A DNA stretch of 64,000 bases, taken from Butyricicoccus pullicaecorum DSM 23266. Lineage in GTDB: Bacteria; Bacillota; Clostridia; Oscillospirales; Butyricicoccaceae. Positions 1 to 64,000 of the stretch are shown here, one piece after another. The DNA is taken from NCBI RefSeq assembly GCF_900167005.1, contig NZ_FUXW01000002.1, forward strand, positions 372,001 through 436,000, written 5' to 3'. A program made the position numbers and the translations under genes. Below the pieces are notes generated by a model. It had not been told where the DNA came from, searched no databases, and saw nothing but the letters and a program-made list of their open reading frames with translations. Position 1 is the first letter of the stretch. Each line of letters starts with the position of its first letter.

Positions 1-1
1 T

Positions 2-1744
2 GAGCTGTGCCCGCGCTATACGGCAAAGGTTGTCAAGAACATCAAGATTGAGCCCTCTCCGGCTTGGCTGCGTGAGCGTCTGAATGCTGCTGGTGTTCGC
101 CCGATCAACAATATTGTCGATATCACTAACTATGTCATGCTCGAGTATGGCCAGCCCATGCACGCATTTGACTATGCTTGCCTGTCTGACGGTAAGATTG
201 TTGTTCGTCGTCCGGTTGAGGGCGAGGCAATTCAGACGCTGGATGGCCAGGATCGTGCCATTACCAATGAGATGCTGGCGATTTGCGATGGCTCCAAGCC
301 GGTAGCAGTTGCTGGTGTTATGGGTGGCGCAAACTCCGAAATCACCGACTCGACTAAGACCGTTGTCTTCGAGTCTGCATGCTTCCATGGTGCAACCGTT
401 CGTATCACGGCGAAGGCACTGGGCATGCGCACCGAGGCTTCCGGCCGCTTTGAGAAGGGGCTGGACCCCAGCCTGACCATGCCTGCTCTGCTGCGTGCTT
501 GTGAGCTGGTTGAGGAGCTGGGTGCCGGTGAAGTAATCGATGGTGTCATCGATGTATATCCAGGCAAGCAGCCTGCAAAGACCCTGCCCTTCGAGCCGGA
601 AAAGATCAATGCACTGCTGGGTATCGACCTGACTCCCGAGCAGCAGATTGCATACCTGGAGCGCCTTGAGTTCCGCGTTGAAGATGGCGTAATCATCGTT
701 CCGGATTTCCGTGTAGATATTGCGCGTATGTGCGATGTTGCTGAGGAAGTTGCACGCATGTACGGCTATGATAACATTCCGACCACGCTGTATGCTGGTG
801 AGATGGTACAGGGCGAGTATACGCCCAAGCAGCAGCTGGAGCGTGACGCTTCTGCCGTATGCCGCATGGCTGGATTTGACGAGGCAATGAGCCATTCGTT
901 CATCAGCCCCAAGTTCTATGATGCAATCAATCTGCCCGCAGATGATGTACGTCGCATTTCGACCACGATTCTGAACCCGCTGGGTGAAGATTTCTCGGTT
1001 ATGCGTACCACCGTCCTGCCGTCCATGCTGGATAATCTGGCACACAACCATGCACATCGCAATCCGACCGCTTCCCTGTTCGAGATGGGTACGATTTATA
1101 CCCCGAGCATCAAGGACGGAAAGGCTGACCCGGAAGTTCTGCCGCACGAGGAAAAGATTTTGACGCTGGGAACCTATGGTCAGATGGATTTCTTCCAGTT
1201 CAAGGGCGTCATTGAAGCAATCTGCCGTGAGCTGAACGTTAAGGATGTCTCCTTTGTTCCGGAGAAGACCAACCCGTCTTATCATCCGGGCCGCTGCGCA
1301 AAGGTATATGCTGGTGAGGCGTATGTCGGCGTATTTGGTGCAGTACATCCGCTGGTTTCCAAGAAGTATGGCATTGGCGGTGAGGTACTGGCTGCTGAGC
1401 TTGCAATCGACGCACTGTTTGCTGCATCGGATAACACCAAGCTGTATCAGCCGCTGCCCAAGTTCCCGGCTTCTACCCGTGATATCGCCGTTCTGTGCGA
1501 CGATGAGATTCCGGTTGCGTCTCTGGAAAAGGCAATTCGCAATGCTGCAGGCAGCCTGCTCGAGAATGTATCGCTGTTTGACGTTTACAAGGGCGATCAG
1601 ATTCCGGCTGGCAAGAAGAGTGTCGCTTATTCGATGAGCCTGCGCGCAGCAGACCGTACGCTGACCGACGAAGAGTGCGATGCAGCCATGAAGAAGGCCA
1701 TTGTAGCCCTTGAGACGGAATTCGGTGCAGTACTTCGCGGATAA
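2..1744 (+). CDS. pheT: Phenylalanine--tRNA ligase beta subunit, 3' part
   Basis: The reading frame is open from base 2, so the gene enters from outside the window; 580 residues are visible against roughly 800 for the bacterial family. The missing N-terminus should hold the EMAP-like tRNA-binding domain. Visible in order are the B3/B4 editing-type domain (HAFDY, then AGVMGG and GRFEKGLDP near residues 100-155), the B5 domain, the catalytic-like core, and a C-terminal FDX-ACB anticodon-binding fold starting at [10 protein letters not shown]. The beta subunit pairs with PheS to charge tRNA-Phe in the cytoplasm; pheS is presumably just upstream. There is no clear terminator before the next gene. 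Confidence 0.97.
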
Positions 1745-1749
1745 AAGAC

Positions 1750-1778
1750 TTTACTTTTTCGACGAAATGTATTATTCT
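1750..1778 (+). promoter_or_regulatory. Probable sigma-A promoter for ireB
   Basis: TTTACT (1750-1755) and TATTCT (1773-1778) are separated by 17 bases in the gap between pheT and ireB. Both hexamers match the consensus only partly. Confidence 0.4.
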
Positions 1779-1817
1779 ATAAGCAGAGCTTTTCACGATT
1801 GAAAGGAGGCAGCCAAA

Positions 1818-2063
1818 ATGCTCGATGGAACCAGAAAATTTAGCCTCGTAGATGATAAGAACGCCGAAATGAAGCGGGTTCTGACTACGGTTTACGATGC
1901 CCTGAAGGAAAAGGGTTATAATCCGATCAACCAGATCGTCGGCTATCTTCTTTCCGAGGATCCTACCTACATCACCAATCACAACAATGCACGCAGCTTG
2001 ATTCGTAAGATCGATCGTGATGAGTTGATGCAGGAGCTTGTTGCACATTATCTGCATAGCTAA
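1818..2063 (+). CDS. ireB: IreB family regulatory phosphoprotein (UPF0297, YrzL-like)
   Basis: The 81-residue protein is full length for this small Firmicutes family; the core resembles YrzL/IreB throughout ([16 protein letters not shown] near the start, [17 protein letters not shown] in the middle, [12 protein letters not shown] near the end). In Enterococcus, IreB is phosphorylated on threonine by the PASTA kinase IreK and negatively affects cephalosporin resistance; that role is carried over by homology only. AAAGGAGG lies 9 bases before the ATG. A strong terminator follows, so it is probably transcribed alone or with pheT. Its frequent partners alaS and ruvX are not next to it here. Confidence 0.93.
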
Positions 2064-2080
2064 GGTAGTAAGACCAATGA

Positions 2081-2115
2081 AGGCCTTCCCGTTTTGGGAA
2101 GGCCTTTTTGTTTCC
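2081..2115 (+). terminator. Intrinsic terminator after ireB
   Basis: AGGCCTTCCC (2081-2090) pairs perfectly with GGGAAGGCCT (2096-2105) across a 5-base loop, followed by TTTTGTTT. Confidence 0.93.
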
Positions 2116-2263
2116 TTATACCCATGTGTGAAATGACAGTTTTTGATTAAACGACCAAAATATTTGAAAAAAATTTATCATACTTGGTGAATTTAACAAC
2201 GAAAAGCAACAAAAATTGTCAACTATTCCTCTATATTTTTTAGATATGCAGTGATATCATGTT

Positions 2264-2283
2264 GGGTATAAAAGGTAATACCT
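2264..2283 (+). promoter_or_regulatory. Candidate operator upstream of the deaminase gene
   Basis: AGGTA-A-TACCT (2273-2283) is a perfect inverted repeat 31 bases before the ATG, and GGTAT/ATACC repeats at 2265-2269 and 2278-2282 overlap it. The sequence upstream (2116-2263) is AT-rich with no gene; TTGTCA at 2216-2221 could be a -35 box, but I see no well-spaced -10. The GntR/HutC regulator three genes downstream would be the natural binder; this is inference. Confidence 0.35.
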
Positions 2284-2314
2284 ATTACGTCTTATCAATT
2301 TGGGAGGGTACAAT

Positions 2315-2797
2315 ATGACTCACGAGGATCACATCAAGTACTTAAAGCGCTGCATTGAGGTTTCCAAGGAAGCACGTGCAGCCGGAAATACGCCGTTTGG
2401 CGCTTTGCTGGTTGGTCCGGATGGAGAAATCCTGATGGAGCAGCAGAACATTGAGATTACCACCAAGAAGTGCACCGGACATGCGGAATGCACGCTGGCA
2501 GACCGTGCGTCTCAGGAATACAGCAAGGATTTCCTGTGGAAGTGCACGCTGTACTCCACCGCAGAGCCGTGTGCAATGTGTACGGGTGCTATTTACTGGG
2601 CAAACATCGGCTGCATTGTATATGGCATGACCGAGCGCCGTCTGTTGGAGCTGACCGGCAGCAATGAACAGAATCCGACGTTTGATCTGCCGTGCCGTGA
2701 GGTTCTGGCACGCGGACAGAAGCAGATTCAGGTATTTGGCCCCTTCCCTGAGGTGGAAGAAGAGGCTGCAGCAGTCCATGAGGGTTTTTGGGATTGA
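2315..2797 (+). CDS. Nucleoside/nucleobase deaminase (CMP/dCMP deaminase fold)
   Basis: A 160-residue zinc deaminase of the cytidine/guanine deaminase superfamily. The zinc site is plain: HAE (HAECTLADRA, about residue 56) and PCAMC (about residue 89), with AIYWANIGCIVYG after it as in guanine-deaminase-like proteins. The ATG at 2315 is chosen because GGGAGGG at 2302-2308 sits 6 bases before it; an in-frame TTG at 2300 overlaps that ribosome site and is unlikely. The next gene is a cytosine/purine-type permease, so the substrate is probably an imported base or nucleoside, but the sequence does not say which. A GuaD-like role is possible; TadA is less likely because the tRNA-binding C-terminal helices are not evident. 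Confidence 0.82.
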   Translation: MTHEDHIKYLKRCIEVSKEARAAGNTPFGALLVGPDGEILMEQQNIEITTKKCTGHAECTLADRASQEYSKDFLWKCTLYSTAEPCAMCTGAIYWANIGCIVYGMTERRLLELTGSNEQNPTFDLPCREVLARGQKQIQVFGPFPEVEEEAAAVHEGFWD

Positions 2798-2852
2798 TCA
2801 TTCAATTCTCAGGATAAGGATATTTAAGATTTGAAAGAAGGAGTGAGCGTTT

Positions 2853-4133
2853 ATGAAAACTGCTACCGCATCTGCGCAGCAGAATACAGATTATGAGCTC
2901 AGCGCAGTTCCCGCAAATCAGAGAAAGAGTTTCTTCAGCTTAACAATTGTCTGGACCGGTTTTGTATTTGTCATTACCAGTATGATGGCTGGCGGCGGCC
3001 TCGCAGCTGGATTGAACTTCAAAGACATTATTCTCGCGACTTTCTTAGGTAACCTGTTTTTGAGTGCGATTGCGATTCTGGTGAGCGTCATTGCTTGTAA
3101 GACTGGTCTGACGTTTGCACTGATTACGCGATACAGCTTTGGTGCGAAGGGTACGCGCTTGGCTTCCCTGTTTGTGCCGATCGTAAACCTTGGATGGTAC
3201 ACCATTCAGTCTGCAACTTATGGCCATTTCATTGCCCAGATTTTTGATTTTGGCCCGGTTGCCGAAGGCATTACGATGATGCTTTCTGCTCTGGTTATGG
3301 GCGTATTCGCTCTCATTGGCATTAACGCAATTACCATTTTGGGCTATATTGCGATTCCTTCGATCATTTTCCTGTCTCTGGCAACCGCGATTAAGTCGGT
3401 TGGCGTAGCAGGTGCATTCTCGGTCATTACCGAGTTTATTCCTTCTGATCCAATGAGCATTGCAGGTGGTACCACGGTTGTTATCGGTACTTGGATTCTG
3501 TCCACAGCGACCTGTATTGCAGACATCATGCGTTATGCAAAGAACATGAAGCAGGCAGCGCTGAGCGCAATCGTTGGCCTAGTTGGCGGCAATAGTCTGT
3601 TGGTCATCTGCGGTGCAATTGCATCTATTGCGGTTGGTAACAGTGACCTGACCGGCGTTCTGTTGACGCTGGGCCTGGTTGTTCCGTCCATCATTCTGAT
3701 GACTACGAACATCTTTACTACCAACGCATCCAATATTTATTCGACTTCGCTGAATTTGTCCAATGCGTTCCACATGGATCGTAAGATCCTGATCAGTGTG
3801 ATCCTGGTGCTGTCTGCTCTTCTGACGCTGACCAAGCCTTACCAGATCGATTCTCTGTTTACCTTCCTGAACGTGCTGGGTGTTATCGTTCCGCCGTTGG
3901 CCGGCATTATCCTCTCGGATTTCTACATCGTGCACAGAGGTCACTATGCACCGCTGGATGAAGCTGCACTGAGAGACTGGACGATTTCCCCGTGGGTCAC
4001 TTGGGCACTTTCCTACGGTATTGTCGTTCTGCTTGAGCGCATGAGCTTTGGACTCAGCTCACTCAACGGAATCATTGCCGCTATTGTGCTCTATCCGATC
4101 CTTGTTAAGATTTTCAAAGAAAAGCAGGATTAA
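2853..4133 (+). CDS. NCS1 family nucleobase permease (CodB-like)
   Basis: The 426-residue protein has about 12 hydrophobic segments and the N-terminal hallmark region of cytosine permeases: a SFFSLTIVWTGF stretch, then AGLNFKD, then ACKTGLTFALITRYSFGAKG (residues about 30-110). NCS1 proteins bring cytosine, purines, allantoin or hydantoins across the membrane with Na+ or H+. AAGGAGTG lies 8 bases before the ATG. It sits 55 bases after the deaminase gene and 15 bases before a 60-codon membrane ORF, so the three probably form one transcript. The substrate cannot be fixed from sequence; cytosine or a purine is the default guess. Confidence 0.87.
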   Translation: MKTATASAQQNTDYELSAVPANQRKSFFSLTIVWTGFVFVITSMMAGGGLAAGLNFKDIILATFLGNLFLSAIAILVSVIACKTGLTFALITRYSFGAKGTRLASLFVPIVNLGWYTIQSATYGHFIAQIFDFGPVAEGITMMLSALVMGVFALIGINAITILGYIAIPSIIFLSLATAIKSVGVAGAFSVITEFIPSDPMSIAGGTTVVIGTWILSTATCIADIMRYAKNMKQAALSAIVGLVGGNSLLVICGAIASIAVGNSDLTGVLLTLGLVVPSIILMTTNIFTTNASNIYSTSLNLSNAFHMDRKILISVILVLSALLTLTKPYQIDSLFTFLNVLGVIVPPLAGIILSDFYIVHRGHYAPLDEAALRDWTISPWVTWALSYGIVVLLERMSFGLSSLNGIIAAIVLYPILVKIFKEKQD

Positions 4134-4148
4134 GGGAGGATGAAAGTC

Positions 4149-4331
4149 ATGAAACAGCAAGCTAATTTGACCAAGTATAAAATTATCGCATTCATCGGCC
4201 TGATTATCATGGGCATCGGTTCTTTCATGTCCTGTCTTGCACCGACTGCCGCAATGTGCAACGTTGGAAGCGGTATTCTGATTGTAAGCATCATTATTAT
4301 GGCATATGCGTTCTATTTTTGGCGTCCCTGA
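4149..4331 (+). CDS. Small two-segment membrane protein, unknown function
   Basis: A 60-residue protein beginning MKQQANLTKY, with two hydrophobic segments (about residues 12-30 and 38-56) joined by a short loop with two cysteines (SCLAPTAAMC). I do not recognise a family. The ATG at 4149 is used because GGGAGG (4134-4139) precedes it by 9 bases; the ATG at 4140 directly abuts the ribosome site. It lies between the NCS1 permease and the GntR regulator and may be a small accessory subunit of the permease; this is inferred from position only. Confidence 0.7.
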   Translation: MKQQANLTKYKIIAFIGLIIMGIGSFMSCLAPTAAMCNVGSGILIVSIIIMAYAFYFWRP

Positions 4332-4332
4332 C

Positions 4333-4361
4333 TGGACTTTGCGGTGCAGGCATGATATACT
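4333..4361 (+). promoter_or_regulatory. Possible promoter for the GntR gene
   Basis: TGGACT (4333-4338) and TATACT (4356-4361) are 17 bases apart and end 21 bases before the regulator's ATG. The -10 is good and the -35 is weak. Confidence 0.4.
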
Positions 4362-4382
4362 GATACCGGAAAGGATGGTTTC

Positions 4383-5126
4383 ATGGCACCGCAAATGATT
4401 CAGCGAGAGGATCTCAAAACCCAGGCAAAGCGTGCATTGATGCAATACATACGTACGTTGGACTTGGAACATGATAATAAACTGCCAAGAGAAGAACAGC
4501 TGTGCACGCTGATTGGCGTGAGCAGAGTGACCTTGCGCAGTGCGCTTAATGAATTGGCATCTGAAGGTGTGGTGCTCAGACGGCAAGGCAAAGGAACCTT
4601 TGTCAATCGAACCTGTATGAATATGAAGGCTACACTGAATCCGGCAATGCACTTTGGTGATATCATTGCACGCAGCGGATATACGCCGAATGTTCGTATG
4701 GTTGGTTGGGAGGTCTTCCCTGCCGATGAAGAGATCGCTGCGGGGTTGCAGATCGAACCATCTACCGCCTGTATCCGCGCAAAAAAGATTTTTTACGCAG
4801 ATGATCGTCCTTGTGTCTATTGTGAGGACATCCTCCCCGCTTCTCTGTGGGGAGATGCTCCGGTGCCGGAAGGTGAACCGTCTCTGTTCCAACTGATATA
4901 TGAACGGTCGGGCAGAAAAGTCGCCTGGGATAAGGTGGAACTGCATGTGTGCATGAGCGATGATTTGCGGGACTTGAGCCCATTTGGTTCTCGTCCAATG
5001 TTGTTGCTCAAAAGTCTGACGTATGATAAGGATGATATTCCTTTGTTCTTTGCTTCAGAGTATATTGATACACAGCTGCTGACGTTAAGTCAAATCAGAC
5101 AACGTGAGTTTGTTTACTCAGGTTGA
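4383..5126 (+). CDS. GntR family regulator, HutC subfamily (UTRA domain)
   Basis: A 247-residue DNA-binding regulator. Residues about 10-75 are a GntR winged helix (KLPREEQLCTLIGVSRVTLR, then LRRQGKGTFV); the remainder matches the UTRA ligand-binding fold of HutC-type proteins (RAKKIFYADDRPCVYCEDILP in the core). HutC-type regulators usually repress a nearby transport or catabolic operon until a small molecule binds. Here the likely targets are the deaminase, permease and small membrane protein genes just upstream, and the ligand may be the transported base. GGAAAGGATGG lies before the ATG. A strong terminator follows. Confidence 0.88.
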   Translation: MAPQMIQREDLKTQAKRALMQYIRTLDLEHDNKLPREEQLCTLIGVSRVTLRSALNELASEGVVLRRQGKGTFVNRTCMNMKATLNPAMHFGDIIARSGYTPNVRMVGWEVFPADEEIAAGLQIEPSTACIRAKKIFYADDRPCVYCEDILPASLWGDAPVPEGEPSLFQLIYERSGRKVAWDKVELHVCMSDDLRDLSPFGSRPMLLLKSLTYDKDDIPLFFASEYIDTQLLTLSQIRQREFVYSG

Positions 5127-5140
5127 ACGGTTAAAAACTG

Positions 5141-5171
5141 AAAGAGGGACTCAAATGAGTCCCTCTTTTTT
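5141..5171 (+). terminator. Intrinsic terminator after the GntR gene
   Basis: AAAGAGGGACT (5141-5151) pairs with AGTCCCTCTTT (5158-5168), then T residues. It ends the plus-strand salvage cluster. Confidence 0.93.
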
Positions 5172-5202
5172 GTATTGTATTATTTTCTGGCGATTAAAGT
5201 AA

Positions 5203-5235
5203 GAAAAAGCCTCGCAGAGATATCTCTGCGAGGCT
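5203..5235 (-). terminator. Intrinsic terminator after prfC
   Basis: Bases 5208-5235 are a perfect 28-base palindrome (AGCCTCGCAGAGAT and its complement). On the minus strand it is followed by TTTTT, 5 bases after the prfC stop. It ends the SRP RNA-dnaX-ybaB-recR-prfC run. Confidence 0.9.
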
Positions 5236-5240
5236 GATTT

Positions 5241-6836
5241 TTATGAGTTCTGCGAAAACTCTGCCAGTCTCAGATTTTCATTATGATCGAGTGCCCAAGT
5301 GATATTCCAGGGGCTGGTGAACAACAGAAGCAGATGATCGCGGAAGTCCTGTACCACACGGGTATCGGACGTCAGCATAAGCTTCTTGTAGTCAAAGTCT
5401 TCCTCATCGTTTTCAATCCAGCGCAGATGCTCATACGGAAGCATATCGCGAATGATATCAACGCCGTATTCGTTTTTGAGGCGATATTCAAGTACTTCAA
5501 ACTGCAGCTGACCAACAACGCCTACGATAACCTCTTCCATACCGGTATTCGGCTCGTGGAAGATCTGGATTGCACCTTCCTGTGCAATCTGGGTAACACC
5601 CTTGACGAACTGCTTGCGCTTGAGCGTATCCTTCTGGCGAACGGTTGCGAACAGCTCGGGTGCAAAGGTCGGGATGCCCGAGTAAGTGCACTTGAGCTTG
5701 GGATCACATACGGTATCGCCAATCGAGAAGATGCCGGGGTCAAATACACCAATGATGTCACCGGCATAAGCCTCATCTACGATCGAGCGATCCTGCGCCA
5801 TCAACTGCTGCGGCTGCGCAAGCTGAATTTTCTTGCCGCCCTGAATATGGAACACTTCCTTGCCGCGCTCGAATTTACCCGAGCAGATACGCATAAATGC
5901 GATGCGGTCACGGTGTGCTTTATTCATGTTTGCCTGAATCTTAAAGACAAAGGCAGAAAAACGCTCGTCAAACGGATCGATGACACCAATATCCGAGTTA
6001 CGCGGAAGCGGCGAGGTGGTCATGGTCAGGAACTTCTTCAGGAAAGGCTCAACACCGAAGTTGGTCAGCGCCGATCCGAAGAAGACCGGAGACAGCTTAC
6101 CGTGACGCACAGCATCCAGGTCAAACTCATCGCCAGCACCTTCCAGCAGTTCGATATCATCCGCCAGCGTCTGATACTGTACCTCGGACAGACGTTCTTT
6201 GAGCTCATCCGAGCCGAACTGCAAATGCGTTGCCGTAACTTCATGGCGGGCATCCACACCTTCAAAAGCAATAACTTCGTTGTCCATGCGGTCGTAAACG
6301 CCGCGGAATTCCTTACCGGAACCGATCGGCCAGTTCACCGCATAGGTACCAATGCCGAGCTCGTTCTCGATCTCCTCCAATAGTTCATACGGATCACGTG
6401 CTTCGCGGTCCATCTTGTTGATGAAGGTAAAAATCGGGATATCGCGCATGACACAGACCTTAAACAGCTTGCGAGTCTGCGCCTCGACACCCTTTGACGC
6501 ATCGATAACCATGACTGCAGAGTCTGCTGCCATCAGGGTACGATAGGTATCCTCAGAGAAGTCCTGGTGACCAGGAGTGTCCAGAATGTTGATGCAGTAC
6601 TGGTCATAGTGGAACTGAAGGACAGACGAAGTAACCGAAATACCACGCTGCTTTTCAATTTCCATCCAGTCAGAAACCGCATGGCGGGAATTCTTTTTAC
6701 CCTTAACCATACCTGCTTCCTGGATTGCACCGCCGTATAGCAGAAATTTCTCTGTAATGGTTGTTTTACCGGCGTCAGGGTGCGAAATGATCGCAAATGT
6801 ACGCCGATTTTGTATCTCTTGTCTCAAATCGGACAA
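5241..6836 (-). CDS. prfC: Peptide chain release factor 3
   Basis: RF3 is a translational GTPase that recycles RF1/RF2 from the ribosome after termination. The protein is 531 residues, close to the family norm. G1 is SHPDAGKTT (residues 18-26), followed by an ISVTSS switch I region, DTPGH and NKMD, then the translation-factor beta-barrel domains. The start is set at the TTG at 6836: GGAGG precedes it by 8 bases, while the more upstream TTG at 6851 overlaps that site. It begins 33 bases after the recR stop in the same direction, so it is probably the last gene of the dnaX transcript. That placement is an extension of the Bacillus scr-dnaX-yaaK-recR order. Confidence 0.96.
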   Translation of the reverse strand: MSDLRQEIQNRRTFAIISHPDAGKTTITEKFLLYGGAIQEAGMVKGKKNSRHAVSDWMEIEKQRGISVTSSVLQFHYDQYCINILDTPGHQDFSEDTYRTLMAADSAVMVIDASKGVEAQTRKLFKVCVMRDIPIFTFINKMDREARDPYELLEEIENELGIGTYAVNWPIGSGKEFRGVYDRMDNEVIAFEGVDARHEVTATHLQFGSDELKERLSEVQYQTLADDIELLEGAGDEFDLDAVRHGKLSPVFFGSALTNFGVEPFLKKFLTMTTSPLPRNSDIGVIDPFDERFSAFVFKIQANMNKAHRDRIAFMRICSGKFERGKEVFHIQGGKKIQLAQPQQLMAQDRSIVDEAYAGDIIGVFDPGIFSIGDTVCDPKLKCTYSGIPTFAPELFATVRQKDTLKRKQFVKGVTQIAQEGAIQIFHEPNTGMEEVIVGVVGQLQFEVLEYRLKNEYGVDIIRDMLPYEHLRWIENDEEDFDYKKLMLTSDTRVVQDFRDHLLLLFTSPWNITWALDHNENLRLAEFSQNS

Positions 6837-6869
6837 AGTCGATTCCTCCAACGTGTCAAAATAGGGATT

Positions 6870-7469
6870 TTAGATCTCTCGTCTGCCTTCGAGAGCACGC
6901 ATGAGCGTGACTTCATCGATGTACTCCAAATGTCCGCCGACCGGAATACCGTATGCCAGACGCGTGACAGCAACACCGAAAGGCTTGAGTAAGCGAGCCA
7001 AATACATGGCGGTCGCCTCACCTTCGGTGTCAGGATTGGTCGCGATGATGACTTCGCGTACATCAGTGTCTGCTACGCGCTGTAACAGCTCACGAATGCG
7101 GATGTCATCCGGGCCGATGTGATTCATCGGGGAGATGACACCGTGCAGCACGTGATACAAACCGTTGTATTCGCGTGTGCGCTCAAATGCCAGTACATCG
7201 CGCGGGTCTGCAACCACACAGATTACACCGGGGTCACGGTTGGGATTGGAGCAGATCGGACAAATTTCGGAATCGGTCAGATTTTGGCAAACCTTGCAGG
7301 TAAATACTGTGCTTTTTGCCTGCATAATCGCATCCGCAAAGCGCTGTGCATCTTCTTTGGACATGTCCAATACGTGAAATGCCAGTCGCTGCGCAGTTTT
7401 CTGACCGATACCAGGTAAACGAGCAAATTCTTCTATCAGCCGCTCAACTGGCGGCGCAAAGAATTTCAT
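6870..7469 (-). CDS. recR: Recombination mediator protein RecR
   Basis: The 199-residue protein has the full RecR layout: helix-hairpin-helix near the N-terminus ([18 protein letters not shown]), a four-cysteine zinc finger (CKVC...CPIC, about residues 57-72), then a Toprim domain ([16 protein letters not shown]) and a C-terminal segment with [11 protein letters not shown]. RecR acts with RecO/RecF to load RecA at gaps. It starts 3 bases after the ybaB stop without a well-spaced ribosome site, suggesting translational coupling. Confidence 0.97.
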
Positions 7470-7472
7470 CCC

Positions 7473-7823
7473 TTAGAGTACACCCGGGATACCGCCGCTC
7501 ATGCCGCCGGTGATTGCGCGCATGTTGTTCTCGGACTGCTCCTGTGCCTTGCGCAGAGCCTCGTTGATTGCAGCCATAACCAGATCCTGCAGCATCTCGA
7601 TATCTTCGGGATCAACAACCTCGGGCTTGATTTCGAGGGACTTAAGCGAAGTGGTACCCAGTACGACAGCCTTTACAGCGCCGCCGCCAGCGGTTGCCTC
7701 GGTCTCGGTCTGTGCCATTTCTTCCTGTGCACGCAGCATCTCCTGCTGCATCTTCTGCGCATGCTTGATCATGGCCTGCATGTTCATGCCGCCGCCGATA
7801 CCGCCGAATTTACCCTTTGCCAT
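7473..7823 (-). CDS. ybaB: YbaB/EbfC family nucleoid-associated protein
   Basis: A 116-residue protein of the YbaB/EbfC family, small DNA-binding dimers found between dnaX and recR in many bacteria. It has a Gly/Met-rich N-terminus (GGIGGGMNMQAMIKHAQKMQ), a long charged helix, and the conserved core ending VMAAINEALRKAQE. GGAGG lies 8 bases before the ATG. It sits 18 bases after dnaX and 3 bases before recR. The exact role (nucleoid organisation or recombination accessory) is unsettled for the family. Confidence 0.95.
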   Translation of the reverse strand: MAKGKFGGIGGGMNMQAMIKHAQKMQQEMLRAQEEMAQTETEATAGGGAVKAVVLGTTSLKSLEIKPEVVDPEDIEMLQDLVMAAINEALRKAQEQSENNMRAITGGMSGGIPGVL

Positions 7824-7841
7824 CTTGAATTCCTCCTAGAA

Positions 7842-9455
7842 TTAAAACTCTGTGACTTGAATGTCAAATTCTTTTGCTTTCTCTAAAATTTCATCAGACA
7901 CTGCCTGCTTGTGCCGCTGCGGCTGTTGATCAGGTCCAAAGACCTTGAGTCGAACCGCATGTCCGGCAACTGCCGAGGCAATTTCTGACAATCTATCGAT
8001 GGTCGGATGCGCTCCAGCGAGCCCAGCCGTTACATCATCTTCACAAAATACCAATACTTGTCCGTTATCCAGCTCAGCGCGAGACGAAATCTGAAGACAA
8101 GTCAGTGCACCCATATTGATAGAACCGGAAGCCTGTTCCAGAACTTGCGGCCAGCCGGGCCAATCTGCACGCTGCGGTTCCGCAGACGCGGACGCATCGT
8201 TTGCCGCGGGTTGTCCCTCTTCCTGAAGCCAAGGCGGTGCATCTTCATCCCCTGGCGGCGGAGGGCCGTCGTTATCCGAGGCCGCAGCCGACACGACTTT
8301 TTGCACAACAGGGATACCGTTTTTAATTTTTTCTTCGAGTGCTTCCACGCGTCCGGACAGAGAATCATAAGCCTGCGCCCCCATGGTGCACAGACGAATC
8401 ATACACAGTTCGGCTTCTACGCGACGATTGCTCGCAGACTTAATATGTGCAGCTGCGTCCTGTAGGATGCGGCTGTACGCGATGAGCGTGGCAGGGGCAA
8501 GCCCCTCCCCTAACCGCTTGAGCTGTTCTGCTGTGTATGCCGGTGAGATCATCGCGGAGACATCGCCATGCGCTGTCTTAATTAGCAGCATATCGCGGAT
8601 AAGTCCCAGCATTTGATCGATCACACCGGATAGATCACGACCAGCTTCATAGGCACGTCCGATTTCGGCAATCGCAGCTGCCAGATCGGCAGTTTTCACG
8701 GCCTCCATCAGTGCAAGGGTATCGGTAGAACCTAAAATACCCAGACTTTTGGAAACTGCTTCGTCATCTACTACCTCGCAGCCAGCCGTACGGTCTAACA
8801 TGGACAGTGCATCACGCATCGCACCATCGGACAGTCGTGCAATCAATTTTGCACCATTTTCGGTCAGTGCGATTTGCTCCTGTGCTGCGATTTCCATGAG
8901 TCGCTTGGCGATTGCGTCCGGCGTGATTCGTCGGAAATCAAAGCGCTGACAGCGCGACAGAATGGTCGCGGGAACCTTGTGGATTTCGGTTGTCGCCAAG
9001 ATGAACATGACGTGCTCCGGCGGCTCCTCCAAGGTTTTCAGCAGCGCGTTGAATGCACCTGCTGAGAGCATGTGCACCTCGTCGATGATAAAGACCTTTT
9101 TACGCACCGAGGAAGGCGCATAGCGGACTTCATCGCGAATCTCACGCACGTTATCCACGCCATTGTTGGACGCTGCATCGATTTCAACAACATCGAGAAC
9201 CGAACCGTCCAAAATACCGCGGCAAGATGGGCACTCGTTACAAGGGTCACCGTTTACCGGGTGCTCACAGTTGACTGCGCGTGCTAAGATTTTCGCGCAG
9301 GTTGTTTTACCAGTACCGCGCGTACCGGTAAAGAGATAGGCATGGGAAAGCCTGCCGGTGCTGAGCTGTGCACGCAGCGTGTCCGTAATATGTTGTTGCC
9401 CGATTACGTCTGCAAAGCAGAGCGGGCGCCATTTACGGTAAAGAGCCTGATACAT
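7842..9455 (-). CDS. dnaX: DNA polymerase III subunit gamma/tau
   Basis: DnaX is the clamp-loader ATPase that ties the replisome together. The 537 residues start with the family signature MYQALYRKWRP. Walker A is GTRGTGKTT (about 44-52), a four-cysteine zinc module follows (CEHPVNGDPCNECPSC), then IIDEVHM (Walker B) and SRCQRFDF (sensor region), and a Pro/Glu-rich linker near residue 390 before the tau-type C-terminus. The nearest good ribosome site (GGGAGG) is 14 bases from the ATG, longer than usual. The gene lies directly behind the SRP RNA and its terminator, with only 32 bases between, so it is probably expressed by read-through from the SRP RNA promoter. Confidence 0.97.
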   Translation of the reverse strand: MYQALYRKWRPLCFADVIGQQHITDTLRAQLSTGRLSHAYLFTGTRGTGKTTCAKILARAVNCEHPVNGDPCNECPSCRGILDGSVLDVVEIDAASNNGVDNVREIRDEVRYAPSSVRKKVFIIDEVHMLSAGAFNALLKTLEEPPEHVMFILATTEIHKVPATILSRCQRFDFRRITPDAIAKRLMEIAAQEQIALTENGAKLIARLSDGAMRDALSMLDRTAGCEVVDDEAVSKSLGILGSTDTLALMEAVKTADLAAAIAEIGRAYEAGRDLSGVIDQMLGLIRDMLLIKTAHGDVSAMISPAYTAEQLKRLGEGLAPATLIAYSRILQDAAAHIKSASNRRVEAELCMIRLCTMGAQAYDSLSGRVEALEEKIKNGIPVVQKVVSAAASDNDGPPPPGDEDAPPWLQEEGQPAANDASASAEPQRADWPGWPQVLEQASGSINMGALTCLQISSRAELDNGQVLVFCEDDVTAGLAGAHPTIDRLSEIASAVAGHAVRLKVFGPDQQPQRHKQAVSDEILEKAKEFDIQVTEF

Positions 9456-9487
9456 GAATTACCGATAAGCCTCCCTGAGATTAAGAT

Positions 9488-9517
9488 GAAAAAATGGGCA
9501 GATTCATCACCTGCCCA
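9488..9517 (-). terminator. Terminator between SRP RNA and dnaX
   Basis: Read on the minus strand, TGGGCAG pairs with CTGCCCA (plus-strand 9495-9501 and 9511-9517) and is followed by a run of T residues. It probably makes the SRP RNA 3' region while letting part of transcription into dnaX. Confidence 0.82.
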
Positions 9518-9537
9518 CCAATCCAACGTTGTTTTCT

Positions 9538-9848
9538 GTTATGCAGTGCCTTGTAAGACCGCACACCAGAAGATCGAAACGAACATCCGGACAGCCTTTT
9601 TACCAAGCCCGTTCAAAATCGGCAAACCTGTGGCACACGCAGGGTTCTGTTTAATGCTGCTCGGTTCCCCGCCTGACATGGTTCACAGTCCCACGTTGCA
9701 CAGTACCAATCTCTCATCACCGGCCTGTTAACTGCAAGCATCCAGATGCCGCACCTCCCAACCGGAATTCAGCCCTGCTATAGCGGATTGCAGGAAGAGG
9801 GCACCGCTACCGCCCCGCCTAGTGCAGCCTTACAAGACACTGCATAAC
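9538..9848 (-). ncRNA. ffs: Signal recognition particle RNA, large bacterial type (scRNA)
   Basis: About 311 bases. The 5' region has the Bacillus-type Alu-domain run GGCTGCACTAGGCGGGG then GGTAGCGGTGCCC and CAATCCGCTATAGCAGGGC. Domain IV (SRP54/Ffh site) is seen as GAACCATGTCAGGCGGGGA with a GGAA tetraloop and then GAGCAGCA. The ends form a 20-base closing helix (minus-strand 9848-9829 with 9557-9538) with a single G-U pair. SRP RNA with Ffh targets membrane proteins to the translocon. Exact ends are estimated from the helix. Confidence 0.95.
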
Positions 9849-9858
9849 ATACTTATAC

Positions 9859-9887
9859 ATTATACTATATGATTTTCAAAATTTCAA
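9859..9887 (-). promoter_or_regulatory. Sigma-A promoter for the SRP RNA
   Basis: On the minus strand TTGAAA (9887-9882) and TATAAT (9864-9859) are 17 bases apart, placing the start about 5-10 bases before the mature RNA helix. Confidence 0.88.
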
Positions 9888-9900
9888 GTCCTAGATTGAC

Positions 9901-12366
9901 TTAATTTTCAGGATCGGACTCAGAATCCGATGTGTCCGAAGTGCTGCCGCCAGATGTGTCAGTGTTTCCACTATCTGTACCAGTTTCACCTTCCGTACCT
10001 TCGGTTCCCTCAGAGGATTCCTCCTCTTCGTCGTCGTTTCCAAAGTCGAAGATCGAATGACGATCGTGGCAGACGCCAAGGTATCCACCGGAGACTGTGA
10101 CATCACCCGAGCCAACAGGCTTATTGTCTCCTGTGAAGCAAGCATCAGCATCTTCGATTGCGGGAGAGAAGTCCATCGGGAACAAGCGCGTCAGATCCAA
10201 TTTGGATACCGTGCTTGTCCAGCGGCAATTATCCCCTGCAACCAGACCGGTCTGTCTGCAAATGGTCACATACTTATGCAGATTGCAGTCCTCGCTCGGC
10301 TCGTCGCCCTTCCAGAAGCGACCAACTGCAACGCGATCACCACGAGAATCCGCTTCGCAGGCATCGGTCGGAGACATGCCGCTGTCAATACAGTAGGTTG
10401 CATTGACAAAGTTGGAGTCATCGCCCATGTCGAACTCAGCATCGGGCAGATCGGCGTGAATGCGGCGCATAACAGCCGTCCAGAGTGAAAGTGCAGTATT
10501 ACCCGAAATGCCATCCAGATTGTAGCTCTGATCATAACCAAACCAGGTAGCACCTACATAGTATGGGGTGAGACCGCAGAACCATACATCGCGCTTGGAA
10601 GTTGTAGTACCCGTCTTACCAGCCGTTTCAATGCCGCTGATGGTAGCCTTGGTACCGGTACCGGAGTTGGTGACCTCTTTCAAGCAGTCGAGCATGTAAT
10701 ATGCAGTCTTTTCATTCTGGAATGCGTTGATTTCTTCCGGCTCGGTGTAGTCAATCAGTACATTGCCTTCGCTGTCGAGTACCTTGGAGTAGGTACGGGA
10801 ACCGGAATATTTGCCGTTGTTTGCAAAGATGGTATATCCTGCCGCCATTTCGCGGACGGTCACACCACCGTTCATACCACCCAGAGCGAGCGGTGCGTAA
10901 TCGATATCTGCACTGGGGTTGAGATGTTCAAATCCCAGCGTGTTATGCAGGAATTCATACGAGGCTTGCGGCGTGAGCATGTCCAGAACACGTACAGCGA
11001 CACAGTTGATCGATTTTGCAACAGCATTTTTAACGACCATCTGGCCCTGATAGCGACGATTGTCGTTACGCGGCCAAGCCTTGCCGTCATAGACCTTAAA
11101 CGGCATATCGGTCACGACCGAATAGGGCGTGATCTTGCCGGCATCCATTGCAGGACCGTAAACAGCGAGCGGTTTGATCGAAGAACCGGGCTGTCGCGTG
11201 GTCATAGTAGCACGGTTTGTCAGCAGACTGCCTTCCTTTTCACCGCGTCCACCGACAAGTCCCAGGATATTTCCCTGCTTATCGCAGATGACCATAGCGG
11301 CTTGCGGAACGACACCGTTCTTTTGTGCGCTGGGGAAATTGGCTTCGTTGGTGAAGACTTCATCCATCGCATTCTGAACATTTTGGTCGATGGTCGCATA
11401 GATCTGAAGGCCACCGGACATAACGCGAGAACGTGCAAGGTCATACGAAATATTCTCAGTTTCCTGCAGGTCCTCGGTCAGTTCAGAGATGATCGCCTCG
11501 GTAAACCACGAGTAGGGTTCGTTCGTGTCTTGTTCGTATGCATCAGAATGATAAACCAGTTCGGTGTTGATTGCCTCGTCATACTCAGCCTGCGTAATAA
11601 ATTCCAGCTCGAGCATTTTCTGCAATACCAATGTCTGACGTTCCTTTACGTTTTCCGGATTGCGGAAAGGGTTGTAACGTGTGGGCGCATTGGGGATTGC
11701 GGCAAGCACAGCGCATTCGGCCAGATTCAGTTCGTCAAGTTCCTTGCCGAAGTAAGTCATTGCGGCGACTTTCGCACCAGCTGCGCGGTTACCGTAAGGA
11801 ATTGTATTCAAATACATTTCCAAGATCTGATCTTTTGCCGTATCACCGAGATTCTTTTCCAGAGTCAGCGCCTGGAAGATCTCATTGATCTTACGTTTGA
11901 CAGATTTGTCATTGTTTCCGGTCAGGTTTTTGATCAGCTGCTGGGTGATGGTAGAACCACCACCGCGGTCATCGCCGGTGATAAAGCCCTGAACTGCACC
12001 AAGGGTGCGGAACCAGTCTACACCATGATGAGAATAGAAGCGCTGGTCTTCGATGGCGACAACTGCTTTTTGCAGATCTTCGGGGATCTCGTCCAACGAT
12101 ACCCATTGCCGGTTGACGTCTCCTTCCAGAGTCTCATATATTTCGTACTCGTCCGTGTCTGGATTTTTGGCATAAATGACGGTAGTCTTTGCCAGATCCT
12201 TGCTATAAGAGGATACGTCGATATCGGAATTGGGAATTACGTACACGCCGATATAAAAGGCGAGCGCAACACCGCACAGACAGGCTGTGACAACGGCAAT
12301 GAGCGGGATGGCCAGAATGGCCATCATGAGCTTATGGGCAAAAGAGCTCTTTTTTCGTTTTGCCAT
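9901..12366 (-). CDS. Class A penicillin-binding protein (PBP1A family)
   Basis: A bifunctional wall synthase of 821 residues. After a basic tail (MAKRKKSS) comes one membrane anchor (about 15-45). The glycosyltransferase domain has EDQRFYSHHGVDW and GGGSTITQQLIKN; the transpeptidase domain has SSIKP (SxxK), SIN (SxN) and KTGTT. The C-terminal 45 residues are a Ser/Thr/Gly/Glu/Asp-rich low-complexity tail. The ATG at 12366 follows AAAGGAGGT by 10 bases; an upstream ATG at 12390 overlaps that site. It builds and cross-links peptidoglycan at the outer membrane face. The stop lies 14 bases from the SRP RNA -35 box and I see no terminator between them. Confidence 0.95.
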   Translation of the reverse strand: MAKRKKSSFAHKLMMAILAIPLIAVVTACLCGVALAFYIGVYVIPNSDIDVSSYSKDLAKTTVIYAKNPDTDEYEIYETLEGDVNRQWVSLDEIPEDLQKAVVAIEDQRFYSHHGVDWFRTLGAVQGFITGDDRGGGSTITQQLIKNLTGNNDKSVKRKINEIFQALTLEKNLGDTAKDQILEMYLNTIPYGNRAAGAKVAAMTYFGKELDELNLAECAVLAAIPNAPTRYNPFRNPENVKERQTLVLQKMLELEFITQAEYDEAINTELVYHSDAYEQDTNEPYSWFTEAIISELTEDLQETENISYDLARSRVMSGGLQIYATIDQNVQNAMDEVFTNEANFPSAQKNGVVPQAAMVICDKQGNILGLVGGRGEKEGSLLTNRATMTTRQPGSSIKPLAVYGPAMDAGKITPYSVVTDMPFKVYDGKAWPRNDNRRYQGQMVVKNAVAKSINCVAVRVLDMLTPQASYEFLHNTLGFEHLNPSADIDYAPLALGGMNGGVTVREMAAGYTIFANNGKYSGSRTYSKVLDSEGNVLIDYTEPEEINAFQNEKTAYYMLDCLKEVTNSGTGTKATISGIETAGKTGTTTSKRDVWFCGLTPYYVGATWFGYDQSYNLDGISGNTALSLWTAVMRRIHADLPDAEFDMGDDSNFVNATYCIDSGMSPTDACEADSRGDRVAVGRFWKGDEPSEDCNLHKYVTICRQTGLVAGDNCRWTSTVSKLDLTRLFPMDFSPAIEDADACFTGDNKPVGSGDVTVSGGYLGVCHDRHSIFDFGNDDEEEESSEGTEGTEGETGTDSGNTDTSGGSTSDTSDSESDPEN

Positions 12367-12455
12367 ATTTTTCGATACCTCCTTTTGCATGGCTGCAAAG
12401 GTTGCCGATGACGCACAAGTACACGGCCATACTCAGGCGACAGATAGGCGAATAC

Positions 12456-12485
12456 AGTATACCATATTCTGATGAAAATTGCCAA
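12456..12485 (-). promoter_or_regulatory. Promoter for the penicillin-binding protein gene
   Basis: On the minus strand TTGGCA (12485-12480) and TATACT (12461-12456) with an 18-base spacer. Confidence 0.7.
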
Positions 12486-12568
12486 TATTTTTATTGAATG
12501 CGCATAATTTAGCGTTAACTTGTTCACACTAGAGGATATCAGTTACAAAATAGAAGGAGGAATTGATC

Positions 12569-12889
12569 ATGCAGCCGCACAATCGTTCACTTGGATTTAA
12601 CATTTTGGTTCTAAGTTTGACGTTTCTTGCTGTAACCTTTTTGCTTTTGGCTTTATTATGGCCAAAAGCACCCGCTTCTAGCAATGTTTCTGGTGATCTC
12701 ACACAATATGTTGCCAAAAGTGTGGGATATCAGGTGGTAATTTATCAAACTGGCCGCAGTGATCCGGTTCTGATGACCGGTGTAGATATCCGAACTTTGC
12801 CGCAGGCCGATCAGGAAGCACTGGCAGAAGGGATCCCGCTTCAGGATGCAACTGCGCTCGCACACTTATTAGAAGATTACGACGCATGA
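12569..12889 (+). CDS. Small membrane-anchored protein, BofC C-terminal-domain-like
   Basis: A 106-residue protein with one N-terminal membrane segment (about residues 10-30) and a short outside domain with VVIYQTGRSDPVLMTGVDIR, LPQADQEALAEGIPL and a C-terminal LLEDYDA. That pattern (a strand pair, then a leucine-proline turn and an acidic end) resembles clostridial BofC C-terminal-domain proteins; the similarity is by eye and weak. GGAGG lies 8 bases before the ATG at 12569; an in-frame TTG at 12563 is less likely. It is followed directly by a PdaA-type deacetylase, which hints at a spore or wall role. Confidence 0.6.
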   Translation: MQPHNRSLGFNILVLSLTFLAVTFLLLALLWPKAPASSNVSGDLTQYVAKSVGYQVVIYQTGRSDPVLMTGVDIRTLPQADQEALAEGIPLQDATALAHLLEDYDA

Positions 12890-12900
12890 TATCGGTTATA

Positions 12901-12948
12901 ACCGCCTCCCTGTCCGCATATTTTTAGGACAAAACCATGGAAGGCGGT
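12901..12948 (+). other. Hairpin enclosing the pdaA ribosome binding site
   Basis: ACCGCCTCCC (12901-12910) pairs with GGAAGGCGGT (12939-12948) with one mismatch, and TGTCC/GGACA (12911-12915, 12927-12931) stacks inside. The 3' arm holds the probable ribosome site of pdaA. A T-rich stretch follows, so it could also act as a weak terminator. Confidence 0.5.
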
Positions 12949-12955
12949 GTTTTAT

Positions 12956-13795
12956 TTGTTGTGTTCTCTGTCAAAGCGGAAACGAAAGAAAATTTGGACG
13001 GTTCTGGGCGCAGTCGCTCTGGTATTGATGCTTGCAGGTGCGGGTACAGCGTATGATAAATGGTTTGGACCGGTGACCACAGTCAATGCGGAAGTGACCA
13101 ATTGGGGGCTCTCCTTCCCTACCCCTGGACAGCCTCCGGTTGGCAATGCTTCATCTGAGGAGTTGGAAGCCTTGTCAGCGCGTTACCTTGGTGATGTCAG
13201 TGAACCCGTAATTTATCTGACATTTGATGCGGGGTTTGAAAATGGAAATACTCCGGCGATTTTGGATGCGCTCAAAAAGCATCATGCTCCGGCTGCCTTT
13301 TTTCTGGTCGGCAATTATCTTGAAACTGCACCGGATCTGGTGCGGCGTATGGTGGAAGAAGGTCATGTCGTCGGAAACCATACGACTTCTCATCCTGATA
13401 TGTCTAAGATTGCCGATCTCGAGACCTTTCAGCAAGAGCTAAAAGGCGTCGAAGATCTCTATCGTGAAGTCACGGGACAAGAAATGCCCAAATTGTATCG
13501 ACCGCCGCAGGGAAAATTCAGCTTGGAGAACTTAAAGCAGGCACAGCAGCTGGGATATACGACGGTGTTCTGGTCGCTGGCCTATGTTGATTGGTATACG
13601 GACAACCAGCCGACCAAGGAGCAGGCGTTTGACAAGCTGCTTCCGCGTATCCATAACGGCGCGATTGTATTGCTGCACTCGACTTCGTCTACCAACGCAC
13701 AGATTTTAGATGAACTATTGACCAAGTGGGAACAAGCGGGATATCGTTTTGGCAATTTGAAGGAATTGATGATCGAAACGGCTCCTTCTTCTTAA
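12956..13795 (+). CDS. pdaA: Polysaccharide deacetylase, PdaA type
   Basis: A NodB-fold deacetylase of about 279 residues with an N-terminal membrane anchor (basic KRKRKK, then WTVLGAVALVLMLAGAG). The catalytic region begins TFDAGFENGNT, as in PdaA where the usual TFDDG is altered; HTTSHPD supplies the zinc histidines, and RPPQG and VFWSLAYVDW follow. PdaA removes the N-acetyl group from muramic acid on the way to muramic delta-lactam of spore cortex. The start is uncertain: TTG at 12956 has the best-spaced ribosome site, GTG at 12947 is the alternative. The divergent-looking neighbours are also wall genes. Confidence 0.85.
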   Translation: MLCSLSKRKRKKIWTVLGAVALVLMLAGAGTAYDKWFGPVTTVNAEVTNWGLSFPTPGQPPVGNASSEELEALSARYLGDVSEPVIYLTFDAGFENGNTPAILDALKKHHAPAAFFLVGNYLETAPDLVRRMVEEGHVVGNHTTSHPDMSKIADLETFQQELKGVEDLYREVTGQEMPKLYRPPQGKFSLENLKQAQQLGYTTVFWSLAYVDWYTDNQPTKEQAFDKLLPRIHNGAIVLLHSTSSTNAQILDELLTKWEQAGYRFGNLKELMIETAPSS

Positions 13796-13828
13796 TAGAC
13801 GATTGAGCAATAATTTGGTTCCCCGAGT

Positions 13829-13869
13829 ATAAAAAATGACCGGTGAAAATCACCGGTCATTTTTTGTAA
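13829..13869. terminator. Two-way terminator between pdaA and aroF
   Basis: AAAAAATGACCGGTGA and TCACCGGTCATTTTTT form a 16-base-pair hairpin with A- and T-runs on both sides, suited to convergent genes. Confidence 0.92.
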
Positions 13870-13878
13870 ACATATTAT

Positions 13879-14901
13879 TTATTCGCAGGTTTGCAGCTGC
13901 TTTTCCTCGAATGCAACACGACGCTTGACATCGGCCATAACAGTTTCGAACATCGGGATGTTCAGAGACTGCGCTCCATCGCACAGTGCGCGCTTGGGAT
14001 CATTATGGACTTCGATCATCAGACCGTCAGCACCCGAAGCGATTGCTGCGCGGGACAGCGGCTGTACCATATCGCGCTTGCCTGCTGCATGGCTGGGATC
14101 GATGATGATGGGCAGATGGCTCAGCGTCTTGACCAGCGGAACAGCAGAGATATCCAGATTATTGCGGATCATGGTCTCGAAGGTACGGATGCCGCGCTCG
14201 CAGAGGATGACATTGTGGTTTCCGCCAGCAAAGATGTATTCTGCCGCCATCAGGAACTCTTCCATGGTAGCAGACAGACCGCGCTTGAGCAGGATCGGCT
14301 TCTGAGAGCGTCCGAGCTCCTTGAGCAGCATAAAGTTCTGCATGTTGCGTGCACCCAGCTGGATGATATCAACATCGGCGAACAGATCCAGATGCTTTTC
14401 GCTCATGATCTCGGTGACGATGGGCAGACCGGTCTGGCGCTTTGCTTCAAGCAGCAGCTTGAGACCTTCTGCTTCCATACCCTGGAACGAGTACGGAGAA
14501 GTGCGAGGCTTGAATGCACCGCCGCGCAGGAAGGAAGCACCGGACTTCTTGACAGCCTCAGCAACTTCGAGAATCTGGGATTCGCTTTCGACCGAGCACG
14601 GGCCGGCAAATACGTTAAAGTATCCCTCACCGATCTTGCGGCCTGCAACTTCCAAAATGGTATCCTGCGGATGCATTTTACGGTTGACGCCCTTAAACGG
14701 TTCGGTGACGCGCTGGACTCGTTCAACCAGATCATATACCATAATGTCATTTTCGTCGATACGAGAGGTATCGCCAAGCAGACCGATAATGGTGGTGGAC
14801 GAACCTTCCGAATAGTTCGTGTTCAGCCCCATATCGTGGAAGTGCTTAATTAGACGTGCGACCCGTTCTTTGTCCGGGTTGGGCTTTAAGATGACAATCA
14901 T
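13879..14901 (-). CDS. aroF: 3-deoxy-7-phosphoheptulonate synthase (DAHP synthase), type I beta
   Basis: The first enzyme of aromatic amino acid synthesis: condenses phosphoenolpyruvate and erythrose 4-phosphate. The 340 residues hold an N-terminal ferredoxin-like regulatory domain (1-70) and the barrel with FAGPCSVES (about 97-105), FKPRTSPYSFQG, LGARNMQNF, LKRG and DPSHAAGKR. This is the short I-beta form found in many Firmicutes, without a fused chorismate mutase. The other shikimate genes are not next to it. Enzymes of this type are often feedback-controlled through the N-terminal domain; that is family knowledge. Confidence 0.96.
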   Translation of the reverse strand: MIVILKPNPDKERVARLIKHFHDMGLNTNYSEGSSTTIIGLLGDTSRIDENDIMVYDLVERVQRVTEPFKGVNRKMHPQDTILEVAGRKIGEGYFNVFAGPCSVESESQILEVAEAVKKSGASFLRGGAFKPRTSPYSFQGMEAEGLKLLLEAKRQTGLPIVTEIMSEKHLDLFADVDIIQLGARNMQNFMLLKELGRSQKPILLKRGLSATMEEFLMAAEYIFAGGNHNVILCERGIRTFETMIRNNLDISAVPLVKTLSHLPIIIDPSHAAGKRDMVQPLSRAAIASGADGLMIEVHNDPKRALCDGAQSLNIPMFETVMADVKRRVAFEEKQLQTCE

Positions 14902-14953
14902 GGCAGGTAAATCCTTTCATTGAAATAAGATAAGATACACGGTTTTGAAAAGG

Positions 14954-14981
14954 TGTACTGAAAGGTATTATAGCATATTAG
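14954..14981 (-). promoter_or_regulatory. Promoter for aroF
   Basis: On the minus strand TTGCTT and TATAAT are 16 bases apart (-10 at about 14967-14962 on the plus strand). The roughly 55-base leader to the ATG shows no T-box or obvious attenuator. Confidence 0.6.
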
Positions 14982-15008
14982 CAGATAAAAGCAACTATTT
15001 TGAAAGAT

Positions 15009-15722
15009 TTAATTTTTTTCGCCATTTTGCTGAAAATAGACATAATTTTCCTCGACCATTTTGCAAAATTCATCCCAACGATGTTCGTTGATCAAGTGCG
15101 CGGGGCAAATTTTTCCAGAAAAATCCTGATGCTTTTTCAGCGCGTCCATATTCAGGTCATATTTCCATAGCAGATATCCGGCAAGCAGCGCACCGTTTTG
15201 CAAGGTTTTTTCATAGTCGTTATCTTCTGCAACGCAGAGCTCAACGCCGATACCCGAGGTGTTTCCCCCGTTTGGCTCCATCCCATCGCCTGCGTGATAA
15301 GCAGGTTCGTTGTCCGGAATGTGATGATATGCTTCGTGGTCATCTACGGTATAGTGCCAGGATAATTTTTCGACCTTTGCATTTTCCTGAATAAACGCAT
15401 CATGCCTTGCGGCATTGGCTCCGGCAGCAAAGTTGTCGGTTTCGTGGATGACAACGTATTCGATCTCACGTGTTCCGCCAGGACGACCGATTGCGTCTTC
15501 GGAGACAAAATGTTCGTGAACCGGCAAGCTGCCAACGTATGTAATGGGATATCCGTTTTCATCAGTATCTGTTTGAGAGAAAACTTGGTGAATTGCAAAG
15601 CCGATTGCGCATACAATCAGCAAAAAAATAGCTAGTACCAGCAGTGGACGATAATTTCTTCTGCGTCTCCTGCGTCGTTTGGGTGTTGCAGCACGTGAAG
15701 CATGAAATGCAATAATTTTCAA
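15009..15722 (-). CDS. N-acetylmuramoyl-L-alanine amidase (Amidase_2, CwlA-like), membrane-anchored
   Basis: A 237-residue wall hydrolase. An arginine-rich stretch (RRRRRRRNYRP, about 16-26) precedes one membrane segment (about 27-47), then an Amidase_2 domain: VVIHETDN (zinc His), SWHYTVDD, AYHAGDG, GIGVELCVAEDNDYEKT and the late histidine in ICPAHLINEHRW. It cuts the muramic acid-peptide amide bond. It starts with TTG at 15722, 6 bases after GGGAGGG. Family relatives act in spore or mother-cell wall lysis; the anchor suggests action outside the membrane. Confidence 0.88.
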   Translation of the reverse strand: MKIIAFHASRAATPKRRRRRRRNYRPLLVLAIFLLIVCAIGFAIHQVFSQTDTDENGYPITYVGSLPVHEHFVSEDAIGRPGGTREIEYVVIHETDNFAAGANAARHDAFIQENAKVEKLSWHYTVDDHEAYHHIPDNEPAYHAGDGMEPNGGNTSGIGVELCVAEDNDYEKTLQNGALLAGYLLWKYDLNMDALKKHQDFSGKICPAHLINEHRWDEFCKMVEENYVYFQQNGEKN

Positions 15723-15838
15723 TTACGACCCTCCCTTATTGTATATCATACTACGTGGGATTCCAGGGATGCAAACTTTCAACTTTGAACTTTTTGTAAA
15801 TTCCAGATGAGCGTGCATTGCTGAAAGTTTGAAAAGAA

Positions 15839-15867
15839 TTGTGTCAGTTCTGTAAATGTGATAAAAT
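15839..15867 (+). promoter_or_regulatory. Promoter for the nicotinamidase-like gene
   Basis: TTGTGT (15839-15844) and TAAAAT (15862-15867), 17-base spacer, ending 25 bases before the start codon. Confidence 0.5.
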
Positions 15868-15891
15868 TTACACAGAAAGGAGGCAGTTGCG

Positions 15892-16449
15892 ATGGGAAAA
15901 AAGCGATTGCTTGCGATTATTGACTATCAAAACGATTTTGTTTGCGGAAGTTTGGGCTTTTCGGGTGCGGAGAAATTAGATGAGGGAATCGCCCAGCGTG
16001 CACAGGAATATCTGGCTATGGGCGATCCGGTTCTGGTGACCTATGATACACATGGGGAGAACTATTTACAGACCCGAGAAGGACGAACCCTGCCTATTCC
16101 CCACTGCCAGCCGGATACCGAGGGCTGGAGATTGTACGGAAAGACACAGGAGCTCATCAGCGGCACGTGTTGTACTGGTCTCTTGCATCCGGTTTGCAAA
16201 ACGACCTTCGGCATTGCGCCGGAGACATTGGTTGCACTCAAAAAAGAGATCGGTGATCTGGATGAAATTTTGCTGGTCGGATTGGTAAGCAATATGTGCG
16301 TCATGGCAAATGTATGTACGCTGCAGGCTGCATGGCCGGAGGCACAAATCATTGTAGACGCGTCGTTGTGCGCAAGTTTTGACCCTGCTTTGCATGAAAA
16401 AACGCTGGATGTGATGCAGGGCATGCAGGTTCAGGTTATCAATCGATAA
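15892..16449 (+). CDS. Cysteine hydrolase, isochorismatase/nicotinamidase family
   Basis: A 185-residue alpha/beta hydrolase. The catalytic triad is visible as Asp in IIDYQNDF (about residue 10), Lys in KTTFG (about 103) and Cys in VSNMCV (about 143). The order and spacing, and the histidine in LPIPHCQPDTEGW near the metal site, fit PncA-like nicotinamidases more than isochorismatases. Nicotinamidase yields nicotinate for NAD salvage. AAAGGAGG precedes the ATG by 8 bases. It stands alone between two terminators. The exact substrate remains a guess. Confidence 0.8.
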   Translation: MGKKRLLAIIDYQNDFVCGSLGFSGAEKLDEGIAQRAQEYLAMGDPVLVTYDTHGENYLQTREGRTLPIPHCQPDTEGWRLYGKTQELISGTCCTGLLHPVCKTTFGIAPETLVALKKEIGDLDEILLVGLVSNMCVMANVCTLQAAWPEAQIIVDASLCASFDPALHEKTLDVMQGMQVQVINR

Positions 16450-16457
16450 GCAAAGAG

Positions 16458-16505
16458 AAACGCCTCCTGGAGCGGAAAACCCGCCGAGCAGGAGGCGTTT
16501 TTTAT
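16458..16505. terminator. Two-way terminator between the nicotinamidase-like gene and pta
   Basis: AAACGCCTCCTG (16458-16469) and CAGGAGGCGTTT (16489-16500) form a perfect stem with a small inner GC hairpin, followed by T residues on the plus strand and a T/C-rich tract on the minus strand. Confidence 0.88.
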
Positions 16506-16545
16506 GTATTGATTGCGATAGGATGGATTCCTACACCCCTGAAAC

Positions 16546-17520
16546 TTACTTCAGGCCGGCAGTGATAATAGCCATCTTGTAGACTTCTTCTGCGTTGCAG
16601 CCACGAGACAGATCGTTGATCGGAGCGTTCAGACCCTGGAGAATGGGGCCAAATGCCTCAAAGCCGCCCAGACGCTGAGCGATCTTGTAGCCGATGTTAC
16701 CAGCGTTGATGTCCGGGAAGATGAAGGTGTTTGCCTGGCCAGCAACCGGAGAACCCTTGCACTTGGTCTGAGCAACGACCGGAGAGAAAGCAGCGTCGAA
16801 CTGCAGCTCGCCGTCGACAGCCAGATCCGGAGCAGCTTCCTTGACCTTAGCAGTTGCATTGCGCATCATGTCAACGGTATCGCCCTTACCGGAGCCCAGA
16901 GTCGAGTAAGACAGCATAGCGACCTTGGGATCGATGCCGAATGCCTTTGCAGTGCGAGCGGTCTCGATTGCGATTTCAACCAGATCATCCTCACCCGGAT
17001 TGATGTTGATTGCGCAGTCGCCCATTGCGTACTTCTCATCGCCGCCATCCTTAGCAGGACGGTGCAGAATGAAGCAGGAAGAAACGATCTTGTTGCCCGG
17101 CTTGGTCTTGATGATCTGCAGAGCCGGACGAACGGTATCAGCGGTCGAGTAGGTTGCGCCGCCCAGCAGAGCGTCAGCCTTGCCCATCTTAACCAGCATG
17201 GTGCCGAAGTAGTTGCCCTTGGACAGAGCCTTGCGGCAGTCCTCTTCGCTCATCTTGCCCTTGCGCAGCTCTACCATCTTTGCGACCATAGCGTCCATTT
17301 CCGGATAGGTTGCAGGATCGATAATCTCGATGCCCTCGATGTCGAAGCCGCACTTCTCAGCAGCAGCCTTGACTTCGTCGACATTACCGATCAGGATGGA
17401 AGTCAGGATGCCGTCCTTCTTCAGGCGGGAAGCAGCTTCCAGGATACGAGGATCCGGACCTTCGGTGAAAACGATAGTACGCGGATCAGCTTTCAGGGTT
17501 GCAATCAGATTTTCTAACAT
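16546..17520 (-). CDS. pta: Phosphate acetyltransferase
   Basis: Pta converts acetyl-CoA and phosphate to acetyl-phosphate, the step before acetate kinase in ATP-yielding acetate formation. The 324-residue protein is the short class I form without the DRTGG domain. Family landmarks include FTEGPDPRILEAA near the N-terminus, LGGATYSTADTVRPALQI in the middle, MLSYSTLGSGKG, and the end FGPILQGLNAPINDLSRGC. AAGGAGGTTATTGG precedes the ATG. ackA is not next to it. An own promoter and flanking terminators indicate a single-gene transcript. Confidence 0.96.
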   Translation of the reverse strand: MLENLIATLKADPRTIVFTEGPDPRILEAASRLKKDGILTSILIGNVDEVKAAAEKCGFDIEGIEIIDPATYPEMDAMVAKMVELRKGKMSEEDCRKALSKGNYFGTMLVKMGKADALLGGATYSTADTVRPALQIIKTKPGNKIVSSCFILHRPAKDGGDEKYAMGDCAININPGEDDLVEIAIETARTAKAFGIDPKVAMLSYSTLGSGKGDTVDMMRNATAKVKEAAPDLAVDGELQFDAAFSPVVAQTKCKGSPVAGQANTFIFPDINAGNIGYKIAQRLGGFEAFGPILQGLNAPINDLSRGCNAEEVYKMAIITAGLK

Positions 17521-17554
17521 AGTTCCAATAACCTCCTTAGAACTCTCTTCTCAT

Positions 17555-17584
17555 ATTATACACCAACTTGTGCATAAATCTCAA
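17555..17584 (-). promoter_or_regulatory. Promoter for pta
   Basis: On the minus strand TTGAGA (17584-17579) and TATAAT (17560-17555) with an 18-base spacer. Confidence 0.72.
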
Positions 17585-17726
17585 TAACTGTGTGCAAAAG
17601 TTTGCAAAAAAATCATCTAAATTTTCCGCCTTGATCGGCATTACGTTTTGCAATCTGCATTACGAACAATCGCGAACGCGCGGAAAAGTTGGAAATGACA
17701 GCCATCATGAAACATTTTTATAAGAT

Positions 17727-17776
17727 AAGCCCTCTGAAAGTTCCAGCGTGAGGGTGACTTAACAGAGGGCTTTTTG
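17727..17776. terminator. Hairpin downstream of the first AI-2E-family gene
   Basis: AAGCCCTCTG (17727-17736) pairs perfectly with CAGAGGGCTT (17763-17772). It sits where the minus-strand permease gene ends, but the better T-run (TTTTT) is on the plus strand. The 140 bases between here and the pta promoter hold no gene that I can see. Confidence 0.6.
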
Positions 17777-17781
17777 CACAA

Positions 17782-19110
17782 TTACTTTTTAGTATCGTCG
17801 TGTTCAGAGGGCTTGCGGCGCTTGAAACGCTCCAGTTTTACCGCGGTAGGCGCTATGGTATCCTTAGTAATCGGAATCATTTCGCCGCTTTCCGCATCAA
17901 TATGATCGAGGGTAATATAGTCAGCCGTTTGGACAGACAGCTTCTTTTTTCCGAGAGAACGGTTGACCAGTCCGGAAACTGCGCTGTAAATAACAGCAAA
18001 CAGCGGGACACCAACGACCATACCGGCAAAACCAAACATACCGCCAAACAGCAGAATGGCAAACATAACCCAGAAACTAGCCAGACCGGTAGAGTCACCC
18101 AAGATCTTGGGACCGAGGATATTTCCGTCGAACTGCTGCAGGATGAGGATGAAGATAACAAAATATACACCCTGAAGCGGGCTGACCAGAATGATCAGCA
18201 GCGTGCTGGGAATGGCACCAATGAAGGGACCAAAGAACGGAATGATATTGGTCACACCAATAATGACACTGATCAGCAGAACATACGGCATTTGCAGAAT
18301 AGACATTGCAAAGAATGTAATCAAACCGATGATCAGAGAATCCAGCAATTTACCCGTAATAAATCCGCCAAAGACCTTGTGGACGAAACGGATATTTTCC
18401 AGAATCACGTTTGCGGTATCGGTATGGAACATGCTGTAAATGAGTTTCTTACCCTGCGCAGAGAAGGTATCCTTGCTGTTGAGCATGTAAACAGCACTGA
18501 TAAAACCAACCAATACTGTTTTGAGGAAAGAAATGGTGTTGGATACAAAGCTTCCCACAAAATTTCCTCGCATGACCTCTAACAGCTGAGGTACCAACTG
18601 GGTGTTTGCCCACTCCATGAGAGAAGAAGAAACAGAAGCATATAATTGCTGCACATTTCCTTCAAGAATGGGATTGTTGGAAAACAGGTGTACGGTCAGC
18701 CATTCTTCGGTGCGGTTGAGGTATTCGGGCAGTTTCTCCAACAGACCCATAACGCTCTCTGCCAGCTGCGGGAGTACCATCGAGAGCAATGCCACAACAA
18801 TGAGCAGGAAGAACGTGACGCTGATCAAGCTGCAGAACAGTTTGTTGAAACTTTTTGCCTTTTTGGGATTGCGAATGACACGTGAAAACCAAGGATTGGT
18901 CTTACGCACGAGCGTGTTAAAAATAGGAAGCAGCAGATAGGCGACAACGAATCCGAACGTAAACGGTCGTAAAATAGAAGACAGCTGTCCGAGGATTTCT
19001 TTGATTGTATCAAGCTTATAAAATGTAAAGAAGCATAAAATGCTCATTACAATAACAAGCCATGCAGAGACAGCAACACGGAAATATTGATTTTGAAATG
19101 GACTTTTCAT
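17782..19110 (-). CDS. AI-2E family transporter (first of two)
   Basis: A 442-residue membrane protein of the AI-2E/PerM family with about eight hydrophobic segments. Family marks are FGFVVAYLLLPIFNTLV near the N-terminus, GFITGKLLDSLIIGLITF, the FFGPFIGAIPSTLLII loop and LQQFDGNILGPKILGDSTGL. Family members are proposed to export autoinducer-2 (TqsA) or act as Na+/H+ or other exporters; the name says little about substrate. Its closest neighbours (small membrane protein, exonuclease, DUF2461) lie upstream on the same strand. A second paralogue is at 34430-35599. Confidence 0.88.
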   Translation of the reverse strand: MKSPFQNQYFRVAVSAWLVIVMSILCFFTFYKLDTIKEILGQLSSILRPFTFGFVVAYLLLPIFNTLVRKTNPWFSRVIRNPKKAKSFNKLFCSLISVTFFLLIVVALLSMVLPQLAESVMGLLEKLPEYLNRTEEWLTVHLFSNNPILEGNVQQLYASVSSSLMEWANTQLVPQLLEVMRGNFVGSFVSNTISFLKTVLVGFISAVYMLNSKDTFSAQGKKLIYSMFHTDTANVILENIRFVHKVFGGFITGKLLDSLIIGLITFFAMSILQMPYVLLISVIIGVTNIIPFFGPFIGAIPSTLLIILVSPLQGVYFVIFILILQQFDGNILGPKILGDSTGLASFWVMFAILLFGGMFGFAGMVVGVPLFAVIYSAVSGLVNRSLGKKKLSVQTADYITLDHIDAESGEMIPITKDTIAPTAVKLERFKRRKPSEHDDTKK

Positions 19111-19134
19111 GAAATATAACTTAGGTACTCCTTA

Positions 19135-19398
19135 TTAGTTCTGATTTGTGGTGTCATCTTGGAAAAAGAGTCGCCAGATCAGATAGACCCAAGATGCAAG
19201 AAAGCCGATGAAAAACAAGAACTTGAATTTTTTTGCCTGTTTGGAGAATACTGTGGCGATAAAAGCGCCGAAGCAAACCAAACAAGTTTTGAAGATTGCG
19301 AAATCCAGAATGCTGAAGGTACGTGCGCGAGCCAGTAAATATTTCACCAGGAAATTTACCTTTTCACAGCATTTTTTACAGGTGATCGATTGCATCAT
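19135..19398 (-). CDS. Small membrane protein with N-terminal cysteine motif, unknown function
   Basis: An 87-residue protein. The start carries CKKCC, then two hydrophobic segments (about 35-52 and 60-78). The second half resembles short clostridial proteins that databases often label permease of phosphate ABC transporter without evidence. The ATG overlaps the stop of the exonuclease gene by 4 bases (ATGA), so it is translationally coupled to it. ATG at 19395 directly follows and is an equal alternative. Function unknown. Confidence 0.62.
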   Translation of the reverse strand: MMQSITCKKCCEKVNFLVKYLLARARTFSILDFAIFKTCLVCFGAFIATVFSKQAKKFKFLFFIGFLASWVYLIWRLFFQDDTTNQN

Positions 19399-20072
19399 TG
19401 ATCTTCCCCTTTCCCTTGTACCGCATTGGACGCGGTTTTTCGATGCCTGCCGGTATGTGATTTTCTCTCAGTCCCGGACTTCTTTGCAGAGGAACACTGT
19501 CGCCGCCCTGCGGGTGAAATCACACCGAGCTGCATATCAAGATGTTCCGCCAAAGCCTGCGCGTCGGCACAGTGTGTTTCGCGCAGGGCACATTGTAAAA
19601 TTTCCCCACAGGCATGTGCGTCAGAACCAGCTTCGTGATGGTTCAGCGTAATGCCTAAAGCATCTGCAACGGTGTTTAGTTTGTGGTTTTCTAAATCAGG
19701 CCATACTTTTTGAGAAACCTTGACCGTACAGATATACTGACAGGTCGGGAGTGGAATGTTGTAAAACTCCAGACAGCGGCATAATACTTCGGTATCAAAG
19801 ACCGCATTGTGACAAACAATGACACTGCCATCAACCTTGTCTTGGATTTTACGCCAAATTTCGTCAAAGGTCGGCTGATCTTTTACATGAGAGCGTTTGA
19901 TACCATGAATTTTGACATTATACCAATGAAACTTACCTACGGAATCAGGCGGACGGATTAGGAATGTTTCGGTTCCCACCAGTTGATCGTCTTCATAGTA
20001 AGCCAATCCGATGGAACAGGCACTGGTATAATAGCTGTTGCCTGTCTCAAAGTCCATTGCGACATATCTCAT
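19395..20072 (-). CDS. 3'-5' exonuclease, DEDDh (DnaQ-like)
   Basis: A 225-residue protein. The exonuclease sits in residues 1-165 with Exo I DFET (7-10), Exo II around CHNAVFD and Exo III HEAGSDA with the catalytic histidine. This is the proofreading-type fold used by DNA polymerase III epsilon, but the stand-alone form usually acts in DNA or RNA trimming. The last 40 residues are basic, rich in Lys/Arg/Ser, and may bind nucleic acid. It overlaps the DUF2461 gene upstream by 4 bases and the small membrane gene downstream by 4. Confidence 0.88.
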   Translation of the reverse strand: MRYVAMDFETGNSYYTSACSIGLAYYEDDQLVGTETFLIRPPDSVGKFHWYNVKIHGIKRSHVKDQPTFDEIWRKIQDKVDGSVIVCHNAVFDTEVLCRCLEFYNIPLPTCQYICTVKVSQKVWPDLENHKLNTVADALGITLNHHEAGSDAHACGEILQCALRETHCADAQALAEHLDMQLGVISPAGRRQCSSAKKSGTERKSHTGRHRKTASNAVQGKGEDQ

Positions 20073-20767
20073 GCACGTCCCCCCTGTCCAATCTTCGCGC
20101 GATCACGCAGTGTGCAGAGAAAATGATAGAACGGAGCCAATTTGGCAAAACGCTCGAGCATCAGAGGAACAAAGCTGCCGTCAAACACCGGGTCAAAATT
20201 CTGCGTTTCTTCAAAATCAATCCCCAGCTGCTTGCGGTTCAGCCACGGCTGATAAATCTCCTTTGCCTCGGGATGCTTGGGACGTTTGTATAATTCTCCG
20301 GATAGGTGCATTTCAGGTATAGCTTGCACTGCACGGTAAGCATCTAAAAACAGCTTGTCCTCTCGCAGAATCATATCGCGCGCTTCTGCCATTTCGCCTC
20401 GTCCGAAGCCACCCCAACAGCCGTAGCGCCAAAAATCAGGCCCAAGTTCCATATAATAAAAAGGAACTTCCTCAAACTGTGCGCGCGGACGGCGGAAAAA
20501 CAGCCACAAATTAGCGCGATAGAGTGTTTTATCTTTGGTGTATCGCGTATCTCGACGCACACGGGAAACCATACGGGAAGGGGCAGTCACGAATAGTGGA
20601 TCAATCAGGAGCATATCCTCCCGCATCCGTTCACATAACGCATAGAAAGGTTCGATTGCCAGGCGCTTAATGTCTGCTTTATGCGCCTCATAAAAATCGG
20701 GCGAATCCATCATGCGATTTTCAATCAATAGGTCTAGTCCTTGCGGACAAAATCCTGTAAATTCCAT
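20069..20767 (-). CDS. DUF2461 family protein
   Basis: A 232-residue protein of the DUF2461 (TIGR02453) family. The family core is visible as SRVRRDTRYTKDKTLYRANLWLFF (about 66-89), then FYYMELGPDFWRYGCWGGF. No function is known for the family. It is the first gene of an apparent minus-strand group with the exonuclease, small membrane protein and AI-2E-family permease. GGAG precedes the ATG. Confidence 0.85.
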   Translation of the reverse strand: MEFTGFCPQGLDLLIENRMMDSPDFYEAHKADIKRLAIEPFYALCERMREDMLLIDPLFVTAPSRMVSRVRRDTRYTKDKTLYRANLWLFFRRPRAQFEEVPFYYMELGPDFWRYGCWGGFGRGEMAEARDMILREDKLFLDAYRAVQAIPEMHLSGELYKRPKHPEAKEIYQPWLNRKQLGIDFEETQNFDPVFDGSFVPLMLERFAKLAPFYHFLCTLRDRAKIGQGGRA

Positions 20768-20800
20768 CTAGGGAAGCACTCCTTCAAAATACCTATACTC

Positions 20801-20829
20801 ATTTTATCCTCTTTGCAATAGAAACGCAA
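20801..20829 (-). promoter_or_regulatory. Promoter for the DUF2461 group
   Basis: On the minus strand TTGCGT (20829-20824) and TAAAAT (20806-20801), 17-base spacer. Confidence 0.6.
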
Positions 20830-20873
20830 TAGAATTTAAAAATCCTTGGTTTCCTTTTGCGAAAAAATGGAGT

Positions 20874-20879
20874 ATAATA
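20874..20879 (+). promoter_or_regulatory. -10 box for the Lrp gene
   Basis: TATAAT at 20874-20879, about 60 bases before the ATG. The -35 region is poor, which would fit control by the Lrp-type protein itself. Confidence 0.4.
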
Positions 20880-20937
20880 GCACTATTAAGCGGCTGTCCG
20901 CTTCCCTACTTTGACATAATTGGGAGGTATCCTGACA

Positions 20938-21423
20938 ATGAATGAACATGAAAAGATTTTAACGATGCTCGAACAAGACGCACGTCTGACTCCGGAACAG
21001 CTGGCAGATATGGCGCAGATGGATCTTGCGGATGTCAAAGCCATCCTGCGAGACTTGGAAAAGAATAATACGATTTTAGGATATAAGACGGTCATCGACT
21101 GGGATAAGACCGAGCGTGAACAGGTCACGGCACTGATTGAGGTTAAGATCACGCCCCAGAAGGGCATGGGCTTTGATGAGATCGCGCGTCAGATTTATTC
21201 GCACCATCAGGTTGAGAGTGTGTATCTGATGTCGGGTGGTTTTGACCTGACGGTCATCATTTCCGGACGTACCATGCGTGAAGTTGCACGCTTTGTATCC
21301 GAACAGCTGGCACCGATGGAGAATGTGCTGTCTACCGGTACCCATTTCATCCTGAAAAAATACAAGGAACAGGGAGTGACCTTTGACCCGAGCGAAGTTG
21401 ATAGTCGGGAGGTAATGATGTAA
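20938..21423 (+). CDS. Lrp/AsnC family transcriptional regulator (AlaR-like)
   Basis: A 161-residue regulator: an AsnC-type helix-turn-helix (about 5-55) and an RAM/ligand-binding domain (about 70-150). The ATG at 20938 follows GGGAGGT by 9 bases; the TTG at 20920 overlaps the ribosome site. It ends 1 base before an aminotransferase gene. The same pair, yugG-yugH, is alaR-alaT in B. subtilis, so a role in sensing alanine or a related amino acid and controlling the aminotransferase is likely but inferred. Confidence 0.88.
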   Translation: MNEHEKILTMLEQDARLTPEQLADMAQMDLADVKAILRDLEKNNTILGYKTVIDWDKTEREQVTALIEVKITPQKGMGFDEIARQIYSHHQVESVYLMSGGFDLTVIISGRTMREVARFVSEQLAPMENVLSTGTHFILKKYKEQGVTFDPSEVDSREVMM

Positions 21424-21424
21424 T

Positions 21425-22591
21425 ATGATCGATTATTCCAAAGTGCTTTCCGAGCGGGTGCAGGCGGTCAAACCGTCGGGCATTCGAAAGTTTTTTGATT
21501 TGGCATCTACGATGAAGGATGTCATTTCGCTTGGCGTTGGTGAGCCTGATTTTGAAACACCGTGGCAGGTACGCCGCGCAGGCATTGCTTCGCTGGAAAA
21601 AGGACGAACTTTCTATACTTCAAACTGGGGCCTTCAGCAGCTGCGTGATGAGATTGCGGGACTGGCGCTGCGTAGATATGACCTGTTTTATGACCCGCAT
21701 GATGAGATCGTCGTGACGGTCGGCGGCAGTGAGGCAATCGATAATGCTCTGCGTGCAATCGTTTCTCTGGGAGACGAGGTTTTGATTCCGGAGCCTAGTT
21801 TCGTGTGCTATACGCCCTTGACGACTTTGGCAGGCGGTGTACCGGTTGCGATTCCGACCGTTGCGGAAGAAGGCTTCAAGTTGACACCCGAGCGCCTGCG
21901 CGCCGCGATTACGCCCAAGACCAAGGCGCTCATTCTGCCCTACCCCAACAATCCGACCGGTGCGATCATGAACCGCAAGGAGCTGGAAGCAATTGCAGAC
22001 GTGCTCCGAGATACCAATATTGTTGTGCTTTCAGATGAGATTTACTGTATGCTGACCTATCAGGGCGAGCATGTAAGCATTGCACAGATCGATGGTATGC
22101 GTGAACGTACCATTGTAATTGACGGCTTCTCGAAATCTTATGCGATGACCGGCTGGCGTTTGGGCTGGGCAATGGGCCCGAGAGAATTGATGAAATCGAT
22201 CTGCAAGATCCACCAGTTCGGTATTATGTGTGCGCCGACGACGGCACAGTTTGCGGGTATTGAAGCGATTCGTACCGGTGATGATGATATTATCCACATG
22301 CGCAGTCAGTATGATATTCGTCGCCGTTTTCTGGTCAGCGAGCTGCGCAGTATGGGTCTGGAATGCTTTGAGCCGCATGGCGCGTTCTATGTCTTCCCTT
22401 CCATCAAATCGACCGGTTTGACATCAGAAGAATTCTGCAATCGTCTGCTGCAGGAGCAGCATGTCGCAGTAATTCCGGGCGATGCGTTTGGCGAGAGCGG
22501 TGCAGGCCATGTACGTATTTCCTATTCGTATTCCATGGCGCATCTGCGTGAGGCGTGCAGCAGAATACGCGATTTCCTCCAAACACTGTAA
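21425..22591 (+). CDS. Aminotransferase class I/II, AlaT-like
   Basis: A 388-residue fold-type I PLP enzyme. SLGVGEPDFETP is near the start, PYPNNPTGAIMN about 175-186, LSDEIYCML, and SKSYAMTGWRLGW gives the PLP lysine (about 236). It ends PGDAFGESGAGHVRISYSYSM. The arrangement after an Lrp regulator matches B. subtilis AlaR-AlaT (YugH), an alanine aminotransferase. Aspartate aminotransferase-type activity (PatA-like) is the main alternative. It follows the regulator with only one base between, so the two are cotranscribed. Confidence 0.88.
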   Translation: MIDYSKVLSERVQAVKPSGIRKFFDLASTMKDVISLGVGEPDFETPWQVRRAGIASLEKGRTFYTSNWGLQQLRDEIAGLALRRYDLFYDPHDEIVVTVGGSEAIDNALRAIVSLGDEVLIPEPSFVCYTPLTTLAGGVPVAIPTVAEEGFKLTPERLRAAITPKTKALILPYPNNPTGAIMNRKELEAIADVLRDTNIVVLSDEIYCMLTYQGEHVSIAQIDGMRERTIVIDGFSKSYAMTGWRLGWAMGPRELMKSICKIHQFGIMCAPTTAQFAGIEAIRTGDDDIIHMRSQYDIRRRFLVSELRSMGLECFEPHGAFYVFPSIKSTGLTSEEFCNRLLQEQHVAVIPGDAFGESGAGHVRISYSYSMAHLREACSRIRDFLQTL

Positions 22592-22600
22592 CGTAATATG

Positions 22601-22657
22601 AACCTCCGCATAGTTTGAAATAGAAGGTTTTCTTCTAATTCATTCCATACGGAGGTT
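22601..22657 (+). other. Nested hairpin covering the ribosome site of the cysteine-rich gene
   Basis: AACCTCCG (22601-22608) pairs perfectly with CGGAGGTT (22650-22657), which holds the GGAGG ribosome site of the next gene. Inside, TAGAAG (22621-22626) pairs with CTTCTA (22632-22637). A T-run follows the 3' arm, so it may also end the lrp-alaT transcript. Confidence 0.55.
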
Positions 22658-22663
22658 TTTGTT

Positions 22664-23632
22664 ATGGCTGAAAAAATGTGTCCTGGTCCCCTGAGCGGTG
22701 CTGCCAGTTTCCGAGAGGCTGTTTGTGTTCACACTAAGAAGGTCTATGATCAGTGCCGGAGCCGTGATTGCATGCGCGATCTGCGCGTCTATCTGCCGAC
22801 TGAAGATCAGTGCTTTATCGAGGGCAATGCGGTCACGGTGAAGCCGAGATGTGCAGAGCTGCTCTCGGCTGTGATGGATGTGGAGCCCGTTGCATTCCGC
22901 CGCGGTTTTTACAGCGTAGACATTCGATTCTTCTATAAGGTATCGGTTGAAGCATGCACCGGTATCGGCTGCCCGCGTATTCTGGAAGGTCTGGCTGTCT
23001 ATGATAAGCGCTGCATGCTGTTTGGCAGCGAAGGCGGTGCGCACATCTTCTCCTCGCAGTTTGTAGCGGATGGTGATGATGTACAGCTTGCACGCAACAC
23101 CAACCTGCCGACGGCAGTGCTGGAGACGGTAGAGCCGATTCTGCTCGAAACACGCGTGGTTTATCCCACCCAGCCGTGTGCATGCGCATGCACTTGCGGC
23201 GAGCTGCGTGAAGTTCCGCGTGCAATTTGCGGCTGCTTTGCCGGACGTGACCTGTCCCTTGATTCTGCAAGCAATCAGCTGCGTGTCACCATTGGACAGT
23301 TCTCGATTATCAAGCTGGAACGCGATATTCAGCTGCTCATGCCGGCATTTGATATCTGCATGCCGGAGAAGGACTGCTGTGAAAATATCGGCGGCGATCG
23401 CTCGGAAGATCCCTGCGATGTATTCTCTCGCTTTGATTTCCCGGTTGACGAATTCTTCCCGCCGCGTCGTGAGTCCAGTGGCTGTGGCTGCAACACTTCT
23501 CGCAGTACCTCTACCTGTGGTACGTCTTCGTGTGGCAGCTCGAACGCAAACTCCAACACGCGCAGCGGCAGCTGTGGATGTGGCTCTGCGGCATCCAATA
23601 CCAATCGCAGCGGCTGTGGCTGCGGCAACTAA
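22664..23632 (+). CDS. Cysteine-rich protein, conserved in Clostridia, unknown function
   Basis: A 322-residue protein, no signal peptide or membrane segment. Two similar halves of a beta-rich body can be made out (VYDQCRSRDCMRDLRVYLP near 28; ACTGIGCPRI near 100; CACACTCGELREVPRAICGCF near 172), and the last 55 residues are Ser/Asn/Gly with repeated CGC and SSCG motifs, like a metal-binding or cross-linking tail. I recall related proteins in many Clostridia annotated only as hypothetical. The Cys-rich tail and short motifs would suit a spore-coat or metal-binding role; not proven. GGAGG is 10 bases before the ATG, inside a hairpin. Confidence 0.75.
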   Translation: MAEKMCPGPLSGAASFREAVCVHTKKVYDQCRSRDCMRDLRVYLPTEDQCFIEGNAVTVKPRCAELLSAVMDVEPVAFRRGFYSVDIRFFYKVSVEACTGIGCPRILEGLAVYDKRCMLFGSEGGAHIFSSQFVADGDDVQLARNTNLPTAVLETVEPILLETRVVYPTQPCACACTCGELREVPRAICGCFAGRDLSLDSASNQLRVTIGQFSIIKLERDIQLLMPAFDICMPEKDCCENIGGDRSEDPCDVFSRFDFPVDEFFPPRRESSGCGCNTSRSTSTCGTSSCGSSNANSNTRSGSCGCGSAASNTNRSGCGCGN

Positions 23633-23646
23633 ACAGTTTCCAAGTC

Positions 23647-23684
23647 AAAGAGGTGGGCGCATCTGCGCCTGCCTCTTTCTTTGC
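23647..23684 (+). terminator. Terminator after the cysteine-rich gene
   Basis: AAAGAGGTGGGCGCA and TGCGCCTGCCTCTTT form a near-perfect stem, ending in TTTCTTT. Confidence 0.82.
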
Positions 23685-23692
23685 TATGCTGC

Positions 23693-23727
23693 AAAAAAAT
23701 AAGCTCCGGAATATTCCAGAGCTTATA
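23693..23727 (-). terminator. Terminator after the methyltransferase gene
   Basis: On the minus strand ATAAGCTCTGGAAT and ATTCCGGAGCTTAT form a stem with one mismatch, followed by seven T residues. Confidence 0.88.
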
Positions 23728-23741
23728 AAATAAGTCTTAAA

Positions 23742-24944
23742 TCAGATTAAATCTTCATCTGTGATAAAGAAATCGGCGTTATTAGCTTCGCAGCGACGAT
23801 CCAGTTCTGAAGTGGTGCCAAGCAGCGCACGCACGCTGTCGTATTCTGCCTTTGCCTTGGGATTTTCTCGATTGGTTCGCGTGGCGCGGATCAGCAGGTT
23901 TTTCGGGGTATCCAGCGGAGAAATGTATTCTACAACGGATACCTTGTAGCCCTCGGCTTCCAGCTTCAATGCACGCATACTATCGGTCAGTACGTCATTG
24001 AATCTGGCTTTGAACACACCAAACTTGGTCAGTGGCTCCAGCCCGGGAATATGATACTGGTCAAGCAGCTCTTTGTGACAGCAAGGAACGCAAGCAATGT
24101 ATTTTGCCTGGGCACGGATTGCAGTTCCGAGTGCAAGGTCGGTCGCGATGTCACATGCGTGCAGAGAGATGACGGCAGTTACCTGCTTGGGCGGCTGATA
24201 GGTGCGAAGATCGGCAGCAATGAATTCCATATTGTGATAGCCCAGACGCTTGGCCATCTTCTGGCTTTCCGATACAACGTGCGGGTTGATATCGATGCCG
24301 ATGATGCGGCAGCGACGGCGCAGCACATCACGCAGGTAATAGTTCATGACAAAGGACAGATACGACTTACCGCAGGCACAGTCAAGCAGCAAAATTTCCT
24401 CACTGTCATCCTGCTCGAACATGGGGGCAACCAATTCGACATAGTGATCGATCTGATTGTACTTTCGGATCATGTCGTTTTTGATTTTGCCGTCCGCAGT
24501 CAGAATGCCGATCTCACGCAGCAGCGGTGCAGCCTTATCAGCCTGAATCAGATACTTTCGGCTGTGGTCGAGCAGCGGATTATTGACGGCTGCGGCATCC
24601 TGCGGAGCAGCTTGCTGCTCGGTCTGCTTCATAGATACACCCTTTGCATTGACCGTAATGGTAATAACGGTACCGCGTTCGGTATATACAAGCGTGCTGT
24701 CGTCATACAGCTCGGTTTGCTTGTCAAAGAAGGAGACCACTTCCTCCGCGTCAATCGGACGTTCGGTTCCCTGAAAGACCAGCAAATAATCGTTTTCTTC
24801 GCCAGCCTTCAGCGCAGCTTTAAATTTTTTATTGCCGGATTTGAAGATAAATTCGGCAGAAACGAAATAATCGCGATTTTGTTTGAGTCGAGCCTGAATG
24901 CCGATCAGCAACAGTTTGAGCTTGTTCTTTTCGCCCTTTTGCAT
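23742..24944 (-). CDS. SAM-dependent methyltransferase (Methyltransf_32 type)
   Basis: A 400-residue protein with an unassigned N-terminal region (1-125) and a Rossmann methyltransferase domain: LLLDCACGKSYLSF (motif I, about 190), IIGIDINPHVV (motif II), FIAADLRTYQ, VISLHACDIATD and VPCCHKEL. The last two signatures are typical of the PF13679 group; the substrate in bacteria is unknown, though rRNA or tRNA is possible. ATG at 24944 follows GGAAAGG by 9 bases; a TTG eight codons upstream is possible but lacks a ribosome site. Confidence 0.85.
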   Translation of the reverse strand: MQKGEKNKLKLLLIGIQARLKQNRDYFVSAEFIFKSGNKKFKAALKAGEENDYLLVFQGTERPIDAEEVVSFFDKQTELYDDSTLVYTERGTVITITVNAKGVSMKQTEQQAAPQDAAAVNNPLLDHSRKYLIQADKAAPLLREIGILTADGKIKNDMIRKYNQIDHYVELVAPMFEQDDSEEILLLDCACGKSYLSFVMNYYLRDVLRRRCRIIGIDINPHVVSESQKMAKRLGYHNMEFIAADLRTYQPPKQVTAVISLHACDIATDLALGTAIRAQAKYIACVPCCHKELLDQYHIPGLEPLTKFGVFKARFNDVLTDSMRALKLEAEGYKVSVVEYISPLDTPKNLLIRATRTNRENPKAKAEYDSVRALLGTTSELDRRCEANNADFFITDEDLI

Positions 24945-24999
24945 AGATAGCGCCCTTTCCGTAGTCAAATGATATTCGTGAGCTTATTATAACGGGATT

Positions 25000-25566
25000 T
25001 TATCCGAGACGCAAGTACTTTGCCTGCGGAAAAACATTGACCTCAACATGCGAAGACAGGATGATCGTTTTATCTGCAGCATGTTTTAGGATGCATTGTG
25101 CTGTGCGGGCAATATTTGTCTCATCCAGTCCGGTGAAGGGTTCGTCGAGGACAAGGATGTCGGCAGGAACGGCAAGCGCGCGTGCGATGGCGACGCGACG
25201 CTGCATACCGCCGCTCAGGGTGCCGACAGGCTGCTCACAGTCCTCAGGTGCGATGAGTTCGCATAATAGACTGCGTATTTGTTCTGTATCCAGATCACAA
25301 ACAAAGCGAACATTCTCGATTGCATTTTGCATGGGCAATAGTCGATTCTCTTGAAAGACTGGTGCAAAGCGAACCGACTCACTTGTGATGATCTGGCCGG
25401 AAGACGGACGCTCTAGTCCCATCAGGAGGCGCAGCAATGTGGTTTTTCCCAGACCGGAGGCACCTTCAATGCGCCAGATCTCATGGTCATGGATTTCCCA
25501 ATCGATATGGTCCAAGACCATTTTTCGGCCAAAACGCTTGCTTACTTGTTCAAATCGGATTTCCAT
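25000..25566 (-). CDS. ABC transporter ATP-binding protein (NMT1/nitrate-sulfonate-type importer)
   Basis: The 188-residue ATPase of a Ssu/Tau/Thi-type importer. Walker A GASGLGKTT (about 34-42), Q-loop VFQENRLL, signature LSGGMQRR, Walker B ILVLDEPF and the H-loop SSHVEV are present, but the protein ends soon after, about 40-60 residues shorter than SsuB/TauB. The start overlaps the permease gene by 25 bases. Because all catalytic motifs are kept, it is probably functional despite its length. Confidence 0.88.
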   Translation of the reverse strand: MEIRFEQVSKRFGRKMVLDHIDWEIHDHEIWRIEGASGLGKTTLLRLLMGLERPSSGQIITSESVRFAPVFQENRLLPMQNAIENVRFVCDLDTEQIRSLLCELIAPEDCEQPVGTLSGGMQRRVAIARALAVPADILVLDEPFTGLDETNIARTAQCILKHAADKTIILSSHVEVNVFPQAKYLRLG

Positions 25567-26318
25567 GCGAGTCCTCCCTGCCAGCGTGTTTCTGCGCTGC
25601 GAAGTATTCGAACGACGATTTTTTCACACAACAGACTGATGCAGATGATTACAATTGTCCAAGCAAACAATTCGTCTGTGTTGAGATATAGTTTGGCTAG
25701 ATAGAGCTGATCTCCGATGGATAGATCGGGCAGGCCAATGATTTCACCGGCAATTCCTGCTTTCCATGCCATGCCCACACCCAGACGGCAGCTGGAGAGT
25801 AAATACGGCATGACTTGCGGCAGATACAGCGCTTTGATTTTCTTTCGACGCGGTACACGAAAGACCTGTGCCATTTCGAGTAGTGAACGATCAACCTGCT
25901 GTAATCCCTGCATGAGATTGATATAAACTGCGGGAAAAACAACAAAAAAAGCGACTAAAACGGAGATGTGTGCCGATGAAAGCCAGATGAGAGCGACAAC
26001 AATAAAGCATGCAACAGGAACGGTCTTCATGATTTGAATGGCAGGTTCCAGTAAGATGCCGATGGGACGGATGTAGTAGCCTGCAATTGCCAGCATTGCG
26101 CCAAAGAGAAACGCCAGAACAAAGCCGATTGTGATTTTACACAGCGAGTGCAGAATGGACATCCAAAATGTTGTCGTTTGGATCTGCCGCAGTAAGCAGC
26201 GCAGCGTATCGAGCGGACCGGCAAAGAGTACATCCGGTAAATAAGCGGCTAAAACAGACCAGACCGTCACCCAAAAAAGGATGACGGTCAGTCTTACCAA
26301 TACATGTTTATGCGCCAT
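25542..26318 (-). CDS. ABC transporter permease (BPD_transp_1, SsuC/TauC-like)
   Basis: A 258-residue inner-membrane subunit with about six hydrophobic segments. The EAA-type loop lies near LEMAQVFRVPRRKKIKALYLPQVMPYL, which contacts the ATPase; the end matches the SsuC/TauC family. The ATG at 26318 overlaps the end of the binding-protein gene by 11 bases; further upstream starts (26345) lie deeper in that gene and look unlikely. It forms the channel of the importer encoded by the flanking genes. Confidence 0.87.
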   Translation of the reverse strand: MAHKHVLVRLTVILFWVTVWSVLAAYLPDVLFAGPLDTLRCLLRQIQTTTFWMSILHSLCKITIGFVLAFLFGAMLAIAGYYIRPIGILLEPAIQIMKTVPVACFIVVALIWLSSAHISVLVAFFVVFPAVYINLMQGLQQVDRSLLEMAQVFRVPRRKKIKALYLPQVMPYLLSSCRLGVGMAWKAGIAGEIIGLPDLSIGDQLYLAKLYLNTDELFAWTIVIICISLLCEKIVVRILRSAETRWQGGLAWKSDLNK

Positions 26319-27333
26319 AGAATGCATCATCCGGCAGCTTTCCACCGATCATCTGCGGATCAAAGGTGTAAAGTGCATCGAGATATCCGGAAAGTGCAGT
26401 GCGCATTTCTTCGCCGGTCATGCAGACCAGATTGCAGCGCGGAATTGCCAGCTTGGCAATCGGAGCCTTGACAATATCAAGCGATTCAATCTTGGTTGCA
26501 GCGTCCTCGGGATGGCCGTTGACGTATGCGACCGACTCCGCGGCATCTGCTGCAAACTGAAGCATTGCAGCCGGATGTGCCTCTGCAAACTCCTTGCGCA
26601 CGATGGTGACGCCAGTCACAAGCTGGCTGCCGTTGTCGGATACACGATCCCACTCATCGCCCAGGCTGAGTGCAATATGTCTGTTGTCCAGCTGCTGAAT
26701 AGCAACCGTTGCAAACGGCTCGGGCAGTACCGCGAATGCAGTCGGATCGGTCTGCAGCGCAGAGACAACTTCGGTTGCTTCGGTCTTAAACTCTACGGTC
26801 ATGTCATCCCAGCTCATACCATTCTTTTCGACCAGATAGCGCAGAGAAGCCTCCGGTGTGGTACCCTTGCCGGTCATATAGATGGTCTTACCCTTAAGTG
26901 CAGTCAGGTCACTCATTTCCACGTCACCGGGAGTTACAACCTGCAGAACGCTCAGGGTATTGATGTTTGCAACTTCAATTGCGCCATTGGTTTTCTGGTA
27001 CAGCGTTGCAGCCAGATTTGCAGGAACCAGAGCGATATCAACCTCACCCTTTACAACCAGCGGGACGATCTCGTCTGCGGCTGCGTAGATGTTGAATTCG
27101 TAGTGTTCATTTTCAGACGTCATCAGTGCAGACAGACCCATAGAAGTCGGACCCTTCAGCGAAGCAACCTGAGTAACCAGACCGTCTTCGTATCCGGCCG
27201 TAACTTCGGTTTCGGTAGCTTCGGTTGTCGCAGGCGGCGTGGAAGCCTCCTCTTGCTGGGGCTGTGCGGATTGTCCGCATCCAGCCAGCGTCAGGGCCAA
27301 AAATGCAGCCAGTGCAAGCAAACGTTTCTTCAT
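26308..27333 (-). CDS. ABC transporter substrate-binding lipoprotein (NMT1/ThiY-like)
   Basis: A 341-residue lipoprotein: MKKRLLALAAFLALTLAGC carries a lipobox LAGC (Cys 19), then a Ser/Pro/Glu/Thr linker and a two-lobed NMT1-type domain (about 45-330, DIALVPANLAATLYQK, LKGKTIYMTGKG). Such proteins bind sulfonates, thiamine precursors, riboflavin or other small organic ions. The substrate cannot be told from the sequence. It is followed by the permease and ATPase and preceded by a TM1266-type gene, all on one transcript. Confidence 0.88.
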   Translation of the reverse strand: MKKRLLALAAFLALTLAGCGQSAQPQQEEASTPPATTEATETEVTAGYEDGLVTQVASLKGPTSMGLSALMTSENEHYEFNIYAAADEIVPLVVKGEVDIALVPANLAATLYQKTNGAIEVANINTLSVLQVVTPGDVEMSDLTALKGKTIYMTGKGTTPEASLRYLVEKNGMSWDDMTVEFKTEATEVVSALQTDPTAFAVLPEPFATVAIQQLDNRHIALSLGDEWDRVSDNGSQLVTGVTIVRKEFAEAHPAAMLQFAADAAESVAYVNGHPEDAATKIESLDIVKAPIAKLAIPRCNLVCMTGEEMRTALSGYLDALYTFDPQMIGGKLPDDAFYGA

Positions 27334-27372
27334 GTGTATATTACCCTCCTAAGAAATAAAAAATCAGCAAGT

Positions 27373-27615
27373 TTATTTCCCGTATTGTGCTTTGGCCTGT
27401 ACACCGGGCAGGCGGCCCAGCTTTCCGGCCAATGCACTGATGATATCGTTTGGAGCGTCCAAAACAACGCAGATGACGGATACTTCCCGATCACGATGCG
27501 GAATTCCCAAACGGCCAATGATATATTGACCATAGGTGTGCAGCAATGCATTGACCTGCTCGCTCTGCTCGATATCATGGATAAAGATGCCTAAAATTGC
27601 CATACGGTTTTCCAT
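27373..27615 (-). CDS. TM1266 family iron-only hydrogenase system regulator
   Basis: An 80-residue protein that fits the TM1266 family (putative regulator of [FeFe]-hydrogenase maturation): MENRMAILGIFIHDIEQSEQVN at the start, NALLHTYGQYIIGRLGIPHRDREVSVICVVLDAP in the body, LGRLPGVQAKAQYG at the end. It has an ACT/NikR-C-like fold in the known relative; its action is not established. GAGGAAC precedes the ATG. It leads the operon with the ABC importer genes 39 bases downstream. No hydrogenase maturase (hydE, F, G) is in the window. Confidence 0.83.
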   Translation of the reverse strand: MENRMAILGIFIHDIEQSEQVNALLHTYGQYIIGRLGIPHRDREVSVICVVLDAPNDIISALAGKLGRLPGVQAKAQYGK

Positions 27616-27643
27616 CGAAGTTCCTCACTTTTTGCATAATAAA

Positions 27644-27673
27644 AGCGCCCTGTGACATAGATGACAGGGCGCT
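27644..27673 (-). terminator. Terminator after rubrerythrin gene
   Basis: AGCGCCCTGT (27644-27653) pairs perfectly with ACAGGGCGCT (27664-27673); the minus-strand continuation is TTTTATTA. It sits between rbr and the TM1266 gene, only 28 bases upstream of the latter, so the importer operon may depend on leak-through or on a promoter I cannot see. Confidence 0.8.
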
Positions 27674-27779
27674 GTGATTTCTACCAGAATTTTACTTCAT
27701 CTCAGGAACCTACGCTGCTTCGATGTCGAAAAAAGATATTTTCCTTGTCCGCAGAAAAACTTTGGACGCGGAGTATTTT

Positions 27780-28319
27780 TTAATAGTTTTCAGCCTTGAT
27801 CTGGAAATAAGCCTTGGGATGAGCGCAAACCGGGCATACTTCCGGAGCCTGCTTGCCAACAACGATATGGCCGCAGTTCGAGCACTGCCAGATCATGTCG
27901 CCATCACGAGAGAAGACCAGACCGCTCTCAATGTTAGCGAGCAGCTTGCGGTAGCGTGCTTCGTGTTCCTTCTCGATCTCACCAACCTGCTCAAACAGGA
28001 ATGCGATATCGTCGAAGCCTTCTTCACGAGCTTCCTTTGCAAAGGTTGCGTACATGTCGGTCCATTCGTAGTTCTCGCCGTCAGCTGCATCCTTGAGGTT
28101 TTCAACCGTAGAAGGAATGCCATCGTGCAGAAGCTTGAACCAGATCTTTGCATGCTCCTTTTCATTGTTTGCAGTTTCCAGGAACAGCTGTGCGATCTGC
28201 TCGTAGCCATCCTTCTTCGCCTTGGAAGCGTAGTAGGTGTACTTGTTGCGTGCTTGGGATTCACCCGCGAATGCCGCCATCAGGTTTGCTTCCGTCTTTG
28301 TTCCCTTTAAGTTTGCCAT
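27780..28319 (-). CDS. rbr: Rubrerythrin
   Basis: A 179-residue non-haem iron peroxidase of anaerobes. The N-terminal four-helix ferritin-like domain carries the two ExxH iron sites (NEKEH about 52-56 and [10 protein letters not shown] about 113-122) and E residues of [14 protein letters not shown]. The C-terminal rubredoxin domain has CSNC and CPVC (about 145-163). It reduces hydrogen peroxide using electrons from rubredoxin/ferredoxin, a typical oxidative-stress defence in Clostridia. A strong promoter lies upstream and a terminator downstream, so it is expressed alone. Confidence 0.97.
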
Positions 28320-28363
28320 AATAAGTCTCCTTTCTCATTCGAACAAGAATTATTATTGTTTAT

Positions 28364-28392
28364 AGTATACCCATTTATACAATTTTTGTCAA
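28364..28392 (-). promoter_or_regulatory. Strong sigma-A promoter for rbr
   Basis: On the minus strand TTGACA (28392-28387) and TATACT (28369-28364) with a 17-base spacer; near-consensus. A PerR-like box was not evident. Confidence 0.85.
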
Positions 28393-28482
28393 TGCGGAAA
28401 TTTAATTTTTCCGAGACATGATGTATATGGTATAGCAATTTCACACATACTTTTTATAAAGTTTTCAAGGAGGTAATCCAAT

Positions 28483-28641
28483 ATGGAGAACAAAGCAATT
28501 CGTTGTACTGTGAAACAGTGTGCAAATCATGCAAATGGTGCAGACTACTGCGCGCTTGATCATATCACGATCGGTACGCATGAAGCCAATCCCTGCACGC
28601 AGCAGTGCATTGACTGCATGAGTTTTTGCACCAACCGCTGA
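28483..28641 (+). CDS. DUF1540 domain peptide
   Basis: A 52-residue cytoplasmic peptide. It carries the DUF1540 pattern of spaced cysteines: IRCTVKQCANHANGADYCALDHITIG then CTQQCIDCMSFC; 7 cysteines in total. The family is common in Clostridia and small spore-formers, unknown function, plausibly metal-binding. AAGGAGGT precedes the ATG by 8 bases. It is divergent from rbr (both reading away from the same 160-base gap). Confidence 0.82.
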   Translation: MENKAIRCTVKQCANHANGADYCALDHITIGTHEANPCTQQCIDCMSFCTNR

Positions 28642-28762
28642 TACAGAGAAAGGTGTCAAATCTAATATAATTATGTAGATGTAGGTGAATTCATAACCAT
28701 ATTTTGAGGTTGTGAATTGATCTATCCTGATCGTTTTTGCGATTCAAAAGCGAAAACATCAG

Positions 28763-28806
28763 AAAAAAGGCCATCACACAGCAGAAAACTGTATGGTGGC
28801 CTTTTG
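28763..28806 (-). terminator. Terminator after modC
   Basis: Minus strand AAAAGGCCACCATACAG and CTGTGTGATGGCCTTTT form a stem with few mismatches, followed by T residues; an A-run on the other side gives weak function for the plus strand too. Confidence 0.8.
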
Positions 28807-28820
28807 CAATACATCGCATT

Positions 28821-29849
28821 TTATTCAGTGAGCAAATGAATTTGATCCAGTGGCAGATATAGCCGGATGGATTGATCTCTTTGCAGTGAAGTGTTACAGG
28901 TACGCCAGTGTAAGACGCCACTTCCCTGTTGTGGGGTTATTAAAACGATGGCATCTGTAGGCCCGTGCATAATGCGTGTGATACAACCGTTCACCGTCAG
29001 GTAGTCTGATGGCGGCTCTTCCAAAGTAAAAGCATGTGCAGAGACAGAGACCGCGCGAACGTTTGGCACTGTATTCTGCGGTGTGAACGAGACATTCCAG
29101 GCTGGGATATAAATTGTGCCATCGCTCTGCTGTTGTGCATCCAGCACGTTTTCCATACCAACCAGATGTGCCTCTGCTTGCGTTTTGGGATGACAAAACA
29201 GCTCGCGTTTTTCGCGCAGCCCATGTGTCTTTCCATCCTGCACAACTGCAATCTTTTGACACAACCGATAGGCCTCTTCCCTGTTATGTGATACCAGAAT
29301 GGTGGTACCTGGGAAAGACTCGATGACCTCAGACATTTGCTGCTCGACTTGCCAGCGCAGAAAGGCATCCAGAGCGGAAAAGGGCTCATCTAACATCAAA
29401 ATGCGTGGTTGACTGGCCAGAATGCGAGCGAGTGCAACCCGCTGCTGTTGTCCGCCGGATAGTTCACTTGGCAGACGTTTGTCCAATTTTTCCAGCCCGA
29501 ACTGCTGAATCAGCGCATCCACACAGGTGTATTTTCGACTTCTGCGTGCACCGCACATAATATTTTGTCGTACGGTCATGGTGGGAAACAGCGCATAATT
29601 TTGGAAAAGCAATCCGGTACCGCGTTCTTGTGGCGGAAGATTGATTTTTTTCTCACTGTCAAATACACATTGCCCGTCGATTACGATTTTTCCACGATCA
29701 GGTTTTTCCACACCTGCGATACAGCGTAGCGTCATGGATTTGCCGCTGCCAGAAGCGCCCAGCAAGGCAATCGGGATGTTATCGGCTTCGAGCTGCATAT
29801 TTAACCGAAAGCCGTCTAAGTTTTTTTCGATATCGACAAAGATTGACAT
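28821..29849 (-). CDS. modC: Molybdate ABC transporter ATP-binding protein
   Basis: A 342-residue ATPase: Walker A GASGSGKSMT (about 31-40), Q-loop LLFQNYALFP, signature LSGGQQQRVALAR, Walker B ILMLDEPFSALD, H-loop LVSHNREEAYRLC, then a C-terminal TOBE/MOP-like domain (about 250-342) that binds molybdate or gives control. The ATG at 29849 overlaps the modB stop (TAATG). With ModA and ModB it imports molybdate or tungstate. Confidence 0.93.
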   Translation of the reverse strand: MSIFVDIEKNLDGFRLNMQLEADNIPIALLGASGSGKSMTLRCIAGVEKPDRGKIVIDGQCVFDSEKKINLPPQERGTGLLFQNYALFPTMTVRQNIMCGARRSRKYTCVDALIQQFGLEKLDKRLPSELSGGQQQRVALARILASQPRILMLDEPFSALDAFLRWQVEQQMSEVIESFPGTTILVSHNREEAYRLCQKIAVVQDGKTHGLREKRELFCHPKTQAEAHLVGMENVLDAQQQSDGTIYIPAWNVSFTPQNTVPNVRAVSVSAHAFTLEEPPSDYLTVNGCITRIMHGPTDAIVLITPQQGSGVLHWRTCNTSLQRDQSIRLYLPLDQIHLLTE

Positions 29850-30511
29850 TATGGCTTCCTCCGTTTGCGTTCCATGAGATTCACGGCCATAAGTACGCAA
29901 AATGAGATGGCCAGATTGACAAATACCCAGCGATATGCGAGATCGGTATTTCCCTCGCGCCATAGCTGATATACGGTCGTGGAAATGGTCGCCGTACGAC
30001 CGGGCGTGTATCCGGAGACCATGCTGGTTGCGCCATACTCACCCAGTCCGCGTGCAAATGCTAAAATCATGCCAGCAAATACCCCTTGTTTGCATCCCGG
30101 CAGTAAAATTCGCCAGAAGATATATCGGCCGGATAATCCAAGGGTGCGCGCGGCATCCAGAATATTGGGGTCAAAGCTTTCAAACGCACCGCGCGTCGTT
30201 CGATACATAAGCGGAAACGTGACGATGATGACTGCGAAAATAGCAGCTTGCCAGGTCATAATGATTCGAAGATCAAACCATTCCAAAAGTGGCGAACCAA
30301 TGACACCCTTCGGACCAAGCAGCCGGAGCAAGAAAAAACCGACGACAGTAGGCGGTAAAACCATTGGAATGGTCAGAATGACATCACAGATTCCCTTTAC
30401 ACTGCGCGGCAGATGACAAACCAGATACGCGGCAAAAATGCCAAGAAAAAATGTGATGACAGTTGCTGCTGCGGCGATGCGCAGCGAGTTCCATAATGGA
30501 AACCAATCCAA
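29849..30511 (-). CDS. modB: Molybdate ABC transporter permease
   Basis: A 220-residue membrane subunit with about five or six hydrophobic segments. The conserved start LPRSVKGICDVILTIPMVLPPTVVGFFLL and the EAA loop (LDAARTLGLSGRYIFWRILLPGC) are typical of ModB; RGLGEYGATSMVSG follows. The gene is 31 bases after modA and overlaps modC by one base. Confidence 0.95.
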   Translation of the reverse strand: MDWFPLWNSLRIAAAATVITFFLGIFAAYLVCHLPRSVKGICDVILTIPMVLPPTVVGFFLLRLLGPKGVIGSPLLEWFDLRIIMTWQAAIFAVIIVTFPLMYRTTRGAFESFDPNILDAARTLGLSGRYIFWRILLPGCKQGVFAGMILAFARGLGEYGATSMVSGYTPGRTATISTTVYQLWREGNTDLAYRWVFVNLAISFCVLMAVNLMERKRRKP

Positions 30512-30542
30512 GGAACACTCCCCCTATTTTATGATGACGGTG

Positions 30543-31343
30543 TTAAGCCTCGTCCGGACGCGAGAAACCGACCGATGCAAATACATCCATTGCCTTATCG
30601 GTCTTGAGGTAATCCAGAAATTCCTGTGCCTCTTCTGCCTGTGCGGCATTAGTCAGAACGGCGGCAGGATAGATAGCCGGAGAATAAGACTCCGCCGGTG
30701 CAGTTGCAACGACCTCAATTTCCGGTTCGCTGGCAGCATCGGTGCGATAGACAATACCGCAGTCAACAGCCGCTGCTGCAACCTGCGAGGTAACTTCCTT
30801 TACATTGGAACCGAACGTGATCTTGCCGTCTGCATTCAGGCCGTCCCACAGTCCCATATACTTTAAGATTTCTTCGGAATACTGTCCAACCGGAACATCA
30901 GAGTTGCCCAGTGCGATGGAAGATACATTTGCCAGATCTTCAAACGAAGCGGGTGCGTTTTCTGCACCCTTGGGCGCAACCAGAACAACGGTATTTTCAA
31001 GCAGATCTACACGAGAGTCACTCTTGACCAGATCACCCAGACCATCCATCTGCTTTTGACCAGCGGAGATGAACAGATCACAGACGGCGCCCTCTTCGAT
31101 TTGAGTCTGCAACGTACCGGAGGAATCAAAATTATATACCAGCTCTACTTCTGGATGTTCGGACTCATAGACTTCCTTAATTTGATTCAGCGATTCTGTG
31201 AGAGATGCGGCTGCGAATACGGTTACTTCGGTGGGATCGGTCGATGCTGCAGCATTCGAAGCATCATCTGTCTGCGTATTGCTATTGCCGCAAGCGGTTA
31301 AAGTCATCGCTGCAAGACACAGTACTGCCAATCTTTTTTTCAT
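30543..31343 (-). CDS. modA: Molybdate ABC transporter substrate-binding lipoprotein
   Basis: A 266-residue lipoprotein: MKKRLAVLCLAAMTLTAC (lipobox LTAC, Cys 18), then a type II binding domain with VFAAASLTESL, FDSSGTLQTQIEEGA, and SDVPVGQYSEEIL, the usual molybdate/tungstate contact regions. The ATG at 31343 is chosen over 31412 because the signal peptide starts there and GGGGC lies upstream. It is the first gene of modABC, 20 bases after a ModE-like box. Molybdate or tungstate is captured outside and passed to ModB. Confidence 0.93.
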   Translation of the reverse strand: MKKRLAVLCLAAMTLTACGNSNTQTDDASNAAASTDPTEVTVFAAASLTESLNQIKEVYESEHPEVELVYNFDSSGTLQTQIEEGAVCDLFISAGQKQMDGLGDLVKSDSRVDLLENTVVLVAPKGAENAPASFEDLANVSSIALGNSDVPVGQYSEEILKYMGLWDGLNADGKITFGSNVKEVTSQVAAAAVDCGIVYRTDAASEPEIEVVATAPAESYSPAIYPAAVLTNAAQAEEAQEFLDYLKTDKAMDVFASVGFSRPDEA

Positions 31344-31362
31344 GGAAAATCGCGCCCCTTCA

Positions 31363-31390
31363 TTCGTTATATTTTTAAAAGTATAGCGAT
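31363..31390 (-). promoter_or_regulatory. ModE-like operator of modABC
   Basis: A 28-base imperfect inverted repeat, TTCGTTATATT-N6-AGTATAGCGAT (plus-strand reading), 8 of 11 arm bases symmetric. It agrees with the E. coli ModE operator pattern (CGnTATA...TATAnCG) at nearly all its core positions. It abuts the promoter's -10 box, overlapping the probable transcription start, the position expected of a repressor site. No ModE gene is in the window. Confidence 0.6.
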
Positions 31391-31419
31391 AGTATAACAA
31401 ACAAAAATGCAAACTGCAA
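31391..31419 (-). promoter_or_regulatory. Promoter for modABC
   Basis: On the minus strand TTGCAG (31419-31414) and TATACT (31396-31391), 17-base spacer. Confidence 0.75.
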
Positions 31420-31433
31420 GCGTGATGAAATCA

Positions 31434-31468
31434 GAAAAATCGACTGATTGATTGTTCAATCAGTCGAT
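31434..31468 (-). terminator. Terminator overlapping the lipid kinase stop
   Basis: Minus strand ATCGACTGATTGA and TCAATCAGTCGAT pair perfectly with a 4-base loop; the stop codon lies in the 5' arm and TTTTT follows. Confidence 0.88.
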
Positions 31469-32370
31469 CTTACGGTTTTGGGAGCAGTTAAAATGCTTAA
31501 AGCACGGTAATTGTTGGAAATTTCCACTTTTTTGGTCGTTCCACCAAATTCTCCGTCCAGTGTCCAGGAAATCTCTTCGTCAGAGAAGATCTGGAGTTTG
31601 GATGCCTTACAGCGCAAGAGGAATTTGGAATCCCCTTTTGATTGCATCAGTTCATTAAAGATAGTCTGCCAATCCAGCGGATTTTTGGGCTGACGAATCA
31701 ATACAACCTCAAATAGTCCGTCATCCATGCGGACATCGTGTGGCGTGAGTTCTTTAAATCCACCGATGGATGTGGCGTTGGAGACCATACCATAGATGAG
31801 TTCATCTTCCAGACTCTGTCCACATGAGGTCTCGATTCGAATATGGTAGGGTTTTAAATGCGGCAGGGACTTGATGCCTTCCAAAATATATGCGGTTCGT
31901 CCAAGCAGATTTTTTTGTGCTTGCGGTGTGGTATAGGATACGTTGGTAAAGGCTCCGAACGCTGCAATATAGCAAAAGTTGCGGTCAGCAAAGCGGCCAA
32001 TATCGACTTGCTGTATCACGCCGGTAGCAGCAATTTGTGCGGCTTCCAACGGATGTTTGGGAATACCCAAGCTGGAAGCAAAGTCATTTACCGTGCCCGC
32101 TGGGATATAGCCCAGCGGGATACGGTCGGTGTGCTGCAGAAGACCGGTCACAACTTCGTTGAGTGTTCCATCTCCACCGGCACACACAATGCGGTCAAAT
32201 TGTGCAGCGCGCTCTATGACAATATTGGTAGCGTCCAGAGGCTTTTGGGTCGTGTATACCGTAACGTCGAACCCGGCTTTTACGAAGATATCGATACAGC
32301 CCAGTGCGGAATTTTGGATGGCACCTTTTCCGGCGTGCGGATTTATGATAAAAAGTAATTTTTGATTCAT
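31456..32370 (-). CDS. Diacylglycerol kinase family lipid kinase (YegS/DgkB-like)
   Basis: A 304-residue lipid kinase. The signature is NPHAGKG near residue 9, CAGGDGTLNEVV (about 62-72), LGYIPAGTVNDFASSLGIP, and MDDGLFEVVLI near the end. The family phosphorylates diacylglycerol or related lipids at the membrane inner face; bacterial DgkB recycles DAG from lipoteichoic acid synthesis. Here the substrate is not certain. ATG at 32370 is chosen; a TTG at 32379 directly after AGGAA is possible. It begins 39 bases after the htpG stop, so it may share that transcript. Confidence 0.87.
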   Translation of the reverse strand: MNQKLLFIINPHAGKGAIQNSALGCIDIFVKAGFDVTVYTTQKPLDATNIVIERAAQFDRIVCAGGDGTLNEVVTGLLQHTDRIPLGYIPAGTVNDFASSLGIPKHPLEAAQIAATGVIQQVDIGRFADRNFCYIAAFGAFTNVSYTTPQAQKNLLGRTAYILEGIKSLPHLKPYHIRIETSCGQSLEDELIYGMVSNATSIGGFKELTPHDVRMDDGLFEVVLIRQPKNPLDWQTIFNELMQSKGDSKFLLRCKASKLQIFSDEEISWTLDGEFGGTTKKVEISNNYRALSILTAPKTVRSTD

Positions 32371-32409
32371 CTCATCCAATTCCTGTCCCTAACCTCTCGT
32401 GAATTGTGA

Positions 32410-34290
32410 TTATACCAACAGTTCGCAGACGGTATTTGCGTAAGCTACCGGGTCTTCCAGCGGCAGGCCTTCAATCAGCTGTGCCTGTGCGTACAGAACA
32501 GCAGCGTATTTTGCCAGCGTATCCTGGTTAGCGGTCTTAAGCTTCTGGAAGATCGGATGCTCTGCATTGAGTTCCAGAACACGTTCTGCATGGATTTTCT
32601 CCTGACCCGGCTGCTGATTGAGCACCTTTTCCATTTCCAGAGAAAGCATACCCTTGGTGGTCAGACAGCAGGGATGGCTCTTCAGACGGCTGGTGAACTG
32701 AACGGCAGTGACCTTTTCGCCGAGTGCCTGCTTCATCGTATCCAGAACAGACTGATACTCCTTGGTCAGGGTTTCAATCTCTTCCTTCTCGTCCTGAGTT
32801 TCCAGATCCAGATCATCGTCAGAAATGGACTTGAATTCCTTGCCCTGATAGTCGTGCATCATCTTCATGCAGAACTCATCAATGCTGTCGGTCAGGCACA
32901 GAACCTGATATCCCTTGTCGCGCAGACGCTCCATCTGCGGCAGCAGCTCGATCTTTGCCTTGGTTTCGCCGCATGCGTAATAAATATACTTCTGCTCTTC
33001 CTTCATCTGCTCGGTGTACTCTGCCAGAGACAGCATTTTATCCGAATCCGCAGTATGATACATCAGAAGATCCTGGAGCAAATCCTTGTGCATGCCATAA
33101 TCCATGTATGCACCGTACTTGAGCTGCAAGCCAAAGGCCTGGAAGAACTTTTCGTAGTCCTCGCGCTTGTTCTTCATCATAGATGCAAGCTCGTTCTTGA
33201 TCTTCTTTTCGAGCGCACCTGCAATGAGCTTGAGATGACGGTCATGCTGAAGCAGCTCACGGGAAATGTTCAGCGACAGGTCGGCCGAGTCAACCAGGCC
33301 GCGAACGAAGCTGAAGTAATCAGGCAGCAGGTCGGCACACTTGTCCATAATCAGCACACCGTTAGAGTACAGAGCCAAGCCCTTTTCGTAGTCCTTGGTG
33401 TAATAGTTCATAGGTGCATGGCTGGGGATATACAGCAGCGCATGATAGGTAACCGAACCCTCGGTATACATGTGAATATGGTGAATCGGGTCCTGATAAT
33501 CAAAGAACTTCTGCTTGTAGAACTGGTTATAGTCCTCGTCCTTCAACTCGGACTTGGACTTGCGCCATAACGGAATCATGGAGTTGAGCGTGGTCAGTTC
33601 CATGTATTCTTCCCATTCCGGCTTTTCCGGATCGCAGCCTTCCTTCTGGCGCGAACGCGGCATTTCCATCTGAATGGGATAACGAATGTAATCAGAATAC
33701 TTCTTTACCAGTTCCTGAATGCGGTAGGGCTCGAGGAACTCACTGTACTTGTCCCCTTCGCTGTCCGGCATCAGGGTCAGAATGATATCAGTACCCACTT
33801 CAGCACGCTCTGCGGGTTCAATGGTGTATCCATCCGCACCGTCGGAAACCCAGCGGTTTGCAGTATCAGCGCCCTGTGCACGGGAGACGACTTCGACCTT
33901 GGATGCAACCATGAATGCAGCGTAGAAGCCGACACCAAACTGACCGATAATATCGATATCGTCCTGCTTGTCATTCTGCTGCTTAAACTGCAAGGAACCA
34001 GAGTGTGCGATGGTACCCAGATTTTCTTCCATCTCTGCAACCGACATGCCGCAGCCGTGGTCAGATACGGTCAGTGTACGGGTATCTTTATCAATGGTAA
34101 TAGTAATGGGCAGATTATCGCGCAGGATACCGGTCTGTCCCTGCTGCATTGCATGATAATACAGCTTATCGGTCGCGTCCGAAGCATTCGAGATCAACTC
34201 GCGCAGGAAAATATCCTTGTGAGAATAGATCGAGTGGATCATCAAATCGAGCAGTCTTTTCGACTCAGCTTGGAACTGTTTCTTTTCCAT
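32410..34290 (-). CDS. htpG: Chaperone protein HtpG (Hsp90)
   Basis: The bacterial Hsp90, 626 residues, usual family length. The N-terminal GHKL ATPase has IFLRELISNASDATDKLYY (N-box), VSDHGCGM (G1) and IGQFGVGFYAAFMV (G2); then middle and C-terminal dimer domains. It remodels client proteins with DnaK. The ATG at 34290 follows AGAGGTG; a GTG at 34302 overlaps that site. A perfect CIRCE element about 40 bases upstream points to HrcA control. Confidence 0.96.
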   Translation of the reverse strand: MEKKQFQAESKRLLDLMIHSIYSHKDIFLRELISNASDATDKLYYHAMQQGQTGILRDNLPITITIDKDTRTLTVSDHGCGMSVAEMEENLGTIAHSGSLQFKQQNDKQDDIDIIGQFGVGFYAAFMVASKVEVVSRAQGADTANRWVSDGADGYTIEPAERAEVGTDIILTLMPDSEGDKYSEFLEPYRIQELVKKYSDYIRYPIQMEMPRSRQKEGCDPEKPEWEEYMELTTLNSMIPLWRKSKSELKDEDYNQFYKQKFFDYQDPIHHIHMYTEGSVTYHALLYIPSHAPMNYYTKDYEKGLALYSNGVLIMDKCADLLPDYFSFVRGLVDSADLSLNISRELLQHDRHLKLIAGALEKKIKNELASMMKNKREDYEKFFQAFGLQLKYGAYMDYGMHKDLLQDLLMYHTADSDKMLSLAEYTEQMKEEQKYIYYACGETKAKIELLPQMERLRDKGYQVLCLTDSIDEFCMKMMHDYQGKEFKSISDDDLDLETQDEKEEIETLTKEYQSVLDTMKQALGEKVTAVQFTSRLKSHPCCLTTKGMLSLEMEKVLNQQPGQEKIHAERVLELNAEHPIFQKLKTANQDTLAKYAAVLYAQAQLIEGLPLEDPVAYANTVCELLV

Positions 34291-34330
34291 AATGAAAAAC
34301 ACCTCTGTGATGTAAATAAAATAAATGGGT

Positions 34331-34357
34331 TTAGCACTCTAACACTTCGAGTGCTAA
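34331..34357 (-). promoter_or_regulatory. CIRCE element (HrcA operator) of htpG
   Basis: TTAGCACTC-N9-GAGTGCTAA, a perfect match to the CIRCE consensus, lies between the promoter and the htpG ribosome site. HrcA binds it and blocks transcription until heat shock. Confidence 0.95.
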
Positions 34358-34364
34358 CGATATT

Positions 34365-34393
34365 ATGATAATCCCAATGCACATAAAAATCAA
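34365..34393 (-). promoter_or_regulatory. Promoter for htpG
   Basis: On the minus strand TTGATT (34393-34388) and TATCAT (34370-34365), 17-base spacer, just upstream of the CIRCE element. Confidence 0.7.
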
Positions 34394-34429
34394 GAGCCCA
34401 TATTATCTTTTCACAGAAAGTTCAAGAAC

Positions 34430-35599
34430 TCACCGCAGCTTGTCCTGTGGTACTTTTCGCTTGGCCAAGCGATTGTAGGTATAGCGGCGAATGAGTGCAT
34501 AGATGACTGAAAACAGCGGAATATTGATCAGCATGCCCAGAATACCCATGGTGCTGGCACCTGTGGTCACGGCAACCAGAACCCAAATAGACGGCAGACC
34601 AACCGAGCTTCCCACAACATGCGGATAGATGAGATTGCCTTCAATCTGCTGCAGAACCAAAAACAGGATGATAAACCACAAAGCCTGCATGGGATTGGCA
34701 ATTAGAATGAGGAATGCACCGATAAAGCAGCCAAAGAATGCGCCGAAAATCGGAATGAGTGCCGTGAAGGCGATGACAACGCTGGTGACAGCTGCATAGG
34801 GGAAATGGAAGATTGACATGGAGACGAAGAACAGCATACCCAGAATGCATGCTTCTAAACACTGACCGGAAATAAAATTGGAGAATGTCCGCTGGGTCAG
34901 ACGCAGGATATCCAATGCAGTATCTACGGGATGCTCCGGGAACCAGGCATACATGATCTTTTTGCACTGTGCGGCAAGCTTTTCTTTTTGCAGCAGCAGA
35001 TAAAATGCAAAGATCAATCCGATCACTGCGTTGGTCATGCCGCCGATAATGGAAGATGCAACAGAAAACGTATTATCCAAAAGATTACCGTTTTTGAGGA
35101 AATCCAGAAGATTTTGCAGCTGTTCCGTCCAGTTGATTTGACGCAGCGTATCAATCGAACTGTTTACATAATCGGTGATTGCCGGATAGCGTTCGATCAG
35201 ATCATTTCCCCATTTTGTAATTTGGGCAATAAATCCTGGCATAGATGCACTGAGTGTGCCGATCGAGTTTGCGATTTGAGGTGCCACAATGAAAACCATC
35301 AGGGTAATGATGCCAACGATCAGCATGAGTGTGATCAGAAGGCTGATGGGGCGATGTAATTTGCGAAGAACAGAATGATTTCTTGTGACTTTATCTGTGA
35401 ACAGCGTATGTTCGATTGCCCGCATTGGTACATTGATGATAAATGCGATGGTACACCCAATCAAAAAGGGCATCAAAAACCGAAATATGGTGCTGATAGT
35501 TCCCGTCCATACGCTGATGTTTTGCAGACCTAAAAATAAAATGATGCCGAAGGCAATCAAAAACATGAGATGCTGCATGTTTTTACGATTAAAATCCAT
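34430..35599 (-). CDS. AI-2E family transporter (second of two)
   Basis: A 389-residue membrane protein of the same family as 17782-19110, about eight hydrophobic segments. Similar marks: MPFLIGCTIAFIINVPMRAIE near residues 42-62, SGQCLEACILGMLFFVSM, LIPIFGAFFGCFIGAFLIL, LQQIEGNLIYPHVVGSSVGLPSIWVLV. The substrate is unknown. The sequence identity with the first paralogue is modest by eye, so these are old paralogues, not a recent duplication. It stands alone between htpG and the divergent dehydrogenase. Confidence 0.88.
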   Translation of the reverse strand: MDFNRKNMQHLMFLIAFGIILFLGLQNISVWTGTISTIFRFLMPFLIGCTIAFIINVPMRAIEHTLFTDKVTRNHSVLRKLHRPISLLITLMLIVGIITLMVFIVAPQIANSIGTLSASMPGFIAQITKWGNDLIERYPAITDYVNSSIDTLRQINWTEQLQNLLDFLKNGNLLDNTFSVASSIIGGMTNAVIGLIFAFYLLLQKEKLAAQCKKIMYAWFPEHPVDTALDILRLTQRTFSNFISGQCLEACILGMLFFVSMSIFHFPYAAVTSVVIAFTALIPIFGAFFGCFIGAFLILIANPMQALWFIILFLVLQQIEGNLIYPHVVGSSVGLPSIWVLVAVTTGASTMGILGMLINIPLFSVIYALIRRYTYNRLAKRKVPQDKLR

Positions 35600-35766
35600 T
35601 TTTGCTCACCTGATTTCCTTTCTATATGAATGGAGCAAACCATTATATGTTATTGTATCATTTCTCCCATAAAATTGTACATCTAAATTGTAAATAAAAT
35701 ATAACAATCTTCCCTTTGCGCGTCATGTGTGTGATAATAGAGTTATATAGATGGGAGGGTTATGAT

Positions 35767-36819
35767 ATGAGTCAGCAAACCATGCAGGCAGTTGTATTTC
35801 AGGCACCGGGTAAATTCGGTTTGGAAGAGCGACCGGTTCCTCAGCTGCAAAGTGAGACCGACGCAATTGTGCGTGTCACTTTGGCGTCAATTTGTACGAG
35901 CGATCTGCACATTAAACATGGCAGTGTACCGCGTGCAGTGCCAGGAACCATTGTTGGACATGAGATTGTGGGCGTAATCGATCAGTTGGGCACAGCGGTT
36001 GCAGGATTTTCGGTCGGTGACCGTGTTACGGTCAATGTAGAAACGTTCTGCGGCGAGTGCTTTTTCTGCCAAAGAGGTTGGGTCAATAATTGTACCGATC
36101 CGCACGGCGGTTGGGCGCTGGGATGCCGGATTGACGGCGGACAGGCAGCCTATGTTCGTGTTCCGTTTGCACAGAATGGACTAAATCACATTCCCAATGG
36201 CTTGACCGATGAGCAGGTGCTATTTACAGGAGACTTACTGGCGACCGGATATTGGGCGGCAAAAATCAGTGAAATTCAGTCAGGTGATACAGTTGCAATT
36301 CTGGGCGCAGGCCCGACCGGTTTGTGTACGCTGCAATGTGTACGCCTCTATCACCCGGGACATATTGTTGTTATAGATCCTGATACCGAGCGTTTACAGC
36401 TGGCAAAACAAATGGGAGCGGATTTTGTGATTGATCCGACCAAGGAAGACCCGACTTCCCTTCTGCACAGCCTGACCGATGGACGTGGGGCTGATATTGT
36501 TTTAGAAGTTGCAGGAGTGAAAGACACATTTCAGACTGCGTGGAAGATAGCACGTCCGAATGCGGTAGTGTGTGTTGTTGCAATGTATGATGAAGCTCAG
36601 ATGCTGCCGCTGCCCGATATGTATGGAAAAAATCTGGTTTTCAAGACAGGAGGCGTAGATGCATCGGACTGTCCGGCTATTTTAGAGCATATTGCCCGCG
36701 GTGAAATTGATGTGACACCGCTCTTGACGCATGTATATCCCCTATCGAAGGCGATGGAAGCGTATGAGCTGTTTGAATCCAGACGAGACCATGTCATTAA
36801 AGTTGCACTCAAACCCTGA
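35767..36819 (+). CDS. Zinc-dependent alcohol dehydrogenase family protein
   Basis: A 350-residue medium-chain dehydrogenase. Catalytic zinc: ICTSDLH (Cys about 40) and GHE (about 64). Structural zinc: CGECFFCQRGWVNNC with the C-x2-C-x2-C-x7-C spacing. NAD(P) fold: ILGAGPTGLCTLQCV with the acidic residue of VVIDPD. The arrangement is like threonine dehydrogenase or secondary alcohol dehydrogenases (ADH4/FDH-like zinc group). The substrate cannot be set. GGGAGGG precedes the ATG at 35767 by 9 bases. Single-gene transcript ended by a strong terminator. Confidence 0.88.
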   Translation: MSQQTMQAVVFQAPGKFGLEERPVPQLQSETDAIVRVTLASICTSDLHIKHGSVPRAVPGTIVGHEIVGVIDQLGTAVAGFSVGDRVTVNVETFCGECFFCQRGWVNNCTDPHGGWALGCRIDGGQAAYVRVPFAQNGLNHIPNGLTDEQVLFTGDLLATGYWAAKISEIQSGDTVAILGAGPTGLCTLQCVRLYHPGHIVVIDPDTERLQLAKQMGADFVIDPTKEDPTSLLHSLTDGRGADIVLEVAGVKDTFQTAWKIARPNAVVCVVAMYDEAQMLPLPDMYGKNLVFKTGGVDASDCPAILEHIARGEIDVTPLLTHVYPLSKAMEAYELFESRRDHVIKVALKP

Positions 36820-36826
36820 AAGCAAG

Positions 36827-36862
36827 AAATCCTTCCTGCGTGTATGCAGGAAGGATTTTTTT
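36827..36862. terminator. Two-way terminator between the dehydrogenase and cbiK
   Basis: AAATCCTTCCTGC (36827-36839) pairs with GCAGGAAGGATTT with T-runs after. It ends the 23-gene cobalamin operon on the minus strand, 1 base after the cbiK stop, and the dehydrogenase on the plus strand. Confidence 0.9.
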
Positions 36863-36863
36863 A

Positions 36864-37643
36864 TCAGATTTCGCGCAGTGCATCCTGACAGTGAGAAATG
36901 AACAATTCACCAATGCTGGGAATGGTGCCAAGTCCGCGCAGAACGATTTCAACTTCATATCCTTCTGCGGTCAGAATAGATTTCCAGCTGTCCTCTTCTT
37001 CTCCGGCCAGATCATTTTGGGCATGGTCACCCGCTACAATCATAAAAGGTGCAAGCCAGACCTTACGAATGTTGTGTGCGCGTAAGCGCTTTTGTACGTA
37101 GTCGAGTGCCGGGAATCCTTCGACCGTACCAACATAAACGCGCTCTGCGTCTAAAAAGCGGAATGTGTTTTCAATCTGGCTGTATGCTGCATTGACGGCA
37201 TGCTCGGTTCCGTGACCCATATAAACATAGGCTTCATCGGCTGCCAGTGCGGGCATCTCACCAAGCAGCGCCTGGCAGACTGTAATGTAATCTTCCTGTG
37301 AAGTCAACATGGGCTGACCGATTTTGACAGTCATCTGTCCTGCGGCCTGCCGGATTTGTGCACACATTTTTTCATATTCCAGACCGGGAATGACATGCAG
37401 ACTTTGGCAAATAACTTCTTCATATCCAGATTCTTGCAGCTGCTCCATGAGCTCTGCGGGATTGGGAATATGAATGCCCTCTTCCCGTTCGATTTTTCGG
37501 ATAATCATACCCGAGGTGAATGCACGATAAAAGTCATAACCCGGCATGGAATTGGCCAGAGACTGTTCCAAAACCTCAATGGCATGGCGGGCATCGGGAT
37601 AGCTTGTACCAAAGCTGATGATTGCAAGTGCTCGTTTTGTCAT
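36864..37643 (-). CDS. cbiK: Sirohydrochlorin cobaltochelatase (anaerobic cobalt chelatase)
   Basis: CbiK inserts Co2+ into sirohydrochlorin, the cobalt-first step of the anaerobic route. The 259-residue protein has the chelatase fold with the two catalytic histidines seen as MGHGTEHAVN (about 143) and VAGDHAQNDLAG (about 206), and SFGTSYPDARHAI at the start. It is the last gene of the cobalamin operon, 6 bases after cbiC. The single long-chain CbiK is used here and no CbiX is present. Confidence 0.95.
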   Translation of the reverse strand: MTKRALAIISFGTSYPDARHAIEVLEQSLANSMPGYDFYRAFTSGMIIRKIEREEGIHIPNPAELMEQLQESGYEEVICQSLHVIPGLEYEKMCAQIRQAAGQMTVKIGQPMLTSQEDYITVCQALLGEMPALAADEAYVYMGHGTEHAVNAAYSQIENTFRFLDAERVYVGTVEGFPALDYVQKRLRAHNIRKVWLAPFMIVAGDHAQNDLAGEEEDSWKSILTAEGYEVEIVLRGLGTIPSIGELFISHCQDALREI

Positions 37644-37649
37644 AATCGG

Positions 37650-38285
37650 TTAAAAACCCTCTCTTTTTACCAGTTGATATTGCAAAGCATTGATAATTGC
37701 AGCGGCGACATTGCTTCCGCCCTTGCGGCCACGTGCAATGATATAAGGTGTATTTCCGCCGATAAACAGTTCTTTGGATTCTACCACGTTGACAAATCCA
37801 ACCGGAACGCCAACGACCAGTGCGGGATGGCATACACCCTGTTCAATCAGCTCATGCAGACGAATCAGTGCAGTCGGTGCATTGCCAATTGCAAAAATCA
37901 GAGGGCCATCCAGTTTGGCAGCATGTTCCATAGAGACAATCGCACGGGTCACACCGCGGGTCTTGGCTTCGTCAGCTACTTGTTTGTCTGCCATAAAGCA
38001 GCAAACTTGTCCGCCAAGACTGGACAGAATCGTCTTACTGATGCCTGACATTGCCATGTTGGTATCGGTAATGATAGTCGCACCATGAGACAGGGCATCT
38101 TTTGCCGATTCGATTGCATTCTCAGAGAAACAAAGATTGTCCGCGTAGTCAAAATCTGCTGTGGTGTGAATGACGCGCTTTACAACTTCTTCCTGACCGG
38201 CAGGAAAGGTGCGATCGCCTAATTCTTGTGTGATGATTGAAAAGCTTTTCTTTTCGATATCTGAAGGTTTTATAATAAGATTCAC
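37650..38285 (-). CDS. cbiC: Cobalt-precorrin-8 methylmutase
   Basis: CbiC moves the C11 methyl to C12, giving cobyrinic acid. 211 residues. The His in VIHTTADFDYADNLCFSENAI is the family catalytic residue; VGVPVGFVNVVESKELF is the family C-terminal signature. Overlaps cobO by 4 bases. Confidence 0.96.
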   Translation of the reverse strand: MNLIIKPSDIEKKSFSIITQELGDRTFPAGQEEVVKRVIHTTADFDYADNLCFSENAIESAKDALSHGATIITDTNMAMSGISKTILSSLGGQVCCFMADKQVADEAKTRGVTRAIVSMEHAAKLDGPLIFAIGNAPTALIRLHELIEQGVCHPALVVGVPVGFVNVVESKELFIGGNTPYIIARGRKGGSNVAAAIINALQYQLVKREGF

Positions 38286-38812
38286 TGCTCAATGCCCTCC
38301 CGTGCGGCAATACCGCGGTCAAATGGATGTTTGCGCTTGCAGATTTCGGAAATATAGTCGGCTTCGGCCTGTAAGCGCTCGGATGGATCGCGGCCGGTCA
38401 TGACCACTTCCAGGGTGTCCGGCTTGTTTTGCAGGAACGAGAGAACACGTTCTTCTTCCAGAAATCCGCAGGTAATTGCAGCACAGACTTCATCTAGGAT
38501 CAATAAGAATGCATGTTCACGTACTGCAAATTGGGTCGCAGCTTCGAAAGTGCGTACGATCGCGTTTTTGGTCACGTCCTTTTCTGTGTCAGTCATTGCA
38601 AAGGAGAACTTTCCGACCGGATTTGCAGCCAGAACGGTCACATGATCGAGCGCACCTAGGAAGCGACACTCTCCTGAGGTACCATCTTTTAAAAACTGTG
38701 CAATGACGACCGGCTTACGATGTCCAATGCTGCGCAGCGCGAGACCCATGGCTGCCGTGGTTTTTCCCTTGCCGTCACCGCAATAAATGTGGACAAGTCC
38801 GTTTTCACGCAT
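38282..38812 (-). CDS. cobO: Cob(I)yrinic acid a,c-diamide adenosyltransferase
   Basis: The CobO/CobA/BtuR-type adenosyltransferase adds the 5'-deoxyadenosyl ligand to Co(I). 176 residues with P-loop YCGDGKGKTTAAMGLALRS (about 10-28), VVIAQFLKDG and LLILDEVCAAI (Walker B). A short C-terminus follows, as in Clostridia. It overlaps cobQ by 8 bases and cbiC by 4. Confidence 0.96.
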   Translation of the reverse strand: MRENGLVHIYCGDGKGKTTAAMGLALRSIGHRKPVVIAQFLKDGTSGECRFLGALDHVTVLAANPVGKFSFAMTDTEKDVTKNAIVRTFEAATQFAVREHAFLLILDEVCAAITCGFLEEERVLSFLQNKPDTLEVVMTGRDPSERLQAEADYISEICKRKHPFDRGIAAREGIEQ

Positions 38813-40316
38813 AATCTGCCTCCAAAATTTGATAGATGCGCTCCATGTCTAATGCCGACCGCACCATATCTGCGAGTTTATCGTATTGTTCTTCTTTATA
38901 TTGTACCGGGTCAAAGACCGTAATATCGCTTGCAGATATTCCCTTTCGGGCGAGCAATGCCCGAATGAGCGGCTCCAGAACTTCCGGGGTATCAAGCACA
39001 CCGTGCATATAAGTACCGTATGCATCCCCTGCATAGCATCCATCGGTGACAAGCTCGATTCCGCGCATGAGCTGCTGGAACGGTACGGCACCTTCAAGCA
39101 GCGTGGTATCACCCATGTGGATTTCATATCCAATCGTCGGTACACCAGCAAGATCGTGGAAAATACCACCGGGAGATAAAATTTTTCCGGTCGCCTGCGT
39201 TGTTGTTTTCTGTGCGCGGAAGATGGTTTCCGTCGGGAGCAGTCCCAGACCGGCAATACTGCCGCCGCCTTCTACCCCTTCGGGGTCGTGCAGATGCCGT
39301 CCCATCATTTGATAGCCGCCACAGATACCCAGTACCGGTGTACCCTCGTGGTGCAAGCGCTGGATCTTTGCCTCGAGTCCGGAAGTGCGCAGCCATTTCA
39401 GATCATCAATCGTGCTCTTGGTGCCCGGAATGATGATGAAATCAACGCCGTCGAGCTGCTTGGGCGTGTCGACGTAACGAACAAAGACCGCAGACATGCG
39501 CTCCAGAGATGCAAAGTCAGTAAAGTTTGACAGATGCGGCAGGCGAATGACTGCGATTTGCAGCGCAGCCTTGGAAGAGTCCTTTGCGGTCAGGCGCTCG
39601 GATAAACTGTCCTCATCATCAATGTCTAAATGTGCGTAAGGCACAACACCAATGACAGGCTTGTCTGTTAATCGCTCTAAATCATCTAGTCCGGGTCGGA
39701 GAATTTCCAGATCACCACGGAACTTATTGATGATCAGACCTTGAATGCGATCTTGTTCGTCCGGTTCCAGAAGCTTTACCGTACCATATAACGAAGCGAA
39801 TACACCGCCGCGATCGATATCGCCTACGAGCAAAACAGGAGCATGTGCCATTTTGGCCATTCCCATATTGACCAGATCATCCTGTTTGAGGTTAATCTCT
39901 GCCGGGCTGCCGGCACCCTCAATTACGATAATATCATAGTCATTTGCCAGACTGTCGAAGGCCTGCTGAATAAAGGGGCGCAGCGCTTTTTTATCACTCC
40001 AATATTCTTTTGCAGTACGGTTTCCGATTGCTTTGCCGCAAAGAATGACTTGAGAGCCAACATCGCTGGTAGGCTTTAACAGAATAGGATTCATTCGAAC
40101 ATCTGGAGCAATTCCTGCGGCTTCCGCCTGCATCACCTGTGCGCGGCCCATTTCCAGACCATCAGCTGTGATATAGGAGTTGAGTGCCATGTTCTGCGAC
40201 TTAAACGGAGCAACGCGATAGCCGTCCTGTTTGAAGATACGGCAAAGAGCTGCTGTCAGGATACTTTTTCCGGAATTCGATGCAGTTCCCTGTATCATGA
40301 TTGTTTTAGCTGCCAT
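38805..40316 (-). CDS. cobQ: Cobyric acid synthase
   Basis: CobQ (CbiP) amidates four side chains of adenosylcobyrinic a,c-diamide with glutamine. 503 residues. N-terminal P-loop-like ATPase MIQGTASNSGKSILTAALCR (about 7-26), KPTSDVGSQVILCGKAIGN, then the C-terminal class I glutamine amidotransferase domain with the catalytic Cys of LGICGGYQMMGRHLHDPEGVEG (about 337) and His of TYMHGVLDTPEV (about 432). It overlaps cobD by 11 bases. Confidence 0.97.
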   Translation of the reverse strand: MAAKTIMIQGTASNSGKSILTAALCRIFKQDGYRVAPFKSQNMALNSYITADGLEMGRAQVMQAEAAGIAPDVRMNPILLKPTSDVGSQVILCGKAIGNRTAKEYWSDKKALRPFIQQAFDSLANDYDIIVIEGAGSPAEINLKQDDLVNMGMAKMAHAPVLLVGDIDRGGVFASLYGTVKLLEPDEQDRIQGLIINKFRGDLEILRPGLDDLERLTDKPVIGVVPYAHLDIDDEDSLSERLTAKDSSKAALQIAVIRLPHLSNFTDFASLERMSAVFVRYVDTPKQLDGVDFIIIPGTKSTIDDLKWLRTSGLEAKIQRLHHEGTPVLGICGGYQMMGRHLHDPEGVEGGGSIAGLGLLPTETIFRAQKTTTQATGKILSPGGIFHDLAGVPTIGYEIHMGDTTLLEGAVPFQQLMRGIELVTDGCYAGDAYGTYMHGVLDTPEVLEPLIRALLARKGISASDITVFDPVQYKEEQYDKLADMVRSALDMERIYQILEADYA

Positions 40317-41373
40317 GCGTCAGCACCTCCGAAATGGTTTGAATTAAAATTTGATTATCTGCATCCGATTTAACTGCAACACGGTAATAGCCTTGGCCAA
40401 GTCCGCGATAATTGGCACAGCTGCGAATCAAGACACCGTGCGGCATCAGCTGTTCCCGTAAGTCGTAACAGTCGGAGTAAAAAAGCAGGTAGTTTGCCTC
40501 GCCGGGAAATACCTGAAATCCGCAATCGGATAGCGCAGAAGATAGCGTTTGTCGTGATTTGGCGATTTCAGATGCGGTCTGCTCTTCCCAATCGGTGCAC
40601 GTTAGTGCAGCCACGCCGCATGCCTGTGCAATCACCGAGACATTCCAGGGTTGACCGGAAGTAGATAACTGAGCGATCAAATCCAGGTTTTTTGTCATGC
40701 ACCAACCTAAGCGTACACCCGGAACAGCATACATTTTGGTAAATGCACGAACGATGATGAGACGATCATATTGATCTAGCCAGGAGCGCATTTCATGTGC
40801 GTGTGCATCCAGCAGAAAATCTCCAAAACATTCATCCAGAATGAGCCATGTCTGATGTGCTCGACACCGTTCAATGATTTGAATCAAAAGCTGAGGATCA
40901 ATCGTGCAGCCGGTTGGATTGTTGGGATTACAGAGAATCAAGAGGGATAAATCATCCGTAATTTGGTCCAGAATGCGTGCGGTAACCCGGAACTGCTCCG
41001 AGGCATTTAATGTGAAAAAGTCGATATCACATCCAGTAGGACGGAGTGCCATTTCATACTCGCCGAAGGTGGGTGCAGTCAGGAGTGCACGCGAGGGCTT
41101 GAGACAAGTGGCAAGGCGATAAAAGATCTCTGCTGCACCGTTGGCACAAAAGAAATACTTGGGATCTAATTGCCAGCGCTGCCCCAACGCTTTGCGTAAA
41201 GCTCTGCAATGCGGATCGGGATACTGTGTGCAAAGATCGATTGCATCGTGCATTGCAGCACGTACACGAGCGGGAATTCCGCGCGGATTGATATTGGCCG
41301 AAAAGTCCAGCGGAGTCGTTCCGGGGAATTGCTCGCTGTAACTATACACATCACCGCCATGCTGATATTGCAT
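40306..41373 (-). CDS. cobD: L-threonine-O-3-phosphate decarboxylase
   Basis: CobD (Salmonella naming) decarboxylates L-threonine phosphate to (R)-1-amino-2-propanol phosphate, the linker between the corrin ring and the nucleotide loop. 355 residues, PLP fold similar to histidinol-phosphate aminotransferase: LDFSANINPRGIP, ILCNPNNPTGC, LDECFGDFL and RAFTKMYAVPGVRLGW (PLP Lys about 222). A threonine kinase (PduX) is not in the operon. CobD here must not be confused with Pseudomonas CobD, which is CbiB. Confidence 0.94.
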   Translation of the reverse strand: MQYQHGGDVYSYSEQFPGTTPLDFSANINPRGIPARVRAAMHDAIDLCTQYPDPHCRALRKALGQRWQLDPKYFFCANGAAEIFYRLATCLKPSRALLTAPTFGEYEMALRPTGCDIDFFTLNASEQFRVTARILDQITDDLSLLILCNPNNPTGCTIDPQLLIQIIERCRAHQTWLILDECFGDFLLDAHAHEMRSWLDQYDRLIIVRAFTKMYAVPGVRLGWCMTKNLDLIAQLSTSGQPWNVSVIAQACGVAALTCTDWEEQTASEIAKSRQTLSSALSDCGFQVFPGEANYLLFYSDCYDLREQLMPHGVLIRSCANYRGLGQGYYRVAVKSDADNQILIQTISEVLTHGS

Positions 41374-41385
41374 GATGATTCTCCT

Positions 41386-42351
41386 TTACAACAAATTCAC
41401 CGTACAGGCAATTCGAATCGCCGTGCCAAGCGCTAGCATGATGAGAGACGCACCGGTCATGAGGCGCTCTGCATAGGCGATATCATTGCGTGTGATCGGT
41501 CGGTCAGGGTCACCGATGAATGGCTTTTCCATTTTCTTACCAAAGTACACGGCATCCCCTGCAAGCTGGATATGCAGCGCACCGGCACATACAGATTCGG
41601 TCTGTGCGGAATTGGGGCTCTTATGGTTTTTGCGATCCCGTCGAAAGATGCGCAGTGCATTGCGATTATCGAAATGCAGCATACCCGCGGCCGCGATCAT
41701 GCAGATTGCTGATATACGAGCGGGAATAAAATTGAATATGTCATCGACTTTTGCAGAAAATCTGCCGAAATACTCATATTTGTCATTGTGATAACCGACC
41801 ATAGAGTCCAATGTGTTGACCGCTTTATAGAGAAAACCAAGCGGAGCACCGCCGATCAGCATAAAAATCATCGGAGCAATGACACCGTCTGTCGTATTTT
41901 CCGCAATGGTTTCAACCGTCGCTTTGATGACGCCAGTTTCATCCAACGCCTGCGTATCGCGGCCAACATACATGGAAACTGCCTTGCGTCCGTCGTCTAA
42001 CGATCGTGCAAGAGCGGTATAAACATCCTTGCCGGCATCAGCAAGGCACTTGCGGGCAAAGATCTGATAGCAGAAAAAGGTGTTTGCAATAAACGCAAGT
42101 GCAGGATGAATGCGGAACAGCAAATATAACACGATGAGTGGAATAAGGAAGCTGAGACCGCACACGATGAACCATAATAGAATGCCTGCTATAAGGAGCG
42201 CGTTGGGTGTTGACGGAAAGACACGACGCAGCAGCGCTTCGGTTTTTGAAATCAGCTTGCCAATCGCGCAAATCGGATGCCAAAGATTGGCAGGATCACC
42301 AAACAGGCAGTCCAGACAAAAACCGATTAAAACCGATAAGACAATGGTCAT
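41386..42351 (-). CDS. cbiB: Adenosylcobinamide-phosphate synthase
   Basis: Membrane protein that attaches aminopropanol phosphate to adenosylcobyric acid. 321 residues with several membrane segments. Signatures CLFGDPANLWHPICAIGKLI near the start, YQIFARKCLADAG, and ENTTDGVIAPMIFMLIGGAPLGFLYKAVNTLDSMVGY in the body. The ATG overlaps the preceding short cobU-like gene by 4 bases. Confidence 0.95.
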   Translation of the reverse strand: MTIVLSVLIGFCLDCLFGDPANLWHPICAIGKLISKTEALLRRVFPSTPNALLIAGILLWFIVCGLSFLIPLIVLYLLFRIHPALAFIANTFFCYQIFARKCLADAGKDVYTALARSLDDGRKAVSMYVGRDTQALDETGVIKATVETIAENTTDGVIAPMIFMLIGGAPLGFLYKAVNTLDSMVGYHNDKYEYFGRFSAKVDDIFNFIPARISAICMIAAAGMLHFDNRNALRIFRRDRKNHKSPNSAQTESVCAGALHIQLAGDAVYFGKKMEKPFIGDPDRPITRNDIAYAERLMTGASLIMLALGTAIRIACTVNLL

Positions 42352-42731
42352 GCTTTTTTCTCCTTAATGCACTGCGCAATCCCTGCACGCAGCCAATACA
42401 CGGCATCAGCGCGCTCGGCCAGATCACAACACAATCGACCGGTTGCCTCTCTCCAATCGTTCTCCGATTTTTCAGCAGGTACGACACCGCATCCCAGTTC
42501 ATCGCACAACACGATGTGTCCGTCCAGCCGTTCCAGTAGACCGGACACAGGCTGGTTGCTCTCTAACATACGTTTGACCAGTAAGTGCAGATGATCGACT
42601 GCAGGTGCAGAGATTTCGCCAGACAACGGCATGTCTGCACCGTCGGCAAACGCATTGTCAGTTAAATGAAATGTTTTCTCAGCAAATGCACGTTTTCCCT
42701 GATAGGCGCCGCCTATAATTAAAATGTTCAT
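42348..42731 (-). CDS. Short CobU-like protein (adenosylcobinamide kinase/guanylyltransferase homologue)
   Basis: A 127-residue relative of CobU. P-loop IIGGAYQGKRAFA (about 3-15) at the N-terminus; the C-terminal half LCDELGCGVVPAEKSENDWREATGRLCCDLAERADAVYWLRAGI follows the CobU pattern NE-G-GIVP-R-G. The middle region with the guanylated histidine (about residues 40-70 of full CobU) is missing. The ATG at 42731 follows GGAGGT by 8 bases and overlaps cobS by 4; longer starts upstream lie inside cobS. The full-length cobU (43498-44037) has the P-loop but a poor GIVP motif, so the two may be complementary. Function unproven. Confidence 0.75.
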   Translation of the reverse strand: MNILIIGGAYQGKRAFAEKTFHLTDNAFADGADMPLSGEISAPAVDHLHLLVKRMLESNQPVSGLLERLDGHIVLCDELGCGVVPAEKSENDWREATGRLCCDLAERADAVYWLRAGIAQCIKEKKA

Positions 42732-43501
42732 GCACATAAACCTCCGATTACTGCGATGAGCAGCAGGAGCAGCTCGGTTGTTGAAATCAAGAATCCTGCT
42801 AAGTCGCCTGTGATTCCGCCGAATCGCTTTTGACACAGTCGCGCATGTCCAATACACCACAGGACGACCGCTGCAATACTGATTACCACCCAAATACTGC
42901 GGGAAATTACAGCTAAGGCAAGAAATGCTGCAATGAGCTCAAACAGCATTGCATGCTTGGTGCGCTCCTTTTCGCTGTTCTCTGCAAAAATATAAGCAAG
43001 TCCCGTGTTTTTTGCACATGGCAGGGATACAATCGCACGGCCACCGACGATACGCGCCAGTGTAAATCCGCAGAGCGCTAAAAATAAGTAGTTTGGTGTC
43101 TCGTAGAGCTGTGCAAACAACGCAGTTTCACACATTAAGAAGACAACCATACCCAGAACACCAAATGCACCAACATGAGGGTCTTTCATAATTTCCAGTC
43201 TGCGTTCCGGTTCGCTGTGTGAGCCTAACGCGTCTGAAGTGTCTGTCAGACCATCCAGATGGATGCCTCCGGAAATCAGTACCGGAAGTAAGGTCGCACC
43301 GATGGCGTAGAATAGCGTATTGGCCTCAAAATGCGTACAAAACAGAAACCATAGATATTGGCACGCACCAATGAGCACGCCGACAAAGGGCAGAAAACAG
43401 AGTGCATAGCGCATGGTTTTTTTATCCCATGTGAGCTGTGGCATGGGAATGAATGAATACATGGAGAATGCGACACAAAAGCCGCTCAACAGGCTGTTCA
43501 T
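42728..43501 (-). CDS. cobS: Adenosylcobinamide-GDP ribazoletransferase (cobalamin synthase)
   Basis: Membrane enzyme that joins adenosylcobinamide-GDP to alpha-ribazole (phosphate). 257 residues, about six hydrophobic segments. The family motif GGIHLDGLTDTSDALGSHSEPERRLEIMKDPHVGAFG (about 79-115) carries the metal-binding Asp residues. It overlaps cobU upstream and the short cobU-like gene downstream by 4 bases each. Confidence 0.96.
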   Translation of the reverse strand: MNSLLSGFCVAFSMYSFIPMPQLTWDKKTMRYALCFLPFVGVLIGACQYLWFLFCTHFEANTLFYAIGATLLPVLISGGIHLDGLTDTSDALGSHSEPERRLEIMKDPHVGAFGVLGMVVFLMCETALFAQLYETPNYLFLALCGFTLARIVGGRAIVSLPCAKNTGLAYIFAENSEKERTKHAMLFELIAAFLALAVISRSIWVVISIAAVVLWCIGHARLCQKRFGGITGDLAGFLISTTELLLLLIAVIGGLCA

Positions 43502-44037
43502 AAGAGGTCTGCTCCTTTCAGTGGAAGAAGAATACCGCAGACCGAGTGCACGACAATATCAGCCTTTTGCGCGAGCACGGCATTGAGCTGTGCCAGCTGT
43601 TTCATGTATTGCATGGTTTGTGCGGGATACTCGATACCATCTGAAAAAATTTCGTTTGTCACAACGACCAATGTTTGGCAGCAGCGCGGATAGAGTGAAT
43701 CGACAGCTTGAAGAATGGCAGAAACGGCTTCCTCCCCTGCCCCATCCGGGCTGAATATTTCATTGGCCAGAAGCGTTGACATGCACTCGAGCAGGATACC
43801 GTCGTACATTTTTTCAGGCAGTTCGATATGTGTCAAATCCGTGTATCGCTCTACGGTTTGAAATCCTTTTCCTGCGCGCAACGCGTGGTGCCGCAGCATG
43901 CGTGCCTGTGCCTCGGCACCAAACGGCTGCATGGTCGCTAAGTATAGCCGGCTGCCTTCACGCGCACGCTCACACAGCAAGCGCTCTGCGTGCTGAGATT
44001 TTCCTGATGCTGCACCGCCGGTCACTAAAATGAACAT
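43498..44037 (-). CDS. cobU: Adenosylcobinamide kinase/adenosylcobinamide-phosphate guanylyltransferase
   Basis: CobU phosphorylates adenosylcobinamide and transfers GMP. 179 residues, the normal length. P-loop LVTGGAASGKSQHAERLL (about 3-20), LATMQPFGAEAQARMLRHHALRAGKGFQTVER (with the region of the guanylated His), VVVTNEIFSDG, and the end KADIVVHSVCGILLPLKG. The GIVP motif usually after TNE is replaced by FSDGIEYP. Ten bases after cobT and overlapping cobS by 4. Confidence 0.92.
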   Translation of the reverse strand: MFILVTGGAASGKSQHAERLLCERAREGSRLYLATMQPFGAEAQARMLRHHALRAGKGFQTVERYTDLTHIELPEKMYDGILLECMSTLLANEIFSPDGAGEEAVSAILQAVDSLYPRCCQTLVVVTNEIFSDGIEYPAQTMQYMKQLAQLNAVLAQKADIVVHSVCGILLPLKGADLL

Positions 44038-44047
44038 GGCAGTGTCC

Positions 44048-45106
44048 TCAAGTCAACGGCTGGTAGGCTTCGATTGCAGTATCGGCAAAACAGGGCATTT
44101 CATCATACACAGCAAAAGCCAAATCTAACAATGCGATTGCAGCAATCGCGCCGGTGCCCTCACCGAGACGCATGCCTGCGGTAATAAAGGGATGCACGCC
44201 AAGGGTGTCCAGCAGAACTCTGCCTGCGGGTTCCTGAGATTCGTGCGCAAAAATGATGTAGTCCTGTACAGCCGGACAAAGACGAACGGCGCAGAGTGCA
44301 GCTGCTGCTGTGATTACACCGTCGGCGACGATCGGCATTCCCTGTGCAGCGGCGCCCAGATAAAATCCGGTGATACCAGCAATATCAAAACCACCGACCT
44401 TGGAAATGACATCAACGACATCGGAAGGGTCGGGCTGATTGAGCGCAATGGCTTTTTTGATTGCTGCGATTTTTCGATGCAGTCCTTCGGTAGACAATCC
44501 AGCACCGCGGCCGGTCACTTCGGTTACCGGTCGGCCGGTTAAGACAGCCGTAACGGCAGCAGTGGATGTCGTGTTGCCGATGCCCATTTCGCCTACCGCA
44601 ACGATATGGTCACCGTCGGCCTTGCATTTTTCAGCCATTTCAATGCCGACTTCGAGCGCACGAATACAATCTTCGCGCGTCATGGCGGGTGCTTGGGTCA
44701 TATCCTGCGTACCGTAAGCGATTTTACGGCGGATGATTTTTTCGCCCTGCACATCGCAGGCGACGCCGATATCGATGGGCAGCACCCGGACGTTGGTATG
44801 GAGCGCCATTCGGCATACAGACGTTTGGGCACGATTGAGGTTTTCGGTTACGATTGCCGTGACATCCTGTCCGCACTGGGTAACGCCCTGTGCGACAACA
44901 CCATTGTCAGCACAGAATACAGCCACCGATCGCTGAGAGATCTTAGGATGCGCCTGATGCTGAATGCCTGCAATCTGTACAATAGCATCCTGAAGCATTC
45001 CCAAACTACCTAAAGGAATGGCAATCGAAGAAAAATACTGTTTTGCCTCTTCTGCGCTTTGTGCACAGAGAGGACGAATAGCCGCAATCGTTTGTTCCAA
45101 AGTCAT
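44048..45106 (-). CDS. cobT: Nicotinate-nucleotide--dimethylbenzimidazole phosphoribosyltransferase
   Basis: CobT makes the alpha-ribazole phosphate from nicotinate mononucleotide and the lower-ligand base. 352 residues. Family signatures: VFCADNGVVAQGVTQCG, VAVGEMGIGNTTSTAA, AVSEVTGRGAGLS-type (VTEVTGRGAGLSTEG) and the catalytic Glu region RLGEGTGAIAA (about 320). The start at 45106 overlaps the cbiA stop by one base (TAATG). The base (DMB, adenine or phenol type) cannot be read from the sequence. Confidence 0.95.
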   Translation of the reverse strand: MTLEQTIAAIRPLCAQSAEEAKQYFSSIAIPLGSLGMLQDAIVQIAGIQHQAHPKISQRSVAVFCADNGVVAQGVTQCGQDVTAIVTENLNRAQTSVCRMALHTNVRVLPIDIGVACDVQGEKIIRRKIAYGTQDMTQAPAMTREDCIRALEVGIEMAEKCKADGDHIVAVGEMGIGNTTSTAAVTAVLTGRPVTEVTGRGAGLSTEGLHRKIAAIKKAIALNQPDPSDVVDVISKVGGFDIAGITGFYLGAAAQGMPIVADGVITAAAALCAVRLCPAVQDYIIFAHESQEPAGRVLLDTLGVHPFITAGMRLGEGTGAIAAIALLDLAFAVYDEMPCFADTAIEAYQPLT

Positions 45107-46464
45107 TATTTTGCCCTCATTTCTATACAAATTTCAAGAAATTGACGAATGGATGCGGGAATAGCGCGAAAATATAGATGAGGATATCCTGCGTATAGGG
45201 TGTGTGACGCGAATACACAGTCCCATTGCTTTCCGTTTGGTTTTTTGGCTGTAAAATCACAGCCGGAGAATTCAGATTTTGAGTAATGAAACTCATGTGC
45301 GGGTAAGACTTGTCCTTGTTTACAGAGCAGACAATCTTTTTTTGCTGTTAAGGCGGTATAGCCGAAATTTTGAAGACGTGCAGTCAGCTCAGCACGTCCG
45401 GGCAATGCGCCAACCATGGGGAACACACCGGTTTCACAGCAAATTTCTTCGCCCAGGTACATAAAACCGCCGCATTCCGCAATGGTGGGAAGTCCTTGAC
45501 CGATTTTCTCTTTGAGTTCGGCACGTAATTGCCGATTTGCAGCCAAACGTGGCGCGTAAAGTTCGGGATACCCGCCGCCAATATACAAACCGTCGATTGC
45601 TTCGGGCAAGGAGGTATCCTCCAAGGGAGAAAATGGTACTAGTTCTGCTCCCAAAGCGGTGAGCATGTCCAGATTGTCCTGATAATAGAAGCAGAATGCA
45701 CGGTCTTGCGCAACACCAATGTGAATGGGAGTCTGTGCAATTGGCGTAATCGGACTGAACTGGTCTGTGAGCGGCGGTGCGGTATGTGCAAGCTCCAACA
45801 GTCCATTAAGATCTAAACATTCCTCCGCCGCATCAGCTAAGCGATCCAGTTTTGTCTGGATATCTCCGATTTCTGCTGCAGTTACCAATCCAAGATGACG
45901 GTCTGGAATTTCAGATTCTGGTACCGGCGGCAAAAATCCATAGACTTTCACACCGGCTTGTTCCAGTATGTTGCGGTAAAACGGATACATCCCTTTGGAC
46001 ACATCATTTAAGATGACACCCTGAATGGTGTTTGGTGCAAATTGCAGAAAGCCTTGCACCATAGCGGCCAATGACAAAGACTGTCCCTTAGGGCGTACGG
46101 TTAAGATGGCCGGTGTTTGCGTGGCTCGCGCAAGATGCGCAGCAGATGCTTGGTCGGTTGTACCGGACACACCATCATAGAATCCCATGACGCCTTCCAT
46201 AATGCCGACCGTCTCGTTTTGTAGATGCTGTGCAGTCAGCGCACGAATTTGAGATTCAGACAGAAAGAATAAGTCTAAGTTATAAGACGGAAGCCCTAGG
46301 GCTGCGCGATGAAACATAGGGTCGATATAATCCGGACCGCATTTGAAAGCGCACAACGAAACACCGCGTCGTTGCAATGCACGTAAAATCGCACTCGATA
46401 CCGTGGTTTTACCACATCCACTTCCGGTGCCACCAATTAACAGGCGCGGCTGAGAACCGGTCAC
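45106..46464 (-). CDS. cbiA: Cobyrinic acid a,c-diamide synthase
   Basis: CbiA amidates the a and c acetate side chains of cobyrinic acid. 452 residues. N-terminal P-loop domain GGTGSGCGKTTVSSAIL (about 11-27), LFFLSE region, and the C-terminal glutamine amidotransferase with the catalytic Cys in AECGGFMYLGE (about 332) and His near CVFASHTLYAGYPHLYF. It overlaps cbiET by 4 bases. Confidence 0.96.
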   Translation of the reverse strand: MTGSQPRLLIGGTGSGCGKTTVSSAILRALQRRGVSLCAFKCGPDYIDPMFHRAALGLPSYNLDLFFLSESQIRALTAQHLQNETVGIMEGVMGFYDGVSGTTDQASAAHLARATQTPAILTVRPKGQSLSLAAMVQGFLQFAPNTIQGVILNDVSKGMYPFYRNILEQAGVKVYGFLPPVPESEIPDRHLGLVTAAEIGDIQTKLDRLADAAEECLDLNGLLELAHTAPPLTDQFSPITPIAQTPIHIGVAQDRAFCFYYQDNLDMLTALGAELVPFSPLEDTSLPEAIDGLYIGGGYPELYAPRLAANRQLRAELKEKIGQGLPTIAECGGFMYLGEEICCETGVFPMVGALPGRAELTARLQNFGYTALTAKKDCLLCKQGQVLPAHEFHYSKSEFSGCDFTAKKPNGKQWDCVFASHTLYAGYPHLYFRAIPASIRQFLEICIEMRAK

Positions 46465-47657
46465 GGCTTACCACCTCCGGAAATGAGAAAGACAGGATTG
46501 TTTGCTGTCATCATGGTATAGCTTGCCACCTGTCTGCCGCGTGCGGCACTGATCTGGCAGACCTCTATGTTGGAAAATTCCAATTTTTTGAGGGATTCCA
46601 GCGCACAACTCATGGTTTCCAGTGCAATGGCACTAATACAAACGCGGACATGCGGATTTCTCTGTTTCAATACAGCTAAAATTTCGGGTAACTCTCCCCC
46701 GCTGCCGCCGATAAATACTGCGTCCGGTGTTGGTAGACCTTCCAGCGCTTCGGGTGCATATCCCGAGACTGGAATTACATTTCCAGCACCCAAAGCCAGT
46801 CGGTTCTGTTCAATCAGAGAGAGTCCGGCATCTTTTCGCTCAATGGCGTAGACCAAACCTTGGCAGGCATGCCGTGCCATCTCAATAGATACCGACCCGG
46901 TTCCTGCACCGATATCATATACGATATCGCTTTTTTGCAGATCGAGGAGATTTACAGCAGTCCAGCGCACCTCCTGCTTGGTCATTGGCACCTCACCACG
47001 CACAAAGTCGCGATCTCTCAGAGCTTTTTGGCAGTCAGCTGCATTGGGATTTAGCACCAACAGTACAGCCAGATCACTGTACGACTGTAACGCCAGTTCC
47101 TGTGCTGTTCCGGCAGAAATACGCTCTTGCGCAGCGCCTAGGTCTTCGCCAACATAGACAAGCAGATGACCGAGTCCGGCGTTCACCAAATCTTGACAGA
47201 TGCTTTGTACCGTGTGGGTGCCGCCAGTCAATGCGAATACTTTCTTGTGATAGCTGACGGCACCTAAAATACTGCCGGATCGGCCGTGCAGGCTGAGAAT
47301 GTAAGCATCATCATAGCTTTGTCCGCATTTTGCGCAGAGGTATTGCATGCTGCTCAATCCCGGTAAGATTTCAACCGAGCCGTGTGCCATCAGCTGATGC
47401 TGAATGGATTTCGTCAGACTGAAGAATCCTGAATCACCAGACACCAGCAGTGCAATCGGAGATTGCGTGCATGCAATCGACCATTCCACCATTTGAGACA
47501 TGGTCGCCGACTTGATCTCGCGCAGGCCTCCCAGCTGCTCGGCTAACCGCGGCGCAGCAAATACGCAGGCAGCGTCCATCAAAGCCTGCCTGGCTGTTTC
47601 GGTCAGATTGGCAGCCTGTCCTGTTCCTGCTCCAATAATGATAAACCGACGACTCAT
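46461..47657 (-). CDS. cbiET: Bifunctional cobalt-precorrin-7 C5-methyltransferase / precorrin-6B C15-methyltransferase (decarboxylating)
   Basis: A fusion of CbiE and CbiT in one 398-residue chain. CbiE (about 1-200) is a tetrapyrrole methylase domain starting IIGAGTGQAANLT, with LLVSGDSGFFSL and VEILPGLSSMQYLCAK. CbiT (about 205-398) is a Rossmann methyltransferase with YDIGAGTGSVSIEMARHACQGLVYAIERK. Such fusions are known as CobL in the aerobic route. It catalyses the two methylations and the loss of the C12 acetate carboxyl. Confidence 0.95.
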   Translation of the reverse strand: MSRRFIIIGAGTGQAANLTETARQALMDAACVFAAPRLAEQLGGLREIKSATMSQMVEWSIACTQSPIALLVSGDSGFFSLTKSIQHQLMAHGSVEILPGLSSMQYLCAKCGQSYDDAYILSLHGRSGSILGAVSYHKKVFALTGGTHTVQSICQDLVNAGLGHLLVYVGEDLGAAQERISAGTAQELALQSYSDLAVLLVLNPNAADCQKALRDRDFVRGEVPMTKQEVRWTAVNLLDLQKSDIVYDIGAGTGSVSIEMARHACQGLVYAIERKDAGLSLIEQNRLALGAGNVIPVSGYAPEALEGLPTPDAVFIGGSGGELPEILAVLKQRNPHVRVCISAIALETMSCALESLKKLEFSNIEVCQISAARGRQVASYTMMTANNPVFLISGGGKP

Positions 47658-47672
47658 ATCGTTAGACTCCTT

Positions 47673-48962
47673 TTATAATGCGTTGATGACTGCCGCAGCT
47701 GCCTGACAGAATGCTTCGATATCTTCTTCTGTGTGGCTGGCGTTGACAAAGGTTGCTTCGTACTGCGAGGGCGCAATGTACATGTGATGATCCTGCATAC
47801 CCCAGAAATACGTGCGGAATTTTTCGAGATCCGACCGCTGCGTGTCTGCAAAGCAGCGTACAGGTTCGCTGGTAAAGTACGGACACAGAAGCGCACCGCA
47901 CTGATTGACTTGTAATGCAACCTGTGAAGCCGCAGCGGCCTGACGCATTGCATCTGCCATGTGCTGTGCCTTATGTTCGATTTCGGTATAAATTTCAGGG
48001 TGTGCATTCAGAATCTGAAGCTGGGTTAAGCCTGCGGCCATCGCAACCGGATTGCCGGACAGGGTTCCGGCCTGATAAATCGGGCCAGTCGGTGCAACCT
48101 GCTCCATAATTTCGCGCTTTCCGGCATATGCACCAACCGGCATACCGCCGCCGATGATCTTACCGAACGTTACAAGATCGGCACGTACGCCGAAGTATTC
48201 CTGTGCACCGCCGCGTGCGAGGCGGAAGCCGGTGATGACTTCGTCGAAGATCAGCAGAGCACCATGTGCATCGCACAACGCACGAAGTCCCTCTAAAAAT
48301 CCGGGTTCAGGCGGGACAACACCCATGTTTGCAGCGATCGGCTCTACAATGATTGCTGCAACCTGTCCCGGGTTCGCTTCTAACAGTTCGCGCACCGAAT
48401 TGAGATCGTTGTACTGTGCAATCAGCGTATCGGCTGCAACCGCAGACGGAACGCCCTTGGAGTCGGGCGCACCTCCGGTCAGAGCACCCGAGCCAGCCTT
48501 GACCAGCATAGCATCGCTGTGACCATGATAGCAGCCTTCAAACTTGATGATCTTGTCGCGACCGGTCACACCGCGTGCAACACGCAGCGCACTCATAACC
48601 GCTTCGGTACCTGAATTGACCATGCGTACCATATCGATATTGGGAACCATGGATACAATCAGTTCGGCAACGTCTACTTCGATTGCCGTCGGTGCGCCAA
48701 AGGACAGGCCGTGCTGCATGGCCTGTCCGACCGCTTCCAGTACAGCCGGATGGCTATGACCGAGAATCAGCGGGCCCCACGAGCCGACGAAATCGACGTA
48801 TTCATTTCCGTCTTCATCCCATACATGACTTCCCTCTCCGCGTACCAGAAACGGAGGCGTACCGCCGACCGAACGATAGGCACGTACCGGAGAGTTTACA
48901 CCACCGGGAAGGACTTTTTTTGCACGTTCAAACAGTGCTTCGGAATGGGCTTGCGTCAACAT
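47673..48962 (-). CDS. hemL: Glutamate-1-semialdehyde 2,1-aminomutase
   Basis: HemL converts glutamate-1-semialdehyde to 5-aminolevulinate. 429 residues with GGVNSPVRAYRSVGGTPPFL near the start, SGTEAVMSALRVARG, and the PLP lysine in TFGKIIGGGMPVGAYAGKREIM (about 265). It overlaps hemB by one base, and feeds the same tetrapyrrole line. Confidence 0.97.
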   Translation of the reverse strand: MLTQAHSEALFERAKKVLPGGVNSPVRAYRSVGGTPPFLVRGEGSHVWDEDGNEYVDFVGSWGPLILGHSHPAVLEAVGQAMQHGLSFGAPTAIEVDVAELIVSMVPNIDMVRMVNSGTEAVMSALRVARGVTGRDKIIKFEGCYHGHSDAMLVKAGSGALTGGAPDSKGVPSAVAADTLIAQYNDLNSVRELLEANPGQVAAIIVEPIAANMGVVPPEPGFLEGLRALCDAHGALLIFDEVITGFRLARGGAQEYFGVRADLVTFGKIIGGGMPVGAYAGKREIMEQVAPTGPIYQAGTLSGNPVAMAAGLTQLQILNAHPEIYTEIEHKAQHMADAMRQAAAASQVALQVNQCGALLCPYFTSEPVRCFADTQRSDLEKFRTYFWGMQDHHMYIAPSQYEATFVNASHTEEDIEAFCQAAAAVINAL

Positions 48963-49948
48963 TAGCCAATCTCTCCCTTCCGAATGGCGTCTGCCAGTTC
49001 ACAGGCATAATAAGTAATGAGAATATCTGCGCCAGCACGGAAAATGCTAACAGCAGACTCGCACATAACGCCGTGCTCATCGATCAAACCAGCCTTTGCA
49101 GCGGCCTTGATCATAGCGTACTCACCGCTGACCGAATATGCTGCGATCGGCAGATCAAAACGGCGGCGTGCCTCATGGATGAGATCCAGGTAGCTCAGTG
49201 CCGGCTTGACCATCAGGATATCTGCGCCTTCCTGTACATCCAGCTCACATTCCCGCATGGCTTCACGGGCGTTATGCCAATCCATCTGATAGGAACGGCG
49301 ATCACCGAACGACGGAGCAGAGCCAGCTGCGTCGCGGAACGGGCCATAGAAATAGGACGCATACTTTGCAGCATAAGACATAACCGGGACATTCTGGAAA
49401 CCATTGGCATCTAAAATCTCACGGATGCGTGCGACACGGCCATCCATCATATCGCTGGGTGCAACCATATCTGCACCAGCCTGTGCGTGGCTCAGTGCGG
49501 TTTTGCACAGAACCTCAAGGGTTTTGTCATTGTCTACATCATGACCGCACAGAATACCGCAGTGGCCATGCGAGGTATATTCACACATGCACACATCGGT
49601 AATGACATACATTTCAGGCGCCAGTTCTTTGATTTTGCGGATGCCCTGCTGTACGATGCCGTCAGCAGCCCAAGCACCCGAACCGCATTCGTCCTTGTGC
49701 GCAGGCAGACCGAACAGAATGACACGGGACACGCCGTGCGCACGTGCGCGTTCGATCATGCGGTACAGCTGATCCGGGCTGTAATGATACTGACCGGGCA
49801 AGGACGGGATTTCTTCATAGATATCCGTACCTTCGCGTACGAAGATCGGCCAGATCAGACTATCCGGTGAGATACGGGTCTCGCGCACCATACGGCGCAG
49901 ACAATCAGATGTGCGCAGACGGCGCGGACGAATGGTTTCGTTAAACAT
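48962..49948 (-). CDS. hemB: Delta-aminolevulinic acid dehydratase (porphobilinogen synthase)
   Basis: HemB joins two 5-aminolevulinates to porphobilinogen. 328 residues. The zinc cysteines are seen in TDVCMCEYTSHGHCGIL (about 120-135), the two active lysines in MSYAAKYASYFYGPFRDAAGSAP and LMVKPALSYLDLI. The cysteine-rich site shows the zinc-dependent type. Confidence 0.97.
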   Translation of the reverse strand: MFNETIRPRRLRTSDCLRRMVRETRISPDSLIWPIFVREGTDIYEEIPSLPGQYHYSPDQLYRMIERARAHGVSRVILFGLPAHKDECGSGAWAADGIVQQGIRKIKELAPEMYVITDVCMCEYTSHGHCGILCGHDVDNDKTLEVLCKTALSHAQAGADMVAPSDMMDGRVARIREILDANGFQNVPVMSYAAKYASYFYGPFRDAAGSAPSFGDRRSYQMDWHNAREAMRECELDVQEGADILMVKPALSYLDLIHEARRRFDLPIAAYSVSGEYAMIKAAAKAGLIDEHGVMCESAVSIFRAGADILITYYACELADAIRKGEIG

Positions 49949-49951
49949 TGT

Positions 49952-51442
49952 TTATTCCTCCAATAAGCATGCGATCATGCTGTCAATGGTCGCAGTTTTT
50001 GCAATTTTTACCTGCATACCATAGCTTTGTGCCTGAGCAGCAGTTTGCTGACCGATACACAAAGCGGTAAATGCCTGAAAATCAAGATCGCCTACGGCTT
50101 CGACAAAACCACGCACGGTGGATGCGCTGGTGAATGTCACAACATCCAACGTGCCGTTAGCAAGTTCTGTGCGCAGCAAGTCGCCCTGATCGGTGCGGTA
50201 GACGGTTTCATATGTTGCAACATCGGCGAATGTGATTTCCGCTTCTCGCAGTTTGGCCGTGAGTTCTGAACCTCCCTGCGCCGAGCGCAAAATCAAAACG
50301 CGTTCCTTTGGGTCTAATGTATCGACGAGCGCCTGACCTAAGTGTGCCCCATCATATACGTCGGGCATTAAGTCGGCTTCAATCCCGTAAGCCGCCAGTG
50401 CTTGCGCAGTACCCGGGCCGATGACGGCAAATTGCATGCCATATAAAGCACGTAGATCATAACCTGCACGCTGCAAAGCATGAACCATCGCCGAAACGCC
50501 TGCTGGACTGGTCAGTACAACCCAATCCCAGCGGTCGGTCAGTTCGTATTTGAGCAGTGCAGTGTCTTCGCTTTCCTGCGTCTCAATGCAGGGACACTCG
50601 ATTACGTTCGCGCCCAATGCGCGTAGTTTTTTGGACAGCGTGCCGATACGCTCCTTGGGACGAGTCACCGCGATGGTTTTGCCATGCAGCGGCAACGGCG
50701 TAAACCAGTCCAGTGCCGAATGAAGTTCGCAAACACGACCGACGACGATCAGCGCGGGACTTTTAAGCCCTGCTGCTTGAACTGCATCATACAGCGTGGA
50801 AATCGTGGCAATGACTTTCTTCTGATTGCCACGGGCACCGTTTGAAATGACTGCTGCAGGCATATCCGGCGACATTCCAGCAGAAAGCAAACCTTGCATA
50901 ACTTCAGACAGAGCACTCAATCCCATCAGGAAAACCAAGGTACCACCGGTCTGTACCAATGCGTCAAAGTGAATGTCAAGCGGTTTGCCTGCACGCGCAT
51001 GCGCAGTCACAATATGTACCGAAGAACAGTAGTCACGATGGGTGACCGGAATACCTGCATAGGCAGGCACAGCCAACGCGGATGTTACGCCGGGGACAAC
51101 TTCGAATGAAATACCATGCTCTAACAGATATTCGCATTCTTCTCCACCGCGACCGAATAGATAACAGTCGCCGCCCTTCAAACGAACGGTCTGCTTGCCC
51201 TCCTGCGCCAGACGTACCAAAATTTCATTGATCTGATCTTGCGGAACCGGATGATGATTGTTTTCCTTTCCGACATTGACGCGTTCAGCAGTTTGAGGGA
51301 TGAGTTCCAGAATATCCGGGCTGACCAAGCGATCATATACAACTGCTTCGGCAGTTTGTAGCGCTTCCGCACCGCGCAAGGTGAACAGATCGCGACCGCC
51401 AGGTCCGGCGCCGACTAATATTACTTTTCCTGTCATATCCAT
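49952..51442 (-). CDS. cobA-hemD: Uroporphyrinogen-III C-methyltransferase / uroporphyrinogen-III synthase fusion
   Basis: A 496-residue fusion. Residues about 1-245 are the SUMT tetrapyrrole methylase (VGAGPGGRDLFTLRGAEALQ, then VVPGVTSALAVPAYAGIPVTHRDY), which makes precorrin-2. Residues about 250-496 are HemD (VTRPKERIGTLSKKLRALGANVIECP, VVLTSPAGV, FTSASTV), which closes hydroxymethylbilane to uroporphyrinogen III. The fusion is common in Clostridia and puts both consecutive steps in one chain. It abuts hemC with no bases between. Confidence 0.96.
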   Translation of the reverse strand: MDMTGKVILVGAGPGGRDLFTLRGAEALQTAEAVVYDRLVSPDILELIPQTAERVNVGKENNHHPVPQDQINEILVRLAQEGKQTVRLKGGDCYLFGRGGEECEYLLEHGISFEVVPGVTSALAVPAYAGIPVTHRDYCSSVHIVTAHARAGKPLDIHFDALVQTGGTLVFLMGLSALSEVMQGLLSAGMSPDMPAAVISNGARGNQKKVIATISTLYDAVQAAGLKSPALIVVGRVCELHSALDWFTPLPLHGKTIAVTRPKERIGTLSKKLRALGANVIECPCIETQESEDTALLKYELTDRWDWVVLTSPAGVSAMVHALQRAGYDLRALYGMQFAVIGPGTAQALAAYGIEADLMPDVYDGAHLGQALVDTLDPKERVLILRSAQGGSELTAKLREAEITFADVATYETVYRTDQGDLLRTELANGTLDVVTFTSASTVRGFVEAVGDLDFQAFTALCIGQQTAAQAQSYGMQVKIAKTATIDSMIACLLEE

Positions 51443-52306
51443 TTACCTCGCTTGTTTGAGCTGCTGTGCCAGCTGAATGCCGAGTGCAACTGCCTGAGAG
51501 CGATCCCCTTCGCATTGACCGAATCGCACAATCGATTCGTCTTCGCTGACATACATACCATGCAGAATGAGGTGATCGTTCTCTAATTTTGCATAGGCAG
51601 CAACCGGAGAAGAACAGCCACCGTCTAACGTACGGGTAAAGCTGCGTTCTGCCAATGCGCAATCGCGTGCCTCTGCATCTGCGAATGCCGAAAGGCAGGA
51701 TAAGTCGCTGCCTTCCCTGCCCTGCACCGCGACAATTGCCTGACCAGCAGCCGGTAAAATTTCATCCGGAGAAAAATACCGATGAATGCGTCCTTCCAGA
51801 CCCAATCGGTGCAGACCGGCAGCTGCAAGAACAAGCGCACCGTACTGACCTTCATCCAGTTTGCGCAAGCGGGTCTGTACATTACCGCGTACCGGCTGAA
51901 TGTCGGCCTCGGGAAAGAGTCGCTTGAGCTGAATCCGGCGGCGTGCGCTGGCGCATCCGATCGGCTTGGATAAGTCGAGCTCCTGCAAACCGGCTTGCAG
52001 CACCAGTGCATCGCGTACATCAGCACGCTTGGAATAGGCAACAATGGGCAGTCCATCAGGCTGCTCCATTGGCATATCCTTGAGACTGTGTACGGTAAAA
52101 TCTACCTCTCCGGCAGCCAGTGCACGGTCAAGTTCCTTAACAAATAAGCCTTTTCCGCCAATCTGATCTAGTGTTCGATCCAGAATCATATCTCCGGTCG
52201 TTTTCATAGTAACCAGTTCGCACGGAACCGGAACCGCTGCCCGCACCATTTCTGCTTGGATGACTGCGAGTTTGCTGTCTCGGCTACCTAATTTGATCGT
52301 TTTCAT
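51443..52306 (-). CDS. hemC: Porphobilinogen deaminase (hydroxymethylbilane synthase)
   Basis: HemC builds hydroxymethylbilane from four porphobilinogens. 287 residues. Seen: LGSRDSKLAVIQAEMV at the start, VHSLKDMPMEQPDGL (active Asp region), GCASARRRIQLKRLFP, and the dipyrromethane cofactor Cys in DGGCSSPVAAYA (about 234). It follows the cbiJ-sirC gene by 3 bases. Confidence 0.97.
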   Translation of the reverse strand: MKTIKLGSRDSKLAVIQAEMVRAAVPVPCELVTMKTTGDMILDRTLDQIGGKGLFVKELDRALAAGEVDFTVHSLKDMPMEQPDGLPIVAYSKRADVRDALVLQAGLQELDLSKPIGCASARRRIQLKRLFPEADIQPVRGNVQTRLRKLDEGQYGALVLAAAGLHRLGLEGRIHRYFSPDEILPAAGQAIVAVQGREGSDLSCLSAFADAEARDCALAERSFTRTLDGGCSSPVAAYAKLENDHLILHGMYVSEDESIVRFGQCEGDRSQAVALGIQLAQQLKQAR

Positions 52307-52309
52307 TTT

Positions 52310-53497
52310 TTACTCCAATATCTCGCGAATTTTTTTTGCAGTACGCGATACTGCGTGATGGTCGGAACCATCTGACACTAATCCAGCAATCAATCCGCTG
52401 CCTTCACAGATTGCAGGAAAATAAAAGGTACTCTCCTCTGCACAATCCGCGACGCTTACCGGAATCTCGTGCTGTTTACAGAGTGCGGCGATTTCATGAT
52501 TTACATTGCGATCATTGGTCGCGGCAATGACCAGAAATGCACCGTCAATATCTTCAGGCTGAAAACTGCGCGCTTGATAATGAATCTTTGACAAGTCGAT
52601 ATTCTGTGAAATTTCGGGGGCAATCACATGAATGTCTGCACCGAACTTTTGCAGGACACCGATTCTGCGTGCTGCAATTGCTCCTGCACCAATAATTACC
52701 ACTTTTTTTCCAAGCAGAGAGACGAACAAAGGAAATCGAGGAGGCTTCTGTACATCAAATTCTGCTAAGAGCTTTTGCTGCATTTCTTCCAGCGTAAATC
52801 CCTCTTCGCTTTGCGGACGGGCGATCATCAGTACCTGTACGCCTACCTCGCGTGCGGCCGATAGCTTTTCTGCAAATCCACCGCTCTTTCCGGTATCCTT
52901 TGTGACCAGAATCGACGCACCGGTCTTATGAAGCAGGGCGACGTTCATCTCGTGGGAGAAAGGCCCCTGCATTGCCAAAATGGATGCACCGGGGAAACCA
53001 AGTGCCGCACATTTTTGAAGCACTTCGGCTGTGGGCAGTACACGCGGATAGAGGCGCTGTTGATAATCTGGAATCGCAGTATAGGCATCTAATTCCTTAC
53101 TTCCGGTTGTGAGAAGAACTTTACTGGGTGTCTGGCAGAGCCATTGCACTGCAGCTGCTGTGTCGGGTACGATATGCACGCCGTCGGATGATTGTGCAGG
53201 TCGAACCAGACGCAGATACTGGGCACCGGAAGCTGCACAGGCCGATTTGATATTCTCGGTCACTTCGCTTGCATACGGATGGGTCGCATCGACAACCACG
53301 CAGTTTTCGTGCATCTGCTGCGCCATCTCAGTATATGAGAGGCGACCCGTGTGTATGGTAATTCCGGGCATTTTTTCCATGACCGCTTCTCCGTAGGCAG
53401 TGGCCACGTACACATGCGCCGGAATACCGTGCGAAGATAAAAACCGGCATAACAAATGTCCTTCTGTTGTACCGGAAAAAATCAGTAGCTGTTTCAT
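52310..53497 (-). CDS. cbiJ-sirC: Cobalt-precorrin-6A reductase fused to precorrin-2 dehydrogenase
   Basis: A 395-residue fusion. Residues about 1-245 are CbiJ (LLIFSGTTEGHLLCRFL, VVDATHPYASEVTENI, MQGPFSHEMNVALL, ILVTKDTGKSGGF). Residues about 255-395 are a CysG-N/Met8-like NAD-binding domain (LLGKKVVIIGAGAIAARRIGVLQKFGADIHVIAPE, LVIAATNDRNVN) which oxidises precorrin-2 to sirohydrochlorin, the substrate of CbiK. Thus one chain holds an early and a late step. Overlaps cbiH by 4 bases. Confidence 0.93.
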   Translation of the reverse strand: MKQLLIFSGTTEGHLLCRFLSSHGIPAHVYVATAYGEAVMEKMPGITIHTGRLSYTEMAQQMHENCVVVDATHPYASEVTENIKSACAASGAQYLRLVRPAQSSDGVHIVPDTAAAVQWLCQTPSKVLLTTGSKELDAYTAIPDYQQRLYPRVLPTAEVLQKCAALGFPGASILAMQGPFSHEMNVALLHKTGASILVTKDTGKSGGFAEKLSAAREVGVQVLMIARPQSEEGFTLEEMQQKLLAEFDVQKPPRFPLFVSLLGKKVVIIGAGAIAARRIGVLQKFGADIHVIAPEISQNIDLSKIHYQARSFQPEDIDGAFLVIAATNDRNVNHEIAALCKQHEIPVSVADCAEESTFYFPAICEGSGLIAGLVSDGSDHHAVSRTAKKIREILE

Positions 53498-54222
53498 ACG
53501 CCGTGATAACCGCGCGGGGTGACCAGATGGCCGTTGATAACCTTGGTCTGAGAATTTCCGATAAATACAGTCGTTAACATGTCAACGTTGGTATCTCGCA
53601 GTGCGCCAAGGGTTGTCAATGTGAACGCTTCCCCTTCGCGACCGATGTTGCGCACGATGCCGCAGGGTGTTTCCGGTGCACGTTCGCTCAGCAGAATATC
53701 ACATGCCTTCTGCAAATGATCGGTGCGGCGTTTGCTTGCGGGATTGTACAGACACAGACAAAAATCACCAGCTGCCGCAGCATGCAGACGCTTTTCAATG
53801 GTTTCCCAAGGGGTAAGCAGGTTGCTAAGGCTTACAACTGCAAAGTCGTTGGTCAAAGGTGCACCCAGAACAGCGCCGCCAGAGCTTGCCGCCGTGATAC
53901 CGGGGATGACTTCAATTTCAATCTCCGGATGGGATTCGCATACTTCAAACATCAGTCCAGCCATGCCGTAGATACCGGCATCGCCGCTCGAAATGACAGC
54001 GACTGTGTGACCCGCCAGAGCAGCATCTCTTGCTGCCGTGCAGCGATCAACTTCACGAGTCATTCCGGTCTGAATGCGTTCCTTTCCCTGAATGAGAGAA
54101 TCAATCAGATCCAGATATAAACCATAACCTGCGACGCAGTCGCACTGCTCGAGTGCGCGGACTGCCCGCAGCGTCATCTGCTCTTCGCCACCCGGGCCGA
54201 TGCCAATTACATATAGTTTCAT
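53494..54222 (-). CDS. cbiH: Cobalt-factor III / precorrin-3B C17-methyltransferase
   Basis: CbiH methylates C17 and drives ring contraction in the anaerobic route. 242 residues, tetrapyrrole methylase fold: YVIGIGPGGEEQMTLRAVRALE at the start, VISSGDAGIYGMAGLMFEV, VIPGITAASSGGAVLGAPL, LYNPASKRRTDHLQKACDIL. The ATG at 54222 overlaps the hemA stop by 4 bases; a longer start at 54255 lies inside hemA. Confidence 0.95.
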   Translation of the reverse strand: MKLYVIGIGPGGEEQMTLRAVRALEQCDCVAGYGLYLDLIDSLIQGKERIQTGMTREVDRCTAARDAALAGHTVAVISSGDAGIYGMAGLMFEVCESHPEIEIEVIPGITAASSGGAVLGAPLTNDFAVVSLSNLLTPWETIEKRLHAAAAGDFCLCLYNPASKRRTDHLQKACDILLSERAPETPCGIVRNIGREGEAFTLTTLGALRDTNVDMLTTVFIGNSQTKVINGHLVTPRGYHGV

Positions 54223-55412
54223 TTTCCGTTTCCTTTCTGCATCTTGGACAGACACGACTGCACCTGTGCCGCAGTCAATATTTCTTTCATGCCGCCGAGC
54301 AGCATGTCAATGGTTTTGTGTACTGCAAGTTCGGTCAAACCGTCCAGATCACCGTCTGCATAGAGTCCGGAGAACGCGTGATCATACTTGACCCGTGCAA
54401 CCGCAGTGTCTTTGATCTCTGCGATCAGCGGCAGCGCCTTTCGATATTCATACCAAGCGTAAAACTCAGTTTCTTCCTCTTCCAGGATCTGCTTTGCGGC
54501 TGCGCGCTCGTCTGCGTTTTCATCTGCAAGCTGTCCCAGATCATCGAGATTATAGACAGTCGTCAACTGAGCGATTCCATCGTCAATATCACGCGGCATC
54601 GCCAGATCAACGATCAGTTTCGGCGGTGTTTGCATAGCATGTACTTGCTCGTGAGTGAGTGTAAAGTGCGGGCTGGTCGTCGCACTCACCACAAGATCGG
54701 CACCGTCGATGATAGAAAATCGATCATCGTAGGGATGGGTTTTACATCCGGCCGGAACGATGGTTTCGCCATGCCGGTAGGTACGCAGCGTGATGGTCAC
54801 TTCGCATCCTGCCTGATACAGGAGCGTAGCAGTCAGGCGACCCATTTCACCGTTTCCAATCACGACAGCGCGCTTTCCGTTTAATCCGTGCAAGGCGTCT
54901 CGCGCTTTTTCTACACCGCGATGTGCAGCCGAAGTCGGAACTCCGATCAGATGTGTCTCGGTTTTGACGCGCTTTCCACCGGTCACTGCGTGACGAAACA
55001 GCGTATCCAGAACACTGTCCGCACAGCCTAACCGACGAGAAAGTGTGATTGCATTGCGCACCTGAGATAAAATCTGATCGTCGCCGAAAATCTGTGACTG
55101 CATTCCGGAAGCGACTTCCATCAGATGTGCGACGGCGTCCTGATCGGTTCTCACAGTAGAGATTGCTGTGTAAGCATCATAAGGGATGCCTGCAGTTTTA
55201 CATAAAACGAATAAAGGATCAATGTCGGGATGTTCGGTGTGCAGATACAATTCGGTTCGGTTGCAGGTTGCCAGAAGAGCACAGCCCAATACACCGTCAA
55301 ATGCTCGAATCTTAGGCAGTAAGGTTTCGACCTGTCCCTGCACAAACGATACAGGTTCACGAGCTGAAAGATTTGCGCGCTGGAAGTCAATTCCAGTCAT
55401 ACAAATATTCAA
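54219..55412 (-). CDS. hemA: Glutamyl-tRNA reductase
   Basis: HemA reduces glutamyl-tRNA(Glu) to glutamate-1-semialdehyde, the first step of C5-route tetrapyrrole synthesis. 397 residues. Catalytic Cys in LLATCNRTELYLH (about 50), then SQIFGDDQILSQVRNA, VIGNGEMGRLTATLLYQAG (NADP site), LIVDLAMPRDIDD. Start is TTG at 55412 (GGAGGG 7 bases before), overlapping the cbiG stop by 4 bases (TTGA). Confidence 0.95.
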   Translation of the reverse strand: MNICMTGIDFQRANLSAREPVSFVQGQVETLLPKIRAFDGVLGCALLATCNRTELYLHTEHPDIDPLFVLCKTAGIPYDAYTAISTVRTDQDAVAHLMEVASGMQSQIFGDDQILSQVRNAITLSRRLGCADSVLDTLFRHAVTGGKRVKTETHLIGVPTSAAHRGVEKARDALHGLNGKRAVVIGNGEMGRLTATLLYQAGCEVTITLRTYRHGETIVPAGCKTHPYDDRFSIIDGADLVVSATTSPHFTLTHEQVHAMQTPPKLIVDLAMPRDIDDGIAQLTTVYNLDDLGQLADENADERAAAKQILEEEETEFYAWYEYRKALPLIAEIKDTAVARVKYDHAFSGLYADGDLDGLTELAVHKTIDMLLGGMKEILTAAQVQSCLSKMQKGNGK

Positions 55413-56428
55413 AAATGTGCCCTCCAATCCTCAATCGCCAAGGCAGCAGTCATACCGTCTCGAGCGGTTTTCTTTCTCAAAATCGTTCCGCCGCAGCTGG
55501 AAAGAACTGCGGAACGCTCACACACATTATCTACACCGACCGTTTTTTGCACAAAATTGGAAGTTGTAAACGAGCCCGGCGCTTGCGCTAATGCGGGTGC
55601 GGAATATGTGACAAACGGGAGATTGTGCTGCTTGCAGAACATGCATAATCCCAACTCATCCTGTTTTAAATCAATGGATGCCACACGGCGGATGGCTGAA
55701 AATGGGATGTGCTCCTCTGCTAAAATTTCTGTAATGAATGCTTCAATTTGTTCCGCAGAGGTCCCGCGCCGACATCCAATTCCCAAATGCACCACACGCG
55801 GAATTACATGCAATGTGTGAGCAAAAGGCTGCAGCTGCGTGCGGACGGATAAGACGATTCCACAGGTTGCGGGTTCATTTACCCGAATTTCTTTGGGAAG
55901 CTCTCCTTCTAAAGGAAAGTCACTATGCAGCCCGACAGGATCACCCGCTAAAATTGCACCAGAAATATGCTTGATTCGTGGCACCTCATGCACGGTACAG
56001 TCATTTTGTTGTGCCCAGGTATCGACAGCGAATGCGTTCCGACCATCGGTTGCCGTAGTAATCACTGCTTGCGCACCAAGCGCTTGCGCAAGCTGTTCTG
56101 TCAGTGCATTTGCACCGCCAATGTGACCGGATAACAGTGAAATCACAAATTTTGCGTTCTCATCGACGACAAGTACAGCGGGGTCATATTGTTTTCCCTG
56201 TAAATAAGGTGCACAGGAACGAACGGCAATGCCGCAAGCACCGACAAAAACAATTAAATCGCAGTCAACCATCGCCTGCTGCACCATACGGGACAGGCTG
56301 GTCTTTTTAATTGATCGATCGGTTCCGCGTGCGTACTGTTCTGCATGAGCCGGATACAGCGCTTGTGCAATCCGACTGCCGGTTTGTGCACCGCGCGCCG
56401 TAAAAGAGATAATTTTTGCACGAATCAC
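55409..56428 (-). CDS. cbiG: Cobalt-precorrin-5A hydrolase
   Basis: CbiG opens the delta-lactone and removes acetaldehyde from cobalt-precorrin-5A. 339 residues with the N-terminal domain LIVFVGACGIAVRSCAPYL (about 51-70) and LLSGHIGGANALTEQLAQALGAQAVITTATD, and the C-terminal domain LGIGCRRGTSAEQIEAFI. Overlaps cbiF and hemA by 4 bases each. Confidence 0.96.
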   Translation of the reverse strand: MIRAKIISFTARGAQTGSRIAQALYPAHAEQYARGTDRSIKKTSLSRMVQQAMVDCDLIVFVGACGIAVRSCAPYLQGKQYDPAVLVVDENAKFVISLLSGHIGGANALTEQLAQALGAQAVITTATDGRNAFAVDTWAQQNDCTVHEVPRIKHISGAILAGDPVGLHSDFPLEGELPKEIRVNEPATCGIVLSVRTQLQPFAHTLHVIPRVVHLGIGCRRGTSAEQIEAFITEILAEEHIPFSAIRRVASIDLKQDELGLCMFCKQHNLPFVTYSAPALAQAPGSFTTSNFVQKTVGVDNVCERSAVLSSCGGTILRKKTARDGMTAALAIEDWRAHF

Positions 56429-57180
56429 TGTTTGGCCTCACGAAATTCGGTTGTAAAGGTTGGGTCGTACAGCTTAGATCGCTCGTAATTCGAGCCTAAA
56501 AAGTTGCCAACAGTGATCAAAGCGGTCTTCGTAATATTATGCTCCTTTGCAGCCTGTGCCATCTGTGCGATTGTCGTTCGTACGACCTTCTCATCAGGCC
56601 AGGTTGCCTTATACACAATGCCGACCGGCGTATCCGGTGCATAGCCGCCAGCAATCAGACGCTCAGAAAGCTGTTCCATCTGACCGGCAGACAGGAAAAT
56701 AACCATGGTAGCACCGTGCGCTGCAAGCAGTTCGATCTTTTCTTTTTCCGGTACCGGGGTACGGCCTTCCATACGAGTCAAAATGACTGTCTGGCTGACA
56801 TCAGGCAGCGTATACTCGGCTTTGAGTGCCGCGGCTGCACCGCAGAAGGACGATACACCGGGAACGACTTCATACGCGATCTCATGTGCATCCAGGATAT
56901 CCATCTGCTCACGATGTGCGCCATAGACGCAAGGGTCACCAGTGTGCAGGCGTACGACAAGCTGTCCAGCTTGTGCGGCCGGGATCATAACATCCATGAC
57001 TTCCTCGAGGGTCATGGTTGCGCTGTTATAGATCTGGCAGTCTGCTTTGCAATACTCTAAAAGTGCAGGATTTACCAGAGATCCGGCATAGACAACAACA
57101 TCTGCCTTTTGTAAGAGATTGGCACCGCGAATGGTAATCAAATCGGGTGCACCTGATCCTGCACCGACAAAATAAATCAT
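56425..57180 (-). CDS. cbiF: Cobalt-precorrin-4 C11-methyltransferase
   Basis: CbiF methylates C11. 251 residues, tetrapyrrole methylase: YFVGAGSGAPDLITIRGANLL, VVYAGSLVNPALLEYC, VVRLHTGDPCVYGAHREQMDIL, VVPGVSSFCGAAAAL, TRMEGRTPVPEKE. The ATG at 57180 overlaps the cbiL stop by 4 bases; longer starts lie inside cbiL. Confidence 0.96.
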   Translation of the reverse strand: MIYFVGAGSGAPDLITIRGANLLQKADVVVYAGSLVNPALLEYCKADCQIYNSATMTLEEVMDVMIPAAQAGQLVVRLHTGDPCVYGAHREQMDILDAHEIAYEVVPGVSSFCGAAAALKAEYTLPDVSQTVILTRMEGRTPVPEKEKIELLAAHGATMVIFLSAGQMEQLSERLIAGGYAPDTPVGIVYKATWPDEKVVRTTIAQMAQAAKEHNITKTALITVGNFLGSNYERSKLYDPTFTTEFREAKQ

Positions 57181-57869
57181 TTCTGTTCCTCCCGTACTAA
57201 GATGACCGAAAAGTAACCTGTGGGATCGTCCAGTTCCCGTAAATCCCGTACAACGCGCTCGCCTTCCATGCTGCATCGTTCTATCAGTGCGGCACTATCA
57301 AGCTTACCATCGGCCTCCAACAGATCGCGCACTTCAAGAATGGATTTTCCTGCCTTCATCAGAATCTTATTGCCGGACAGCGCAAGACCTTCCTTGGTAG
57401 AAGAATGCGATGCCGGGATGATGTGCAGCATCTGGCTGCCTTCACACAGAGCCTGCCCAAGGCGTGCGGCTGCAGCACAGAAAGACGGTACACCGGGAAC
57501 GATTTCAACCGTATATCCACGCGCTTGCACACGTCGATGTACATACCAGTAGGTCGAATAAACTGCGGGATCACCCAATGTCAAAAAGGCAACATTTTTT
57601 CCTTCATCTAAAAGCGCACAGATATCATCAGCTGCTTGATCATGGCAGGCATTGAGTACAGCCTGATCGCGTGTCATGGGCATATCACAGTGCAGGATTG
57701 GCTTGTCCTGAATGAAAGCTGCGGCGATCTGTAATGCAGTTTGTTCTCCGCTGCCGCCCTTAGGAACTGCGATGACATCGCATTCCTTGATGAGGCGGAC
57801 AGCTTTACAGGTCAAAAGCTCGGGATCTCCAGGGCCAACGCCGATTCCATATAATTTTCCTTGATTCAT
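57177..57869 (-). CDS. cbiL: Cobalt-factor II C20-methyltransferase
   Basis: CbiL adds the C20 methyl to cobalt-factor II/cobalt-precorrin-2. 230 residues: YGIGVGPGDPELLTCKAVRLI, FLTLGDPAVYSTYWYVHRRV, VEIVPGVPSFCAAAARLGQAL. Overlaps cbiD and cbiF by 4 bases each. Confidence 0.95.
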   Translation of the reverse strand: MNQGKLYGIGVGPGDPELLTCKAVRLIKECDVIAVPKGGSGEQTALQIAAAFIQDKPILHCDMPMTRDQAVLNACHDQAADDICALLDEGKNVAFLTLGDPAVYSTYWYVHRRVQARGYTVEIVPGVPSFCAAAARLGQALCEGSQMLHIIPASHSSTKEGLALSGNKILMKAGKSILEVRDLLEADGKLDSAALIERCSMEGERVVRDLRELDDPTGYFSVILVREEQK

Positions 57870-58996
57870 AATAGACCTCTGAATTCTTCACAAAGTTTTA
57901 CAGCATTTTTCGACTGTGCTAAAACACCGCTTTGATTGGTAAACATTAAATATCCGATCTCAGCTTTTCCGCGTAAACGGTAATGCAGTCGTTCGTCGAT
58001 AGCCTTACCGATTCGCTCCAAAACGGGATCGCGTAGATTAACCTTATCTAATACTTCTAAGCATGCGTCGATTGTGACCGATTGCATGAGAGCTTGCAGA
58101 GTATCGTGCGGTGCACCGCAAAGTGCAGCGTGCGCGGTGAAAATTTCCTGTCTGCCATCGGCGACCGATGAATGTGTATTCATCACGCCTGCTGCGATTT
58201 TGACCAATTTTCCGGCATGTCCTACCAGAAAAATCTGCTGGAAACCTTTCCAGGCAGCATAATCCAGTGCATCACCGATAAAATTGGAGCACTTAACAGC
58301 TTGGTCTAAGTCAAGTCCGAGCTGATCACGTGCAAAATCTGCACCGTAATTTCCGGGACAGATTAAAACTTTTCGTGCTCCGGCAGCATACAGACTGTCA
58401 AGTTCCAAGTGCGTCGTATCCATGAGTGCAGTTTCACTCATCGGTTCCACAATACCGCTGGTTCCCAAAATTGAAATCCCGCCTACAATACCTAAGTGTT
58501 CATTGTAGGTCTGTTTGGCAATTTGGTCGCCGTTTTCGGCTGAAATTGTGATTTGCAATCCACCCGTATATTCAGCCTGCTGCACCGCAGTGGTAACTGC
58601 TGCGGTAATCTGTGCCCGCGGGCCGGGATTGATGGCCGGTTGGCCAACTGCGACAGAAAGTCCGGGTCGTGTGACAACACCAACACCGTCGCCGCCGAGA
58701 ATTACGATTTCTTGCTCTTGTTTTTGAACAGCTGCATAAATACAGATGCCATTTGTTACATCGGGATCATCGCCGCTATCTTTGCGAATACCGCAGCGTG
58801 CGACCGTGCCGTCGAAGCTGGCCTGCTCGGGATGAAGGAAAAGATCAATTCCTTTTGGCGTATGCAGCTCGATCACTTCGGGCAGTTGTCCGGTAAGGAG
58901 CAAGAGCGTTGCAGCTTGTGCAGCTGCAGCAGCACAGGAACCGGTCGTATAACCTCGTCTGAGAGTGGTCTGATTTTTGTAAACCAGATTTGACAT
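57866..58996 (-). CDS. cbiD: Cobalt-precorrin-5B C1-methyltransferase
   Basis: CbiD methylates C1 after ring contraction. 376 residues with the family start LRRGYTTGSCAAAAAQAATLLL (about 13-34), GGDGVGVVTRPGLSVAVGQPAINPGPR, and LICPGNYGADFARDQLG. First gene of the operon: ATG at 58996 follows GGAAGGAGG by 7 bases; a riboswitch and terminator lie 70 bases upstream. Confidence 0.96.
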   Translation of the reverse strand: MSNLVYKNQTTLRRGYTTGSCAAAAAQAATLLLLTGQLPEVIELHTPKGIDLFLHPEQASFDGTVARCGIRKDSGDDPDVTNGICIYAAVQKQEQEIVILGGDGVGVVTRPGLSVAVGQPAINPGPRAQITAAVTTAVQQAEYTGGLQITISAENGDQIAKQTYNEHLGIVGGISILGTSGIVEPMSETALMDTTHLELDSLYAAGARKVLICPGNYGADFARDQLGLDLDQAVKCSNFIGDALDYAAWKGFQQIFLVGHAGKLVKIAAGVMNTHSSVADGRQEIFTAHAALCGAPHDTLQALMQSVTIDACLEVLDKVNLRDPVLERIGKAIDERLHYRLRGKAEIGYLMFTNQSGVLAQSKNAVKLCEEFRGLL

Positions 58997-59063
58997 TTGC
59001 TTCCTCCTTCCCTGCGCAACAAGATGATTGGTATTATGATGTGCGCAGAGTCTGAAAAAACGC

Positions 59064-59115
59064 ACAAAAAAAATCGCATACCATCCAATGACAGATCAAA
59101 GGTGGCTGCGATTTG
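59064..59115 (-). terminator. Riboswitch expression-platform terminator
   Basis: On the minus strand AAATCGCAGCCACC pairs with GGATGGTATGCGATTT (small bulge), followed by eight or more T residues, about 70 bases before cbiD. Cobalamin binding upstream would favour this hairpin and stop the operon. Confidence 0.85.
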
Positions 59116-59204
59116 AATTCAGAAAACGATCTGGGACCTTTGGCAGACCGTATATTCCCCTATCATCACAGCATCCGTTCCTCGTCGTTGCGTGTATATT
59201 GACC

Positions 59205-59372
59205 AAAAAGGCAGGTTTTCTGACTCTGGAATCAACGTCACATGCGGCCTTCCCGGTGTGTGTTTACCAGTGACCATATATTTGCATGCGGCTCTTCCAT
59301 TACAGCGGCGGGCCCGTTTGGGATTTTCACCCAATTCCCTTTTACCCTGTCCAAAGGCAGGCACCTCTTTGG
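59205..59372 (-). promoter_or_regulatory. Cobalamin (B12) riboswitch aptamer
   Basis: On the minus strand, in order: GGTGCCTGCC (59365-59356), GGGAATTGGGTGAAAATCCC, GGGCCCGCCGCTGTAATGG (the B12-box core), CACTG, GGGAAGGCCGC, and GAGTCAGAAAACCTGCC (59226-59210). These match the conserved blocks of the cobalamin riboswitch. The leader starts near 59395. Confidence 0.95.
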
Positions 59373-59401
59373 TGGACTGATCGTCCCATCTGATTTATTC
59401 C

Positions 59402-59430
59402 ATTGTATCGCGTTCCTCTTCTCTTGTCAA
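59402..59430 (-). promoter_or_regulatory. Promoter of the cobalamin operon
   Basis: On the minus strand TTGACA (59430-59425) and TACAAT (59407-59402), 17-base spacer. The only strong promoter I see for the 23 genes. Confidence 0.88.
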
Positions 59431-59681
59431 TCATACAACAAGGCTCTAGGATATTTGTCCTAAAAATTGATAAAATTGTCCAAAAAATTGCGACCAGAAA
59501 TCGTTCTATTTCGAGTGATTCAAAAGGGGCGAAATATAGATGTAAAGGTAATTTACTATTCTTTCTTAGTATTTTTTTGTTTTGGTTTTAATTTATATTA
59601 CCTACGTTTTGTATAATTCATATTTTAAATTGCTTCTTTTCTCTTTAAATACAATTTCATATCTCCCACCATATAATATAA
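59431..59681. other. AT-rich intergenic stretch without a gene
   Basis: About 250 bases, strongly AT-rich, between the B12 operon promoter and the TRAP operon terminator. I see no open frame with a ribosome site and no RNA family. Confidence 0.6.
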
Positions 59682-59716
59682 GAAAAAGGATGCAAGCAAT
59701 TTTACGCTTGCATCCT
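59682..59716 (-). terminator. Terminator after dctM
   Basis: On the minus strand AAGGATGCAAGC and GCTTGCATCCTT pair around a 7-8 base loop, followed by TTTTC. It ends the hexuronate/TRAP operon. Confidence 0.88.
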
Positions 59717-59725
59717 TCTCTTCTC

Positions 59726-61027
59726 TTATAGCAGGCCTGCCATTTGCGGCAGCCCCAAACTAATTACGGGCACGTAGGTGACGAGCAGCAAACCGATGAG
59801 GATTGCAATATAATACCATAACATGTATGGCATCACCTTAGATAGACTAGATCGCCCTACCTTGATTGCAACAAACAGCGTATTGCCAACCGGCGGTGTA
59901 ATGTTGCCGATGCAGAGGTTGTACACCAAAATCAGACCGAACTGTACCGGATCCATACCGAAAGTCTTTACAACGGGTAAAAACAGAGGCGTAAAGATCA
60001 GAATTGCCGGTGTAACATCCATAAACGTACCTGCGATGAGCAGAATTACATTCATAATCAGCAGAATGATAATCGGATTCTGTGTCAAACCCAGCAGCGC
60101 TTCGGAAATCGCCTGCGGAATCTGGGTGAACGCCATAACCCAACCAAGAATGTTGGATACACCAATCAGGAATACGACCATGCCGCTCATCTTCGCACTA
60201 TCAACAACGATTTTCCAGAACGACTTGACCGTGATATTGCGATAGCAGATACCAAGAATCAATGCGTACACGACAGCGATTGCAGAGCCTTCTGTTGCGG
60301 TGAAAATACCACCGACGATACCACCGATAACAACAATGATCAGAGACAGGGACGGTAGCGCAGCCAGTGTTGCTTTACCGAGATTCTTCCAATCAAACTT
60401 ACCCGGTGTTCCCTTGTATCCCTTTTTCTTTGCAATGACGATGGCAACCACCATACATGCCAGTGCCCAGATGATGCCAGGTACATAACCAGCGAGGAAC
60501 AATGCTGCAACCGATGTACCGCCTGCCGCAAGCGAGTAGGTAATCAGTGCATTGGAGGGCGGAATCAGCAGACCCGACGGAGCCGACGCACCATTCGTTG
60601 CTGCACACAAAGCCTTATCATAGCCCTGCTCCTCTTCTCCCTGCTCTACCATGCTGCCAACTGCTGCCGCGGCTGCAGAGGCCGAACCAGAAATTGCGCC
60701 AAACAGTGCATTTGCGCCGACGTTGGTGACAAGCAGCGCTCCCGGCAGCTTGCCCAGAATCGCCATAACAAAATTAACAAGTCGTTTTGCAATACCGCCC
60801 TGATTCATCAAGTTACCCGCCAGAATAAAGAACGGGATTGCCGTCAAGCTGAATTTGCTCATGCCGACGAAGATACGCTGTGCACCTGTTACGACCGATA
60901 CATCCATCGAAACGGTCTGCAAAATCGCAATCAGCGAGGAAATACCGATAGAATAGGAGATCGGTACGCCGACAACCAGAAGAACCGCCAGCACACCAAC
61001 GATAATCAATAAAGACTGGATTGCCAT
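59726..61027 (-). CDS. dctM: TRAP transporter large permease
   Basis: A 433-residue DctM/TRAP-type large permease, about 12 hydrophobic segments. Start VLAVLLVVGVPISYSIGISSLIAIL, then KFSLTAIPFFILAGNLMNQGGIAKRLVNF, ISGSASAAAAAVGSMV, TPAILIFTPLFLPVVK and NITPPVGNTLFVA are typical. It uses the sodium gradient for acidic-sugar or carboxylate uptake. 3 bases after dctQ. Confidence 0.94.
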   Translation of the reverse strand: MAIQSLLIIVGVLAVLLVVGVPISYSIGISSLIAILQTVSMDVSVVTGAQRIFVGMSKFSLTAIPFFILAGNLMNQGGIAKRLVNFVMAILGKLPGALLVTNVGANALFGAISGSASAAAAAVGSMVEQGEEEQGYDKALCAATNGASAPSGLLIPPSNALITYSLAAGGTSVAALFLAGYVPGIIWALACMVVAIVIAKKKGYKGTPGKFDWKNLGKATLAALPSLSLIIVVIGGIVGGIFTATEGSAIAVVYALILGICYRNITVKSFWKIVVDSAKMSGMVVFLIGVSNILGWVMAFTQIPQAISEALLGLTQNPIIILLIMNVILLIAGTFMDVTPAILIFTPLFLPVVKTFGMDPVQFGLILVYNLCIGNITPPVGNTLFVAIKVGRSSLSKVMPYMLWYYIAILIGLLLVTYVPVISLGLPQMAGLL

Positions 61028-61030
61028 AGC

Positions 61031-61522
61031 TTACGCCTCCTCCTTCTTCTCTTGTGTGACGCCATTACAGATATCTGCAATGTTGAGGATGGTATAAATC
61101 ATGTTAAGTATACCGCAGAGAGGCATAACCACATAGAAAACACCAACCGCAACGCCAAGCGACGAAGTCATCTGTCCCATCGCCAGCTGAGAGATCTGAA
61201 TACCACCGTAGACCAGAATGATAGCCGAGAAGGCAAAGGCAACGATTTCACCAAAAATTCCAAGCGCCTTCTGCGCACCGGCATTCAGACGTTCTACGAT
61301 AATCGGAATATTCATGTGACCGCGCTCGCCAGTGATCAGGGATGCGCCAAGCAAGCTGGCCCAGGCAAACAGATACGATACCAGCTCTTCCGACCAAGTC
61401 GAAGGACTTTTCAGAATATAGCGCGCGAAAACCTGCCAGCAAGTCAGAATGACCATTGCAATAAAGCTGATTCCTGCCAACGCATTGAGCAGTTTTGTCA
61501 GCACATTTCTTAAAGCTTTCAT
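61031..61522 (-). CDS. dctQ: TRAP transporter small permease
   Basis: A 163-residue membrane protein of the DctQ family with four hydrophobic segments; CWQVFARYILKSPSTWSEELVSYLFAWASLLGASL is the family pattern (about 27-61), and RGHMNIPIIVERL follows. It couples to DctM. 15 bases downstream of dctP. Confidence 0.92.
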   Translation of the reverse strand: MKALRNVLTKLLNALAGISFIAMVILTCWQVFARYILKSPSTWSEELVSYLFAWASLLGASLITGERGHMNIPIIVERLNAGAQKALGIFGEIVAFAFSAIILVYGGIQISQLAMGQMTSSLGVAVGVFYVVMPLCGILNMIYTILNIADICNGVTQEKKEEA

Positions 61523-61537
61523 CTTCCGGCACCTCCC

Positions 61538-62569
61538 TTATGAATCAGACGGATACTGCTCGTTGTATGCCTGGATAGCGTCGTAGATCGGCGCAAGATC
61601 AGGATACTGTTCGAGCATTGCCTCGTGCATCGGCGCACAGGCTTCCTGGAAGGGTTTGGTGTCCGGATAAATGAACTGAACGCCCTGCTCATTGGCTGCA
61701 CGTTCCTTTGCTTTCTCTACCGCAGTGACCCATTCTTCACGCTGGACCTGGTTAACCAGATCAAAGCCCTCTTCGAAGATATCACGTTCCTCTTCGCTCA
61801 GTGAGTCGAGGAATGCAATATTGCCGATCAGAATATCGGGAATCATCTGATGCATGTCGTACGAATAGTACTTACATACGTCACCATGGCCATTATCGGT
61901 CAATGCCATCTCATTGTTTTCTGCGCCGTCGATGATCTTGGACTGGAGCGCTGTATAGACATCACCAAAGCCCATCGGCGTTGCCGAACCACCCAGCAGA
62001 TTCATCATCTGCACATTGGTCGGAGACTGCTGGACACGGATCTTTAAACCGCGCAGATCCGCAGGCGTCTCAATAGGCTTATCTACGGTGTAGAAATTAC
62101 GCGTACCGGCATCCAGCCAAGTGACAGCCTCAAAGCCTGCCTGCTTGGTGGACTCAAAGATCGGTCCGGTAATATTTTCATCATCCATCGAAGCATGGTA
62201 TGCCGTGCTGGATGCAAACAGATACGGAAGATTAAACAGCGTATAGTTCTGGCTGAAGGTTTCCAGAAGCGAATTTGAAGCAACACAGAAGTTGATTGCA
62301 CCCGTCTGGGTCAGCTGAACCATTTCGTTCTGAGAGCCCAACAATTCACTGGGGAAGACTTCTACATCATACTTATCTCCCAGCTTACTCTCAATGAATT
62401 CCTCAAAAGCAACCAAAGCGATGTGAGTCGGATGGTTCGTGGACTGGTTGTGTCCGATGCGGATGATCTCCCTATCCTCCGCAGTCGACGTACCGCCGCA
62501 GCCAGCCAACGTACCCAATGTCAACGCCGCCGCCAGTGTCAGTGCTACCGCACGAATCCTCTTGTTCAT
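61538..62569 (-). CDS. dctP: TRAP transporter substrate-binding lipoprotein
   Basis: A 343-residue lipoprotein: MNKRIRAVALTLAAALTLGTLAGC (lipobox LAGC, Cys 24), then a DctP-type domain with IRIGHNQSTNHPTHIALVAFEEFI, YDVEVFPSELLGSQNEMVQLTQTG, and LRGLKIRVQQSPTNVQMMNLLGGSATPMGFGDVYTALQSKIIDGAENN (Arg for the carboxylate). The neighbours suggest a hexuronate, aldonate or mannonate substrate; inference. Confidence 0.93.
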   Translation of the reverse strand: MNKRIRAVALTLAAALTLGTLAGCGGTSTAEDREIIRIGHNQSTNHPTHIALVAFEEFIESKLGDKYDVEVFPSELLGSQNEMVQLTQTGAINFCVASNSLLETFSQNYTLFNLPYLFASSTAYHASMDDENITGPIFESTKQAGFEAVTWLDAGTRNFYTVDKPIETPADLRGLKIRVQQSPTNVQMMNLLGGSATPMGFGDVYTALQSKIIDGAENNEMALTDNGHGDVCKYYSYDMHQMIPDILIGNIAFLDSLSEEERDIFEEGFDLVNQVQREEWVTAVEKAKERAANEQGVQFIYPDTKPFQEACAPMHEAMLEQYPDLAPIYDAIQAYNEQYPSDS

Positions 62570-62611
62570 AAAGCTCCACCCTTTCTTTCGGAATGCTTTC
62601 TTATCCCGGAC

Positions 62612-63460
62612 TTATACGCCGGAGTAAGCAGCATAGCCGCCGTCGATCGGAATGCAGACACCAGTGATAAAGCCGGCAGCAGCATTGTTCAGCAGGAACA
62701 AGACAGCACCTTCCAATTCGTTGAGCTCACCAAAACGACCCATGGGCGTACCTGCGAGAATCTTTGCAGTACGTGCAGTGGGTGTACCGTCCTCGTTAAA
62801 CAGCAGACGGCGATTCTGGTTGCCAACGAAGAAACCGGGAGCGATTGCATTGACGCGAATACCAGACTTTGCAAAGTAAGTTGCCAGCCACTCGGTAAAG
62901 TTCACGATTGCAGCCTTTGCACCCGAATAAGCCGGAATCTTGGTCAGAGGGGTATAAGCGTTCATGGACGCGATATTCAGAATGTTGCCATCACGATCGA
63001 TCATATCGACAGCGAATACCTGCGTCGGAAGCAGCGTGCCCAGCCAGTTCAGTGCAAAGACAAATTCAACACCCGACTTGTCCAGATCAAAGAAAGTCTT
63101 GCAGCCTTCGATGTCCTTAGCCTCAAAGTGGAATTCATTGTCGGTCGTAGCACGCGGATTGTTGCCGCCTGCACCGTTAATCAGGACATCGCAAGGACCC
63201 AGATCAGCCAGTACCTGCTGGTGAACTGCTTCCAGATTCTCCTTTTCCAGCACATTTGCCTTGTAAGCCTTTGCAATGCCGCCCTCTGCGTTGATCTCAT
63301 CAGCGACCTGCTGCGCTGCCTGCTCGTTGAGATCGAGCACAGCAACCTTGCCGCCTGCACGTGCCAGCGTCTTTGCGAACATGCCGCAGATTGCGCCGCC
63401 CGCACCGGTTACAACGCAGACCTTGCCAGTCAGATCGGTGTTCAGAACGTTCTTCATCAT
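62612..63460 (-). CDS. SDR family oxidoreductase, probable D-mannonate (fructuronate) oxidoreductase
   Basis: A 282-residue short-chain dehydrogenase: VVTGAGGAICGMFAKTLA (about 16-33, cofactor), NGAGGNNPR, NIASMNAYTPLTKIPAYSGAKAAIVNFTEWLA (Ser-Tyr-Lys triad: YSGAK), NAIAPGFFVGNQNR. SDR proteins beside uxuA reduce D-fructuronate to D-mannonate in Firmicutes, so this is likely the UxuB-equivalent (non-homologous to E. coli UxuB). ATG at 63460 or 63457. It is 67 bases after uxuA, with a hairpin in the gap. Confidence 0.82.
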   Translation of the reverse strand: MMKNVLNTDLTGKVCVVTGAGGAICGMFAKTLARAGGKVAVLDLNEQAAQQVADEINAEGGIAKAYKANVLEKENLEAVHQQVLADLGPCDVLINGAGGNNPRATTDNEFHFEAKDIEGCKTFFDLDKSGVEFVFALNWLGTLLPTQVFAVDMIDRDGNILNIASMNAYTPLTKIPAYSGAKAAIVNFTEWLATYFAKSGIRVNAIAPGFFVGNQNRRLLFNEDGTPTARTAKILAGTPMGRFGELNELEGAVLFLLNNAAAGFITGVCIPIDGGYAAYSGV

Positions 63461-63490
63461 GGTGATTCTCTCCTTTTTCTTCCTATATCT

Positions 63491-63518
63491 TTATGCGCCT
63501 CAAAATTGAGGCGCATAA
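63491..63518 (-). other. Hairpin between uxuA and the SDR gene
   Basis: TTATGCGCCTCAA-AA-TTGAGGCGCATAA, a perfect 13-base-pair stem with a 2-base loop. The T-run on the minus strand after it is poor, so it is more likely a processing or stability element than a terminator. Confidence 0.5.
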
Positions 63519-63527
63519 CCGTTTCAA

Positions 63528-64000
63528 TTACTTACCCAGCGACTTCTCACAAGCCTCGAACAGACCGTTGAGATAGGTTGCACCCAGTGCACGGTCATAC
63601 AGACCATAACCCGGCTTGCCAGTCTCGCCCCAGATCATACGGCCGTGGTCAGGACGAACATAGCCGTCAAAACCGGTCTCAACCAGCGCCTTGACGATTT
63701 CGTACATATCCAGAGAGCCGCAGCCGGACAAGTGCGCGCGCTCCTCGAACGAGCCGTCGTCCATGATCTTTACGTTACGCATGTGCATGAAGCCGATACG
63801 TCCCATAGAAGAGTATTTGCGTACCATGGACGGAATATCATTGAACTTTGCGCAGCCCAGCGAACCGGTGCACAGGCACAGCGTGTTGGACGGCGAATCT
63901 ACGATAGACAGGTAACGATCCAGGTTCTTTTCGCAGGTGATAACGCGCGGCAGACCAAAGATCGGGTACGGGGGATCGTCCGGGTGCAGTGCCATCACAA
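63528..64000 (-). CDS. uxuA: Mannonate dehydratase, 3' part
   Basis: The C-terminal 156-157 residues of UxuA, about 40 percent of the usual 350-360; the rest lies beyond the window. Seen: [19 protein letters not shown], then [36 protein letters not shown], and [14 protein letters not shown] (metal His and Arg). It turns D-mannonate to 2-keto-3-deoxygluconate in hexuronate breakdown. First visible gene of the operon continuing with the SDR oxidoreductase and the TRAP transporter. Confidence 0.95.

What the first reader, a model, noticed from the sequence alone, without database searches (positions are those of the whole stretch)
42348..44037. Two CobU homologues with complementary motif loss
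Full-length CobU (179 residues) keeps the P-loop and the guanylated-His region but has FSDGIEYP where GIVP is expected. A second, 127-residue CobU-like protein keeps the P-loop and a clear GVVP-R-G half but lacks the middle region with the His. They flank cobS, all overlapping. A split of kinase and guanylyltransferase work between the two, or a heteromer, is an attractive and apparently undescribed possibility.
Basis: partly seen in the sequence, partly recalled or inferred. Interest (0 to 1): 0.62.

Follow-up and report, generated by a model that had tools for sequence, protein, structure and literature searches.

The report
Two-protein CobU in B12 synthesis
In many Firmicutes one textbook vitamin B12 enzyme (CobU) is replaced by a pair of related proteins, each keeping the part of the enzyme's signature that the other has lost, so the two very probably work together as one enzyme.

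Summary
The window carries a 179-residue CobU relative (F), cobS, and a 127-residue CobU relative (S), overlapping by 4 bp each, in a riboswitch-led B12 operon. It is not a local oddity. Of 291 Clostridia genomes, all 32 with an F-type CobU also have S; none of 83 with a canonical CobU does; no F genome has a canonical CobU. F keeps the P-loop Lys/Ser, the guanylylated His and other N-terminal landmarks (98-100%) but has lost G139, P142 and the R151-R156 helix motif (Salmonella numbering). S keeps exactly those (83-100%), lacks the His region and usually the P-loop Ser/Thr. Gene order is F-cobS-S in 71 of 73 loci. F-S gene fusions exist (Butyrivibrio, Treponema), in most checked genomes as the only CobU. 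Four F+S genomes lack CbiB, so would have to phosphorylate cobinamide; lineages without S keep CbiB. Best reading: F and S form one heteromeric CobU with a composite active site. F does the nucleotide and GMP chemistry; S supplies the missing loop and is probably needed for the kinase step. A clean one-activity-each split is unlikely. No description was found in the literature held. Physical contact and activity remain untested.

The parts
43498..44037 (-). F: full-length, motif-depleted CobU relative (179 aa)
   Evidence: ORF; Pfam CobU 111.8 bits; F-profile 225 bits in the own genome
43996..44019 (-). F: P-loop GGAASGKS, residues 7-14
   Evidence: K 100%, S 98% in F proteins
43888..43890 (-). 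F: His50, equivalent to Salmonella H46, the known guanylylation site
   Evidence: His in 100% of F and canonical CobU, region deleted in S
43624..43656 (-). F: NEIFSDGIEYP, the F-type loop replacing NExGxGIVP
   Evidence: position 139 is D in 93% of F; no P at 142 among its common residues; Y at 143 in 90%
42728..43501 (-). cobS, cobamide synthase, between F and S
   Evidence: Pfam CobS 173.1 bits; F-cobS-S order in 71 of 73 loci
42348..42731 (-). S: short CobU relative (127 aa)
   Evidence: ORF; Pfam CobU 41.7 bits; model pLDDT 94.9, CobU fold Z 15.4
42690..42713 (-). S: degenerate P-loop GGAYQGKR, residues 7-14
   Evidence: Ser/Thr after the Lys in only 15 of 91 S proteins
42435..42503 (-). 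S: retained half DELGCGVVPAEKSENDWREATGR, residues 77-99
   Evidence: G139, P142, R151, G155 100% in S proteins
59193..59383 (-). cobalamin riboswitch ahead of the operon's first gene, cbiD
   Evidence: Rfam RF00174, 108.4 bits

Best explanation
F and S are the two subunits of one enzyme that replaces canonical CobU (adenosylcobinamide kinase / AdoCbi-phosphate guanylyltransferase). An ancestral CobU was duplicated and the copies decayed in complementary ways. F kept the working P-loop, the guanylylated His and the N-terminal substrate motifs. S kept the ExGxGIVP loop and the R-W-R-E-x-x-G-R helix, and lost the His region and mostly its P-loop Ser/Thr. The two associate, so that S's loop and arginines complete F's active site. 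F carries GTP/ATP and the GMP-His intermediate. S is most likely needed for the kinase step used in cobinamide salvage, while guanylyl transfer may be possible for F-type proteins alone. Shown here: the pair, its conservation, complementary motifs, fusions, fold, co-occurrence. Inferred: physical contact, composite site, which step needs S.
For: (1) Co-occurrence: 32 of 32 F genomes have S, 0 of 83 canonical-CobU genomes do, and no F genome has a canonical CobU (Fisher 3.5e-29, not corrected for shared ancestry). Outside the class, 18 of 19 S genomes have an F-type protein; the exception is a 75% complete genome. (2) S is kept even when unlinked: F and S lie on different long contigs in G317, 4 kb apart in G298 and about 8 kb apart in G350. 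(3) F-cobS-S in 71 of 73 loci. (4) Single-ORF F-S fusions in Butyrivibrio hungatei DSM 14810, B. proteoclasticus, other Butyrivibrio, Treponema MAGs, an Oscillospiraceae MAG and another Bacillota MAG. In 6 of 7 checked fusion genomes the fusion is the only CobU. Fusions sit at several places in the F tree. (5) Complementary motifs: K12, S13, H46, R50, T56, E58, N88 at 98-100% in F; G139, P142, R151, G155 at 100% and R156 at 83% in S; each set largely lost in the other. (6) AlphaFold2 of the B. hungatei fusion: pLDDT 87.2, pTM 0.78 with an 18-residue loose linker, high for two domains that do not touch (inference). (7) Position 170 is hydrophobic in canonical CobU but Glu in 95% of F and Arg in 95% of S; the window genus changes both at once, His/Tyr with Trp. 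(8) Kinase link: four F+S genomes, 97-99% complete, lack CbiB and would need the kinase to use cobinamide; in two of them that were opened, the operon is an ABC importer (binding protein, FecCD permease, ATPase), cobT, F, cobS, S, phosphatase. The S-less L lineages have CbiB in all five well-sampled genomes. G658 has an S-less copy beside cobS-cbiB and an F-S pair beside a transporter gene.
Against: No contact was measured: model coordinates are not returned, and pTM is only suggestive. Lineages L and L2 have F-type proteins and no detectable S genome-wide, so S is not needed for every function of an F-like protein; the L2 MAGs are of unknown completeness. Co-occurrence traces to one deep split in the tree, so the count is not 32 independent events. 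The position-170 double change is a single event. Fisher's p ignores phylogeny. L versus CbiB rests on few genomes.
Confidence: 0.68

Rival explanations
1. Clean division of labour: F is only the guanylyltransferase and S is by itself the kinase.
For: F keeps the guanylylated His; S is linked by genome context to salvage, where the kinase is needed.
Against: S has lost the P-loop Ser/Thr in 76 of 91 proteins and the whole region with H46, R50, T56, E58 and N88, while F keeps an intact P-loop at 98-100%. A kinase without P-loop Ser/Thr would be unusual.
Confidence: 0.1
2. F is fully bifunctional alone; S is a regulator, chaperone or scaffold, for example tying the enzyme to the membrane enzyme CobS.
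For: F keeps P-loop and His; L lineages live without S; S is nearly always next to cobS.
Against: S keeps precisely the catalytic-loop residues that F lost, at 100%, which a scaffold would not require; fusions join S to F and not to CobS.
Confidence: 0.17
3. S is a decaying relic of a tandem duplication with no function.
For: Partial P-loop loss and a deletion of about 60 residues.
Against: S spans several classes of the phylum, holds invariant residues, folds confidently, persists unlinked from F and has been fused to F more than once.
Confidence: 0.03

Closest known systems
Canonical CobU/CobP, bifunctional AdoCbi kinase / AdoCbi-P guanylyltransferase (Salmonella 1CBU, 1C9K; Klebsiella 7TM8; Methylocapsa 8YES; Akkermansia 9VIS; Pfam PF02283)
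   Same: F and S both have the CobU fold, both pass the Pfam cut-off, and both sit beside cobS and usually cobT.
   Different: One polypeptide carries all motifs in canonical CobU; here they are divided between two proteins, and neither reaches NCBI's equivalog cut-off.
CobY, archaeal GTP:AdoCbi-P guanylyltransferase without kinase (PMC4626045)
   Same: Shows that guanylyl transfer without the kinase suffices in a pathway that makes AdoCbi-P directly, as proposed here for the S-less L proteins.
   Different: CobY is described as non-homologous to CobU (PMC7242693, PMC8123684); F, S and L are CobU homologues.
RecA-like enzymes with catalytic and non-catalytic subunits sharing a site, such as F1-ATPase (own knowledge)
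   Same: A degenerate P-loop partner completes the active site of its homologue.
   Different: Only an analogy of principle; no shared function is claimed.

Membership tests
PF02283 CobU family (F) | Profile match over the curated cut-off along the full length | tested here: met
   111.8 bits against 27, profile 1-167 of 168
PF02283 CobU family (S) | Profile match over the curated cut-off | tested here: met
   41.7 bits against 27, but profile 111-166 only
CobU fold (S) | Structural similarity well above unrelated RecA-like folds | tested here: met
   Z 15.4, 125 aligned, rmsd 2.2 to 9vio_C; next families Z about 8
Canonical bifunctional CobU (F alone) | NExGxGIVP loop and R-x-FRD-x-x-GR-x-N helix | tested here: not met
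   D at 139 in 93% of F; P142 not retained; R151 38%, R156 16%; below the NCBI equivalog cut-off
Canonical bifunctional CobU (F alone) | P-loop GxxxxGKS and guanylylated His | tested here: met
   K12 100%, S13 98%, H46 100% in F
Canonical bifunctional CobU (S alone) | P-loop Ser/Thr and guanylylated His | tested here: not met
   Ser/Thr in 15 of 91; His region deleted
Canonical bifunctional CobU (F plus S together) | Complete set of conserved motifs | tested here: met
   Each motif retained in one partner or the other, except N158, which only F partly keeps (57%)
CobU activity | AdoCbi kinase and AdoCbi-P guanylyltransferase activity, CobU-GMP intermediate | not testable with these tools
   needs purified proteins
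CobU quaternary structure | Trimer with clefts between subunits (own knowledge of the Salmonella structure papers, not held) | not testable with these tools
   no coordinates or complex prediction available

The most novel reading that the evidence does not exclude
The pair is a natural separation of CobU's two reactions: F-type proteins carry guanylyl transfer, and adding S creates a composite site that adds the kinase. Lineages that make AdoCbi-P through CbiB can drop S and become transferase-only (L type), some genomes keep both forms for de novo and salvage duty, and others fuse S to F.
Probability: 0.35. Interest if true: 0.75.

Novelty: new variant of a known kind. Interest (0 to 1): 0.6.

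Why it matters
CobU is taught as a single bifunctional enzyme. If the pair is right, B12-producing Clostridia, some Bacilli and ruminal Butyrivibrio and Treponema use a two-subunit form that family models would label twice as the same complete enzyme, so pathway predictions would miscount it. It also offers a way to learn which part of CobU serves the kinase and which the transferase, through natural variants: F+S, the F-S fusion, and S-less L forms.

Tried and rejected
An alignment of fusions with separate S rows misplaced S onto the F half, so the fold used fusions and F rows only. The structure papers on Salmonella CobU and the His46 paper are not held, and no text on the 2025 CobU structures was found, so the statement that active-site clefts lie between subunits rests on memory. 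Mirror-tree: r(F,S) 0.68, partial 0.59 given cobS: supportive but weak, as neighbouring genes share history. An AU test does not reject F as one clade excluding L and L2 (p 0.345), but adding the divergent pairs places the L proteins inside F, so loss of S in L is favoured, not proven. Full inter-protein covariation was not attempted: 81 pairs are too few. A spirochaete-wide census failed on its input.

Full report
What is there. On the minus strand the window reads cobT, F (43498-44037), cobS (42728-43501), S (42348-42731), cbiB, a CobD-type decarboxylase and cobyric acid synthase, with 4-bp overlaps at F/cobS, cobS/S and S/cbiB. The run of B12 genes begins at cbiD behind a cobalamin riboswitch at 59193-59383. 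F and S are both CobU relatives. They are the only two in the genome.

Complementary motifs. Aligning 95 F, 91 S and 33 canonical CobU proteins to Salmonella CobU (these sets hold a few duplicate genomes) gives a near-perfect exchange. F: K12 100, S13 98, H46 100, R50 100, T56 98, E58 98, D/E80 99, N88 100 percent. F lacks the G139 and P142 signature (D at 139 in 93 percent), and R151 and R156 fall to 38 and 16 percent. S: G139, P142, R151 and G155 100 percent, R156 83 percent, an acid at 135 in 99 percent; the region of positions 38-58 with H46 is deleted and the Ser/Thr after the P-loop Lys is present in only 15 of 91. F is not simply decayed: it has its own conserved signature (D139 93, Y143 90, E170 95 percent). 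At position 170, hydrophobic in canonical CobU, F has Glu and S has Arg; of 81 pairs 77 are E/R, and the window genus changes both partners (H/W, Y/W). That is one event and is only suggestive.

Distribution. In a class-wide sample of 291 genomes, F-profile scores are bimodal: 32 genomes at 173 bits or more. S scores over 109 bits occur in 33 genomes. All 32 F genomes have S; the one S genome without F, G270, has S near the end of a 5-kb contig. Of 83 genomes with a canonical CobU, counted by hand plus G198 by profile, none has S and none has F. Fisher's p of 3.5e-29 ignores shared ancestry. Outside the class, 18 of 19 S genomes have an F-type protein. Four of these (L176-L179) carry divergent pairs that branch outside the Clostridia F clade, so the split is old. 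F and S stay together when unlinked: G317 on separate contigs, G298 4 kb apart, G350 about 8 kb apart.

Order and fusions. F-cobS-S holds in 71 of 73 unfused loci. F-S fusions of about 308-350 residues occur in Butyrivibrio hungatei DSM 14810, B. proteoclasticus, other Butyrivibrio, Treponema MAGs, an Oscillospiraceae MAG and another Bacillota MAG. In six of seven checked fusion genomes the fusion is the only CobU; the seventh also has a separate pair. In the tree the fusions do not form one group, which suggests more than one fusion event.

Structure. AlphaFold2 gives window S a confident compact fold (pLDDT 94.9, pTM 0.88), matching CobU structures at Z 15.4 and other families at about 8. 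The B. hungatei fusion gives pLDDT 87.2 and pTM 0.78 despite a disordered linker at 181-195; I read that pTM as a sign that the domains pack together. No coordinates were available, so no contact was measured.

Which reaction needs S. CbiB with aminopropanol phosphate yields AdoCbi-P directly (PMC7242693), so a de novo producer needs guanylyl transfer, and the kinase serves salvage of cobinamide. Four F+S genomes (G269, G342, G308, G335; 97-99 percent complete) have no CbiB by two models. In the two opened, the operon is importer binding protein, FecCD permease, ATPase, cobT, F, cobS, S, phosphatase. If these cells build cobamides from cobinamide, F+S must supply both activities. In contrast, the L proteins, F-like without S anywhere in the genome, occur with CbiB in all five well-sampled genomes (G023, 78 percent complete, gave no CbiB hit). 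G658 has an L protein beside cobS-cbiB and an F-S pair next to a FecCD permease; G591 has an F-S pair beside a full importer. This points to S being needed for the kinase step. The numbers are small, and importer specificity was not tested.

Mechanism. F alone has a sound P-loop and the guanylylation His; S alone has neither His nor, usually, a sound P-loop. So S is unlikely to be an enzyme by itself. The simplest account is a composite site in which S lends the GIVP loop and arginines to F. From my own knowledge of the Salmonella structure papers, which are not held, CobU is a trimer with conserved clefts between subunits, and this fits a site shared between partners.

Evolution. The non-canonical clade is one side of a branch with 99-100 percent support. 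Divergent pairs with S branch first, and L sits inside F, so one origin of the pair by duplication and complementary loss, with later loss of S in L and L2, is the shortest history. An AU test on the smaller set does not exclude the alternative.

Known or new. Reviews describe CobU/CobP as a single bifunctional enzyme (PMC7242693, PMC8123684, PMC4626045). Searches for paired, split, truncated or paralogous CobU found nothing relevant. The library is open-access only, so absence there is not proof.

Noticed in passing
L143, L144 (Lachnospiraceae MAGs), F part at N-terminus of a 531-aa ORF: An S-less F-like CobU fused in one ORF to CobS.
   Followed up: partly
L029:420-1995 (+): CobT fused to an L-type CobU in one 525-aa ORF.
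   Followed up: no
L107-L109, L145: Treponema MAGs carry F-S fusions close to the Butyrivibrio ones, which suggests transfer between ruminal phyla.
   Followed up: no
L181 and L180/L187 (G658): One genome holds both an S-less L-type CobU beside cobS-cbiB and a separate F-S pair beside a FecCD permease gene.
   Followed up: partly
window 52310-53497 (-): A 395-aa ORF that reads like a CbiJ reductase fused to a siroheme-synthase-type dehydrogenase (by eye, not searched).
   Followed up: no
window 9559-9827 (-): Bacterial large SRP RNA, 165.6 bits.
   Followed up: no
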